Assembly (NCBI GenBank): GCA_001612575.1
Contig: LJRV01000130.1
Span: 1-49,315, forward strand
Source of the DNA: Streptobacillus notomytis
GTDB taxonomy: Bacteria; Fusobacteriota; Fusobacteriia; Fusobacteriales; Leptotrichiaceae
Direction: 5' to 3'
DNA length: 49,315 nucleotides
Shown: one piece after another, positions 1-49,315 of the stretch
Numbering within the stretch: position 1 is the stretch's first letter
How the letters are laid out: each line of letters opens with the position of its first letter
The notes under the pieces: generated by a model
What the model was told of the DNA's origin: nothing
The model's database searches: none
What the model saw: only the letters and a program-made list of their open reading frames with translations
Translations under genes and position numbers: made by a program

Positions 1-1037
1 TTTTTACTATCAATATATATATTTCCATACTTTGACTCTTTAAATAGTATATCTATATCACTTTCTGGTATATAAAATTCTTTTCTAAATTCTTTTATAG
101 AATATAGCTTATATACATCTGATATTAAATATCTACCATTAACTTCATTATAAATAGCTCTATATAATTTTAATATTATATCGTATGCCACTGTTTTATT
201 AAATGAAAAATCAAAAGTATTAAAAATTTCATTTTGATTTATATACACATTTTCTGGTTTAATTTCATCTATTTTCTTTTCTTCCATATCATAAAAAGTA
301 TCAAATTCTGCATTATCAATAATACTTAAAATCTGAGTATATTTATCATTACACTCTACTATTTTAATATTCTTATCTTTTAAACTAGGTAATGTAATAT
401 TTTTTAATATATTTTTTTCTTCATCATAATCATTTTTATTAACAAAAAGATATATAAATAAATTATCTATTTTTTCTAATATTTTCTTTTCAAATGTGCT
501 ATATGAAAACTTATTAACAAAAACTATATTCTTAAAAGAATTAAGATAATTTTTATTAATATATGAATATTTATACAGTAAATATCTAGGTATTTTATCT
601 TCTTTTTCTGATTTTTTTAACATTAAATCATTTATATCTAAATATATATCAATAATATTTTTTTGCCAATCTTGTATTTTTATTTTACTTAAATCCACAT
701 CATATTCTATATATTCTTTCATAAAAGAATAATATCTATACGCAATATCTATGGAGTCAAAATAATTATTAATTTGTAACTTCTTTTTAAGTTCATAATT
801 TAAAGTATTAAAAAAATATACAACCTCTTTTTCTTCTTTAAGAATTATTTTTTCAGTAAGAATAACTTTTTCCCAAAACTCAGATTCGGTTATATATTTT
901 TTAGTCGTAAATATATCTTTATCATTATCTTCTATTTTAAACTTATCATTAAAATTTGAAAAAACGTATAAAGTATTATCTATAATATTTTTATTTAAAT
1001 CAAAATTTATACCTTTATATTCAAAATTAAGAGCCAT
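1..1037 (-). CDS. Unidentified protein, 5' part (runs off left edge)
   Basis: I translated this stretch by hand on the minus strand. It is open from an ATG at 1037 to base 1, about 345 codons with no stop, so only the N-terminal part is in the window. A Shine-Dalgarno AGGTGGTG lies just before the ATG and a TATAAT -10-like box lies at 1063-1068. The protein is rich in Lys, Asn, Ile, Asp and Tyr, has no signal peptide or obvious membrane segment, and begins MALNFEYKGINF. I do not recognise a decisive motif. The overall look resembles the N-terminal region of large AddB/RexB-like or PD-(D/E)XK nuclease proteins, but that is a weak impression and no catalytic motif is visible. Confidence 0.7.
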   Translation of the reverse strand, partial: MALNFEYKGINFDLNKNIIDNTLYVFSNFNDKFKIEDNDKDIFTTKKYITESEFWEKVILTEKIILKEEKEVVYFFNTLNYELKKKLQINNYFDSIDIAYRYYSFMKEYIEYDVDLSKIKIQDWQKNIIDIYLDINDLMLKKSEKEDKIPRYLLYKYSYINKNYLNSFKNIVFVNKFSYSTFEKKILEKIDNLFIYLFVNKNDYDEEKNILKNITLPSLKDKNIKIVECNDKYTQILSIIDNAEFDTFYDMEEKKIDEIKPENVYINQNEIFNTFDFSFNKTVAYDIILKLYRAIYNEVNGRYLISDVYKLYSIKEFRKEFYIPESDIDILFKESKYGNIYIDSK

Positions 1038-1080
1038 AATACACCACCTTTATTTTTGATATATTATACCACTTTTAAAT

Positions 1081-1111
1081 AAAAAACTGAATTATATATA
1101 TAATCCAGTTT
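1081..1111 (-). terminator. Terminator after rplT
   Basis: On the minus strand, arms AAACTG and CAGTTT flank an AT-rich palindromic core and are followed by a T run. It sits 7 bases after the rplT stop and would end the infC-rpmI-rplT transcript. It is also just upstream of the -10 box of the left-edge gene. Confidence 0.75.
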
Positions 1112-1117
1112 TATGTA

Positions 1118-1468
1118 TTATAAAGCTTTTACTTTTTCTACTAAAGCTTTAAATTCTACAGAATTGTTTAAAGCTAATTCAGCTAAAACTTTTCTATCTA
1201 ATTCTATATTTAATTTCTTTAATCCATTCATAAATCTTGAGTATGATAATCCTTCAGCACGAGTTGCTGCATTAATTCTGATTATCCATAATTCTCTCAT
1301 TGTTCTTTTCTTTAATTTTCTATGTTCTGTTGCATAAGCCATAGCTTTTTTAACAGCTTCATTAGCCTTTTTATAATTAGTCTTTGTAGATCCTCTGTAT
1401 CCTTTTGCTTCATTTAATACTTTTTTATGTCTTTTTCTTCTTACTATTCCTGTTTTTACTCTTGGCAT
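1118..1468 (-). CDS. rplT: 50S ribosomal protein L20
   Basis: The 116-residue basic protein is collinear with L20, which binds 23S rRNA early in 50S assembly. It begins [16 protein letters not shown] and contains the conserved [16 protein letters not shown]-like MRELWI and RINAA segments and the C-terminal globular domain. Length is normal for the family. It is the last gene of infC-rpmI-rplT, 24 bases after rpmI, with a good ribosome-binding site. In many bacteria L20 also represses this operon by binding its leader. The leader upstream of infC carries an attenuator, so similar autoregulation is plausible here, although I cannot demonstrate the L20-binding fold. Confidence 0.97.
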
Positions 1469-1492
1469 TTTCTTTCCTCCTTATATAAGTTA

Positions 1493-1699
1493 TTATCTTC
1501 CTTCTTGTCCTGCTAATAATCTTGAAACTTTTTTAGCTGCTCCGCCAGCTAACACTTGATCTTTTCCTAATCTTTTCTTTCTCTTATGAGTCTTCTTAGT
1601 TAATATATGGTTTTTTCCTGAATGTTTAACTACGAATTTACCTGTCCCTGTTACTTTAATTCTTTTTTTAGCTCCTTTGTGTGTTTTCATCTTTGGCAT
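1493..1699 (-). CDS. rpmI: 50S ribosomal protein L35
   Basis: This 68-residue, very basic protein has the L35 signature: it begins [18 protein letters not shown], followed by [17 protein letters not shown]. It is a small structural component of the 50S subunit. The gene lies between infC (18 bases upstream) and rplT, which is the canonical order. A strong Shine-Dalgarno AGGAGG precedes its ATG. Confidence 0.97.
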
Positions 1700-1717
1700 A
1701 ATTTTTCCTCCTCTTGT

Positions 1718-2242
1718 CTATTTTTTAGGTGAAAGCATAACGAATTTTTGTACTTGCTCTCTACCGTATTTCTTCTCAACTATAGCTTTATCTTCAAAGA
1801 CACTTGCAAATTCATCAAGAACTTTTATAGCTGTTTCTGAATGCAATTTTTCTCTTCCCGATAATCTTAAACTGATTTTCACTTTATTTTCTTTTTCTAA
1901 AAACTTATCAATTTGATTAATTTTAGTTTCCATATCATGTGTATCAATATGAGGTTTAATTCTAATTTCTTTAATTACAGTATTTTTTTGTTTTTTCTTA
2001 TTTTCTTTATCTTTTTTTATCTTTTCATACCGATACTTCCCATAATCCATTATTTTGCATACCGAAACCCCATTATTTGAAGACATCTCTACTAAATCAA
2101 GATTTTTTTCTTGAGCTATACTATAAGCTTCATGGAAAGACATCACACCTAATTGTCCACCCTCCTCTGAAATTAATCTTACTTCTTTAGCTCTAATTTC
2201 ATCATTGATTCTAGACCCATCAGTTTTTCCAGTTCCCTTAAT
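1718..2242 (-). CDS. infC: Translation initiation factor IF-3, probable AUU start
   Basis: IF-3 keeps ribosomal subunits apart and checks the start codon-initiator tRNA pairing. The N-terminal domain starts at RINDEIRAKEVRLI and the C-terminal domain contains KEIRIKPHIDTHD and the KISLRLSGRE segment. I place the start at ATT (2242-2240), giving 174 residues, because AGGAGG at 2251-2256 lies 8 bases upstream. The longer frame opens with a GTG at 2251 that overlaps this Shine-Dalgarno and cannot be used sensibly. No ATG is near the family N-terminus. AUU/AUC/AUA starts are typical of infC and make IF-3 repress its own translation. The gene leads infC-rpmI-rplT. Confidence 0.93.
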   Translation of the reverse strand: MKGTGKTDGSRINDEIRAKEVRLISEEGGQLGVMSFHEAYSIAQEKNLDLVEMSSNNGVSVCKIMDYGKYRYEKIKKDKENKKKQKNTVIKEIRIKPHIDTHDMETKINQIDKFLEKENKVKISLRLSGREKLHSETAIKVLDEFASVFEDKAIVEKKYGREQVQKFVMLSPKK

Positions 2243-2256
2243 AAAGAACACCTCCT

Positions 2257-2443
2257 ATATTTTTGTAATAAAAAAACAAGATAAAATCTTGTTCTCAATT
2301 ATCAATAAAAAACTATTAGATATAATCTAACATAAATTAATTACTAATAACCTAACTCATATTAAGCCTATGCACACTAAACGCTATGGAAAGGTGAGAA
2401 TCAAAATTCTACTTTTTAATATCAATACTGATATTTTCTTTTA
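2257..2443 (-). promoter_or_regulatory. infC-rpmI-rplT leader with attenuator
   Basis: The transcript has a roughly 190-base untranslated leader between its predicted start and infC. It contains two tandem hairpins. TTAGAT/ATCTAA at 2316-2330 is followed by TAG and six T. AACAAGAT/ATCTTGTT at 2275-2293 is followed by seven T at 2268-2274. The second is a textbook intrinsic terminator only about 12 bases before the infC Shine-Dalgarno, so expression is probably controlled by premature termination. Leaders of this operon in Firmicutes are controlled by L20. Whether this one uses L20 or another signal is not shown by sequence alone. Confidence 0.7.
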
Positions 2444-2450
2444 CTATGAT

Positions 2451-2479
2451 ATAGTAACATATTTAGTGATATTTGTCAA
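2451..2479 (-). promoter_or_regulatory. Promoter of infC operon
   Basis: TTGACA (2474-2479) and TACTAT (2451-2456) are separated by exactly 17 bases on the minus strand, a strong sigma-70/sigma-A promoter. It lies just downstream of the rpoD terminator, so the infC operon is transcribed independently. Confidence 0.85.
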
Positions 2480-2494
2480 TTATTTTGTACACAT

Positions 2495-2519
2495 AAAAAA
2501 GAGTGATATGAATCACTCT
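2495..2519 (-). terminator. Terminator of rpoD transcript
   Basis: An 8-bp stem AGAGTGAT/ATCACTCT with a 4-base loop is followed by TTTTTT. It overlaps the rpoD TAG stop, so the end of the coding region forms part of the hairpin. It closes the long rplJ-to-rpoD gene string. Confidence 0.9.
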
Positions 2520-3663
2520 AATTTCTAAAATCTTCTAATCCTTTTTTCTTTTTAATATTTTTCAATTTATTTATAGCCTTAACTTCTATTTGACGTATTC
2601 TTTCCCTTGTTACATCAAATATTCTTCCAACCTCTTCTAAAGTTTTAGGGGCTCCATCATCAAGTCCGTATCTTAATCTTAATACTTGTTCTTCTCTTTC
2701 ATTTAATTCTTTTCTAAGTATTTCATTTAATTTCTCTTTTAATACTGACCTTACTGTAGCTTCGTGAGGATTTAAAAATTTATCATCTTCAACGAAATCT
2801 CCTAATTCTGAATCATCTTCACTTCCTACTGGAGTTTCTAATGATATTGGATCTTGATTCATTTCTAAAATATTTTTAACTTTTTCTACTGGCATTTCAA
2901 CTATTTCAGCTAAATAATCATCAGTAGGTTCTTTACCTGTCTCTTGTAAATGAATTCTTGATGCTTTCTTTATTTTATTTATAGTTTCTATCATATGTAC
3001 AGGTATTCTTATAGTTCTACCTTGATCTGCTATAGCTCTTGTTATTGCCTGTCTTATCCACCATGTAGCATATGTTGAAAACTTAAAGCCTTTATCTGAT
3101 TCAAATTTTTCAACTGCCTTCATTAATCCTATATTACCCTCTTGGATTAAATCAAGTAATTTTAAACCTCTATTTGTATGTTTTTTAGCAATACTTACAA
3201 CTAATCTTAAATTTGATTCCATAAGTTGTTGTTTTGCTCTTTCATCACCTTCAACTATACGTCTTGCTAATTCAAATTCTTCTTCACTTTTAAGTAAAGG
3301 TATTTGACCTATTTCTCTTAAATACATTTTAATTGGTTCATCAACATCTGATGATTCACTAACAGCTGTTAAATCTTCGTTTAATAGGGCTTCGACCTCT
3401 TTTTCATCAATATTTATTTCTGGTTCTTCTTTTTTTATTTTTTCTTCTTCTTTTTTTTCTTTCGATTTATTTTTGTCGGCTATTTTATTTACAATTTCTA
3501 CATTTAATTCTTGTAACTTAAAAAATGTAGCATCTATTTTATCTTGAGAAAAATTATTTTTCATTAACTTATTAATTTCTTCTCTACTAATAATTTTCTC
3601 TTCTTTCGCTATTTTAATTAAATTAGATAAACTTTCTTTTAAATCTATATTTTTAGCCGCCAT
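2518..3663 (-). CDS. rpoD: RNA polymerase primary sigma factor (sigma-70/SigA)
   Basis: This 381-residue protein directs RNA polymerase to housekeeping promoters. A short region 1.1-like N-terminus is followed by an acidic, lysine-rich linker. Region 1.2 contains [15 protein letters not shown]. Region 2, about 145-225, contains [33 protein letters not shown] and [14 protein letters not shown] for -10 binding and melting. Region 3 follows. Region 4 near the C-terminus contains LRLRYGLDD and [14 protein letters not shown] for -35 binding. AAGGGAG lies 6 bases before the ATG, and the start overlaps the dnaG stop region. The dnaG-rpoD pair is the classic macromolecular-synthesis arrangement. The consensus promoters across this window fit its specificity. 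Confidence 0.97.
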
Positions 3664-3664
3664 T

Positions 3665-5452
3665 TCAATCTCCCTTTAAAACTATTATTTCTTTATAACA
3701 TTTCTCTAAATTATTAATATTTACAATATTTCTAAGTTTATTTAATAATTTACCTACATATATTTTTTTTCTAATCTTTTCATTAATAGGTAAAATATCA
3801 ATTAAATGTTCATATTTTCTTATCAATAATTCTAACCAAGTTTTAATTATTCTAATATAGTCTTCGTCTGTATAATTGTTTTTAAACTCACATGTTGTTT
3901 CTATCATAAACTCTTCTTCATCTTTTGTTAAAACAAGTGTAGAAATTTCATTCATTTCATAATTAACAGATAAAAGTTTCTTATGTAACTCCATATATTT
4001 ATCACTTTTAAACTCAAAAGATTTAAGCATATTATACAACATTTGATCAACTTCTTTTCCAAATAACAAGAAAACTATACTTAATTTTTCTAACTCTTCT
4101 TGTCTGTTTATCTTTTCATTAAAATTATCTTTAGTATTATTTTTTAAAACATTCGTACTCTTAACATTTTTAACAATATTTCTTCTATATCTTGACAGAA
4201 TATATTCAGATTCTACATCAATTAATCTTGAAAATATTTTTATTTCATCATTATATACTATATCATTAGTTATATTCTCAAAATATGATTTCATCAATTC
4301 TATAGCTTCTCTTTTTGAGGCAGTTTGAGTAAAATCAAAATCTTTTAAATCCATTTGTATTACATAATCTAATGATCCAATTGATTTACCTAATATATTA
4401 ACAAAATCATTTTTACTATACTTTTTAAAATATTCATCAGGATCTTTTACATCATCAGGTAAACTGGCACATTTAATATTAAATTCTAATTTATTTAATA
4501 TATTTATTACTGATTTAGTTGCTTTTTGACCTGCATCATCTTTATCATACATTATAATTACATTGTCTGTATATTTTTTTAATAACTTAGCCTGATTTTC
4601 AGTAAAGGCTGTTCCTAAAGAAGCAACTGCATTATTAAAAGTATTAATATGTGAACTAAGCACATCTAAAAAACCTTCCATTAATATTGCATATTTTTTC
4701 TCTTTTATTTCTATACCTCTATTAAATAATCCATATAATTCACTACTTTTATCAAAAATATAGCTTTCATTAGAATTTATATATTTAGGTATATTTACAT
4801 TTTTTCCTATATATCTACCACCAAAACCAACTATTTGTTGATAACTATTAAATATAGGAAATATTATTCTTTCCCTAAATGTATCATAAATATTAGTGCT
4901 ATCTGTAGAACTTACTGTAACTAAACCTAATTTAATTAATTCTTCAGTTTCATATTTTTCTTTTAAATGATAATATAGTGAATGCCATTCATCATTAGCA
5001 TAACCTATATCATATCTATTTAAATCATTTAAATTAAATCCTCTATTAATTAAATATTCCTTAGCTTCTACTGATTTTTCAAAATTTGATTTAAAAAACT
5101 CTAATGCTTCTCTTAAAATCTTATGTCCAACACTTTCTTTAACATTATACTTTGAATTATTTTTTTTTATTCTTATACCATATTTTTGTGAAAGTTCATA
5201 CAATGCTTCATAATAAGAAATATTTTTAATATATGAATAAAAATTTATTACATTTCCACCTTTTCCTGTACTAAAATCCTTAAAAATCTTTTTTCTTGGA
5301 CTAACAGAAAATGATGGAGTATTTTCACTTTTAAAAGGAGAATATCCCTTATAATTTACTCCTGCCTTATTTAAATCAACATATTGTCCTATTAGATCAA
5401 CTATATCAATATTATTAATTATTTTTTCTTCATCTTCAGACAGTTTATACAT
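3665..5452 (-). CDS. dnaG: DNA primase DnaG without zinc ligands
   Basis: DnaG makes RNA primers for replication. I start at the second Met (5452; 595 residues) because GGAGG sits 5 bases upstream of it and between the two candidate ATGs. The N-terminal domain aligns with the zinc-binding domain, but its C-H-C-C ligands are Ser38, Lys41, Asp59 and Thr62 ([12 protein letters not shown] and [11 protein letters not shown]). The surrounding TPSFSVSP and GGNVI motifs remain. The Toprim core is intact: ILMEGFLDV supplies the Glu and [11 protein letters not shown] the acidic residues. The C-terminal helicase-interaction region is divergent. The gene is 44 bases after rpoZ and ends in TGA abutting rpoD. 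Confidence 0.95.
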
Positions 5453-5507
5453 ATACTCCTCCATAATATAAGTATAGTGTGATATTTAAAATTGTCAATA
5501 TAATATA

Positions 5508-5693
5508 TTAATCATTTTCAACAATTTTAACTTTTTCCTCCAATATATCTTCAAATACATTATCTATAATTTTAAATTTTTCTACACCCTCTATAAATTC
5601 TTTTCTAGCTGCCTTACCAGCTAAAATAGCTAACTCATATTTATTGGGTATTTTTTTTAATAGTTCATCTACTGAAACTTTTTCTTTTTTCAT
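5508..5693 (-). CDS. rpoZ: RNA polymerase omega subunit
   Basis: This 61-residue protein matches omega, which assists beta' folding and core assembly. The family pattern is seen in VDELLKKIPNKYELAILAGKAARK: the N-terminal helix, the NKYEL segment and the alanine-rich helix. It follows gmk by 12 bases, the usual gmk-rpoZ pairing, and sits unusually close downstream of rpoBC. Confidence 0.9.
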   Translation of the reverse strand: MKKEKVSVDELLKKIPNKYELAILAGKAARKEFIEGVEKFKIIDNVFEDILEEKVKIVEND

Positions 5694-5705
5694 AGTTTTT
5701 CTCCT

Positions 5706-6251
5706 CTAGCTTTCTATGATGTTAATAAGTTGCTTGCAAGAATCTTCAATATCATAGTTAATTATTGTATAATCATAATCCTTTTCATATTCAAGTTCTT
5801 TAATAGCATTTTCTAATCTTTTTTGTATTACTTTCTCACTATCTGTATTTCTTCCTCTTAATCTTTTTTCTAATTCATCAAGATCAGGAGCTTTAAAAAA
5901 TATTAAAGTAGAATCATTTCTTTTATTCTTAGCTATAACTCCACCCTGTACATCAATTTCAAGAATAACATTTTTACCATTTTCTAAATGTTTTTCAATT
6001 TCTGAATTTAAAGTACCATAATAATTTCCATGAACATTTGCATATTCAAATAATCCATTTTCATTAATTTTTTGTTCAAATTCTTCCTTAGTTATAAAGT
6101 AATAATCCTTACCATCAACTTCTCCAGTTCTCATTTTACGGGTAGTTACAGAAATTGCTAAAGGTATATTTAACATATCTCTTACTAGTTTTGTAACAGT
6201 AGATTTTCCAGATCCTGACGGTCCTGAAACTATGAATAATCTTCCTTTCAT
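5706..6251 (-). CDS. gmk: Guanylate kinase
   Basis: Guanylate kinase phosphorylates GMP or dGMP with ATP to the diphosphate. I choose the ATG at 6251 (181 residues, MKGRLFIVSG) because AGGAGAG lies 5 bases before it. An upstream ATG at 6272 would place the Shine-Dalgarno inside the gene. The P-loop is GPSGSGKST at 10-18. GMP-binding elements include SVTTRKMRTGEVDGKDYYF and EYANVHGNYYGT, and IDVQGG and RLRGR mark the core and lid. It lies between rpoC and rpoZ and is probably cotranscribed with both. Confidence 0.96.
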   Translation of the reverse strand: MKGRLFIVSGPSGSGKSTVTKLVRDMLNIPLAISVTTRKMRTGEVDGKDYYFITKEEFEQKINENGLFEYANVHGNYYGTLNSEIEKHLENGKNVILEIDVQGGVIAKNKRNDSTLIFFKAPDLDELEKRLRGRNTDSEKVIQKRLENAIKELEYEKDYDYTIINYDIEDSCKQLINIIES

Positions 6252-6274
6252 TTTAACTCTCCTAAGTAACATAC

Positions 6275-6292
6275 AAGGGGATTACTCCCCTT
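6275..6292 (-). other. Hairpin between rpoC and gmk
   Basis: A perfect 7-bp stem AAGGGGA/TCCCCTT capped by a GTAA (GNRA-type) tetraloop starts 6 bases after the rpoC stop. No T run follows, so it is more likely an RNA processing or 3'-stabilising element than a terminator. Confidence 0.6.
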
Positions 6293-6297
6293 ATATA

Positions 6298-9200
6298 TTA
6301 TATTTCATCTATTATTTTACCGTCATCTTCACCTAAGTATAAATTTAAATCCTTATAATTTTTAAATCCTGTTCCTCCTGGTATTTTCTTACCTATAGTT
6401 ACATTTTCTTTAAGCCCTTCAAGTCTATCCACTTTTCCTTCAACTGCTGCATTTGCTAATACTTTAGTTGTTTCTTGGAATGATGATGCTGATATAAAGC
6501 TTTCTGTATTTACAGCTGCTTTTGTTATACCTTGAATAACAGGTTCAAAAATTGCAGGTTTCTTACCTTTAGAAACTAAAATTTTATTTTCTCTTTCAAT
6601 TACTTTTTTATCTACTAATTCATCTTCTAAGAATAATGAATCTCCTGATTCTTTAATTCTAATCTTTTGGAACATTTGTTTAACTATTATTTCTATATGT
6701 TTATCATTAACAGTAACACCTTGGCTTCTATATACTTCTTGTACTGATTCAAGTATAAATTGTTGTGCCTCAACTGCTCCTTTAATTCTCAATATATCAT
6801 GTGGTGATATAGGACCTTCTGTTAATTTATCTCCAGCATTTATTATCATTTCATTTGAAACTACTAAATGCTCTCCAGCAGGTATTGAATATTCTTCTAT
6901 TACAGTATCTTTATCTATATCATGAATTTCAACAACTCTCATACCTTTTTTAGTTTTATCTGAGAACTTAATTCTTCCACCAACATTAGCAAGTATAGCC
7001 TTACCTTTTAGATTTCTAGCTTCAAATAATTCTTGAACTCTTGGAAGACCTCCAGTAATATCTTTATTTCCTCCACCTGTTTTAGGTAATTTAGAAATTA
7101 TATCTCCTGGTTTAATCATTTCTCCTTCTTTAAATAATAAATAAGAACCATAATTTATGTCATATTCTTTTATTTTCTTACCTTTATCATCATATACTAT
7201 AACTCTTGGTTTAACTTGAGTGCTTTCTATAGGTTTAATAGCTAATCTTTCAGTAACATCATATTTAACATCTATATTTTCTTTAATATATATATCTCTA
7301 AATTCAATACGTCCAGCTACTGTTGAAATAGTTGGAGTTTGGAAAGGATCAAACTCTATTAATACTTGTCCTTTTGTTACTTTTTCATTATTTTTAACTC
7401 TTAATGTTGAACCTGAAGGTACTTCATAACGATATTTACCTAATATTACTTTACCTATTGATGAAACAACTATTTCTCTACCATCAGGATAAATAAATGT
7501 TTCAATGTTTTCAAATTTAATTTTTCCGTCCTCATCTGCCTTATAATCAGATTGAACTTCAGAACCTGTAGCTACCCCTCCTGTATGGAAAGTACGCATT
7601 GTAAGCTGAGTTCCAGGTTCTCCAATTGATTGAGCTGCAATAACTCCTACTGCTTCTCCAAGTAATACTTCTTTATGGTTAGATAAATCAACACCATAAC
7701 ATTTTTTACATACACCTTTATCAAGTCTACATGTTAATGGTGATCTCATCTTAACACTACTTATGTTTCTCTTAATTATTTCAGATAATAAATCTTTAGT
7801 AATTAAAGTATTTGCTTTAGCTATTACTTTTCCATCATCTACTAAATCTTCAGCTAGGAATCTTCCATATATTCTTTCTTCTAATTTTTCTATAACTTTA
7901 CCTTCATAAGTTAAATCACTTACTTCTATTCCATGATTTCCACAACCACAATCATCTTTATTAACTATTAATTCATGAGAAACATCTACAAGTCTTCTTG
8001 TTAAATATCCTGAATCAGCAGTTCTTAAAGCCGTATCTGCTAACCCTTTTCTCGCACCATGTGATGACATAAAGAACTCTAATACGTTTAATCCTTCTCT
8101 AAAGTTTGCTTTAATTGGTATTTCTATAATTTCCCCTTTAGTATTTGACATCATTCCACGCATTCCACCTAATTGACGAATCTGTGCAATAGAACCTCTG
8201 GCTCCAGAATTTGCCATCATGTATACTGGATTAAATTGATCTAAACTATCCATCATGGCTTTAGTTACATCATTAGTAGCTTTATTCCATACTTGAACTG
8301 TTCTTCTATATCTTTCATCATTAATAATTTCACCTGCTTTATATGCATTTTCAATATCTAATACATCCTGATCTGCTTTAGCAAGTATAGCTTTTTTCTC
8401 AACTGGAATTTGTAAATCTTCTATACCAACACTTACCCCAGCAAATGTAGCAAAGTGATATCCAAATTCTTTAATTTTATCTATTAATTCACAAGTTTTT
8501 TCAAATCCATATTGTTCATATAGTCCTGCTATTAATTTTCCTAATTCTCCTTTACCAAAAGTAACTTCATAATTTCTAATTTCTTCTGGTAATAATTGGT
8601 TAAATATTATTCTACCTGGTGTAGTTCTAATAATTTTACCATCTATTCTTACATTAACTAATGCATGAACTCCAACCTTTTCATTTTGATATGCTGTTAT
8701 TAACTGATTTATGCTAGAAAAAGATTTATTTTCTCCTATTTCTCCTAATCTTTCTTTAGTCATGTAATAACAACCCATAACCATATCTTGAGATGGAACT
8801 GCTATAGGTTTACCACTTGAAGGAGCAATAATATTATTAGTAGCAAGCATTAATAACTTAGCCTCAAGTTGTGCCTCTGGTGATAAAACTAAGTGAACAG
8901 CCATTTGGTCTCCATCAAAATCGGCATTGAAAGCAGAACATACTAATGGATGAAGTCTAATAGCTTTTCCTTCAATTAATGTTGGTTCAAATGCTTGTAT
9001 TGATAATCTATGTAGAGTTGGGGCACGGTTTAATAACACTGGGTGATTTTTAATAATTTCTTCTATTAATTCCCAAACTGCTTCATTTTCCTCTTCTACC
9101 ATTTTTTTAGCAGTTTTAACGTTGCTAGATATTCCTCTTTTAACTAATTCTCTCATTAAAAATGGTTTGTATAATTCTAATGCCATTTTCTTAGGTAATC

Positions 9201-10269
9201 CACATTGATGGATTTTTAAATTTGGTCCTACTACTATAACAGAACGTCCTGAATAATCCACACGTTTTCCAAGTAAGTTTTGTCTAAATCTACCTTGTTT
9301 ACCTTTTAACATATTTGATAATGATTTAAGTTCTCTATTAGATTGAGTAACAACTGGTTTACCACGTCTACCATTATCTATTAGAGCATCTACTGCTTCT
9401 TGAAGCATTCTTTTTTCATTTCTTATCATTATTTCTGGAGCGTTAGAATCTATTAATTTTTGTAATCTAATATTTCTATTTATTACTCTTCTATATAAAT
9501 CATTTAAATCACTAGTTGCAAATCTTCCACCATCAAGTTGTACTAAAGGTCTTAAATCTGCTGGTATAACTGGTAATATAGTTAGGATTAACCATTCAGG
9601 CTTATTTCCAGAACTAATGAAATCTCTAACTATTTTTAATCTTTTTACCATTTTTTTTCTTTTTTGAGTTGAATTTTCTTTATCAATTTCTGCTTCTAAT
9701 TCTTTTTCTAAAACTGGCAATTCTAATTCTTGTAATAAATCTAATATACCTTCAGCTCCCATTTTAGCACGGAATGAACCACGTTCTTTTCTTTCCATAC
9801 ATAATCTGTACTGTTGTTCTCTAATAATTTGATTTTTACTAAATTCAGTATTTCCACCATCTATAACTATATATCTTGAGAAATATAACACAGCTTCAAG
9901 TTCTTTAGTACTTATCCCTAGAAGTAAACTCATTTTATTTGGTGTTCCTTTAGAATACCAAATATGGGCTATAGGAGTTGCAAGTTTAATGTGTCCCATT
10001 CTTTCTCTTCTAACTTTAGAAGTTGTAATAGTAACTTTACATTTTTCACATACAGTTCCTTTATCTTTCATTTTTTTGTGTTTACCACATGTACATTCAT
10101 AATCTTTTGTTGGTCCAAATATTCTCTCACAAAACAGACCATCTGGTTCTGGTTTTAATGTTCTATAATTTATAGTTTCTGATTTAGTTACTTCTCCATA
10201 AGACCATTCTAATACCTTCTCAGGCGAAGCAAGTTTAATTTGAATACTATCAAAATCTCTTATACTCAT
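6298..10269 (-). CDS. rpoC: RNA polymerase beta' subunit
   Basis: This 1323-residue protein is the beta' catalytic subunit. The N-terminal zinc ribbon is seen in CTCGKH...CEKCK. The catalytic magnesium loop NADFDGDQMAVH is intact. A second zinc site is built by CGCGNHG with CRLDKGVCKKCYG. The trigger-loop/bridge region contains SIGEPGTQLTMRTFHTGG. Length and order are normal for beta'. It starts 30 bases after rpoB, and gmk follows within 50 bases. Confidence 0.98.
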   Translation of the reverse strand: MSIRDFDSIQIKLASPEKVLEWSYGEVTKSETINYRTLKPEPDGLFCERIFGPTKDYECTCGKHKKMKDKGTVCEKCKVTITTSKVRRERMGHIKLATPIAHIWYSKGTPNKMSLLLGISTKELEAVLYFSRYIVIDGGNTEFSKNQIIREQQYRLCMERKERGSFRAKMGAEGILDLLQELELPVLEKELEAEIDKENSTQKRKKMVKRLKIVRDFISSGNKPEWLILTILPVIPADLRPLVQLDGGRFATSDLNDLYRRVINRNIRLQKLIDSNAPEIMIRNEKRMLQEAVDALIDNGRRGKPVVTQSNRELKSLSNMLKGKQGRFRQNLLGKRVDYSGRSVIVVGPNLKIHQCGLPKKMALELYKPFLMRELVKRGISSNVKTAKKMVEEENEAVWELIEEIIKNHPVLLNRAPTLHRLSIQAFEPTLIEGKAIRLHPLVCSAFNADFDGDQMAVHLVLSPEAQLEAKLLMLATNNIIAPSSGKPIAVPSQDMVMGCYYMTKERLGEIGENKSFSSINQLITAYQNEKVGVHALVNVRIDGKIIRTTPGRIIFNQLLPEEIRNYEVTFGKGELGKLIAGLYEQYGFEKTCELIDKIKEFGYHFATFAGVSVGIEDLQIPVEKKAILAKADQDVLDIENAYKAGEIINDERYRRTVQVWNKATNDVTKAMMDSLDQFNPVYMMANSGARGSIAQIRQLGGMRGMMSNTKGEIIEIPIKANFREGLNVLEFFMSSHGARKGLADTALRTADSGYLTRRLVDVSHELIVNKDDCGCGNHGIEVSDLTYEGKVIEKLEERIYGRFLAEDLVDDGKVIAKANTLITKDLLSEIIKRNISSVKMRSPLTCRLDKGVCKKCYGVDLSNHKEVLLGEAVGVIAAQSIGEPGTQLTMRTFHTGGVATGSEVQSDYKADEDGKIKFENIETFIYPDGREIVVSSIGKVILGKYRYEVPSGSTLRVKNNEKVTKGQVLIEFDPFQTPTISTVAGRIEFRDIYIKENIDVKYDVTERLAIKPIESTQVKPRVIVYDDKGKKIKEYDINYGSYLLFKEGEMIKPGDIISKLPKTGGGNKDITGGLPRVQELFEARNLKGKAILANVGGRIKFSDKTKKGMRVVEIHDIDKDTVIEEYSIPAGEHLVVSNEMIINAGDKLTEGPISPHDILRIKGAVEAQQFILESVQEVYRSQGVTVNDKHIEIIVKQMFQKIRIKESGDSLFLEDELVDKKVIERENKILVSKGKKPAIFEPVIQGITKAAVNTESFISASSFQETTKVLANAAVEGKVDRLEGLKENVTIGKKIPGGTGFKNYKDLNLYLGEDDGKIIDEI

Positions 10270-10298
10270 CGAATATGAGCCTCCTTATTCTAGTTTTT

Positions 10299-13200
10299 TT
10301 ATCCTTCAAAATTATTATCTAATTCTATTCTTTCTCCCTCTTTATTGTATAGATTTACATCTAGTCCTAGAGATTGAAATTCTTTAATCAATACTTTGAA
10401 TGATTCAGGAGCGTCTGCTTCTGGCATTGATTGTCCCTTAATTATTGATTCATAAGTTTTAGTTCTACCATTAATATCATCAGATTTAACAGTTAACATT
10501 TCTTGAAGGATATTTGAAGCCCCATATGCTTCAAGAGCCCAAACTTCCATTTCTCCTAATCTTTGTCCACCAAATTGAGCTTTACCTCCAAGTGGTTGTT
10601 GAGTAACTAGTGAATATGGTCCTATTGCCCTTGCATGCATCTTATCTTCAACTAAATGATGTAGTTTTAACATATACATTCTTCCTACAGTTACTGGATT
10701 GTCAAAATATTCTCCAGTTCTACCATCAATTAGTTTAACTTTTCCAGTTCTAGGATATCCAGCTTCTTCTAAGTAATTTTTAACATCTTCTTCAGTTGCT
10801 CCATCAAATACTGGAGTTGCAATATATTTATTCATATCTCCTATAGCAAGTCCTAAATGCACCTCTAATACTTGCCCTATATTCATACGAGATGGAACCC
10901 CTAATGGATTTAAACAAACATCAACTGGTGTACCGTCTTCTAAATGTGGCATATCTTCAACAGGTAACACACGAGATATAACTCCTTTATTACCATGTCT
11001 TCCTGACATTTTATCTCCAACCATTATTTTTCTTTTTTCTGCAACGTAAACTCTTACTACCTTATTTACCCCTGCTTTTAAGTCATCTTTATTTTCTTTA
11101 GATAATACTAATACATCTACTACAGTTCCTTTAACTCCATGTGGTAATCTTAATGATGTATCTCTTACATCTTTAGCTTTTTCTCCAAAAATTGCTCTTA
11201 ACAATCTTTCTTCAGCAGGCGGTTCACTTTCTCCTTTAGGAGTTACTTTACCAACTAATATATCATCTGGTTCAACATAAGCTCCTATTCTTACAATACC
11301 ATCTTTATCTAAATTACGTAATGCTTCTTCAGAAACATTAGGTATCTCTCTTGTAATTTCTTCTTCTCCAAGTTTTGTAGTTCTTGCTTCAATATCAAAT
11401 TCTTCTATATGTAATGATGTAAATACATCATCTTTTCTTAATCTTTCTGATATTAATATTCCATCCTCGAAGTTATATCCTTCCCAAGGCATGAATGCAA
11501 GTAATATATTTTTACCTAAAGATAAATCTCCACCTGATGTAGAAGGTCCATCTGCTAATATGTCCCCTTTATTTACCTTATCTCCTAAATCTATTATTGG
11601 TTTTTGATGTAAACACATACTTTGATTAGATTTTTCAAAGTTTAATAATCTATGTAAGTGTTCATCACCTTTTTCATCTGTAACTATAATCTTACTTGCA
11701 TCAACGTAAGTAACTTCTCCATTTACTTTAGATACAAGTACTGCTCCAGAATCTATAGCAACTTTTCTTTCAAGACCTGTTCCTACATATGGAGCTTCTG
11801 TTTTAAGTAATGGTACTGCTTGTCTTTGCATATTTGATCCCATTAATGCACGGTTAGCATCATCATGTTCTAAAAATGGAATTAAACCTGCTGATACTGA
11901 AACTATTTGTTTAGGTGAAACGTCCATTAAATCAACTTGTTCTTTTTTAACATGAACTATTTCATCACCATATCTACATGTAATATCTTTATCAAGTAAT
12001 TTTCCTTTTTCATCTATGTTAGTATCTGCTTGGGCTATGAACAGTCCTTCTTCTTCATCAGCTGCAAGATAACTAATATCATTAAAGTCAGCCACTCCAT
12101 TTTTAACCTTAACAAAAGGAGTTTCAATAAATCCATATTTATTTACCTTACCATAAGTTGAAAGTGAAGCTATTAATCCTATATTCGGTCCTTCCGGAGT
12201 TTCTATAGGACAAACTCTTCCATAATGTGAATTATGAACGTCTCTAACTTCAAATCCTGCTCTATCTCTTGATAATCCTCCAGGTCCTAATGCTGATATT
12301 CTTCTTTTATGAGTAAGTTCTGCAAGAGGATTTGATTGATCCATAAATTGAGATAATTGTCCACTACCAAAAAATTCTAATATTAATGCATTTAATGGTT
12401 TAGTGTTTAATAAACTTTGAGGTGTTAAAGTATTAATGTCTTGTGTTTGCATTTTTTCTTTAACCATTTTAGACATTTTAGCTACTCCACCTTTAATTTG
12501 AATAGATAATAGCTCACCTACTCCTCTTACTCTTCTATTTGATAAATTATCTATATCATCAGTACTTCCACCACCATTGTATAGTACTTTTAAGTAATTT
12601 ATAGTTGCTATCACATCTTTTCTTGTTAAAACTATATCTTGTTCGTTAATCTCTCCTTCAAGTTTTAACCTCTTATTAATTTTATATCTTCCAACTGGTG
12701 CAAAATCATATCTTTGAGGATTAAAGAACATAGGTATAATTAAATTATACGCACTTTCTACAGTAACTATATCTCCTGGCTTTATTTTCTTAAATACCTC
12801 TACCACAGCTTCATCAGATGATTTAGTATGATCATCTTTAATTGACTTAGCTATCATTCTATCTTCTGGTTTTACTTCCCATATAGTAATTTCAGAAATA
12901 TTAAACTCAATTAATTTATCTACAGTAATTTCATCTATAAAACTTTCTGCTTCTATTATTATTTCCCCTGTTTTTTCATTTACTATATCTTCATTAACAA
13001 ATGAACCTTCTATTTCTGTTCTAATAACACTTTTTGCATCTTCTATATTCTTATACTTTTTGTATATAGGTGCAAGTTCTATAGTTTTAACTTCAAAAAA
13101 TTCATCCATTATTTCAGCGTTAGATTCAAAGAATTTAACTGCTTTTAAAAATACAGATGCTAATACTTTTTTCTTTCTATCAATTTTCACATTTAAAACA

Positions 13201-13757
13201 TCATTTTTATCTGTTTCAAATTCAAGCCAAGTTCCTTTATATGGAATAATTTTACCGATAAACATGTCTTTACCAGTTTGCATATTTAATTCTTTATTAA
13301 AAGTAATACCTGGAGATCTATGTAATTGAGAAACAACTACTCTTTCTGCTCCATTTATTATAAAAGTAGCCTTATCAGTCATTAAAGGTATATCTCCAAA
13401 ATGTACTAATGTTTCTTTAATTTCTCCAGTTTTATTATTTATTAATCTTAATCTAACTTTTAATTGACCTGAATATGTTTTTCCTCTTTTTTTACATTCT
13501 AACTCGTCATTTAACGGTGCTTCACTATCGTGTATTTCATACCCAAAATACTCTAACTTTAAAGTACCATTAGCAGATTCTATTGGGAATGTTTCTTGGA
13601 ATATTGCCTCAAGTCCTTTTAATTCTCTTGAATCATGAGATCTTTTTGTTTGTAAAAAATCTTCATAAGAATCCAATTGAAATTCTAAAAAATTAGGCAT
13701 CTCTCCCCTGTCTTTAATTTTCCCAAAACTATATCTTTTAATTAGTTTGTTATTCAT
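10299..13757 (-). CDS. rpoB: RNA polymerase beta subunit
   Basis: This 1152-residue protein is the beta subunit. Recognisable elements are the N-terminal lobe with [16 protein letters not shown], the rifampicin region ([20 protein letters not shown], then [20 protein letters not shown]), [24 protein letters not shown], and the C-terminal [18 protein letters not shown] segment. Residues equivalent to E. coli Asp516, His526 and Ser531 have the rifampicin-sensitive identities, so no resistance change is visible at those three sites. A 167-base spacer carrying an attenuator-like hairpin separates it from rplL. AGGAGG precedes the ATG. Confidence 0.98.
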
Positions 13758-13875
13758 TTTTTTAAGTTTCCTCCTATGAAAAATATACCTTGATACACCG
13801 AAAATAATGTGTTAAATATAAAAATGATCAAAGTAAAAAGATTTGAAATTTGAATGGTGTTATAAATGAGGAAAA

Positions 13876-13899
13876 AGACATCACGTATTTCGGATGTCT
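13876..13899 (-). terminator. Partial terminator between rplL and rpoB
   Basis: A 7-bp stem AGACATC/GATGTCT, extended by an internal CG pair, is followed by TTTTTCC and lies 26 bases after the rplL stop. The weak T tract suggests partial termination. That would lower RNA polymerase subunit output relative to L7/L12, as known for the rplL-rpoB junction in E. coli. Confidence 0.65.
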
Positions 13900-13924
13900 A
13901 TTTCCCTATTTTTTTAATATGTTA

Positions 13925-14290
13925 TTATTTTAATTCTACAGATGCTCCAGCAGCTTCTAATTTACCTTTAATTTCTTCTGCTTCTTCTTTTGAAGCTCCT
14001 TCTTTAACTGCTCCACCGTTATCTACTAAGTCTTTAGCTTCTTTTAATCCTAATCCTGTAATAGCTCTTACTTCTTTAATAACTGCTATTTTGTTAGCTC
14101 CTGCTCCTGTTAATACTACATCGAAGTTTGTTTTTTCTTCAACTGCTTCAGCAGCTACTGCTCCACCTGCAACTGCAACTGGTTGTGCTGATACTCCAAA
14201 AGTTTCTTCTATAGCTTCTACTACTTCTTTTAATTCTAATACTGTCATTGCTTTTAAATCTTCAATAAATTGTTCTTTATTAAATGCCAT
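13925..14290 (-). CDS. rplL: 50S ribosomal protein L7/L12
   Basis: The 121-residue acidic stalk protein recruits translation factors. It has the N-terminal dimerisation helix ([15 protein letters not shown]), an Ala/Val/Gly-rich hinge around 40-52 and the conserved C-terminal domain with [20 protein letters not shown]. It lies 34 bases after rplJ, is preceded by AGGAGG, and is normal in length. Confidence 0.98.
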
Positions 14291-14324
14291 TTTATTTCCT
14301 CCTATTTTTTAAATATATATATTA

Positions 14325-14819
14325 TTAAGCTTCTTTTTGTTCTGCTACGTTAGATAATCCAACTGCTAACATTCTTACTGGCGATAATAATCCGTATGCT
14401 ATCATACCTAGTAATTCTGGTCTTGATGGTAACTTAGCTAATGATTCTATCATGTTTTTATCAGCTACTTTTCCATCTATTATTCCACCTTTAATTTTTA
14501 ATTTTTCACCTTTAAATTGTTGTGCAAAATCATAGATTAATTTTGATGGTGCAACTCCATCTTCAAAACCTAAAGCAAAAGATGTTGTTCCTTCAGCTAA
14601 TTCTTTTAACTCAAGATCTAAACCAACATTTTTTAAAGCTATTTGTACTAATCTGTTTTTAGCAACAAAATATTCTACATTAACTTTTCTTGCTTCACTT
14701 CTTAATTTTGTATCTTCATTAACTGTAATTCCTTTATAATCAACGAAAACTACTGCTTTTGCTTCTCTTAATTTTTCAGTTAACATTTCTACTGCTGCAA
14801 TATTAGCCTTTGATGCCAT
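14325..14819 (-). CDS. rplJ: 50S ribosomal protein L10
   Basis: This 164-residue protein anchors the L7/L12 stalk to 23S rRNA. The N-terminal segment has VFVDYKGITV, the middle has EYFVAKNRL, and the C-terminal helix that binds L7/L12 dimers ends the protein. AAGGAGGTG precedes the ATG. Upstream is an L10-leader-like structure with a terminator, indicating autogenous control by the L10-L12 complex. The usual rplK-rplA pair is not upstream; tRNA genes occupy that place. Confidence 0.97.
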   Translation of the reverse strand: MASKANIAAVEMLTEKLREAKAVVFVDYKGITVNEDTKLRSEARKVNVEYFVAKNRLVQIALKNVGLDLELKELAEGTTSFALGFEDGVAPSKLIYDFAQQFKGEKLKIKGGIIDGKVADKNMIESLAKLPSRPELLGMIAYGLLSPVRMLAVGLSNVAEQKEA

Positions 14820-14841
14820 ATTGTTTCACCTCCTTGTAAAT

Positions 14842-14955
14842 AAAAAAACCACTATATTTTAGTGGGCGAGGTTAGAAGTATATACCTTAAATATATGTAT
14901 TATACTCAGAACTCACCTCGGTAGGATTTACTTTGTACCTACTGTCTTTAGTTTG
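14842..14955 (-). promoter_or_regulatory. L10 leader with terminator
   Basis: The leader RNA contains AAAGACAGTAGG (14938-14949 region) and CCTACCGAGGTGA, the conserved kink-turn-like elements of the ribosomal protein L10 leader family. It ends with an intrinsic terminator of stem CCACTA/TAGTGG (14849-14865) followed by TTTTTTT, about 16 bases before the rplJ Shine-Dalgarno. In the known family, excess L10-L12 complex binds the leader and favours termination. Only 28 bases separate it from the upstream tRNA-Leu gene. Confidence 0.85.
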
Positions 14956-14983
14956 TTCAAATGATTATTCATTTTAACAAAAA

Positions 14984-15066
14984 TGGTGCGCAAGGTGGGA
15001 CTCGAACCCACACGCCGAAGCACTAGATCCTAAGTCTAGCGTGTATGCCAATTTCACCACTCGCGC
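14984..15066 (-). tRNA. tRNA-Leu (anticodon TAG)
   Basis: The 83-base gene has CCA encoded. Acceptor arms GCGCGAG and CTTGCGC pair, the anticodon stem is CTAGA/TCTAG with loop CTTAGGA, and a long variable arm is present as expected for leucine. The T arm contains GGGTTCGAGTCCC. It is fourth in the tRNA cluster and immediately precedes the L10 leader. Confidence 0.96.
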
Positions 15067-15071
15067 ATGTA

Positions 15072-15148
15072 TGGGGTGACCGACGGGACTTGAACCCGCG
15101 ACAACCAGTGCCACAAACTGGCGCTCTACCAACTGAACTACGGACACC
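15072..15148 (-). tRNA. tRNA-His (anticodon GTG)
   Basis: The anticodon stem CCAGT/ACTGG encloses TTGTGGC, giving GTG. The extra 5' G opposite C73, diagnostic of histidine tRNA, is included at 15148. CCA is encoded. The acceptor stem shows a T4/T69 mismatch (GTGTCCG against CGGTCAC), which is unusual. Confidence 0.95.
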
Positions 15149-15159
15149 ATAAATAAAAA

Positions 15160-15235
15160 TGGAGCGGGAGACGAGGGTCGAACTCGCGACATTCAGCTTG
15201 GAAGGCTGACACTCTACCAACTGAGTTACTCCCGC
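15160..15235 (-). tRNA. tRNA-Gly (anticodon TCC)
   Basis: The 76-base gene has acceptor arms GCGGGAG and CTCCCGC, anticodon stem TCAGC/GCTGA with loop CTTCCAA, discriminator T and encoded CCA. It is second in the four-tRNA cluster. Confidence 0.96.
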
Positions 15236-15241
15236 ATAAAA

Positions 15242-15318
15242 TGGTCGGTGTAACAGGATTTGAACCTGTGACCCCTTGCTCCCAAGGCAAGTGCGCTACC
15301 GAGCTGCGCTATACACCG
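15242..15318 (-). tRNA. tRNA-Pro (anticodon TGG)
   Basis: The 77-base gene has acceptor arms CGGTGTA and TACACCG, anticodon stem CTTGC/GCAAG with loop CTTGGGA, discriminator A and encoded CCA. It is first in the cluster, directly behind a consensus promoter. Confidence 0.96.
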
Positions 15319-15346
15319 TTGTTACATTGTCCTATCGACAAGAATT

Positions 15347-15375
15347 ATATTATCACATTTAAAATTCTTTGTCAA
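15347..15375 (-). promoter_or_regulatory. Promoter of tRNA cluster and rplJ string
   Basis: TTGACA (15370-15375) and TAATAT (15347-15352) are 17 bases apart, about 29 bases before tRNA-Pro. There is no terminator and little room for another promoter between tRNA-Leu and the L10 leader, so this promoter may also drive rplJ and downstream genes. Confidence 0.85.
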
Positions 15376-15421
15376 CACTTTTTGTGTTTTTTTGAAAGTT
15401 TTTTATATAACATATGTTTTT

Positions 15422-15454
15422 AATAAGTGTGGTGATAATTTCGCCACACTTATT
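15422..15454 (-). terminator. Hairpin after the thi transporter operon
   Basis: An 11-bp perfect stem AATAAGTGTGG/CCACACTTATT lies 3 bases beyond the thiZ stop. The T tract on the minus-strand side is poor, so it could be a weak terminator or a 3'-end stabiliser. Confidence 0.55.
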
Positions 15455-15457
15455 ATA

Positions 15458-16186
15458 CTATTTTTTTTCTAATTCTTCTAATATTTTTTTCTTAAACTCT
15501 ATAAAATCCATTGTTGTATTATCCCTTAACCCCAAATCAATATGTATTTCTTTAGAAATTTTACCATTACCATTTAATATATATATTCTATTAGATAATA
15601 ATATAGCCTCATCTATATCATGGGTTATTAATAAGGTTGTAATATTTAATTTTTTTCTAATTTCCATATACCATTTATGTATATTTGATTTTGTTATTAA
15701 ATCAAGTGATGAAAATGGTTCATCAAGTAAATTCATACCATCAGAAAACATATATGTTCTTAAAAATGCAGCCCTTTGTCTTTGTCCCCCAGATAATTCT
15801 CTAGGATATTTATGCTCTAGTCCTAAAAGTCCAAAAACTTCAAGATTATTCATTACTTTTTCAAAAGCTTTCTTCTTATCCATACCCTTAATTATTAAAG
15901 GAAGTGCAATATTTTCTATTATATTTTTAAATGGCAGTAATAAATCTTTTTGAAGCATATAGCTCATTTTACCATTTTTACCTGTAACATCTATATTATT
16001 TAATAAAACTTTTCCAGTATTTACGGGTATAATTCCAGCAACAGCATTAAAAATTGTGGTTTTACCACTCCCTGATGGACCTATAACGCTTACAAGTTCT
16101 CCATCATTAACATGAAAATTAATGTTTTTTACTATGTTTTTTCCATTTAAAAAAACACTTAAATTTCTCACTTCTAATTTTATCAT
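15458..16186 (-). CDS. thiZ: Thiamine-precursor ABC transporter ATPase
   Basis: The 242-residue ATPase has Walker A GPSGSGKTT near residue 36, signature LSGGQRQRAA, Walker B with LLDEPFSSLD, and switch histidine in LLITHDID. It belongs to the nitrate/sulfonate/taurine-type importer ATPases, which include ThiZ. It is the last gene of thiX-thiY-thiZ, and the TPP riboswitch upstream of thiX assigns the system to thiamine or pyrimidine-precursor uptake. The Shine-Dalgarno AGGAGAA is about 16 bases from the ATG, so translation may depend partly on upstream coupling. Confidence 0.85.
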   Translation of the reverse strand: MIKLEVRNLSVFLNGKNIVKNINFHVNDGELVSVIGPSGSGKTTIFNAVAGIIPVNTGKVLLNNIDVTGKNGKMSYMLQKDLLLPFKNIIENIALPLIIKGMDKKKAFEKVMNNLEVFGLLGLEHKYPRELSGGQRQRAAFLRTYMFSDGMNLLDEPFSSLDLITKSNIHKWYMEIRKKLNITTLLITHDIDEAILLSNRIYILNGNGKISKEIHIDLGLRDNTTMDFIEFKKKILEELEKK

Positions 16187-16196
16187 AAAATATATA

Positions 16197-17168
16197 TTAT
16201 TCTCCTAAATACTTATTTGTAAACCCAAAATCTTTTTCTATTGGATTTTCAAGTAATCCATTATTAAATAGCCATTCATAGAATGTATTCCATCTTTTTG
16301 AATCTATATATCCCCATTTAACACCTTTATCTACATAATAGTTATTCAACCATTTTTGAGATTCTAACACCAGGTTTTTATCAAGCTCTGGTGCTTCTTT
16401 TAATAAAATATCAACAGATTCTTCCACATTTTCCAAAACAAATCTATATCCCTTTTCTATAGCTTTTAATAAATTTGTAACACTTTCTTCATTATTTGAT
16501 AAAAAGTAATTATTCGCTATTATAACTGGTGTATAATAATCAAGTTCTGGCGCTATTTTAACATCTAAAAAATTAAAATCAAATCCTGCATTTTTTAGAG
16601 CAATTCCATCCCAACCATAAAATATCCATGTAGCATCTGTATCTATTTTAAGTGCTTTTAACACGTCCCATGAATAAGGTATAACATTAACTTTTTCAAA
16701 ATTTCCACCTTCATCTTTCATTAATTTTTTAATTATAGCCTGTTCTATAGGATCTTCCCATGTACCATAAGTTTTACCCTCTAAATTCTTAAATGAAGTA
16801 ATATTTTTATTCTTTAAAGATACAAGACCTGATGTATTATGTTGAAGTATAGTTGCAATAGCAGTAACAGGTAATTTTTCTTTAGTAGCAAAATATTTAG
16901 CTAATGTATCTTGAAAACTTATCCCTAACTCAGCCTTACCTATACCTATTAGTTGAGTACTACTTCCTTCTGGTGGTTGCACTATTTCTACATCTAATCC
17001 ATATTCATTAAAATATCCTTTTTCTTTAGCAACAAAAAGTCCTGTATGATTAGTATTAGGTACCCAATCAAGAACTATAGTTATTTTTTTTCTATTTGTT
17101 TCACCGTGTTTTATTCCACAACTCACAATTAAAATCATAGCAAAAAATATAATTAGTATTTTCTTCAT
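16197..17168 (-). CDS. thiY: Thiamine-precursor (HMP-type) substrate-binding lipoprotein
   Basis: This 323-residue protein belongs to the NMT1/THI5-like binding proteins. The start is the second ATG (17168), because GGGAGG lies between the two candidate ATGs. A signal peptide ends in lipobox IVSC, giving an acylated Cys. The mature part begins with TIVLDWVPNTNHTGLFVAKE and has QPPEGSS and GISFQDTLAKYF, typical of pyrimidine-precursor binding proteins. Its ATG overlaps the thiX TGA. The riboswitch context supports 4-amino-5-hydroxymethylpyrimidine or a formyl-aminopyrimidine relative as ligand; the exact ligand is inferred. Confidence 0.85.
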   Translation of the reverse strand: MKKILIIFFAMILIVSCGIKHGETNRKKITIVLDWVPNTNHTGLFVAKEKGYFNEYGLDVEIVQPPEGSSTQLIGIGKAELGISFQDTLAKYFATKEKLPVTAIATILQHNTSGLVSLKNKNITSFKNLEGKTYGTWEDPIEQAIIKKLMKDEGGNFEKVNVIPYSWDVLKALKIDTDATWIFYGWDGIALKNAGFDFNFLDVKIAPELDYYTPVIIANNYFLSNNEESVTNLLKAIEKGYRFVLENVEESVDILLKEAPELDKNLVLESQKWLNNYYVDKGVKWGYIDSKRWNTFYEWLFNNGLLENPIEKDFGFTNKYLGE

Positions 17169-17914
17169 TTTTCCTCCCATTTAATTATATATTTTTCCAT
17201 TTTAGAAACCATAGTCATAAGAAATAGACTTAATGCTGATATAAAAAAGATAATTGCAAACATCTTATCAAACGAATATGATTTTCTAACACGAGTCATA
17301 TATACTCCTAAACCATAAAACCCTCCAAGCCATTCTGACACTACTGCACCTACTAAAGAGTATGACACAGATATTTTAAATCCTGAAAAAAAATAACTCA
17401 AAGAACTAGGTAATTTAACGTGTATATATTCCTGAATTTTATTAGCTCCCATAGATTTTAAAAGCATTAAATTTTCCTTATCTACCGATTTATATCCATC
17501 AAGCAAAGCAACAGTTATAGGAAAAAATGTTGTAAGTATAACCAAAAGTATTTTAGAACTCATACCATATCCAAACCATAATACAAGTAAAGGTGCTATA
17601 GCTACTGTAGGTATAGTTTGAGTGATAATAAGTAAAGGCATATTTGTTTTATACATAAACTCAAATCTATCCATGATTATTGATAATATGAAAGCAAAAA
17701 ATGTCCCTAAAAAAAGTCCAGAGAAAGCCTCTGTAATAGTATATTTTGTATGTTTTATTATCAAAGAAAAATCTTTAATAAATGCTGTTGTTACATCAAT
17801 AGGCGAAGGCAATAAAAATTTTGGTATTATTACAAATCCAGATAATAATTGCCATATTATTAATATCAAAAATATTAAGTAGTAACTAATTAATTTATCT
17901 ATAATTTTTTTCAT
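17165..17914 (-). CDS. thiX: Thiamine-precursor ABC transporter permease
   Basis: The 249-residue inner-membrane permease has about six hydrophobic segments. The EAA loop reads SMGANKIQEYIHVKLPSSLSY, slightly diverged from the family form. I use the ATG at 17914, since AAAGGAAG precedes it by seven T; an upstream TTG at 17935 would start inside the riboswitch terminator. The Shine-Dalgarno lies in the 3' arm of that terminator, so folding of the hairpin could also block translation of any full-length RNA. It is the first gene of the operon. Confidence 0.86.
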   Translation of the reverse strand: MKKIIDKLISYYLIFLILIIWQLLSGFVIIPKFLLPSPIDVTTAFIKDFSLIIKHTKYTITEAFSGLFLGTFFAFILSIIMDRFEFMYKTNMPLLIITQTIPTVAIAPLLVLWFGYGMSSKILLVILTTFFPITVALLDGYKSVDKENLMLLKSMGANKIQEYIHVKLPSSLSYFFSGFKISVSYSLVGAVVSEWLGGFYGLGVYMTRVRKSYSFDKMFAIIFFISALSLFLMTMVSKMEKYIIKWEEK

Positions 17915-18034
17915 AAAAAAACTTCCTTTCTGCAAAGGAAGTAAATACTTTAATTTAAAAATACTTCCCTACGCCAGCATTACCTGTATCAGGTTTGTGG
18001 GTATAATCTCAGCCTTTTACAGCACCCCAATATT
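17915..18034 (-). promoter_or_regulatory. TPP riboswitch with terminator
   Basis: The aptamer (about 17960-18034) has the conserved GGGGTGC, GCTGAGA, ACCC, CCTGAT, CAGGTAATGCTGGCGTAGGGAA series of the THI element. Downstream, CTTCCTTT/AAAGGAAG (17922-17941) followed by TTTTTTT is an intrinsic terminator. GGAAGTA just after the aptamer can pair with TACTTCC of the terminator's 5' arm, giving a plausible antiterminator. Thiamine pyrophosphate should therefore switch thiXYZ off. The element begins directly after the lysR stop. Confidence 0.93.
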
Positions 18035-18035
18035 T

Positions 18036-18932
18036 TTATTTCTTTTTAATTATACTATCTGTTTCAAATTTTATATTATACTGCTTAAAAAATTCAACAA
18101 AGTTTACTATACACGCCTTATTTTCATTTTCTTTCAAATAAACTAACTGGAATTTATCTTCAAGCTTATCAAATTCATGAACTAAATTCATTTTTTTAGC
18201 TTTAATTTCTTCATATACACAATAATAAGGTAATACACTAATTCCCATACCATTCATTACAAGATTTTTAATAGTTTCATTGCTACCATTAACAATTATT
18301 TTTCTGTCAAAATTATGATTTATTATTTCTTCAAATTTTTCTATATATTTAGATGCTAATTGAGTATCTTTTTTTAACATACTCATTTCTTTAATATCTT
18401 CTACTCTATTAACATACGGAGGTGCAATAACTACAAATGGATAATTATCAGTTTGAACAAATCTAAGATCTTTTTCATCTACAATTTCTTCTTCCATCAT
18501 AGCTATATCTATTATTCCATCTTTAATATGTTTTACAAGTGAAGTGCTATTTTTAATATATAAATCAAACTCAACTTCCTTGTATTTTTTACTATAATCT
18601 GTAATTATCTTTGGTAAAAGAGGTTCTCCTATATTGTGTGTTGCTCCAACTACAATTTTAGATTTATGATTTGAAACTATCTTTTTCATTTCATTTTCCA
18701 TACGAGATATCTTATTAAATATATCTTGAGACATCTTATATAATTCATTACCTGCAAATGTAAGTTTAAAAGTTTTAGAATTTCTTTCTATTAATTGCGT
18801 TGACATAGAAAGTTCAAATTTCTTTAATTGTATTGAAACAGCTGATTGACTTATAAATAATTTTTTAGCGGCCTTAGTAAAGCTTTTTTCATTACATGTT
18901 TCGTAAAAAATTTTCAGATGATGTATATCCAA
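18036..18932 (-). CDS. LysR-family transcriptional regulator
   Basis: The 298-residue protein has the N-terminal winged helix-turn-helix of LysR factors (LKIFYETCNEKSFTKAAKKL and ISQSAVSIQLKKFE, residues about 5-40), followed by a two-lobed effector domain. The start is TTG at 18932, with AAAGGATG 8-9 bases upstream. It has its own promoter at 18986-19014. It sits divergently from the purine permease and directly before the TPP riboswitch on the same strand. The regulated target and inducer cannot be told from sequence. CysB- or CbbR-like subfamilies are possible alternatives. Confidence 0.9.
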   Translation of the reverse strand: MDIHHLKIFYETCNEKSFTKAAKKLFISQSAVSIQLKKFELSMSTQLIERNSKTFKLTFAGNELYKMSQDIFNKISRMENEMKKIVSNHKSKIVVGATHNIGEPLLPKIITDYSKKYKEVEFDLYIKNSTSLVKHIKDGIIDIAMMEEEIVDEKDLRFVQTDNYPFVVIAPPYVNRVEDIKEMSMLKKDTQLASKYIEKFEEIINHNFDRKIIVNGSNETIKNLVMNGMGISVLPYYCVYEEIKAKKMNLVHEFDKLEDKFQLVYLKENENKACIVNFVEFFKQYNIKFETDSIIKKK

Positions 18933-18985
18933 ATTTAATCATCCTTTCCTTTTATTAATCAAACATATACTTTCACATATACATT

Positions 18986-19014
18986 ATTATATATCATTTA
19001 TGCTGAATTTTCAA
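18986..19014 (-). promoter_or_regulatory. Promoter of lysR gene
   Basis: TTGAAA (19009-19014) and TATAAT (18986-18991) are 17 bases apart on the minus strand, about 55 bases before the TTG start. Confidence 0.8.
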
Positions 19015-19030
19015 GAAATTTTATAAACTA

Positions 19031-19059
19031 TTTACTTTTTTTATATTTCATGATAATAT
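19031..19059 (+). promoter_or_regulatory. Promoter of purine permease
   Basis: TTTACT (19031-19036) and TAATAT (19054-19059) have a 17-base spacer. Transcription would start only a few bases before the purine riboswitch. Confidence 0.65.
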
Positions 19060-19070
19060 GTTTATGAAAA

Positions 19071-19146
19071 AAAATCGTATATCTCCTTATAAATGGCAAG
19101 GAAGTTTCTACCCTAGAGCCTTGATCTAGGACTACGAAGATATTGT
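19071..19146 (+). promoter_or_regulatory. Purine riboswitch, guanine class
   Basis: The sequence has the family core: CGTATAT, CTCCTTATAAATGGC, GGAAGTTTCTACC, P3 arms CCTAGA/TCTAGG, and GGACTACGA. The base that pairs with the ligand is C in GACTACG, so it should bind guanine or hypoxanthine rather than adenine. P1 is short (CGTA/TACG). The expression platform is not clear. AACTTTCTT followed by a T-rich tract (19172 onward) can pair with AAGGAAGTT of the aptamer, and there is no obvious stand-alone terminator. Confidence 0.9.
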
Positions 19147-19218
19147 ATATTCTTAGTTATGAACTTTCTTTTTTATTTTTAATGGATGCGATTTAAAAAT
19201 ACAGAAGGGAGTTTTTTT

Positions 19219-20553
19219 GTGAATAAATTTTTTAAATTTTACACTTATGAAACTAATTTTAAAACAGAGTTAATAGCTGGAATTACAACATTTTTAACTA
19301 TGGCATATATTTTAGGAGTTAATGTAGGTATTTTATCTACTGCTGGTCTACCAGCAAATGCTGTTTTCTTAGCAACCGCTATATCTGCAGCTGTAGCTTG
19401 TATATTTATGGGGTTTTATTCTAACTCACCTGTAGCACTAGCACCTGGTATGGGACTTAATGCATTCTTTACATATACAGTTGTACTTGAATATGGTTAT
19501 ACATGGCAAGAAGCTCTAGCAATGGTATTTTTATCAGGAGTAATATTTTTATTAATTTCATTGTTAGGATTAAGAAAATTGATTATAGACTCTATACCAG
19601 TAGGTTTAAAACAATCTATAGGAGCTGGAATAGGTTTCTTCATAGCATTTATTGGTCTTGTTAAAATGGGAGTAATAGTAGCTAGTCCTGCCACATTAGT
19701 TACACTAGGAAACTTCAAAAATCCTACTGTATTACTTGCATTATTCGGATTATTTATAACAATTATTTTAATGAGTTTAGAATTTAAATCAGGAATATTT
19801 ATAGGGTTATTTATAACTGCAATTGTTGGTATTATTTTAAATAAAGCAGGAATTACTGGAATGCCTGCAACTCCAACAAAAATAGTAAGTATACAATTTG
19901 ACACTTCAGCAATTGGAGCTTTTGTAGATGGATTAAAATCAATAATGAATAAACCACAAACTATAATAGTTGTATTTACAATGTTATTTGTTGATTTCTT
20001 TGATACAGCAGGTACATTAATAGCTGTTACAAATAAGATTAATAATAATGGTAGAAAAAATTATGATATGGATAAAATGTTCTATTCAGATGCTATAGGT
20101 ACTATAGTAGGATCAGCTTTAGGAACTTCAAATGTTACAAGTTATATAGAATCTACTAGTGGAGTTGCTGTTGGTGGAAGAACTGGACTAACTTCAATAA
20201 TTGTTGGTTTATTATTCTTATTATCTACTTTATTTTCTCCTTTATTAACAGTAATATCTGGTATAGAAGTTAATGGAGTGTTCTTAGAACCTGTAGTTGC
20301 TCCTTCACTTGTAGTAGTTGGTATTTTAATGGCAACACAACTTTCTAATGTTGATTGGAGTGATTTCTCAACTGCAGCAGCTGGATTTATAACTATAATA
20401 GTAATGATATTATCTTATTCTATAGCAGATGGTATTGCAGCTGGATTTATAGTATATGTATTAAGTAAATTATTTACAAGTAAACGTAAAAAAATTGGAA
20501 AAGTAGTTTGGTTATTATTTATAATATTCTTAATATATTTCATAACAAGATAA
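19219..20553 (+). CDS. pbuG: Guanine/hypoxanthine permease (AzgA type)
   Basis: The 444-residue polytopic membrane protein matches the AzgA/PbuG branch of the NCS2 purine transporters, which import guanine or hypoxanthine. Conserved segments are FLTMAYILGVN near the N-terminus, APGMGLNAFFTYTV, FVDFFDTAGTLIAV and ESTSGVAVGGRTGLTS. I choose the GTG at 19219 because GAAGGGAG lies 7 bases upstream and the following residues (NKFFKFYTYET) fit the family start. An ATG at 19186 in frame has no ribosome-binding site. The guanine-class riboswitch upstream independently supports the substrate. Confidence 0.92.
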   Translation: MNKFFKFYTYETNFKTELIAGITTFLTMAYILGVNVGILSTAGLPANAVFLATAISAAVACIFMGFYSNSPVALAPGMGLNAFFTYTVVLEYGYTWQEALAMVFLSGVIFLLISLLGLRKLIIDSIPVGLKQSIGAGIGFFIAFIGLVKMGVIVASPATLVTLGNFKNPTVLLALFGLFITIILMSLEFKSGIFIGLFITAIVGIILNKAGITGMPATPTKIVSIQFDTSAIGAFVDGLKSIMNKPQTIIVVFTMLFVDFFDTAGTLIAVTNKINNNGRKNYDMDKMFYSDAIGTIVGSALGTSNVTSYIESTSGVAVGGRTGLTSIIVGLLFLLSTLFSPLLTVISGIEVNGVFLEPVVAPSLVVVGILMATQLSNVDWSDFSTAAAGFITIIVMILSYSIADGIAAGFIVYVLSKLFTSKRKKIGKVVWLLFIIFLIYFITR

Positions 20554-20585
20554 AATCACATTAACTCTTTAGAACTTATATATAT

Positions 20586-20614
20586 AAAAATGGTAGATTA
20601 AATCTACCATTTTT
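20586..20614. terminator. Bidirectional terminator between pbuG and tpx
   Basis: Arms TGGTAGATT/AATCTACCA (20591-20609) are flanked by AAAAA on the left and TTTTTT on the right. The hairpin works for both convergent genes and reaches the tpx stop codon. Confidence 0.9.
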
Positions 20615-21108
20615 TATATTCTACTTAATACTTTTAAAGCTTCTTCATAATTTGGTTCACTTTTAATTTCTTGACATACTTCTATAAAGGCTAATTTACC
20701 TTCTTTATCAATTACAAACACAGCTCTTGAAAGTAATCTTAACTCTTCTATTAACATTCCATATTTCATTCCAAAATCAACATCTTTATGATCTGAAATA
20801 GTAATCGCATTATCAATTCTATTAGCACCACAATATCTATTTAATGCAAAAGGTAAATCATTTGAAATAGTTATAAGTACTGCATCATCAAATTTACTTA
20901 TTTCTTGATTAAATTTAGTTGCTTGTATTGCACATATTCCTGTATCTATTGATGGGAAAGAAGTTAATACTATTTTTTTACCTAAATAATCACTTAACTT
21001 AAATTCACTTAAATCCCCTTTCAACGCTTTGAAATCTGGAGCCATTTCTCCTACTTTCACTTGATTTCCAATTAAAGTAATTGGATTTCCTCCCATAGTT
21101 ACTTTCAT
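20614..21108 (-). CDS. tpx: Thiol peroxidase Tpx
   Basis: The 164-residue atypical 2-Cys peroxiredoxin reduces hydrogen and organic peroxides using thioredoxin. The peroxidatic Cys59 is in FPSIDTGICAIQ and the resolving Cys93 in NRYCGA, the same spacing as characterised Tpx proteins. SNDLPFALNRYCG and the RAVFVID arginine are also present. It has its own promoter at 21162-21190 and is divergent from cutC. It is likely part of oxidant defence in an oxygen-sensitive organism, together with the RclA-type enzyme further along. Confidence 0.96.
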   Translation of the reverse strand: MKVTMGGNPITLIGNQVKVGEMAPDFKALKGDLSEFKLSDYLGKKIVLTSFPSIDTGICAIQATKFNQEISKFDDAVLITISNDLPFALNRYCGANRIDNAITISDHKDVDFGMKYGMLIEELRLLSRAVFVIDKEGKLAFIEVCQEIKSEPNYEEALKVLSRI

Positions 21109-21161
21109 CTTTTCCTCCTATAATTTAAATATTTTTTATAAGTTTAAAAACTATATATTAA

Positions 21162-21190
21162 AGTATACATTTAATAGATAAATATTGCAA
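21162..21190 (-). promoter_or_regulatory. Promoter of tpx
   Basis: TTGCAA (21185-21190) and TATACT (21162-21167) have a 17-base spacer on the minus strand, 54 bases before the tpx ATG. Confidence 0.7.
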
Positions 21191-21242
21191 TTTAAATATT
21201 TTTTTATCATAGTTTAATGTATAATATATTAGGAGGTATAAA

Positions 21243-21932
21243 ATGAAAATAGAAATTTGTGCAGGTAATATAGAAGATGTAATAATAGCTGAAAAACTAA
21301 ATATTTCAAGAATAGAACTTAATCAAGGGCTAAGCGTAGGAGGATTAACTCCATCATATGCATTAGTTAAAAAAGCTTTAGAAGTTTCAAGTAAGGATAT
21401 AGTTGTTATGGTAAGACCTAGGGAAGGTGATTTTACATATACTGAAAATGAATATAAGATAATGAAAGAAGATGCTAAATATTTATTGAAATTACCTATA
21501 AAAGGTATAGTTTTTGGTTTTTTAAATCATGATAATAGTATAGATATACAAAAAAGTAAAGAATTTATAAATCTAGCTAAAAAATACAACAAAGAAGCAA
21601 TATTTCATAGAGCTATAGATGTAAGTAATGATTATTTTAATAATATACGGTTATTAGTAAAATTAGGTATAACTAGGATACTTACATCAGGTCATGAAAA
21701 AAATGTAGAAATAGGTATAGAAAATATCAAAAAAGCAGTAGAAGAAAATTTACCTATTATAGCTGGTTGTGGAATAAATATTAATAATCTTCATAAATTT
21801 AAAGAGTTAGGTATAAAAGAAGTACATGGTTCATTTTCAAAGAAAATAGTAAATGATTATAGTATTGATTTTGGAAATTATTCTGTCTTAGACCAAAATG
21901 TCGAAAAAAATGTTGACTTTATATCTTTTTAA
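21243..21932 (+). CDS. cutC: CutC family protein
   Basis: The 229-residue TIM-barrel protein has the CutC signature: MKIEICAGN, SRIELNQGLSVGGLTPSYAL, VMVRPREGDFTYTENE, IFHRAID and RILTSG. CutC was first linked to copper tolerance, but its biochemical role is unsettled, so the name describes the family rather than a proven reaction. AGGAGG precedes the ATG and a TATAAT-like box lies about 15 bases before that. A TetR gene follows 29 bases later on the same strand. Confidence 0.93.
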   Translation: MKIEICAGNIEDVIIAEKLNISRIELNQGLSVGGLTPSYALVKKALEVSSKDIVVMVRPREGDFTYTENEYKIMKEDAKYLLKLPIKGIVFGFLNHDNSIDIQKSKEFINLAKKYNKEAIFHRAIDVSNDYFNNIRLLVKLGITRILTSGHEKNVEIGIENIKKAVEENLPIIAGCGININNLHKFKELGIKEVHGSFSKKIVNDYSIDFGNYSVLDQNVEKNVDFISF

Positions 21933-21961
21933 TATTAAACTGTAATCAAGAGGTGAAATAC

Positions 21962-22636
21962 ATGGAAAAAAAGAAATTATTACAAGAAAAAAAACAAAAT
22001 GTAATAGTTCAAAGTGCAAATCTTTTCTTTAAAAAAGGATACGTTAATACTGGTGTTCAAGATATATTAGATGTATGTAATATTCCAAAAGGTTCTTTTT
22101 ATTATTACTTTAAAAGTAAAGATGATTTACTATTACAAGTAATAGATTATCATAGAGAAAATATTTTAAAATTATTTGAAAAAAATGTAGATGATTTATC
22201 TATATACAAACTTAAATCTTTTTTTTCTATTTTTTTAAATAATGTTGCAATTATAGAAATAGAAGATGAAGATAATACAGCTAAAAATAAAGAAAATGAT
22301 TTATTATTCGGTATATATAATAGTAATACTAAAAAATTCTATGGTGGTTCACCTTTAGGAAATCTTAATTCTGAACTTTCTAATTTAAGTGATGAGATTA
22401 ATACAAAAATAGCTGATGCATATTTTCAAATAGAAAGTAGAATATATTTTTTCTTAGAAACATTAAGTATAGTTCATAATAAATACAAATCAGAATTTAT
22501 AGATTATTATACTTACTTATTAATAAATAATCTTGAAGGAACTTGCCTTAAATTAAAAAGAATGAGAAATAAAGAACCTATAGAAGAATTTTTAAAATTT
22601 TTTGATATATTAATAGATAAAATGATTAATGATTAA
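21962..22636 (+). CDS. TetR-family transcriptional regulator
   Basis: The 224-residue protein has a typical TetR N-terminal DNA-binding domain, with SANLFFKKGYVNTGVQDIL and IPKGSFYYYFKSKDDLL in about residues 20-55, followed by a helical ligand domain. The start is the ATG at 21962, since AGAGGTG lies 6 bases before; the frame's earlier GTG overlaps that site. It probably shares a transcript with cutC. The regulated genes and ligand are unknown; the liv operon and cutC itself are neighbouring candidates. Confidence 0.9.
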   Translation: MEKKKLLQEKKQNVIVQSANLFFKKGYVNTGVQDILDVCNIPKGSFYYYFKSKDDLLLQVIDYHRENILKLFEKNVDDLSIYKLKSFFSIFLNNVAIIEIEDEDNTAKNKENDLLFGIYNSNTKKFYGGSPLGNLNSELSNLSDEINTKIADAYFQIESRIYFFLETLSIVHNKYKSEFIDYYTYLLINNLEGTCLKLKRMRNKEPIEEFLKFFDILIDKMIND

Positions 22637-22638
22637 AA

Positions 22639-22666
22639 AAGTACTATCAATGACATGATAGTACTT
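22639..22666. terminator. Terminator between tetR and livF
   Basis: A perfect 10-bp stem AAGTACTATC/GATAGTACTT with an 8-base loop lies between convergent genes. It is followed by TATTTTATT to the right and by A residues to the left, so it can serve both. Confidence 0.85.
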
Positions 22667-22672
22667 ATTTTA

Positions 22673-23383
22673 TTATCCACCTAAATATGCTTTTTTAATT
22701 ATAGGATTATCTATTAAATCTAATCCTTTACCTTCAAGTATTATTTCACCTGTTTCAATAACATATGCTCTATCAGATATCTCAAGAGACATCTTAGCAT
22801 TCTGTTCAACAAGTAATATGGTTACATTTTCTTCTTTATTTACTTTTTTTACAATTTCAAATATCTCTTTAACTAACAACGGAGCAAGACCCATAGAAGG
22901 TTCATCTAATAAAAGTAATTTAGGTTTAGACATTAATGCTCTTGCCATAGCTAGCATTTGTTGCTCCCCTCCACTCATAGTTCCAGATAATTGATTTTTT
23001 CTTTCTCTAAGTCTTGGAAAAAGTTTAAACATCTTCTCTAAATTTTCCTTTATTTCTGATTTTGGTCTTGTAAAAGAACCCATAAATAAATTTTCTAATA
23101 CAGTTAATTCTGTAAAAATTCTTCTTCCTTCTGGAACATGTGCTATCCCTCTTGAAACTAATTTGTGAGCCTTGATATTTACTGTATTTTCTCCAAATAA
23201 TGCTATTTCTCCTGATTTAATTTTTAAAAGGTTAGAAATTGCATTTAAAGTTGTACTCTTACCTGCACCATTAGCACCAATAAAAGATACAATCTCTCCT
23301 TTATTTATATAAAAAGAAATATCTTTAATTGCATGTATTTTATCATAAAATACATTAATATTATTTACCTCTAATATTTTCAT
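22673..23383 (-). CDS. livF: Branched-chain amino-acid ABC transporter ATPase LivF
   Basis: The 236-residue ATPase has Walker A GANGAGKST, signature MSGGEQQMLAMARAL, Walker B LLLDEPSMGLAP and switch LLVEQNA, all matching LivF. Length is typical. It is the last gene in livJ-livH-livM-livG-livF. LivF and LivG together power import of leucine, isoleucine and valine by LivHM. Confidence 0.94.
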   Translation of the reverse strand: MKILEVNNINVFYDKIHAIKDISFYINKGEIVSFIGANGAGKSTTLNAISNLLKIKSGEIALFGENTVNIKAHKLVSRGIAHVPEGRRIFTELTVLENLFMGSFTRPKSEIKENLEKMFKLFPRLRERKNQLSGTMSGGEQQMLAMARALMSKPKLLLLDEPSMGLAPLLVKEIFEIVKKVNKEENVTILLVEQNAKMSLEISDRAYVIETGEIILEGKGLDLIDNPIIKKAYLGG

Positions 23384-23384
23384 T

Positions 23385-24143
23385 TTAATCTCCTAAATAT
23401 GCTTTAATAACTTCTTTATTATTCTGTATTTCACTTGGTTTACCACTTGCAATTATCTCTCCAAAATTTAGTACATAAATTCTTTCACAAATACCCATTA
23501 CTAAATCCATATCATGTTCTATTAATAATATAGAAATATTAAATTCATTTTTTATCTTTTCTATTATTTTCATTAACTCATAGGTTTCATTAGGATTCAT
23601 TCCTGCTGCTGGTTCATCAAGTAATAATAATTTAGGAGAACAAGCAAGTGCTCTAGCAATTTCAAGTTTTCTTTGATTACCATAAGATAATGAATCTGCT
23701 CTATGTTCTGATATTTCATCTAAATCAAATATTTTTAAGATTGATTTTGCCTTTTTTATACTTTCATATTCATATTCTCTAAATTTTTTTGTTCTAAACA
23801 TTGCATCTAATGTTGAATAATCCTTTTTTTGATCTAAAGAAATTCTAATATTATCAAGTACTGTTAATTGCTTAAATAACCTAATATTTTGAAAAGTTCT
23901 AGACATCCCAAGAGCAACTATTTTATGAGTTTTCATATAAGAAATATTAACTTCGTTTAGAAATATTTCTCCTTCACTTGGCTTATATACTCCTGTTAAT
24001 AAATTAAAAAATGAAGTTTTACCAGCACCATTAGGTCCTATTAATCCTATCAATTCCTTATCATTAATCTCTACATTAACACCTTTAACAGCAGTTAATC
24101 CACCAAATTTTAATGTTAAATTTTTAGTTTCTAATAACTTCAT
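23385..24143 (-). CDS. livG: Branched-chain amino-acid ABC transporter ATPase LivG
   Basis: The 252-residue ATPase has Walker A GPNGAGKTS, signature LSYGNQRKLEIARAL, Walker B LLLDEPAAGMNP and switch LLIEHDMD. The AAGMNP after Walker B and MSRTFQNIRLF before the helical domain are typical of LivG. Its ATG overlaps the livM TGA, and livF follows after one base, indicating translational coupling. Confidence 0.94.
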   Translation of the reverse strand: MKLLETKNLTLKFGGLTAVKGVNVEINDKELIGLIGPNGAGKTSFFNLLTGVYKPSEGEIFLNEVNISYMKTHKIVALGMSRTFQNIRLFKQLTVLDNIRISLDQKKDYSTLDAMFRTKKFREYEYESIKKAKSILKIFDLDEISEHRADSLSYGNQRKLEIARALACSPKLLLLDEPAAGMNPNETYELMKIIEKIKNEFNISILLIEHDMDLVMGICERIYVLNFGEIIASGKPSEIQNNKEVIKAYLGD

Positions 24144-25135
24144 TTTATCACCTTCTGTTTAATATCTTTTAACCATTTTAATAAAGCTGGTATAGTAAAT
24201 TCATTAGTTCCTAAAATACCATCTTTTTTAAATATCATTAAACTTATTAATATAATTGAATAAACTAAAAATCTATATTCTGATACTTGTCTTAAAAGCT
24301 CATTTAATAAAGTTAGAAAAGTTGCTGATACAACAGCTCCAGTTATACTTCCAAGACCACCTAAAACTACCATTACTAATATTTCTATAGAAAATACAAA
24401 ATTAAACTTATCTGGAGTTAAACTTCCAAGGTTATGTGCAAATAAGGCCCCACCTATACCCGCAAAGAATGCAGAAAGAGTAAATCCATAAATTTTAACC
24501 TTATTAATATTAACTCCCATATTCTCAGCAGCTATTTCATTTTCTCTTATTGATAATAATTGTCTTCCTTTTTTAGATATTAGTATCATTATCATTAATA
24601 TAGAAGAAACAACAACTATTAAAAATACATAACTAAAATTAATTATATCTGGTATTCCATTTAAACCTGCTGCTCCACCTAAAAAATCTATATTTTGTAT
24701 AATATATTTTAATATTTCCCCGAATGCAAGTGTTATTATAGCTAAATAATCTCCTCTTAATCTAAGAGTTGTCATAGAAACTAAAGTTCCAAAAAGTCCT
24801 GCAATTACTGCTCCAAATATACAAACTATCACTAAATGTAATAAAGGATTTAAATTAAAACTATACAAATATTTAGAAAAAATAGATGATGAATATGCTC
24901 CTATAGATATAAATCCAGCATGTCCTAAATTAAGTTCACCCATAACTCCTGTTGTAATATTTATACTTAAAGCAAATAAAATATATATCAATATATTTAT
25001 ATAAATACTCGCCTTATAGCTAAAAATACCATCATCTATTATAGAATATTGTAATATTAGATATGTAAACAATATCATTAAAAATCCTAATATATAGTTA
25101 GTTTTATTTAATTTTAAACCTTTCTTATTTTTCAT
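24140..25135 (-). CDS. livM: Branched-chain amino-acid ABC transporter permease LivM
   Basis: The 331-residue membrane protein has about eight to ten hydrophobic segments and LivM landmarks: GVMGELNLGHAGFISIGAY, LRGDYLAIITLAFGEI, the EAA-like ENEIAAENMGVNINKVK, and VMVVLGGLGSITGAVV. It pairs with LivH to form the transmembrane channel. livH is 2 bases upstream and livG overlaps its stop. Confidence 0.93.
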   Translation of the reverse strand: MKNKKGLKLNKTNYILGFLMILFTYLILQYSIIDDGIFSYKASIYINILIYILFALSINITTGVMGELNLGHAGFISIGAYSSSIFSKYLYSFNLNPLLHLVIVCIFGAVIAGLFGTLVSMTTLRLRGDYLAIITLAFGEILKYIIQNIDFLGGAAGLNGIPDIINFSYVFLIVVVSSILMIMILISKKGRQLLSIRENEIAAENMGVNINKVKIYGFTLSAFFAGIGGALFAHNLGSLTPDKFNFVFSIEILVMVVLGGLGSITGAVVSATFLTLLNELLRQVSEYRFLVYSIILISLMIFKKDGILGTNEFTIPALLKWLKDIKQKVIK

Positions 25136-25137
25136 AT

Positions 25138-26034
25138 TTAAACCTTTTCCTTTCTATTCTTACCAAATAATCCATTAGGTTTGAATAATAGGATAATAAT
25201 CAATAAAATAAATACTATAGGATTTGCCCAAGTAGATGAAATATATCCTTTCACATATGTTTCAATTAATCCCATTACATATCCACCTACCATTGCTCCT
25301 GGTATATTACCTATTCCTCCAAATACAGCAGCAATAAATGCTTTAAGTCCTGGCAATAATCCCATATATGGATCTATTCTTGGATAAGTAAGTGCATACA
25401 TTAATCCACCTAAAGATCCTAATGCTGAACCTATAGCAAAAGTTAAAGATATAGTGAAATCTGTATTTATCCCCATAAGTTTCGCTGCTGATATATCTTG
25501 AGATACTGCTCTTGTTGCCTTACCTAAATTAGTATATTTAATAAATACATGTAATAAAAACATACAAAATAGGGTAACTATAATTACAAAAAAACTTAAA
25601 TTACTAACTCTATTACCAAAAATACTTATATATTCTGAACTTGATAAGTATTTAGGTATAAATTCAGCTTTAATAATTTTTGGAGAAGCTCCAAAATATA
25701 TTAAAGCTAAACTCTCAAGTAAAAAACTTAATCCTATAGCTGTAATTAATACATTCATACGTGATGCATCTCTTAATGGTCTATATGCTAATCTTTCCAT
25801 AACTATACCTAAAATAGAACAAAATATTATAGATATTATTAAAGCTGTAGTTAAATTAAATCCTCTGTTTACAGCCATAAAACTAATATATGCCCCTATC
25901 ATTAATATATCTCCATGAGCAAAGTTAATTAGTTTAACTATCCCATAAACCATAGTATATCCTAAAGCTATCAATGCATATATACTACCTGTTTGCAGAC
26001 CATTTATTGTTTGATCTATAAAATTTTTAAACAT
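25138..26034 (-). CDS. livH: Branched-chain amino-acid ABC transporter permease LivH
   Basis: The 298-residue permease begins with a family-typical segment (GLQTGSIYALIALGYTMVYG) followed by KLINFAHGDI. The cytoplasmic coupling loop is TRAVSQDISAAKLMGIN, and GLKAFIAAVFGGIGNIPGA lies near the C-terminus. A hairpin sits between it and livJ, which probably reduces its expression relative to the binding protein. Confidence 0.94.
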   Translation of the reverse strand: MFKNFIDQTINGLQTGSIYALIALGYTMVYGIVKLINFAHGDILMIGAYISFMAVNRGFNLTTALIISIIFCSILGIVMERLAYRPLRDASRMNVLITAIGLSFLLESLALIYFGASPKIIKAEFIPKYLSSSEYISIFGNRVSNLSFFVIIVTLFCMFLLHVFIKYTNLGKATRAVSQDISAAKLMGINTDFTISLTFAIGSALGSLGGLMYALTYPRIDPYMGLLPGLKAFIAAVFGGIGNIPGAMVGGYVMGLIETYVKGYISSTWANPIVFILLIIILLFKPNGLFGKNRKEKV

Positions 26035-26047
26035 CTTCTCTCCTTAA

Positions 26048-26076
26048 AAAGTTGTGCCCATTAAGAGCACAACTTT
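26048..26076 (-). terminator. Partial terminator or stabilising hairpin between livJ and livH
   Basis: A perfect 10-bp stem AAAGTTGTGC/GCACAACTTT is followed by TT and overlaps the livJ stop. The short T tract suggests partial termination or 3' protection, giving more binding protein than permease. Confidence 0.7.
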
Positions 26077-27202
26077 AGAATTTTTCTTTTAATACTAATT
26101 TTCCATTTTCTATTGTTAAGAAAGAAACTACTTTCTTAGGATTTCTATTTGCATCAAATTCTAATTTTCCTGTAATTAATTCCAAATTAACATTACTTAA
26201 TGCTTCCTTAACCAAAATATGATCTGATGGATTTTCAACAGATTTTAAAGCCTCTATAATAATAGTAGCCGCATCATATCCAAGTGCTGTAAATAGATTA
26301 GGTTCTTTAGCATATTTTTCTTTAAATTTAGAAATAAATTCCATACTTAATTCTGAACTATCATTTATATCAAATTGAGTTGTAAATATTGCTCCTTCAG
26401 CTACATCGACGAAATCTGTTTGTATTCCATCCCATCCATCTGCACCAAAAAATTTAACATTAAGCCCTAACTCTTTTGCTTGAGATAAAATTAAACCTAC
26501 TGTGTTATAATAATCTGGGATTAAAACTGAATCAAATCCAGAGTTCTTTATATTTGTTAATAATGATTTAAAATCTTTATCTTCTTTAGTATACTTTTGT
26601 TCATCATATTTTAAGTTAATCTTATCTGCAACTTCTTTAAAGCTCTTAGCAACTCCTACTGAATAATCACTTGATGTATTTGTTAAAACAGCTATATTTG
26701 AGTATCCTAACTTCTTAATATATTTAGCTAACACTTCTCCTTGGAATGGATCTGTAAATGTAGCCCTAAAAACAAAATCTTTATTTTCTGTAATATCAAA
26801 TCTTGTTCCTGCTGGTGTTATCATAGGAATTTTAGCCTTTTGAGCAAGTTCTGCTATAGCAAATGAATTTGCTGAAATTGCCTCACCTAATACTGCATCA
26901 ACTTTATCAACTGATATCATCTTCTTCATTATATTTACTGCTTCTTGTAAATCACCTTTAGTATCTTCAACTATTAACTCTATCTTTTTACCATTAACTC
27001 CACCCTCATTATTTATTTGAGAAACTTTAAATTCTATACCTTCTTTTATTGCGACACCATACTGAGATAAATCTCCAGTTAAAGGTTCAGGAACACCAAT
27101 TTTAATAATAGACTCAGTTCCTCCTTTTACATCAACTTCTGTTTTATTACCACAACTAAACAACATAAAAAGTGTTAAAACTGATAATATTATTTTTTTC
27201 AT
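26075..27202 (-). CDS. livJ: Branched-chain amino-acid-binding lipoprotein
   Basis: The 375-residue periplasmic-type binding protein captures leucine, isoleucine or valine for LivHMGF. The signal peptide ends in lipobox MLFSC, so it is lipid-anchored. The mature protein has IKIGVPEPLTGDLSQYG, INNEGGVNGKKIELIVED, PMITPAGT and LGYDAATIIIEAL, all family positions. It is the first gene of the operon, behind a promoter at 27235-27262 and an AGGAGG site. Confidence 0.93.
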   Translation of the reverse strand: MKKIILSVLTLFMLFSCGNKTEVDVKGGTESIIKIGVPEPLTGDLSQYGVAIKEGIEFKVSQINNEGGVNGKKIELIVEDTKGDLQEAVNIMKKMISVDKVDAVLGEAISANSFAIAELAQKAKIPMITPAGTRFDITENKDFVFRATFTDPFQGEVLAKYIKKLGYSNIAVLTNTSSDYSVGVAKSFKEVADKINLKYDEQKYTKEDKDFKSLLTNIKNSGFDSVLIPDYYNTVGLILSQAKELGLNVKFFGADGWDGIQTDFVDVAEGAIFTTQFDINDSSELSMEFISKFKEKYAKEPNLFTALGYDAATIIIEALKSVENPSDHILVKEALSNVNLELITGKLEFDANRNPKKVVSFLTIENGKLVLKEKF

Positions 27203-27234
27203 TACTGATTCCTCCTTTATTTTTTAATAACTGT

Positions 27235-27262
27235 ATTGTATCATAATACAAGAAATATACAA
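27235..27262 (-). promoter_or_regulatory. Promoter and dyad upstream of livJ
   Basis: TTGTAT (27257-27262) and TACAAT (27235-27240) have a 16-base spacer. The palindrome TTGTAT-TATG-ATACAA (27236-27251) overlaps the -10 box and could be an operator. The rest of the 27203-27473 spacer shows no gene. Confidence 0.6.
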
Positions 27263-27473
27263 AATATATATATTATATAGTTATTATTAATAATATAAAT
27301 AGAAAGATAATCCTAAATCCTAGACAAACTAAGAATTTTAAATCATCTCTTCTTTATGTCAACCTATTTTTTCCATTAACTATTCAAATACATTTTATCT
27401 ATATTTACCCTCTTTAATTCAAATATATGAATAAAATTATACTCCATTATATATTCTCTACATGAAATTAATT

Positions 27474-28584
27474 TTATTTTTTTATAAGTTCTAAAATATA
27501 ATTAAAAATAGTTTTTTTATCATATAATATAGAAAATTCTAAATTTAATCCCAATTTTAAACTATTTCTATTTTCTATAGTACAATATAGATAATAGTAT
27601 ATATTATTATTTATATTTACGGGTGTGTTTGATATATACTCATACGGGTGTGTTTGATATATACTCAACTTTTCCAATCAAATCGTATTCTTTTCCTTTT
27701 TCATCTTTTAAAAAATATTTAACTTGATCTCCAATTTTTATTTTATTTATATCTTCTGAATTTATATACAATTTAACTTTGTATCTATTATCTTTAGGTA
27801 TAATTTTTCCTAAATTTTCACTTCCAATATAATCTCCTACATCAATATATTTTTCTAATTCTAATTCTCCATCAATTGAAGCAAATATTTTATTATTATC
27901 TATAATATTTTTCATTTTTTCTAATTCTAACTCTAATTCTTTAATCTTATTTGATACTTCTTTTTGCTTAAGAAATTTAAATTCTGCAATTTCAGTAAAT
28001 AATTTCTTTTCATTCAATATAATTTTTAAATATTCTTTTTTTAAATTTAAAACTTCTTTTTTAGAAATTCCTCCAATAGAATAAATTTCTTCTGAATTTT
28101 CTATTTCTTTTTCTATTTTTTCTCTTTCAATTTTATTTATTTCAATTTTAAATTTTAGTTGTTCTAGTTCTAATTTATATTTTAATATAAGAGCATTTAC
28201 ATCACTTTTACCCAGTAAAATATAATCTAAAAATTTTTTATTTTCATCTATCTCCTTAATTACATTTTCATATCTCAAAACATGTAAATTATTATCTAGC
28301 TCAAATAAAACTTGTCCTTTTTTAACATATAATCCATCTTTCATATAATTAGAGCTTACTTTCCCAGGAATAATATTTTTTACTATACTAATATTTGAAT
28401 TACTTTCAATTACACCTATACCTTTTATATTTAATTCTATTTCAAAAAAATAAATATAAATAAAAAGAAAGAAAATTATTATTAGAAATAATGGTAAAAA
28501 AAAATTATAAATTTTCTTATTTTTGTTGTTTAATTCATCTCTTCCATTTATCAATTCACTTAATTTATATTTTTTTATTTTCAT
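27474..28584 (-). pseudogene. HlyD-family export adaptor, frameshifted by a 25-bp duplication
   Basis: The intact frame from 28584 encodes 314 residues: an N-terminal membrane helix (about 28-52), a first lipoyl half (GKVSSNYMKDGLYVKKGQV), a long coiled coil (about 95-230) and the second half-barrel. It then stops at a TGA right after YISNTPV. The stop is created by a perfect 25-bp tandem duplication (27618-27667). Removing one copy gives an uninterrupted frame to 27474, 361 residues, ending with KLGLNLEFSILYDKKTIFNY, the usual C-terminal end of bacteriocin-type HlyD proteins. The adaptor should link the C39 exporter to the outer layers. It could be a pseudogene, a reversible switch, or less likely an assembly error. 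Confidence 0.88.
27618..27667. repeat. 25-bp perfect tandem duplication in the HlyD gene
   Basis: Two identical adjacent 25-bp units lie at 27618-27642 and 27643-27667, each beginning TACGGGTGTG on the plus strand. Since 25 is not a multiple of three, the second copy shifts the reading frame and places TGA at the junction. Confidence 0.97.
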
Positions 28585-28588
28585 TTAA

Positions 28589-30772
28589 TTATACCTGTTC
28601 TTCCCAAAATTCAAAATATTTACCACGTTTTTCTAATAACTCTAAATGTTCTCCACTTTCAATTATTTTTCCTTTTTCAAATATAAAGATTTTATCACAC
28701 ATTTTTATAGTTTTTAATCTGTGAGCTATTATTATTGTAGTTATTTCTAAGCTATCAATCACATTTTTTATAGATTTTTCTGTTATAAAATCTAAATTGC
28801 TTGTCGCTTCATCTAATATTAAAATATCTGGTTTCTTTAATAATGCTCTTAAAATTGATAATCTTTGCCTTTGACCGCCAGATAAATTTTTACCATTTTC
28901 CTCTATTAATGTTTCAAATCTATTAGGGAGTTGATTTATAAAATCTAATATTTTCAATTTTTCAGATAAATCTAAAATTTCTTTCCAATCTACTCCTTCA
29001 TCTACAAATAAATTCTCTCTAATAGTTTTATTAAATAAAAATGTTTCTTGAGATACATACCCTATTTTTTCTCTTAAAAAATATGTATCTATATCTTTTA
29101 TATTAATACCACCTATCTTTATTTCTCCCTCTTCATAATCATAATATCTCATTAATAATTTTGCCAAAGTAGTTTTTCCACTTCCAGATTCTCCAATAAA
29201 AGCTATTTTTTGATTATTTTTTATATTAATATTTATATTATCTAATATTAATTTTCTAGTACCATATCTAAACTTTAAATTCTTAATTTCTATTTTTTCT
29301 TTCAAATTATTTAAATTAACTTTATTCTTTAATTTTTTTTCTTCTAATTCTAATTCAAATATTTCTCCAATTCTATTTGCAGCAACAATTAAATTTTGAA
29401 ATTGAATTTGTAAATTAAATATTTTTTTCAGAGGGTCTAAAAAGAATGCTAACAATGATAAAAAAACAAATAATTCTCCCAATGACATTTTACCTTTTAT
29501 AACTTCATTAGAACCAATCCAAATAATTAAGTAATTTCCAATTGTAGATATATTGTTAGAAATAAAATTTATTATATTATATAATTTCCCTCTATTATAA
29601 ATTGATTTTAAAAATTCTATAAATCTATAATCTGTTTCATCTTCTATAATTTTTTCTAAATTATATGATTTTATAGTTTCTATCCCATTTATATTCTCTA
29701 TAATATTTGATGTTAATATTGCATTTTTTTCTAATACATCTTGATTTTTTATTTTTATCTTATTTTTAAAAATACTATAAACTAAAAAATATAACATTAA
29801 TAATGCTAAAGAAACAAAAAACAATCTAACATTGTAATAAAATAAGATTATTCCTCCAAGTAAAGATAAAGGCATATCTATTGTTAAAGTAAATAATATA
29901 TCAGATATTGCCTGTCTTATATTAGAACCATCTGAAAACCGAGAAATTATCTCTCCTATCTTCCTTGTTGCAAAAAAATTTAATGGTAAATTTATTATAT
30001 GCTTATAATATCCAAATAATATTATGTCATCTATCCTTTGACTTAAAAATAATATTAATTGGTTTCTTACAAGTTCTAAAATAGATTTTATTACTGATAA
30101 AAAAACAACCCCAGTCATTATAATATTTAAAGTAGTTACTAACTTATTTTTCAAAACATAATCTACTACTATTTTAAAATAAAGTGATGTAAATATTCCT
30201 AAAAATAAAATAATAAAAGATATTATTATAATATTATAAATTAAGATTTTTTGTAATTTTATACTCTTAAAAAATGTCCAAAAATCTATTTTATTTATAT
30301 TAATTTTTTTTATATCCATTGTTTTATCAATTAAAATAAGAATACCTGTCCAAAATTTATAAAAATCTTCTAAATTATATTCTAAAACACCTTTTGCAGG
30401 GTCAGAAATAACAATTTTATCTTTATTTATATTTTGAATAACTACATAATGATACATATTTTTATCATTTATAATATGTGCTATTGCTGGAAGTTTTAAG
30501 GTATTATCAATTTTTTTATCACTTATTTTTACTGCTCTTCCGTTTAAATTAAAGTATTCCAATCCTTTTAAAATACCATAAATGTTCGTTCCTTGTTTGT
30601 CAGTTCCAGCAATTTCTCTTAATCTAGCTATAGAGTACTCAATTTTATATTCTTTCAAAATTGTTAATATACATGCTGGACCACAATCTTTTTCATCTTG
30701 TTGTAAAACACAATAGAATTTTTTTCTAAAAAACATTTTTTGTTGTATGTTATAGTTTAAAACTATAATCAT
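28589..30772 (-). CDS. Peptidase-containing bacteriocin ABC exporter
   Basis: This 727-residue protein cuts the leader after Gly-Gly and exports the peptide. The N-terminal C39 peptidase has QQDEKDCGPAC with catalytic Cys30, MYHYVV with His108 and SDPAKG with Asp124. The middle contains about six membrane helices. The ATPase has Walker A GESGSGKTT, signature LSGGQRQRLS, Walker B with DEATSNLD and switch IIAHR. All catalytic residues are present. AAGGAG precedes the ATG and a promoter lies at 30800-30828. The HlyD adaptor follows after 4 bases, and precursor peptides with matching double-glycine leaders lie divergently upstream. Confidence 0.95.
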   Translation of the reverse strand: MIIVLNYNIQQKMFFRKKFYCVLQQDEKDCGPACILTILKEYKIEYSIARLREIAGTDKQGTNIYGILKGLEYFNLNGRAVKISDKKIDNTLKLPAIAHIINDKNMYHYVVIQNINKDKIVISDPAKGVLEYNLEDFYKFWTGILILIDKTMDIKKININKIDFWTFFKSIKLQKILIYNIIIISFIILFLGIFTSLYFKIVVDYVLKNKLVTTLNIIMTGVVFLSVIKSILELVRNQLILFLSQRIDDIILFGYYKHIINLPLNFFATRKIGEIISRFSDGSNIRQAISDILFTLTIDMPLSLLGGIILFYYNVRLFFVSLALLMLYFLVYSIFKNKIKIKNQDVLEKNAILTSNIIENINGIETIKSYNLEKIIEDETDYRFIEFLKSIYNRGKLYNIINFISNNISTIGNYLIIWIGSNEVIKGKMSLGELFVFLSLLAFFLDPLKKIFNLQIQFQNLIVAANRIGEIFELELEEKKLKNKVNLNNLKEKIEIKNLKFRYGTRKLILDNININIKNNQKIAFIGESGSGKTTLAKLLMRYYDYEEGEIKIGGINIKDIDTYFLREKIGYVSQETFLFNKTIRENLFVDEGVDWKEILDLSEKLKILDFINQLPNRFETLIEENGKNLSGGQRQRLSILRALLKKPDILILDEATSNLDFITEKSIKNVIDSLEITTIIIAHRLKTIKMCDKIFIFEKGKIIESGEHLELLEKRGKYFEFWEEQV

Positions 30773-31197
30773 ACATCTCCTTCTAATTAATTTTATTTTA
30801 TTATGTCATCAAAATATAAGATGTACAAATTAAATTATATATATTGTAAAGTTCATAAATTAGTAGACCTTTTAATACTAATAATTGATGCTCCAAGTAC
30901 TTTAATAAACTATTTATTATACAAGAGGATATTAGAAGTTAAAATAATAAGCAAATAAATTTATAAGATATATCGTAATTATAGAAAATAGAAAAATTAT
31001 TTTTTTCATAATATGAAATGTATTAATAGTTAATATATTATTTAAGAAAGCTTGTATTTTAATTTTTATGTTTAATTATTATATTTTATTGTCTATATAC
31101 GATTTTATATTATCCAATAAATATTGAATAATAAAAAAATTATATTGACTATATAAATATGCTAATATAAAGTTAAATTAGAAAGTAGGTGAAAATC
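30773..31197. promoter_or_regulatory. Divergent control region of the bacteriocin locus
   Basis: This 425-base region separates the exporter operon from the peptide operon. On the minus strand TTGTAC (30823-30828) and CATAAT (30800-30805) with a 17-base spacer form a good exporter promoter. On the plus strand TTGACT (31145-31150) and TATAAA (31166-31171), spacer 15, is a weaker candidate for the peptides. I found no further coding sequence, no double-glycine ORF and no paired direct repeats of the kind bound by LytTR regulators. Confidence 0.55.
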
Positions 31198-31413
31198 ATG
31201 ATTATTGAAGAACTTAATTTAAAAGAAAAAACTTCTATAAATGGAGGGGATTTTAAAGATGCAACTAATGCATTTGTAGGAACTCTTGCAACAGCAGGAG
31301 CGGTTATAGCGGCTTCAACAATACCTGTTTCAGGAGCAATTGGAGTAGGAGCTACAATTGCATTAACAGGAACAGCTATAAAAAGTTTTGGAAATGCTTT
31401 TGATAAAGAATAA
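31198..31413 (+). CDS. Double-glycine bacteriocin precursor 1
   Basis: The 71-residue precursor starts at ATG 31198, with AGTAGGTG 6 bases upstream; an earlier in-frame GTG overlaps that site. The 17-residue leader reads MIIEELNLKEKTSINGG and has the hydrophobic spacing and GG typical of C39 substrates. The predicted mature peptide, 54 residues, is rich in Gly, Ala, Thr and Ile, with a central hydrophobic part containing SGAIGVGATIALTG. It has no cysteines, so lanthionine or sactionine processing is unlikely. With precursor 2 it may form a two-peptide bacteriocin, which is inference from pairing and G-rich helices. Confidence 0.87.
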   Translation: MIIEELNLKEKTSINGGDFKDATNAFVGTLATAGAVIAASTIPVSGAIGVGATIALTGTAIKSFGNAFDKE

Positions 31414-31434
31414 TATAAAGGAGATGATTTAAGT

Positions 31435-31650
31435 ATGAAAATGCAAAGTTTATCAATTGAAGAAATAAACCATATAAATGGCGGAAGTAAAAAAACAGAA
31501 ATAATAGGCGATGTTCTAAAAATAGCTGGTGGTGCAATCATAACAGCCGCAGGAGCTAGTATGACACCTGCTGGTATAGGTTTTGCGGCTATTGGAGTAG
31601 GAGCAGTTGTAGAAGGAATTAATGATTTATATAATAAAATAAATGAATAG
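31435..31650 (+). CDS. Double-glycine bacteriocin precursor 2
   Basis: This 71-residue precursor has a 17-residue leader, MKMQSLSIEEINHINGG, and a 54-residue mature part. The core has many glycines and alanines (IAGGAIITAAGAS, PAGIGFAAIGVGAVVEG), including GxxxG-type spacing used for helix-helix contact in class IIb pairs. Cysteine is absent. AAAGGAG lies upstream, and the gene starts 21 bases after precursor 1, so the two are cotranscribed. Precursors 1 and 2 have identical length and leader length. Confidence 0.87.
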   Translation: MKMQSLSIEEINHINGGSKKTEIIGDVLKIAGGAIITAAGASMTPAGIGFAAIGVGAVVEGINDLYNKINE

Positions 31651-31658
31651 GAGGGGTT

Positions 31659-32195
31659 ATGTACAAAATAAAATTAAATGTTGTATATTATTTTTTAAGT
31701 TTTATACCTTTATATTTTCTATTTACTTTAGATAATACAAATAACTTGGGGAATATAGTCAATAAATTAATAGCTATAATGACATTTTTAATTAATATAC
31801 GACTACTTTATTTAGAATTTCTTAAAATAGGAAATAAAATGAGATCAAAAAAAGTTAGCTATCAAGAATTTTTTCTTTATATATTTTATTTTTTAGCGGT
31901 TATTGCTTTTATTTTTGGTGTATTCTTTAAAGATTTAAATATTATTAAAACAGGATTTTATTTATATTTATTTGGAACTGTTTTTGTTAATCAAGGAATA
32001 ATTTATTATGATGACAAAGTTTTAATTTTAGGGTTTTTAATAATAAACAGAGAAAATATATCAAATGTAGAAATGAAAAATAAAAAAGTCTTAATTAAAT
32101 ATAAAAATGGAATAGAGAGAAAAATAAATTTTCCAACTAAATTAAGTGCTCAATATTTTTTTGATTTTTTAATGAGTTTAAGTCAATTACTTTAA
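31659..32195 (+). CDS. Four-helix membrane protein, candidate bacteriocin immunity protein
   Basis: The 178-residue protein is not a family I can name. It has about four hydrophobic helices (near 8-24, 35-54, 68-88 and 93-114) and a C-terminal soluble segment (about 115-178) with alternating hydrophobic strands such as NKKVLIKYKNG. AGGAGGGG lies just before the ATG, 8 bases after precursor 2. A small membrane protein directly after bacteriocin genes is the usual position of the immunity protein, so I infer that role. Confidence 0.75.
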   Translation: MYKIKLNVVYYFLSFIPLYFLFTLDNTNNLGNIVNKLIAIMTFLINIRLLYLEFLKIGNKMRSKKVSYQEFFLYIFYFLAVIAFIFGVFFKDLNIIKTGFYLYLFGTVFVNQGIIYYDDKVLILGFLIINRENISNVEMKNKKVLIKYKNGIERKINFPTKLSAQYFFDFLMSLSQLL

Positions 32196-32222
32196 AATAT
32201 ATCTTTAATCTTTTTGTGGATA

Positions 32223-32305
32223 TACTTGACACAAAAAGTTGAATACTATCAAGTAATTGTTCCAAAATAGTCCCTTTCTATTATCTAGGTTTTCTATTTT
32301 GGAAC
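32223..32305. repeat. Two adjacent inverted repeats, possible MITE or IS end
   Basis: Inverted repeat one is TACTTGA/TCAAGTA (32223-32229 and 32249-32255). Inverted repeat two is a perfect 12-bp GTTCCAAAATAG/CTATTTTGGAAC (32259-32270 and 32294-32305). They lie between convergent operons. They could terminate transcription, but no T tract follows either arm, so a remnant of a small mobile element is also possible. Confidence 0.6.
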
Positions 32306-32389
32306 AGACCCAAAGTCCTTTAAAATAATTTTTAAATGAAAAAGTAATTTTTTTATTACAAATTATTATAGTTTATATTATTATATATT

Positions 32390-33208
32390 CTATTTTAAGT
32401 CTATTCCTAAATAAATGTTAATTAAAGAAATAAATATAATTAATATAATTGATAGTTTATTTTCAAATAAAAAAATTTTTATATCATTATAAGTTAATAA
32501 GAAATTATATGAATGTTTCTTTAAATATTTTTTATATGTTAAAATACTTATAATTAAAGAAAATATTAATATGATAATAACTATAAAAGATATTATATAA
32601 TAAAATTTAGTTCTAAAAAATAACTTAGGAATATTATATATGAAATTATATATAATATGAGCTAATATTGAATATCTTAAACCAAAGTCCATATATATTT
32701 TCGCTAAAATTATACCTATAAAAAATGATATAATCCAAGAATCTAATCTTAAATGTGATATTGAAAAAAATATTGAACTTATAACAATAATACTTTTATA
32801 TTTTCTTTTTTTTAATGTTTCTATTAAAAAAAATCTAAAAATTAATTCTTCTAAAATAGGCGAAAAAAAACTACTAAATAAAAACCAAATAATCACTGGA
32901 CCTACAAAAGTATAATGTGATTTATAATCTAACCCTAATAATATATTTAAATTTGAAAATATATACCCTATTACAATCATTAATGATAGTAAACTAAAAT
33001 AATTATATATTTCAAAAATTTTTGCTTCTTTTTTTATTTTTATGTTTTTAAAATAATAATATAATGGAACTACAGAAGATAATAATAAATATCCTCTAAA
33101 TATATAAATATAATAAAATAATTTACTGCACTCAATTAAACTATAATTAATATATTTGAAAATTCCGTAAATAAAATAGATTGATAATAATATTATAAAT
33201 TTATTCAT
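32390..33208 (-). CDS. CPBP-family intramembrane protease, likely immunity
   Basis: The 272-residue polytopic membrane protein contains the three CPBP (CAAX protease and bacteriocin-processing) motifs: EELIFR (Glu120, Glu121, Arg125), FSISH (His152) and HIIYN (His184, Asn188). It keeps all the putative metal ligands. I use the ATG at 33208 with AAGGATGG upstream; it overlaps the stop of precursor 3. Members of this family provide self-immunity to class II bacteriocins in lactic acid bacteria, so protection against precursor 3 is a reasonable inference. Confidence 0.88.
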   Translation of the reverse strand: MNKFIILLSIYFIYGIFKYINYSLIECSKLFYYIYIFRGYLLLSSVVPLYYYFKNIKIKKEAKIFEIYNYFSLLSLMIVIGYIFSNLNILLGLDYKSHYTFVGPVIIWFLFSSFFSPILEELIFRFFLIETLKKRKYKSIIVISSIFFSISHLRLDSWIISFFIGIILAKIYMDFGLRYSILAHIIYNFIYNIPKLFFRTKFYYIISFIVIIILIFSLIISILTYKKYLKKHSYNFLLTYNDIKIFLFENKLSIILIIFISLINIYLGIDLK

Positions 33209-33416
33209 TCCATCCTTCTTTAAAATCATCTATTCCTTGTCTTATCATTTCTATAGCACCCTCTCTAACATCTGAAATAATTCCAGAACCATCATCATCT
33301 ATAGCTGTTACATATGAAATAGTTCAACCGATAACTTTTCCTACTCCTTTTGCTATTTTACTATATGATTTACCTCCATCAATTTTTAGCATTTCTTCTT
33401 CTGATAAAATTTTCAT
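33201..33416 (-). pseudogene. Double-glycine bacteriocin precursor 3 with in-frame UGA
   Basis: I found this gene by reading the minus strand. ATG at 33416, with AAAGGA upstream, opens a 15-residue leader, MKILSEEEMLKIDGG. Codon 31 is TGA (33326-33324). The frame then continues, with bacteriocin-like sequence, to TAA at 33201. If the TGA were TGG the precursor would be 71 residues, the same length as the other two. The mature region would start KSYSKIAKGVGKVIG and have an acidic second half (AIDDDGSG, GIDDFKEGWNE). The C-terminal half still has the same composition and ends overlapping the CPBP gene. A nonsense mutation is the simplest explanation. Confidence 0.82.
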
Positions 33417-33445
33417 AATAATTTTCCTTTCATATATTTATTTTA

Positions 33446-33497
33446 ATTATATTATGTTTTCAAAATTATTATCAATAAAATAATTGATAATAATTTT
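33446..33497 (-). promoter_or_regulatory. Promoter with 15-bp dyad before precursor 3
   Basis: TTGATA (33470-33475) and TATAAT (33446-33451), spacer 18, form a minus-strand promoter 30 bases before precursor 3. The -35 lies inside a perfect 15-bp inverted repeat (33462-33476 and 33483-33497, spacer AAAATA), suggesting an operator or, less likely, a terminator of an upstream transcript. Confidence 0.6.
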
Positions 33498-34107
33498 ATT
33501 AATAATAAAAAATATGGTTCGATATAGTGAAAGAATATATAATCCTTTTATTGGTTTCATATTATGTAAATATTTTTTAATTTTATATTTAATGATAATG
33601 GTATATAAAATAAGAGTTTATTGTTTAGAAAATACTATGGTGGTATAATTATAAGGCAATATTAAAATTAAAAAAAGATATATTTATAAATAAATAAAAA
33701 AATTGTAAATTCAAAAAATAAGTGTCAAAAAAAATAGGATATACAGTACAATAACAAACAACTAAATTTATTGAAAGTAACCGTATATCCATGAGTAATA
33801 ATAAAACATATTTAGAACTATTAATATCATTTATATATATTAGAAACAACTTTTATAGCTTTATTTTTAATATTATCTAAATTACCATTAGTTATTAAAT
33901 TACAAAATAAATATTTATATTGTTTAGTAATGAGTTTATATGGAAGTATTTAAATTATTAATAATATTAATTAAATATATATATTTTAAATATTTATTAA
34001 TATTATGATAAAATACTAATAAGAATATTAAGGGGAGCTGTTTATGAAAAAATAACTGTCTTAAGTTATAAGCTACCTATATCATATAATAAAGTTTGGA
34101 GTTCAAA
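33498..34107. other. Long AT-rich intergenic region
   Basis: No convincing gene is seen. A 66-codon minus-strand frame at 33649-33849 is hydrophobic but lacks a Shine-Dalgarno site. An imperfect inverted repeat GGATATAC/GTATATCC lies at 33737-33744 and 33783-33790, and just before the S41 gene there is a Shine-Dalgarno AGGGGAG followed by a three-codon frame (ATG AAA AAA TAA, 34044-34055). Confidence 0.5.
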
Positions 34108-35478
34108 ATGTTAAAAAAAATATTTTATATCTTATTTACACTATATCTATTATGCAGTTGTAATATATTTAAAAAAGATGAAATCAACTTAGTTCCATAT
34201 AAGGTTAATATAGATTATTCAAAATATACTAATACATTTAATAAAAATGATGAATTAATTAATTTAGAATATGAAAAAATAATTAAACATAATTATTTTT
34301 CTGATGATATATTAAAAGAAATGTTTATTAAACCTGAAATGTTAAGTAAGGAAGAAGCTAAAGAAGATATAGAGCTTTTACTTTATTTATTAAAAACAAG
34401 ATATGTTGAATATAATAATATTGATTTTAAAAATTTAGAAAAAGAAAAAGATATAATTTTAAAAGATGTAGATAATAAAATATCACTTACAGATTTTAAG
34501 AAAAAAATTTTAAATTTACTAAATAAATATATTAATAATAGTCATTTTATTTTTGAAGAAAATAAGATTTCTAAAAAATCAAGTTCATATATCTATAATA
34601 AATACATAAAGAAAAATAACGGAAAATATTTTATAAATAATAAAGAAATATATAAGATAAATGATGAAGAAGATATTGAAAAATTTATAGTCAAGACTTT
34701 AGATGAAAATTTTAATCTGCAATATACTATTGTAGATATAGATTTTATAGGAAGTTTAAGCAAGAATATTAAAATAGAATATACTGATAATAGTTATGAA
34801 GAAATAGAAATTTTAAAAATTAATGGAAAAATGTCAAATCAATTCCAATTAAAAGTTGAAAAAGATTATATTTACTTGAGCTTACCAACTTTTTTAAACA
34901 TTAACTTAAATGGTAAAAATTTAGAAGAATATTTATTTTATAAACTAAAAGATGAAAAAATTGAAGATAAGAATTTAATAATAGACTTAAGAGGAAATTC
35001 AGGTGGATATCCAAGTTCTATAGAGTATCTTTTAAGAAGATACTACGATTTACCATTTAATATTATAAATTTAATTGGTAATACCTCAAATAATATTACT
35101 AGTTATTTGTCATGGTATTATGATAATTATAAAAAAGGTGTAGAAAAATTCGTAAAAAAAAGAGGAAAGGCTAAAATTTTTATAATTGTTAATAATAAAA
35201 GTGCATCTTCTAGTGAAGTTACATTATCTATGTTAAAACTACTTGATTATAAAAATGTATATGTTTTAGGCTCAAATTCTAGTGGTACTTTTATAACAAC
35301 ATCTGGTGAAAATTATATTCTAAAAAATTCTAACCTTATATTAAAAATTCCACAAAGTGGGAATTTCGTACCTAAAGAATATCATGGAGAAGGTATAGGA
35401 TTTTACCCAGATCTTTGGATTAAAGATAATAGAAATATCGAAAATGTAGTTAAAGAATTAATAAAGAAAATAGATTAA
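34108..35478 (+). CDS. S41-family peptidase lipoprotein
   Basis: This protein has 456 residues from the ATG at 34108, chosen because TTGGAG lies 6 bases upstream. The signal peptide ends LLCSC, a lipobox, so it is probably anchored at the cell surface or in the periplasm. A helical N-terminal region is followed by a C-terminal S41 (tail-specific protease-like) domain with IIDLRGNSGG near residue 292 and KSASSSEVT near 365, containing the expected nucleophile Ser. GEGIGFYPDLWI near the end matches the family's GxGxxPD motif. I cannot see a clear PDZ domain. Substrate is unknown. It lies near the bacteriocin locus but has no shown link to it. Confidence 0.85.
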   Translation: MLKKIFYILFTLYLLCSCNIFKKDEINLVPYKVNIDYSKYTNTFNKNDELINLEYEKIIKHNYFSDDILKEMFIKPEMLSKEEAKEDIELLLYLLKTRYVEYNNIDFKNLEKEKDIILKDVDNKISLTDFKKKILNLLNKYINNSHFIFEENKISKKSSSYIYNKYIKKNNGKYFINNKEIYKINDEEDIEKFIVKTLDENFNLQYTIVDIDFIGSLSKNIKIEYTDNSYEEIEILKINGKMSNQFQLKVEKDYIYLSLPTFLNINLNGKNLEEYLFYKLKDEKIEDKNLIIDLRGNSGGYPSSIEYLLRRYYDLPFNIINLIGNTSNNITSYLSWYYDNYKKGVEKFVKKRGKAKIFIIVNNKSASSSEVTLSMLKLLDYKNVYVLGSNSSGTFITTSGENYILKNSNLILKIPQSGNFVPKEYHGEGIGFYPDLWIKDNRNIENVVKELIKKID

Positions 35479-35520
35479 TATAAGTATAGAAACTCTTTCA
35501 CAACAATCTAAAAGTATAAA

Positions 35521-35565
35521 AGGTGATTAAGAATTTCAAAAAAATTCTTGAATCACCTCTTCTTT
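35521..35565 (+). terminator. Terminator after S41 peptidase
   Basis: A long imperfect stem, AGGTGATT-AAGAATT against AATTCTT-AATCACCT (35521-35558), is followed by CTTCTTTTT. It lies about 43 bases after the S41 stop. Confidence 0.8.
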
Positions 35566-35632
35566 TTATATGTAATTTAATCGCCAAACCAAATCACAGA
35601 TTGGAGTTGATAAATATGTATTCTAATAGTAA

Positions 35633-35863
35633 ATCTTATCCAAATCTATTCTAGCAGTTTCTATTAATTCTCTCAAAACCTATTTTAATGAAAAACATAT
35701 ACAACATGTTTCTAATTCTATTCATAATTTCCTTAACTGTGGTAATATTGATAAAATCTTTATCTCTTATATATTATGTCTTTCTTCTAACTTCATTCAT
35801 AAAATGAAACTTACTTGTAAATCAAGACTTTGTCCCCATAATACATGGTGCATTTTATACTAA
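35633..35863 (+). pseudogene. IS91-type transposase fragment (zinc-binding part)
   Basis: The frame from a stop at 35630 to TAA at 35863 encodes about 76 residues without a usable start. It contains FLNCGNIDKIFISYILC and then HKMKLTCKSRLCPH. This resembles the N-terminal zinc-binding segment of IS91-related transposases (phe/Leu-x-Cys-Gly, then Cys-Lys-Ser-Arg-x-Cys-Pro). The second CxxC is damaged, and no catalytic tyrosine domain follows, so it is a decayed remnant. It marks a past insertion at the border of the accessory region. Confidence 0.6.
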
Positions 35864-35873
35864 TTTAAAATAT

Positions 35874-36074
35874 TTAAATAAACCTATTTTTAATAAAAAT
35901 AACTAAATGTAATGATGTATAACTAAATATTAAAATTAAATTTAAATAAAATATTGTTCTTGATAATATTTTATAATCTTTAAAAATAATTACTAATACA
36001 GGAGCTAAAAAAGTAAATAGAAATAAATTTAATTTAAAACTGTATAACATATTAATCAATAGTTGAACCTCCAT
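35874..36074 (-). CDS. Possible small two-helix membrane protein
   Basis: A 66-codon frame encodes two hydrophobic helices (LFLFTFLAPVLVIIF and TIFYLNLILIFSYTSLHLVIF) joined by a short polar loop with KDYKILSR. TGGAGG lies at its 5' end, 8 bases before an in-frame TTG (codon 6) that may be the true start. I do not recognise a family. In such AT-rich DNA a chance hydrophobic frame is possible. Confidence 0.35.
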   Translation of the reverse strand: MEVQLLINMLYSFKLNLFLFTFLAPVLVIIFKDYKILSRTIFYLNLILIFSYTSLHLVIFIKNRFI

Positions 36075-36196
36075 CAGTATACAAAAATTAATCTAAAGTT
36101 AATTCAGAATAACCGTCTTTCTTTTATTGTTTACATTAAAATTTTATCAGAATATTATCAATGTGTAAAATAAATATATTAATTTAAAGAAACAAT

Positions 36197-36823
36197 CTAA
36201 AATCCTGAGTAATAAAAAGAATATTCTCTACCTACAGTAGTACTATCTCCATGTCCAGGATAAATGACTGTATCTCTTTCTAATTTTAATATTTTAGCTA
36301 TAGATTTCCACATATCCTCTGAATCTCCAGTAGGAAGGTCAACTCTACCATAAGTATTTTTAAATAATGTATCCCCAGAAAATAGTGTTTTTTCTTCTAG
36401 GTTATAGTAACATATACCTCCACTAGTATGTCCAGGTGTATGTATTACTTCAAATTTATCTATTTTATCTCCATCTTTTAATGTTACTACATTAATATTT
36501 TCTAAACAAGGATTTAAATAGTTTTGACTAGTTTCTGCCCATAAAAGTAATGATAATTTGTCATTATATAAAAATTCTTTTTCATTTTCATGTATATATA
36601 CTTTCACATTCTTATATTCAAGTATCATAGGCAAACCTAAAATATGATCAAAATGTCCATGAGTTAAAAGTACTGCTGTTAAATCTAAATTATTTTCTTT
36701 AATATATTCTAATACTCTACTCATATCTTTAGAACCTGGATCAATTATATATGTTTTTTCATCACTTATTATAACATAGGTATTACTAGTGTAATCATAA
36801 TTTTCAAATCTAACTATTTCCAT
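36197..36823 (-). CDS. MBL-fold hydrolase, glyoxalase II-like
   Basis: The 208-residue metallo-beta-lactamase-fold protein has THGHFDH (His55, His57, Asp59, His60), IHTPGHTSGGICYY with the third-histidine motif, FSGDTLF with a bridging Asp and a C-terminal YPGHGDST. This is the YcbL/glyoxalase II-like subfamily, active on thioesters or related compounds. The short length lacks the C-terminal glutathione-binding domain of true glyoxalase II, so the exact substrate is uncertain. It is the last gene of the long minus-strand array, 8 bases after mscS. Confidence 0.9.
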   Translation of the reverse strand: MEIVRFENYDYTSNTYVIISDEKTYIIDPGSKDMSRVLEYIKENNLDLTAVLLTHGHFDHILGLPMILEYKNVKVYIHENEKEFLYNDKLSLLLWAETSQNYLNPCLENINVVTLKDGDKIDKFEVIHTPGHTSGGICYYNLEEKTLFSGDTLFKNTYGRVDLPTGDSEDMWKSIAKILKLERDTVIYPGHGDSTTVGREYSFYYSGF

Positions 36824-36831
36824 AACAACCC

Positions 36832-37671
36832 CTATTTATTTTTAATATATACATCAAGTTGATTAAATGGTATTGATATACCTGCTAAATCAAATCTTCT
36901 TTTAGCTTCTTCAAGAATGAAGAATTTAGCTAAAACATAATGTTCTGGTAGTACATATACATTAGTTACAAAGTTAATTGATGAAGCTCCTAATTCACCA
37001 AGACCTATAGTTACACTATCATTTTTACTTCTAAGTACATATTCACAATCATCTACAATTTTCTCTAAAATTTCTTTAACTTGAGCTAAATTCGATTCAT
37101 ATGATACAGAAATTATCAAATCTAATCTTCTTCTATTTTGAGCTGTTATATTTCTTATTTCATTATTAATTAGTAATCCATTAGGAACTATAACTGTTTC
37201 ATTTTGAAAATTAATAAGTCTTGTATAAAAAATTTCTATTTTTTTAACAGTACCAATATAGCTATTATATTGTATAACATCTCCAACCTTAAATGGTTTA
37301 AATACCAACAATATTATCCCTCCAAAAATATTTTGAATAATTTCTTTAAATGCAAACCCTAATACTACTGAAAGTGCTCCAACTAAAGCAAATACAGAAG
37401 TTAAGTTAAATCCAAATAAACCTATAATTAAATTAAGTAACACTATATGTATAAATACTTTTAAAAATGATTTTAAGAAACTTCTTAAACCATGATCTCT
37501 TATTTTTGAAAATAAAACCTTATCTAATAATTGTAAAGTAGAATCAACTATTTTTCTATAGAAAATTAACACAGCTAATCCTATTAATAATTTAAATAAA
37601 TTATTTTCTAACCAATGTAGAATAAAAGTTAAATCAAATATTTTTTTTAAATATGTCATCATAAATCCCAT
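36832..37671 (-). CDS. mscS: Small-conductance mechanosensitive channel
   Basis: The 279-residue protein has three predicted membrane helices; the pore helix region contains SVFALVGALSVVLGFAFKEIIQNIFGG. The beta domain follows with FKVGDVIQ, GTVKKIEIFYTRL and VIVPNGLLINNEI, and an alpha-beta C-terminal domain ends it. It releases solutes on hypo-osmotic shock. TAGGAGG lies before the ATG, 14 bases after the RclA-type gene. Paralogue identity (mscS versus ynaI-type) cannot be fixed, though the length fits MscS. Confidence 0.92.
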   Translation of the reverse strand: MGFMMTYLKKIFDLTFILHWLENNLFKLLIGLAVLIFYRKIVDSTLQLLDKVLFSKIRDHGLRSFLKSFLKVFIHIVLLNLIIGLFGFNLTSVFALVGALSVVLGFAFKEIIQNIFGGIILLVFKPFKVGDVIQYNSYIGTVKKIEIFYTRLINFQNETVIVPNGLLINNEIRNITAQNRRRLDLIISVSYESNLAQVKEILEKIVDDCEYVLRSKNDSVTIGLGELGASSINFVTNVYVLPEHYVLAKFFILEEAKRRFDLAGISIPFNQLDVYIKNK

Positions 37672-37685
37672 TTAATCCTCCTACT

Positions 37686-39038
37686 TTATTTTAAAATATC
37701 ATTTAGTCCTTCTGTAAATATTGGATGGGCATAAATTAAATCTCTTAAAACCTGATATTTAATTTTTTGATCTATAGCAAGTGCTAATAAATTTATCATT
37801 TCATGAGCTTCATAGTTAATTATGAATGCTCCAATTATTTCATCATTTTCATTAATTAAAACCTTAGTAAATCCTTCAGTTTCCCCTATAACTAAAGATT
37901 TAGGTATAGCAGTTGTAGGCAATTTTTTTACTATGTAATTAATACCTTTTTCGCTAGCTTGTTTTTCATTAAGTCCTACTTGTGCATAACTTGGATCAAT
38001 AAATAAAACCTTAGGTACATTTCTTCTTTCTTTAAGACTTCTTCCTTTTTCTCCTAATATTCTAGGAAGAGCTATTCTACTATCATCTAGAGATACTGCT
38101 GTAAACATTTCTCCACCTTTTACATCACCTAAGGCATATATTCCTGAAACTGTAGTTTCTAAATATTCATTTACAACTATTTCTCCTCTACTTGAAAGTT
38201 CAATATCAGTATTTTCTAATCCCAATCCATAAGTATTAGGATCTCTACCAATAGAAATTAAAACATTATCGAATATATCAGAGTTAACTTTTCCATCTTT
38301 TTCGAATTTAACTTCTACCTTATCATAGACTTCAGTAAATTCTAATACTTTAGTTCCAAAATTAAAATTAATACCTTGTTTAACCAATATATTAAATACA
38401 GTTTCAGATATATCTTTATCTTCTCTAGGCATAAATTCATCTATACTTTCAAACACTGTAACATCTGAACCGAAATTATTAAAATAACTTGCAAATTCAG
38501 TACCTATAAATCCCCCACCTATAACTGCTAATTTTTTAGGTAATACTTCAAGCTCTAATGCATTATCACTTGTTAATATTTTATTACTTTCTATTCCTTT
38601 AATACTAGGCATTATTGTCTTAGAACCTGTATTAATAACTATATTTTTAGATGTTAAAATCTCACCATTTACCATAACTTCAGTATTTGATATGAATTTA
38701 GCTTCTCCATTATATATTTTAATATTTTCATTATTATTTAATAAATTAAAATTAGCTGTATTAACTTTGTTAACAAGCTTTTTCTTCTCTAATAATGAGT
38801 TTTTATATATCATATTATTAAACTCATAATCTCTTTTTACACCTAATGATTCAATTCCTACTAATAACTTAGATCTATGAACCATTGATTTTGTAGGTAA
38901 ACATCCTACATTAGGACATGTTCCACCATACATTTTAGGATCTTTTTCTATTATTGCAACTTTTTTACCTTTATTGGCTAAAATTCCTGCTAAAGTTTTT
39001 CCACCTTTTCCCCAACCAATAACTAATAAATCATACAT
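37686..39038 (-). CDS. rclA: RclA-type flavin disulfide reductase
   Basis: The 450-residue FAD/NAD(P)-binding protein has the redox pair Cys41 and Cys46 in MYGGTCPNVGCLPTK, the NAD(P) site AVIGGGFIGTEFASYF, FTAVSLDDSRIALP, and the C-terminal interface with EAHEMINLLALAID and AHPIFTEGLND. The MYGGTC form, SLDD segment and HEMIN motif match E. coli RclA more closely than dihydrolipoamide dehydrogenase or glutathione reductase. RclA-type enzymes reduce hypothiocyanous acid, an oxidant made at mucosal surfaces. It lies between ychF and mscS in the long array. The assignment to this subfamily is from memory of the family sequences. Confidence 0.85.
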   Translation of the reverse strand: MYDLLVIGWGKGGKTLAGILANKGKKVAIIEKDPKMYGGTCPNVGCLPTKSMVHRSKLLVGIESLGVKRDYEFNNMIYKNSLLEKKKLVNKVNTANFNLLNNNENIKIYNGEAKFISNTEVMVNGEILTSKNIVINTGSKTIMPSIKGIESNKILTSDNALELEVLPKKLAVIGGGFIGTEFASYFNNFGSDVTVFESIDEFMPREDKDISETVFNILVKQGINFNFGTKVLEFTEVYDKVEVKFEKDGKVNSDIFDNVLISIGRDPNTYGLGLENTDIELSSRGEIVVNEYLETTVSGIYALGDVKGGEMFTAVSLDDSRIALPRILGEKGRSLKERRNVPKVLFIDPSYAQVGLNEKQASEKGINYIVKKLPTTAIPKSLVIGETEGFTKVLINENDEIIGAFIINYEAHEMINLLALAIDQKIKYQVLRDLIYAHPIFTEGLNDILK

Positions 39039-39049
39039 ATTTTTCTCCT

Positions 39050-40150
39050 TTATACATTAAATCTAAAAAACATTACGTCCCCATCTTTAACTAAATATTC
39101 TTTACCTTCTAATCTCATAGCACCTTTTTCTTTACTACCTGCCCATCCCTTATATTCAATAAACTTATCATATGCTACCACTTCAGCTCTAATAAATCCT
39201 CTTTCTATATCAGAATGTATTTCACTTGCTGCTTTAGGAGCAAATGTTCCTTGTTCTATAGTCCATGCTCTAACTTCTTGCTCACCAGCAGTAAAATATG
39301 AAATTAAACCAAGTAATTTAAATCCTGATCTTATAAATCTATTTAAACTAGGTTCTTTTATTCCTAAACTTTCAATAAATTCATTTCTCTCATCTTCATC
39401 TTCTATTTCTATTAATTCTGATTCAACCTTAGCTGAAAAAGAAACACATTCTGCATTTATACTTTCAGCATATTCTCTAACTCTTTTCATATGTTCATTT
39501 TCGGTTCCATTTACTAAATCTTCTTCAGATATATTTAATCCAAACATCATAGGTTTTAATGTTAGAAACTGATATGTTTTTATTATATTTAATTCTTCTT
39601 CTGTAAAATCAAAGCTTGATAACATCTTATACTCTTCTAATACTTTTTTACATTTTTCTAAAGTATCAACTAATATCTTAGCATCTTTATTTGTTCTTGA
39701 AAGTTTTAAATTTTTTACTATTGCTTTTTCAACAGTATCTATATCAGCTAAAATTAATTCACTATTAATTATTTCAATATCTCTAATTGGATCTACACTA
39801 CCTTCAACATGTATAATATTTTCATCTTCAAAACATCTTACAACTTGACATATAGCTTTAGTATTTCTAATATTACTTAAAAATTGATTTCCTAATCCTT
39901 CACCACTAGATGCACCTTTTACAAGTCCAGCTATATCAACAAATTCTACAGAAGCTCCTAGTATTCTTTTAGGATTAATTATTTTTGCAATTTCATTTAA
40001 CCTTTGATCTGGTACAGAAACGATACCAACATTTGGTTCTATAGTAGCAAATGGATAATTTGCAGCTTCTGCATTTTGTGTTTTAGTTATGGCATTAAAT
40101 AATGTGGATTTACCTACATTAGGTAATCCTACTATTCCAATTCCTATCAT
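39050..40150 (-). CDS. ychF: Ribosome-binding ATPase YchF/OLA1
   Basis: The 366-residue P-loop protein has GLPNVGKSTLFNA (8-20), NYPFATIEPNVGIV, the switch DIAGLVKGASSGEGLGNQFL and NLSE-like NISEEDL, then a helical insert and a C-terminal TGS domain (about 280-366) with FFTAGEQEVRAW-type and GWAGSKEKGAMRLEGKEYLV segments. YchF prefers ATP and associates with ribosomes in stress responses. Its ATG overlaps the stop of the UDG-like gene (ATGA-type), so translation is coupled. Confidence 0.96.
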   Translation of the reverse strand: MIGIGIVGLPNVGKSTLFNAITKTQNAEAANYPFATIEPNVGIVSVPDQRLNEIAKIINPKRILGASVEFVDIAGLVKGASSGEGLGNQFLSNIRNTKAICQVVRCFEDENIIHVEGSVDPIRDIEIINSELILADIDTVEKAIVKNLKLSRTNKDAKILVDTLEKCKKVLEEYKMLSSFDFTEEELNIIKTYQFLTLKPMMFGLNISEEDLVNGTENEHMKRVREYAESINAECVSFSAKVESELIEIEDEDERNEFIESLGIKEPSLNRFIRSGFKLLGLISYFTAGEQEVRAWTIEQGTFAPKAASEIHSDIERGFIRAEVVAYDKFIEYKGWAGSKEKGAMRLEGKEYLVKDGDVMFFRFNV

Positions 40151-40713
40151 TTATTTTTCTCCTTAATTAGTTTTAGTACTTCTACTATCTTAAATTTTTC
40201 TTCTTTTTTTGCCTTAGATATATACGATATATCATATATAGGGATTAGGGCTTTTTCAAAATATTCATAAATATTTCCTACACATTTATTTATATTAACA
40301 TTCATTTTTTTATTATCTTTTCCTAAAGCATCTGATATCAATATATTAAATACTTCTTCACCTATAGTTACTATATATTTAGGATCAACATACATAATTT
40401 CTGTTATAAGGACATCTAATAATTCCTCTATAATATTTGAATCATATCTAATAAAATTTTTATCTAATTTATATAATGAAGTAATATAAATATTATCAAG
40501 GTCTATACCTAAATATTTAAAAATATTTTGTATAACTTTACCACTATTACTATCAAGTATATTTCCATTTTCTAAAGCTTCTTTTTCTATATCAGGTAAT
40601 ATTAACATTATTTTAGATTTTCTATTACCCTGACCTAACATAATTTCTGTATTATCTTTATAGCTTCTATAAACACTTAATGTTCTTATCCTATATTCTA
40701 ATTCTTTCCACAT
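40147..40713 (-). CDS. Divergent uracil-DNA glycosylase superfamily protein
   Basis: The 188-residue protein has the fold pattern of family 4 uracil-DNA glycosylases: KIMLILPDIEKEA corresponds to the first active-site loop, GKVIQNIFKYLGIDLDNIYITSLYK to the following helix and strand, and DPKYIVTIGEEVFNILI to the next strand. However, the usual GEGPG loop and the four iron-sulfur cysteines are not seen, and the last catalytic His is not obvious. It may be a catalytically altered member. It lies between walJ and ychF, 8 bases from one and overlapping the other. Confidence 0.6.
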   Translation of the reverse strand: MWKELEYRIRTLSVYRSYKDNTEIMLGQGNRKSKIMLILPDIEKEALENGNILDSNSGKVIQNIFKYLGIDLDNIYITSLYKLDKNFIRYDSNIIEELLDVLITEIMYVDPKYIVTIGEEVFNILISDALGKDNKKMNVNINKCVGNIYEYFEKALIPIYDISYISKAKKEEKFKIVEVLKLIKEKNK

Positions 40714-40721
40714 ATTTCCCC

Positions 40722-41480
40722 CTAAATTTCAAAAATACTAGTAACATTTTCATCTGAAATTTCTATATTAATATTCTTATACTCTTTTCTTATATTATGC
40801 ATTGCAAGTGAAGGCATATTATTTTCTTCGCTTAAATGCATTAGAAATATTTTTTTTAATTTTTCTGTATAAATATTTTTTAATAACTTCAAACAATCTT
40901 GATTGCTTAAATGACCGAATTTACTTTTAATTCTACTTTTTATATCCCAAGGATAAGAACCTGACATCAATAAATCATAATCATAATTACTTTCTATAGC
41001 TATTACATCTGCATTTTTACAGTGAAACTCCATAGTTTTAGTAACATATCCTGCATCAGTTATATATACAAATTTCTTATTATTCTCTATAAATGAAAAT
41101 CCTAAACAATGTTTTGAATCATGTGTCAAATCAAAATTTATTATACATGCATTACCAATATATACTTCTCTTTTATTTAAAAGTATTACTTTTTCTTCAT
41201 CATGTTTACCTAATTTTGATTTTATCTCGTTATATGAATCCTCATGTATATATACTAATATATTAGTTTTCCTAAGTAATGGTCCTAATGATTTAACATG
41301 GTCTATATGTTCATGAGTTATGAAAACAGCATAAATATCTTCTAATTTTTCATTAATACTTTCAAGTTTTTCAATTATTTTTTTTAAACTAAATCCTACA
41401 TCTATTAATAATTTTACTCCACCAACTTCTATAAACGTTGAATTACCACTACTGCTACTTCCAAGTACAGCAACTTTCAT
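40722..41480 (-). CDS. walJ: MBL-fold hydrolase WalJ/YycJ
   Basis: The 252-residue metallo-beta-lactamase-fold protein starts MKVAVLGSSSSGNST, the hallmark of YycJ/WalJ. Metal residues are in THEHIDH (His56, His58, Asp60, His61), with DLTHDSKHCLG, YITDAG and the C-terminal FLMHLSEENN. WalJ proteins are thought to be nucleases connected with DNA replication and repair coordination, but the activity is not settled. No walKR two-component genes lie next to it here, unlike Firmicutes. Its ATG overlaps the stop of the small ORF upstream. Confidence 0.88.
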   Translation of the reverse strand: MKVAVLGSSSSGNSTFIEVGGVKLLIDVGFSLKKIIEKLESINEKLEDIYAVFITHEHIDHVKSLGPLLRKTNILVYIHEDSYNEIKSKLGKHDEEKVILLNKREVYIGNACIINFDLTHDSKHCLGFSFIENNKKFVYITDAGYVTKTMEFHCKNADVIAIESNYDYDLLMSGSYPWDIKSRIKSKFGHLSNQDCLKLLKNIYTEKLKKIFLMHLSEENNMPSLAMHNIRKEYKNINIEISDENVTSIFEI

Positions 41481-41593
41481 TATCTACTTACCATTTCTTT
41501 AGTACTTAAATCATATATTTTATTAGTTGAATAACAATAAGCTAATATTAATAATATTAAAACTACTATTATTTTTCTTAAAATTCTTACCAC
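41480..41593 (-). CDS. 37-residue membrane-anchored small protein
   Basis: This small frame starts GTG at 41593, overlapping the yqeH stop by 7 bases, and ends TAA at 41480, overlapping the walJ ATG (TAATG). Its 37 residues have a basic N-terminus (MVRILRK), one hydrophobic segment (about 8-20), then a Cys and a short polar tail (NKIYDLSTKEMVSR). It could be a single-pass membrane peptide; the AYC segment is a weak lipobox. The double overlap indicates translational coupling and argues that it is translated. I do not recognise a family. Confidence 0.55.
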   Translation of the reverse strand: MVRILRKIIVVLILLILAYCYSTNKIYDLSTKEMVSR

Positions 41594-42762
41594 AATAAAT
41601 CATCCTCATCAATTTCTTCTTCAAAATCAGAATCTTTAGATATACTTTTTCTTACTAATGTTTTTACTCCTTTTGGATAATATGCTGATATTTCTAATGG
41701 ACCTCTTTTAACTTCAATATATCCAAGCCCAGCGAATACAAAATCTTCATTTTCTTCTATTACAAAATCTTTTTTTATAAACTCATTTGAAAAATATTTA
41801 TTATAGTTTTCTTCATCTAAAAAGTTAAAAAATCCATTTTTCAATAATCCTTTTGCTTTTTCCATATTAGTAATATGGAATTTAACTTCCCTTGAAGCAT
41901 AGGCAGAAATTATAGCACCTGACTTATTTTCAGGTATATTTTTGATTTCAAAATATGCTAAATTTTCAAACATAAATACTTGTTTTTCTTTAAGTCTATA
42001 GGTCTTCCTTGAAATTTCACCACTAGGTACTAATTTATATGAAATATCTGAATTTAATAAATCAGATAATCTACCATCAGGAATTAATCCAGGAGTATCC
42101 ATTATTGTTAACATATATTCCTTAGTTTTTTTCTTATTTACCAACATTTTTTTTGTAGTACCAGAAAATTTAGAAACTGTGCTAATATTTTTTTCAAGTA
42201 ATAGGTTTATAAGATTCGATTTACCTACATTTGATACACCTATAACAGCAATTTTAATATTACTATCTAGATTCTTTTTCAAAATATTTTTAGCTATATA
42301 CTGTATTTTTCTAAATATTCCATTTACTCCATATCTATTTTTAGCAGAAATAAATGCAATATCTTCAGGATATACATTATTTTCTGAAAAATAATATTTA
42401 ACCCATTTAGATATCTCAGCTACATGTATATATTTAGGTAATAAATCTATTTTATTTATCACTGCAAGTATAGTTTTATCCTCAAGTAAATCTATAATTT
42501 CAGTAGTAAATGAAGATTCAAAATCAATAATATCAAATATGGGTATAACTATATCTGCTTCTTTAATAGCTTTTTTTACTTCTATTTGATAACTTAATTT
42601 ATCTTCTTCTTTCTCTAAATTTTCACCATAGTGTTTTAATCTAAAACATCTTTTACAAATTATTTCATCATTGGAAATTAATTTTTCATATGGTATATAT
42701 CCTTCAATTTTAGGATCATTTGATTGTAATGTTAATCCACAACCTTTACATTTTTTTTTCAT
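41587..42762 (-). CDS. yqeH: Ribosome biogenesis GTPase YqeH
   Basis: The 391-residue circularly permuted GTPase takes part in 30S subunit assembly. The N-terminal zinc finger has CKGCG (Cys5, Cys8) and ICKRCF (Cys36, Cys39). The permuted order is G4 first (VINKIDLLP), then G5 (FISAKNRYG), then G1 (GVSNVGKSN) and G3 (MDTPGLIP). A long C-terminal domain follows. The gene is 8 bases after xerC and ends overlapping the small ORF. Confidence 0.94.
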   Translation of the reverse strand: MKKKCKGCGLTLQSNDPKIEGYIPYEKLISNDEIICKRCFRLKHYGENLEKEEDKLSYQIEVKKAIKEADIVIPIFDIIDFESSFTTEIIDLLEDKTILAVINKIDLLPKYIHVAEISKWVKYYFSENNVYPEDIAFISAKNRYGVNGIFRKIQYIAKNILKKNLDSNIKIAVIGVSNVGKSNLINLLLEKNISTVSKFSGTTKKMLVNKKKTKEYMLTIMDTPGLIPDGRLSDLLNSDISYKLVPSGEISRKTYRLKEKQVFMFENLAYFEIKNIPENKSGAIISAYASREVKFHITNMEKAKGLLKNGFFNFLDEENYNKYFSNEFIKKDFVIEENEDFVFAGLGYIEVKRGPLEISAYYPKGVKTLVRKSISKDSDFEEEIDEDDLLW

Positions 42763-42770
42763 TTTCTCTC

Positions 42771-43670
42771 CTATTTTTTAGTGGCAAAAGGATGTGATTT
42801 CATATAGGCATCCTTTAATGTATTTTTACTTATATGAGTATAAAATTGTGTAGTTGCTATACTACTATGTCCAAGTAATTCTTGAACAAATCTAATATCA
42901 ACACCCTGGTTTAATAGTTCTGTTGCAAAACTATGTCTAAATATATGAGGTGTAACCTCTTTATTTATTCCAGCTTTAATAGAATAACTTGTTATTAATC
43001 TTCTTAGAGATCTTGAATCTAACTTATTCCCATCTTTATTAACAAATATGACATCTTTGCTATAGTTTTTGTATTCTTTTTTCTTTCTTTCAATATATTC
43101 TGATATATATTTTTGAGCATTATTACTAAAAAAAGATATTCTTTCTTTATTACCCTTACCTATAACTCTTACTTCCCTATTTTTTAAATCTATTGTATAT
43201 TCAGTTAAATCAAGCAATTCCATTGAACGTAAACCGCTTGAATAAAGTAATTCTATTATTGCTCTATCTCTTAAACCTGTAATTTTTTCTAGTTTAATAA
43301 CACTTCTTAATTTATCTATATCTTCCCTAGTTAAAAAATTAGGTAATGGTTTTTCAAATTTAGGTGTTGATATATATACAGCCTTATTTTCAATAATATG
43401 GTCATTTTCAAGTAAATATTTAAAAAAGGTTCTAATTGCCGATAATTTTCTATTAATACTTCTTTTATTAACTTGAAGTTCCATATTTAAATAAGCTATA
43501 AAAGATCTAAAGGTAAATATTTCTACCTTATTAAAATCTTCTATACCTTCATTATTTTTTAAATATTCTATAAATTGCTCTAAATCTTTTTTATATGATT
43601 TAACAGTATTAAAACTTTTATTCAAAACGACTTCTTGAAAATATAAAAACTTTTCTAATAATTTATCCAT
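42771..43670 (-). CDS. xerC: Tyrosine recombinase XerC
   Basis: The 299-residue site-specific recombinase resolves chromosome dimers. The N-terminal SAM-like DNA-binding domain is followed by a catalytic domain with SSGLRSMELL (first Arg), GKGNKERI (Lys), HIFRHSFAT (His-x-x-Arg) and LGHSSIATTQFYTH (second His and nucleophile Tyr). All catalytic residues are present. Position directly after topA and dprA matches the Firmicute dprA-topA-xerC (codV) arrangement, favouring XerC over XerD, though one enzyme may do both jobs. Confidence 0.9.
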   Translation of the reverse strand: MDKLLEKFLYFQEVVLNKSFNTVKSYKKDLEQFIEYLKNNEGIEDFNKVEIFTFRSFIAYLNMELQVNKRSINRKLSAIRTFFKYLLENDHIIENKAVYISTPKFEKPLPNFLTREDIDKLRSVIKLEKITGLRDRAIIELLYSSGLRSMELLDLTEYTIDLKNREVRVIGKGNKERISFFSNNAQKYISEYIERKKKEYKNYSKDVIFVNKDGNKLDSRSLRRLITSYSIKAGINKEVTPHIFRHSFATELLNQGVDIRFVQELLGHSSIATTQFYTHISKNTLKDAYMKSHPFATKK

Positions 43671-43678
43671 AAAGTCCT

Positions 43679-45985
43679 CTATTTCTTTTTAATTTTTTTT
43701 GTAGTCGTAGCTTTAGTTTTATTCTTAGAAACTCTTTTTTTAACATTGTCAGATTTAGGTATTTTCTTTATATTTTCACATTTAGGATAACCACTGCATG
43801 CTAAAAATTTACCATATCTTCCAATTTTAATATTAAATTCACTACCACATTTTTCGCATTTCCCTGCATATTCAAGTATTTTTTCATTTTCATTATCTAA
43901 TTTATCAAAATATTCTTTTAATAAATATACTCCATTTACAGGTTTTAAAGTTCCTTTTTTAATTTTTGTTTTTAAATCTTTAGTTAAAGATTTTCTTAAA
44001 TTATCGTTTTCATATTCTTCACTTTCAAGATATTCTCCAAATCTTCCAATTTTCAACAAATATTGGCTTCCATTAGGAGTAAACATATCAGTTTTAAAAC
44101 CTTTTTTTATTTCCAATAATTCTTTTACTTTATCTTTTATCTCAACTACATCTTTACTTAAATCTTCTTCATTTAACTCTATACCTTGTATAGAAATTTT
44201 TTCCGTACTGTCAAATTCACAAACTATATATTTACCAAAACTTCCACTTTTTAGTATCATTTTACCTTTACCATTACTACATTCCATATCAGTGTATATA
44301 ACTTTATTTTTAAGTTCATCAACTTTTTGTTTATACACATCCATTTCAATTAATAGATGGTTATAAAATTCTTTAAGCAAATCAATCCAAAAAGTTTTAC
44401 CCGTCGCTACATCATCAAGTTTATTTTCCATACTAGCAGTAAATTTAACATTCATAATATTTTTAAAATTATTTTCAAGTAATGTTTTTACTTCTTTTCC
44501 AAATACTGTAGGTACCAATCTTTTTTCAACTATATCAACATATTTTTTTTCTTTAATTGCATCAATTATACTTGCATACGTAGAAGGTCTTCCTATACCT
44601 AAACTTTCAAGTTTTTTTATTAATGATGCTTCAGAATATCTCGCAGGTGGTTTTGTATCCCCCATTTTAGTTAAAATTTCATCAATATCATACTTAGTAT
44701 TCTCTTTTAATTCAGGAAAATTACCAGTTTGTATCATATCTTCACTTTTAAATATTTTATAATATCCATCAAAAGTAATTTTATTTATACTCCCTTTAAA
44801 TATATATTCATCTTTTGATGCTATAATCTGCATTTGATTGTATTTTACATTAGCAAATTGTGAAACTAAAAATCTTTCCCAAATTAATTTATATAACTTA
44901 TACTCCTCATTAGTTAAGTATTTTTCTATTTTTTCAGGAGATAATTTAATATCTGTAGGTCTTATACCTTCATGAGCATCTTGTATATTTTTATTTCCAG
45001 ATACATAGTAATTACCTACATACTCTTTTCCATATTTTTTTTCTATATATTTTTTTACTTCAAATTTAGCTTCTTCAGAAACTCTTATAGAGTCTGTTCT
45101 CATATATGTAATTAACCCTTTACTTTCACCATCAATATTTAATCCTTCATAAAGCCTTTGAGCTACTCTCATAGTTTTAGTTGCATTAAATCCTAAATAT
45201 GATGATGCAAGCTGTTGTAAAGTACTAGTTTTGAATACAACTGGTGGTTTTTGAGATTTTTTTGATATTTTTATATCATCTATCATTACTTTACTATTTT
45301 CTAAATCTAAAAGAGCTTTTTTAAATTTTTGCTCATCAAAGATTTTATCTATTTTTTCACCATTAATTTCACTAAGATTTAATTTAATATCTTTATTTAT
45401 TAAAATATCTATTTCAAAATATTTTTGTGATACAAAGTTTTTTATTTCTTCTTCTAAATCACAAATCAATTTAAGTGATACAGATTGTACTCTTCCTGCT
45501 GATGCTTTTTTTCCAACTATTGGCCATAATAAAGGAGATATCTTATATCCCACTATTCTATCTAATAATCTTCTTGCTTGTTGTGAATTAACTAAATTTA
45601 AGTCTATATTTCTTGGATGTCTTATTGCATTTGATATTGCAGTTTTTGTAATTTCATTAAATTCTATTCTTTTAACCTTAGAATCTTGATCGATATATTT
45701 TGAGATATGCCATGCTATAGCTTCACCTTCTCTATCCAAATCGGAAGCAAGGAAAACTTTGCTAGCTTTTTTAGATTTTTCTTTTAACTTTTCAAGAATT
45801 TCTTTTTTACCCTTTATTATCTTATAATCTGGTTTAAAATCATTTTGTATATCTATACCTATTTTACTTTTTGGTAAATCAATACAATGTCCCACTGATG
45901 CAAGAACTTCATAATTTGGTCCTAATATTTTTTCTATTGTTTTTGCTTTTGATGGAGACTCCACTATTACTAAATTTTTAGACAT
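43679..45985 (-). CDS. topA: DNA topoisomerase I
   Basis: The 768-residue type IA topoisomerase relaxes negative supercoils. The Toprim domain has IVESPSKAKTIEKIL and ASDLDREGEAIAWHI; the active-site tyrosine is in GLITYMRTDS near residue 297. RPSTYASII lies later in the core. The C-terminus keeps one clear zinc finger with CEKCG and CSGYPKC plus a second module lacking cysteines (SGSFGKYIV), and ends with a lysine-rich tail. The ATG overlaps dprA by 8 bases. Confidence 0.97.
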   Translation of the reverse strand: MSKNLVIVESPSKAKTIEKILGPNYEVLASVGHCIDLPKSKIGIDIQNDFKPDYKIIKGKKEILEKLKEKSKKASKVFLASDLDREGEAIAWHISKYIDQDSKVKRIEFNEITKTAISNAIRHPRNIDLNLVNSQQARRLLDRIVGYKISPLLWPIVGKKASAGRVQSVSLKLICDLEEEIKNFVSQKYFEIDILINKDIKLNLSEINGEKIDKIFDEQKFKKALLDLENSKVMIDDIKISKKSQKPPVVFKTSTLQQLASSYLGFNATKTMRVAQRLYEGLNIDGESKGLITYMRTDSIRVSEEAKFEVKKYIEKKYGKEYVGNYYVSGNKNIQDAHEGIRPTDIKLSPEKIEKYLTNEEYKLYKLIWERFLVSQFANVKYNQMQIIASKDEYIFKGSINKITFDGYYKIFKSEDMIQTGNFPELKENTKYDIDEILTKMGDTKPPARYSEASLIKKLESLGIGRPSTYASIIDAIKEKKYVDIVEKRLVPTVFGKEVKTLLENNFKNIMNVKFTASMENKLDDVATGKTFWIDLLKEFYNHLLIEMDVYKQKVDELKNKVIYTDMECSNGKGKMILKSGSFGKYIVCEFDSTEKISIQGIELNEEDLSKDVVEIKDKVKELLEIKKGFKTDMFTPNGSQYLLKIGRFGEYLESEEYENDNLRKSLTKDLKTKIKKGTLKPVNGVYLLKEYFDKLDNENEKILEYAGKCEKCGSEFNIKIGRYGKFLACSGYPKCENIKKIPKSDNVKKRVSKNKTKATTTKKIKKK

Positions 45986-46787
45986 TATTCACCTCTTTAT
46001 TTATATCATCTTTACTCATAACAAGCTTTGCAATATTATTTCTTAAAATATAGTTGCATCCTGAATACCTACTTCCATATGAAGTACTCGCAAATATTTC
46101 CTTACCCATTCCATTCATTATTTGGGAAAGTATCATTGCTCTTGAACTTAAAACGCTTTCTGGTATATATAAAAAATCACTAATACTTGCAAGTAAACAA
46201 GTAGATTTCAAAATATTTTTTTTACTTCTTAAATTTTCAAAAGGTTCTATTGAAATTAAAATATCTTTATCTAAATCATAATATTCTGGTATATACTTAA
46301 AATCTCTTGAATTGATATATATCATATTATTGTTTTTAGATAGAAATTTCTTTTGAATATGTTTATCTGCATCAGTTTCAGTAACTAAACTTAATGATAT
46401 ATTAGCATTTAATTCTAATGTATCATTTAATATTTTTTTAGAATTATCTATCAAATCATAATTTGAACTAAAAGCTAATATATTTTCTAATTTATTAATA
46501 TCTATATTTGTTTTTAAATAAATATATGGAAAAATAAAACCAGATTGTATCATTTTTTTAGGATAATTTTTATCTTTAAATGATAATATCTTAATATTTT
46601 CTTCCATACATTTAGTTATATAATACCTATCATCTTCTTTTGCTGCTTTTAACAATTTACTTAAAATCATTTGATTTAAATTATATTTCTTAAAATCATC
46701 TATAGCATGAAAAATATTATTATACCTTTTCATAATTTCCACACATATATCTTCTTTTAATATTTTACTCAACTTAATCCACCCCAT
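45978..46787 (-). CDS. dprA: Degenerate DprA/Smf-like protein
   Basis: The 269-residue protein has the N-terminal helical part and DKNYPKKM of DprA, then a Rossmann-like domain whose C-terminal half reads ISIEPF, SDFLYIPES, MGKEIFAST and YSGCNYILRN, parallel to DprA's SE-P, V-E, G-vfa-PG and G-N-LI positions. The usual GSR, GID-AH and RNR motifs are absent or unrecognisable, so binding of single-stranded DNA and RecA loading may be altered. Order before topA and xerC supports orthology. It may retain a different role in the organism. Confidence 0.65.
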   Translation of the reverse strand: MGWIKLSKILKEDICVEIMKRYNNIFHAIDDFKKYNLNQMILSKLLKAAKEDDRYYITKCMEENIKILSFKDKNYPKKMIQSGFIFPYIYLKTNIDINKLENILAFSSNYDLIDNSKKILNDTLELNANISLSLVTETDADKHIQKKFLSKNNNMIYINSRDFKYIPEYYDLDKDILISIEPFENLRSKKNILKSTCLLASISDFLYIPESVLSSRAMILSQIMNGMGKEIFASTSYGSRYSGCNYILRNNIAKLVMSKDDINKEVNNV

Positions 46788-46792
46788 AATAC

Positions 46793-47530
46793 TTACCTAC
46801 TTAAATATTGTATTATTGTTTCAATATTTGAATTAGTTCCTCCAGAACTTAAATATTTTTCTAAATATTTTATAGCATTACTTTTATCTCCAGAACCTCT
46901 ATAAGAAAGACCTAGTCCTAATAAAGAATTTAAATGATAAGGATCTGAATACAATATTTTTTGATATTGTTTAATTGCAGTATCATATTTACCAATTAAT
47001 CTTGCTCCTAATGCCGAATTATATACTGTTCTAATCTCATTAGTTTTAAGACCTAAATTCATAGCTCTTTCATATAATCCACTTCTCATATATATTGTAG
47101 ATAAAGTATATATATTTTCAGTATTATCACTTTCTAAAACTTCTTTTTCAAAATCAACATATTCTTGATATTTAGAAGCATCATTTAATACATCCCCTGG
47201 AAAAGCAAATGTTCCAGTTGAAACAACATCTGAAGATCCATTTCTAGTAGCTTCATTAGTTGTGAAGTTAATTTCACCTGTATTATTAAAAGCTCTATCT
47301 GATAAATTTCCAGATTCAGATCTTATTTTTCTTTCTATAACCGATAATAAATTTTGAAGAGAGTTTTTATCATCTTCTGTAATTTCAGTTTGTGCTAATT
47401 CTTTTCCTTTTTGCAATGCTTCTTTGTATTGCCATCTTTGTAAAAGAAGATCAATTTTTTGAAGTTCTTCCAAAAAATCACCTTTAAGAAATAAAGGTAT
47501 AATAAGTAGTGCAAGAAATATCTTCTTCAT
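46793..47530 (-). CDS. Exported TPR-repeat protein
   Basis: The 245-residue protein starts with a signal peptide (MKKIFLALLIIPLFLKG, cleavage near residue 17) without a lipobox Cys. After a helical segment and a Ser/Asn-rich stretch (about 70-110), the C-terminal half contains tetratricopeptide-like repeats, clearest in KYDTAIKQYQKILYSDPYH and DKSNAIKYLEKYLSSGG. It probably acts in the periplasm or cell envelope as a scaffold. The partner is unknown. It sits 11 bases after asnS, with AGGAG before the ATG. Confidence 0.8.
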   Translation of the reverse strand: MKKIFLALLIIPLFLKGDFLEELQKIDLLLQRWQYKEALQKGKELAQTEITEDDKNSLQNLLSVIERKIRSESGNLSDRAFNNTGEINFTTNEATRNGSSDVVSTGTFAFPGDVLNDASKYQEYVDFEKEVLESDNTENIYTLSTIYMRSGLYERAMNLGLKTNEIRTVYNSALGARLIGKYDTAIKQYQKILYSDPYHLNSLLGLGLSYRGSGDKSNAIKYLEKYLSSGGTNSNIETIIQYLSR

Positions 47531-47541
47531 ATTTTCTCCTC

Positions 47542-48924
47542 TTAATATTCTAAGCTTTTTGCTGTTCTTGGGAATGCTAATACATCTCTAATATTTGATA
47601 TACCTGTAATATACATTAAAATTCTCTCAAAACCTAAACCATAACCTGAATGTGGAAATGATCCAAATTTTCTTAAATCTAAGTACCATGAATATTCTTC
47701 TATATTTAGTCCCTTTTCTTCCATTATATTAACTAATTTATCATAATCATCTTCTCTTTGGCTTCCACCCACTATTTCTCCTATACCTGGTGCTAATAAA
47801 TCCATAGCTCTTACAGTCTTACCATCTTCATTAAGTTTCATATAGAAAGCCTTAATATCTTTTGGATAATCTGTAACGAAAACAGGTTTTTTAAATACAC
47901 ATTCTGCTAAATATCTTTCATGTTCTGTTTTTAAATCCATTCCCCATTCAACTGGAATTTCAAATTCCACTCCTGAATTTTTAAGTATATCAATAACCTC
48001 AGTGTATGTAACACGACCAAAATCATTATTTACTACTAAATTCAATTTATCTATTAGTCCCTTTTCTATCCATGTATTAAAAAATTCTATTTCAAGTGGT
48101 GCATTATCCATAACATATTTAATAATATATTTAATCATAGATTCTGCTATATCCATATTTGTTTCTAAAGTAGCAAAAGCAATTTCAGGTTCTATCATCC
48201 AAAATTCAGCAGCATGCCTTGCAGTATATGACTCTTCTGCTCTAAATGTAGGTCCAAAAGTATAAGTATTATGAAATGCTGATGCAAAAGCTTCAACATG
48301 TAATTGACCAGTAACAGTTAAAAATGAAGGTTTAGCAAAGAAATCCTGTTTATAATCTATCATATTTTCTTCATTTTTTGGTAAGTTATTTAAATCAAGT
48401 GTTGTAACTTGAAACATTTCTCCAGCACCTTCAGCATCTGTACTAGTAAATATTGGTGTTTGTACATAAACAAAATTTCTTTCCATGAAGAATTTATGTA
48501 TTGCATGTGCAAGTAATGATCTAACTCTAAAAACTGCATTAAATGTATTAGTTCTTGGTCTTAAATGTGCTATAGTTCTTAAAAATTCCATACCATGTCT
48601 TTTATTTTGTAATGGATTAGAAATATCTGCCTTGTTATATATTGAAATATTATCGGCCTTAATTTCAAAACTTTGACCTTTACCTAATGATTTAATTAAA
48701 GTCCCTTCAACAGAAATTGAAGAATATATTGATAACTTTGAAATTTCTTCAAAATTTTCTAAAGTTTCATCAAATACAACTTGTATTCCTTGAAAATATG
48801 TACCATCATTAAACTCTATAAATCCAAACTTTTTTTGTGATCTTATTTTTTTTACCCAACCATCTAGTTTTACTTTTTTATCTAAATATTCTGAGGTATT
48901 TAATTGTAAATCTCTTAATTCCAT
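47542..48924 (-). CDS. asnS: Asparaginyl-tRNA synthetase
   Basis: The 460-residue class IIb synthetase attaches Asn to tRNA-Asn. The N-terminal OB-fold domain has [20 protein letters not shown]. The catalytic core has motif 2 ([21 protein letters not shown]) and motif 3 ([14 protein letters not shown]), with [12 protein letters not shown] and [11 protein letters not shown]. The Asn-specific length and lack of a GAD domain separate it from AspS. It has a consensus promoter and opens the long minus-strand array. Its cognate tRNA-Asn gene is just upstream in the rRNA operon. Confidence 0.97.
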
Positions 48925-48956
48925 AAGATGTCTCCCTTTTTTTATTTTATTACTTA

Positions 48957-48985
48957 ATTATACATTATTTATAAAGTATTTTCAA
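48957..48985 (-). promoter_or_regulatory. Promoter of asnS array
   Basis: TTGAAA (48980-48985) and TATAAT (48957-48962) are 17 bases apart, 33 bases before the asnS ATG. It probably drives much of the array down to 36197, since no strong terminator is seen in between. Confidence 0.85.
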
Positions 48986-49043
48986 TAAATATGGTCAAAA
49001 ATTAACAAATAGCTAAATAAGCCCCTTTCAAGTCTTACTGGAA

Positions 49044-49067
49044 TAAAAAAAAGGGCGTTAGCCCTTT
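49044..49067 (-). terminator. Terminator of rRNA-tRNA-Asn operon
   Basis: The stem AAAGGGC/GCCCTTT with a TAAC loop is followed by a run of T on the minus strand, 25 bases after tRNA-Asn. Confidence 0.92.
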
Positions 49068-49091
49068 ATGTATTGTTTTTTTATTCTCAAA

Positions 49092-49168
49092 TGGCGACCT
49101 TGGAAGGACTTGAACCTTCGACCCTCTGATTAACAGTCAGATGCTCTAACCAACTGAGCTACAAAGTC
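49092..49168 (-). tRNA. tRNA-Asn (anticodon GTT)
   Basis: The 77-base gene has acceptor arms GACTTTG/CAAGGTC with one G-T pair, anticodon stem TCTGA/TCAGA with loop CTGTTAA, discriminator G and encoded CCA. It lies 11 bases after 5S rRNA. Confidence 0.96.
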
Positions 49169-49179
49169 ATATAAAAAGA

Positions 49180-49290
49180 GTTTGGCAACTACCTATCTTC
49201 CCTATCACTAAGTATTTTCAGCGTACACAGACTTAACTTCTAGGTTCGAAATGTAACTAGGTGTATCCCTGTGGCTATTGTCACCAAACT
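49180..49290 (-). rRNA. rrf: 5S ribosomal RNA
   Basis: The ends AGTTTGG and CCAAACT pair. The minus-strand sequence has 5S landmarks: GGTGACAATAGCCACAGGG, ACACC, TTCGAACCTAGAAGTTAAG and a 3' part with TAGGTAGTTGCC. Length of about 111 bases is normal. It is the distal rRNA of an operon whose 23S gene lies beyond the right edge. Confidence 0.95.
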
Positions 49291-49315
49291 ATTATCTTTT
49301 TCATAAGACAATCAT

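Follow-up and report, generated by a model that had tools for sequence, protein, structure and literature searches.

Can a bacterial primase retain its N-terminal zinc ribbon once every ligand of the metal has been replaced? The question is raised by dnaG in a 49,315-nucleotide stretch of Streptobacillus notomytis DNA (contig LJRV01000130.1, analyzed as a whole and referred to here as the window), which encodes a protein with Ser, Lys, Asp and Thr at the positions of the Cys-His-Cys-Cys zinc site.

The Streptobacillus DnaG and its zinc-ligand positions

The gene, its domains and ligand-position residues, and its downstream neighbor are located in the window as follows.

3665–5452, minus strand: dnaG, DNA primase of 595 aa, stop included, start ATG 5452; TIGR01391; the only DnaG of the genome
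5159–5428, minus strand: CHC2/Zn_ribbon_DnaG domain, zinc-free; PF01807, E = 4.7e-27; AF2 pLDDT 94.8, TMq 0.84 and 1.8 Å to 1D0Q
5339–5341, minus strand: Ser38, at the position of zinc ligand Cys 1; Ser in 31/31 of the family, Cys in 37/37 outside
5330–5332, minus strand: Lys41, at the position of the zinc ligand His; Lys in 30 and Arg in 1 of 31 in the family, His in 37/37 outside
5276–5278, minus strand: Asp59, at the position of zinc ligand Cys 2; Asp in 31/31 of the family, Cys in 37/37 outside
5267–5269, minus strand: Thr62, at the position of zinc ligand Cys 3; Thr in 18 and Ser in 13 of the family, Cys in 37 outside
5267–5272, minus strand: Ser61-Thr62, with Ser61 an additional family-fixed residue; Ser in 31 of the family, Val in 29, Gly in 4 and Ser in 4 outside
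4430–5098, minus strand: RNA polymerase core, DNAG_N plus Toprim, with E259, D303 and D305; PF08275, PF13155
2518–3663, minus strand: gene for an rpoD-like sigma factor, immediately 3′ of dnaG, named by inspection of the ORF list and sequence

The start at ATG 5452 was preferred to the longest-ORF start at 5464 because a GGAGGAG Shine-Dalgarno sequence lies immediately 5′ of ATG 5452 on the minus strand. Residues are numbered from this ATG; the longest ORF (3665–5464) adds four residues, which places the quartet at 42, 45, 63 and 66. With the equivalog model for DnaG, TIGR01391, the protein reaches 362.1 bits where 283.6 is the cut-off, and with Zn_ribbon_DnaG/PF01807 it reaches 91 bits (cut-off 24.9); its C-terminal part has no Pfam match beyond residue 350, with helices predicted by AF2 at 443–596. 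In the alignment with E. coli DnaG, Ser38, Lys41, Asp59 and Thr62 fall on the ligands C40, H43, C61 and C64, so that with the ATG 5452 start the loss of all four ligands, as proposed in a sequence-only reading of this DNA, is confirmed. The TPSFSVSP and GGNVI segments and the Toprim catalytic acids are retained, as that reading had also stated, and the acids E259, D303 and D305 are invariant over 57 DnaG proteins.

The placement of dnaG next to rpoD and its single copy represent a housekeeping position. A second, standard DnaG in the genome, a possibility raised by the sequence-only reading as a challenge to its own claim, was not found in searches with the CHC2 and DNAG_N profiles, which give one domain of each kind in the organism's own genome (99.99% complete, 823 contigs); a whole-protein scan of the contigs, sensitive to close relatives only, gives one locus. 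The Streptobacillus enzyme shares with typical bacterial DnaG (TIGR01391; 1D0Q from G. stearothermophilus and 2AU3 from A. aeolicus) its domain order, fold, Toprim acids, TPSF and GG motifs and dnaG-rpoD context, and differs from the 1D0Q and 2AU3 type in having S-K-D-T for all four zinc ligands.

Distribution of the quartet in Fusobacteriota

DnaG was detected in 96 of 98 Fusobacteriota genomes. Within the window's family (10 genera, probably Leptotrichiaceae) all 31 aligned sequences carry S-[K/R]-D-[S/T], whereas C-H-C-C is found in all 37 aligned sequences from the five other Fusobacteriota families. Because the separation is complete on both sides, the ligand loss in all likelihood became fixed a single time, on one family's stem, and the replacement quartet has stayed fixed there, which settles the timing that the sequence-only reading had hoped to obtain from such an alignment. 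The pattern indicates that the replacement is no chance or local mutation. In one genome of the same order (dnaG locus within 2967000–2975000) the reading frame is broken in the CHC2 region by one TAG and one TAA, owing either to sequencing error or to a real lesion.

Zinc sites in other proteins of the family

DnaX retains its four zinc cysteines at 30 of the 30 loci read in the same family, and the zinc cysteines of PriA and RecR are likewise retained (12/12 and 11/11, respectively). Two further zinc proteins are encoded in the window itself.

6298–10269, minus strand: rpoC, both zinc-site cysteine sets kept (CTCGKHKKMKDKGTVCEKC and CRLDKGVCKKC)
43679–45985, minus strand: topA, C4 zinc finger kept; PF01396, 49.8 bits against a cut-off of 32; CEKCGSEF...CSGYPKC

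As all five proteins keep their cysteines, zinc loss is specific to DnaG among the proteins tested. A general loss of zinc from the replisome was also considered and is rejected for these five proteins. These sites bear in addition on the proposal that zinc economy or redox resistance drove the change, the lineage shedding zinc sites as it would in acquiring C− ribosomal proteins. We regard this driver as rather unlikely, given the five retained sites and given that other Fusobacteriota, presumably of similar habitats, retain C-H-C-C; in its favor, Fusobacteria have mostly zinc-free ribosomal proteins according to a 2009 survey (PMC3087516, Table 2), and for that reason zinc economy keeps a place among the candidate drivers. 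It would be compatible with a metal-free ribbon, since it explains why the metal was lost and not how the domain manages in its absence.

Constraint and predicted fold of the N-terminal domain

Invariant columns within the family make up 33% of the N-terminal domain, 16% of the polymerase core and 1% of the C-terminal part, and dN/dS of the N-terminal domain is 0.03–0.22 in nine pairs, at or below that of the core in most of them. Both measures point to strong purifying selection on the domain, which is not decaying. They bear directly on the idea that the domain is degenerate and functionless, with priming dependent on the core and the helicase. A precedent of this kind is provided by metazoan Twinkle, in which the T7-type primase domain lacks its zinc cysteines and the primase activity was lost together with them (PMC3610141). 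In Twinkle, however, the primase motifs have gone as well, whereas the Streptobacillus core is intact in its catalytic acids and belongs to the sole DnaG, and the domain at issue has the highest conservation in the protein along with its low dN/dS. In B. subtilis DnaG, moreover, the N-terminal domain is needed for ssDNA binding and the core alone forms no stable ssDNA complex (PMC5429622). We consider a functionless domain extremely improbable.

In the full-length AF2 model the N-terminal domain has pLDDT values of mostly 84–93 and matches 2AU3, as well as 1D0Q at 2.2 Å. The domain was also modeled from 81 zinc-free sequences only, an input chosen to keep the signal of zinc-bearing relatives out of AF2. 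The resulting model (pLDDT 94.8, pTM 0.86) superimposes on 1D0Q at 1.8 Å over 91 columns with a TMq of 0.84, and on 2AU3 with a TMq of 0.90; its confidence is no proof of metal-free stability, because AF2 models zinc domains without zinc in any case. With that reservation, the predictions lend support to the earlier proposal that the fold is kept without metal. The PF01807 match and the predicted model are those of a primase zinc-ribbon fold, and the C-H-C-C ligands are absent; having S-K-D-T in their place, the Streptobacillus domain is a CHC2 homologue that ought not to be classed among the zinc fingers.

A metal site built from other residues had been named in the sequence-only reading as a finding that would count against it. 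The 31-sequence alignment of the family shows no conserved Cys or His in the N-terminal domain, so no such substitute is available there. A hard-metal site is a different matter, in which Mg2+, Mn2+ or Ca2+ would be held by Asp59, Glu43 and the Ser/Thr hydroxyls, D-x-S-[ST] being loosely MIDAS-like. Asp59 and Glu43 (63 and 47 in the full ORF) are invariant in 81 of 81 zinc-free sequences, with Ser61 present in 76 and Ser/Thr62 in 75, as such a site would lead one to expect. Set against this, the second ligand position is Lys or Arg in 31 of 31 family members, which puts a cation at the place of the metal, and Glu43 is also common in zinc-bearing DnaG proteins of a second phylum (see below) and is therefore not specific. 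On this evidence we judge a hard-metal site improbable.

Recurrence in other cells, phages and plasmids

Searches with the window's domain retrieve phage and plasmid primases, mostly with C-H-C-C. Zinc-less quartets are present in the primases of Flavobacterium phages laban6-1 and 1H (S-V-D-S and S-T-D-S), in one Mycoplasmatota plasmid primase (n = 1; S-N-D-S) and in a Toprim/CHC2-like protein of a Bacteroides finegoldii plasmid (1504–2463; S-R-D-I), and a Cellulophaga phage primase has S-V-C-S. Peptides taken from the window's domain, used to scan viral sequences by a method sensitive to close relatives only, found no relative.

A degenerate DNA pattern for x-P-F...P-S-F...D-F matches 18 of 287 genomes of the second phylum (small genomes, about 0.4–2.0 Mb), and the reversed control pattern matches none. 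All 18 matches are chromosomal DnaG with one CHC2 domain per genome, and the genome sizes suggest that the phylum belongs to the candidate phyla radiation. The same pattern with GG added finds 56 viral contigs, nearly all of which align as CHC2 primases; a viral subgroup consists of phage primases of about 330–380 aa (YISQY...SPFK.E.TPSFSV...YDFSSG.GG) with the quartet S-[K/T/Q/R]-D-S. The known distribution covers Fusobacteriota and this one other phylum, together with the viral and plasmid matches. Recurrence of the quartet in other lineages had been overlooked by the sequence-only reading.

The Asp of the second-phylum and viral sets is not independent evidence, since the search pattern required it. 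The remaining positions are more informative: position 1, at which the pattern allows Cys, Ser, Thr, Arg or Trp, is Ser in 55 of 55 rows outside the family, and position 4, which the pattern leaves unconstrained, is Ser or Thr in 49 of the 55 and is preceded by Ser in 50. Position 2 is variable across the zinc-free lineages (K, T, S, N, V, G, R, Q, A). When the Asp position is relaxed to C/D/G/Y, 211 genomes match, and among the matches listed are four S-x-C and no C-x-D. These four are S-x-C-T (CFST) DnaG proteins, from three second-phylum genomes, and show a partial loss of the zinc site with the fifth residue, the preceding Ser, also present. They suggest themselves as possible intermediates, in which case the outer Cys would have changed to Ser/Thr first and the inner Cys to Asp later.

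Evolutionary origin

The polymerase-core tree places the family as sister to the other Fusobacteriota and distant from the second phylum; on this tree the zinc-free state needs three changes, the split of two second-phylum groups being not strongly supported. The tree of the N-terminal domain, from which the ligand columns were removed, also joins the family to the other Fusobacteriota (support 86), and topologies that force the family together with the second-phylum forms are rejected (pAU 0.011, or 0.021 with phages added). As the domain alignment has only 85 columns, this result is good but not final. The best match outside the family is a zinc-bearing Fusobacterium DnaG (57.7%). In-place substitution under vertical descent is favored by these comparisons over gene transfer, and the trees indicate that the zinc-free state arose separately in the family, probably Leptotrichiaceae, and in the second phylum.

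Transfer could also have been confined to the N-terminal domain, with recombination bringing in the version of a phage or plasmid primase from which zinc had been lost beforehand. Potential donors exist, in that S-x-D-S is present in the primases of Flavobacterium phages and on numerous viral contigs, and these viral forms reach up to 56% identity with the window's domain. The placement of the domain within Fusobacteriota when the ligand columns are left out, the rejected union with phages and the identity of the closest outside match all argue against such a donor, to which we assign a very low probability. The primases of phages laban6-1 and 1H (annotated CHC2/Toprim) have S-x-D-S at the same four columns, but are at least 900–1000 aa long with extra domains and are not specifically related to the Streptobacillus protein by the tree.

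Predicted arrangement of the metal-free ribbon

We think it highly probable that the protein is the sole replicative DnaG and has a metal-free zinc ribbon that keeps its fold by means of a cluster of polar and salt-bridge interactions. In domains of the 1D0Q type, zinc clamps two β-hairpin turns. With the four zinc-binding side chains changed to Ser, Lys, Asp and Thr, a buried polar cluster is predicted to take the place of the metal, with Lys41 near Asp59 in position to form a salt bridge, and with the two turns formerly clamped by zinc connected through the hydroxyl groups of Ser38, Ser61 and Thr62. Thr, Ser, Asn and other residues substitute for Lys41 in other lineages; the salt bridge cannot explain everything, because position 2 is T, S, N, V, G or Q elsewhere. 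The metal-free domain would then present the template to the Toprim core as it does in zinc-bearing DnaG. Template preference or regulation may nonetheless be altered, as the sequence-only reading had suggested; the exact role of the primase zinc motif has been described as unresolved (PMC6163395).

Zinc and zinc-free forms of ribbons in the information machinery are also known from C− ribosomal proteins such as S4 (PMC3087516). Those forms spread largely through gene transfer and paralogues, whereas here a single DnaG orthologue underwent in-place substitution, and the result is fixed across a family. Among primases, the PrimPol of phage NrS-1 offers a parallel in which a serine-rich SPS loop substitutes for a zinc finger (PMC8718748), but that enzyme belongs to the unrelated AEP superfamily and its motif is an active-site element that binds dNTP. 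Searches of mostly open full texts found no description of a zinc-free cellular DnaG.

More tentatively, and with somewhat less than even confidence, we propose that S-x-D-[S/T] with a preceding Ser is a general code by which the primase ribbon does without metal, and that cells and phages have arrived at it repeatedly, possibly by way of S-x-C-T. It would alter the function of the domain, for example by changing the initiation trinucleotide or primer length or by making it insensitive to a lack of zinc and to oxidation of thiols, and zinc would be a dispensable structural and regulatory choice that is not needed for template recognition. A zinc-free sole DnaG throughout a family, together with independent and near-identical cases, constitutes a natural experiment that separates the structural role of the metal from template reading. 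For S-x-D-[S/T] primases the annotation "CHC2 zinc finger" is wrong, and primase inhibitors directed at the zinc site would be expected to miss the DnaG of this family, the presumed Leptotrichiaceae.

Other features of the window

Three structured RNAs and an exporter gene were observed elsewhere in the window.

17948–18039, minus strand: TPP riboswitch, adjoining genes for an NMT1/THI5-like binding protein and an ABC transporter
19055–19154, plus strand: purine riboswitch, preceding a xanthine/uracil permease-family gene (19186–20553)
14834–14969, minus strand: ribosomal protein L10 leader, score 44.8 against a gathering threshold of 44, upstream of the ORF at 14325–14819
28589–30772, minus strand: protein with peptidase C39 and ABC transporter domains, a bacteriocin-type exporter
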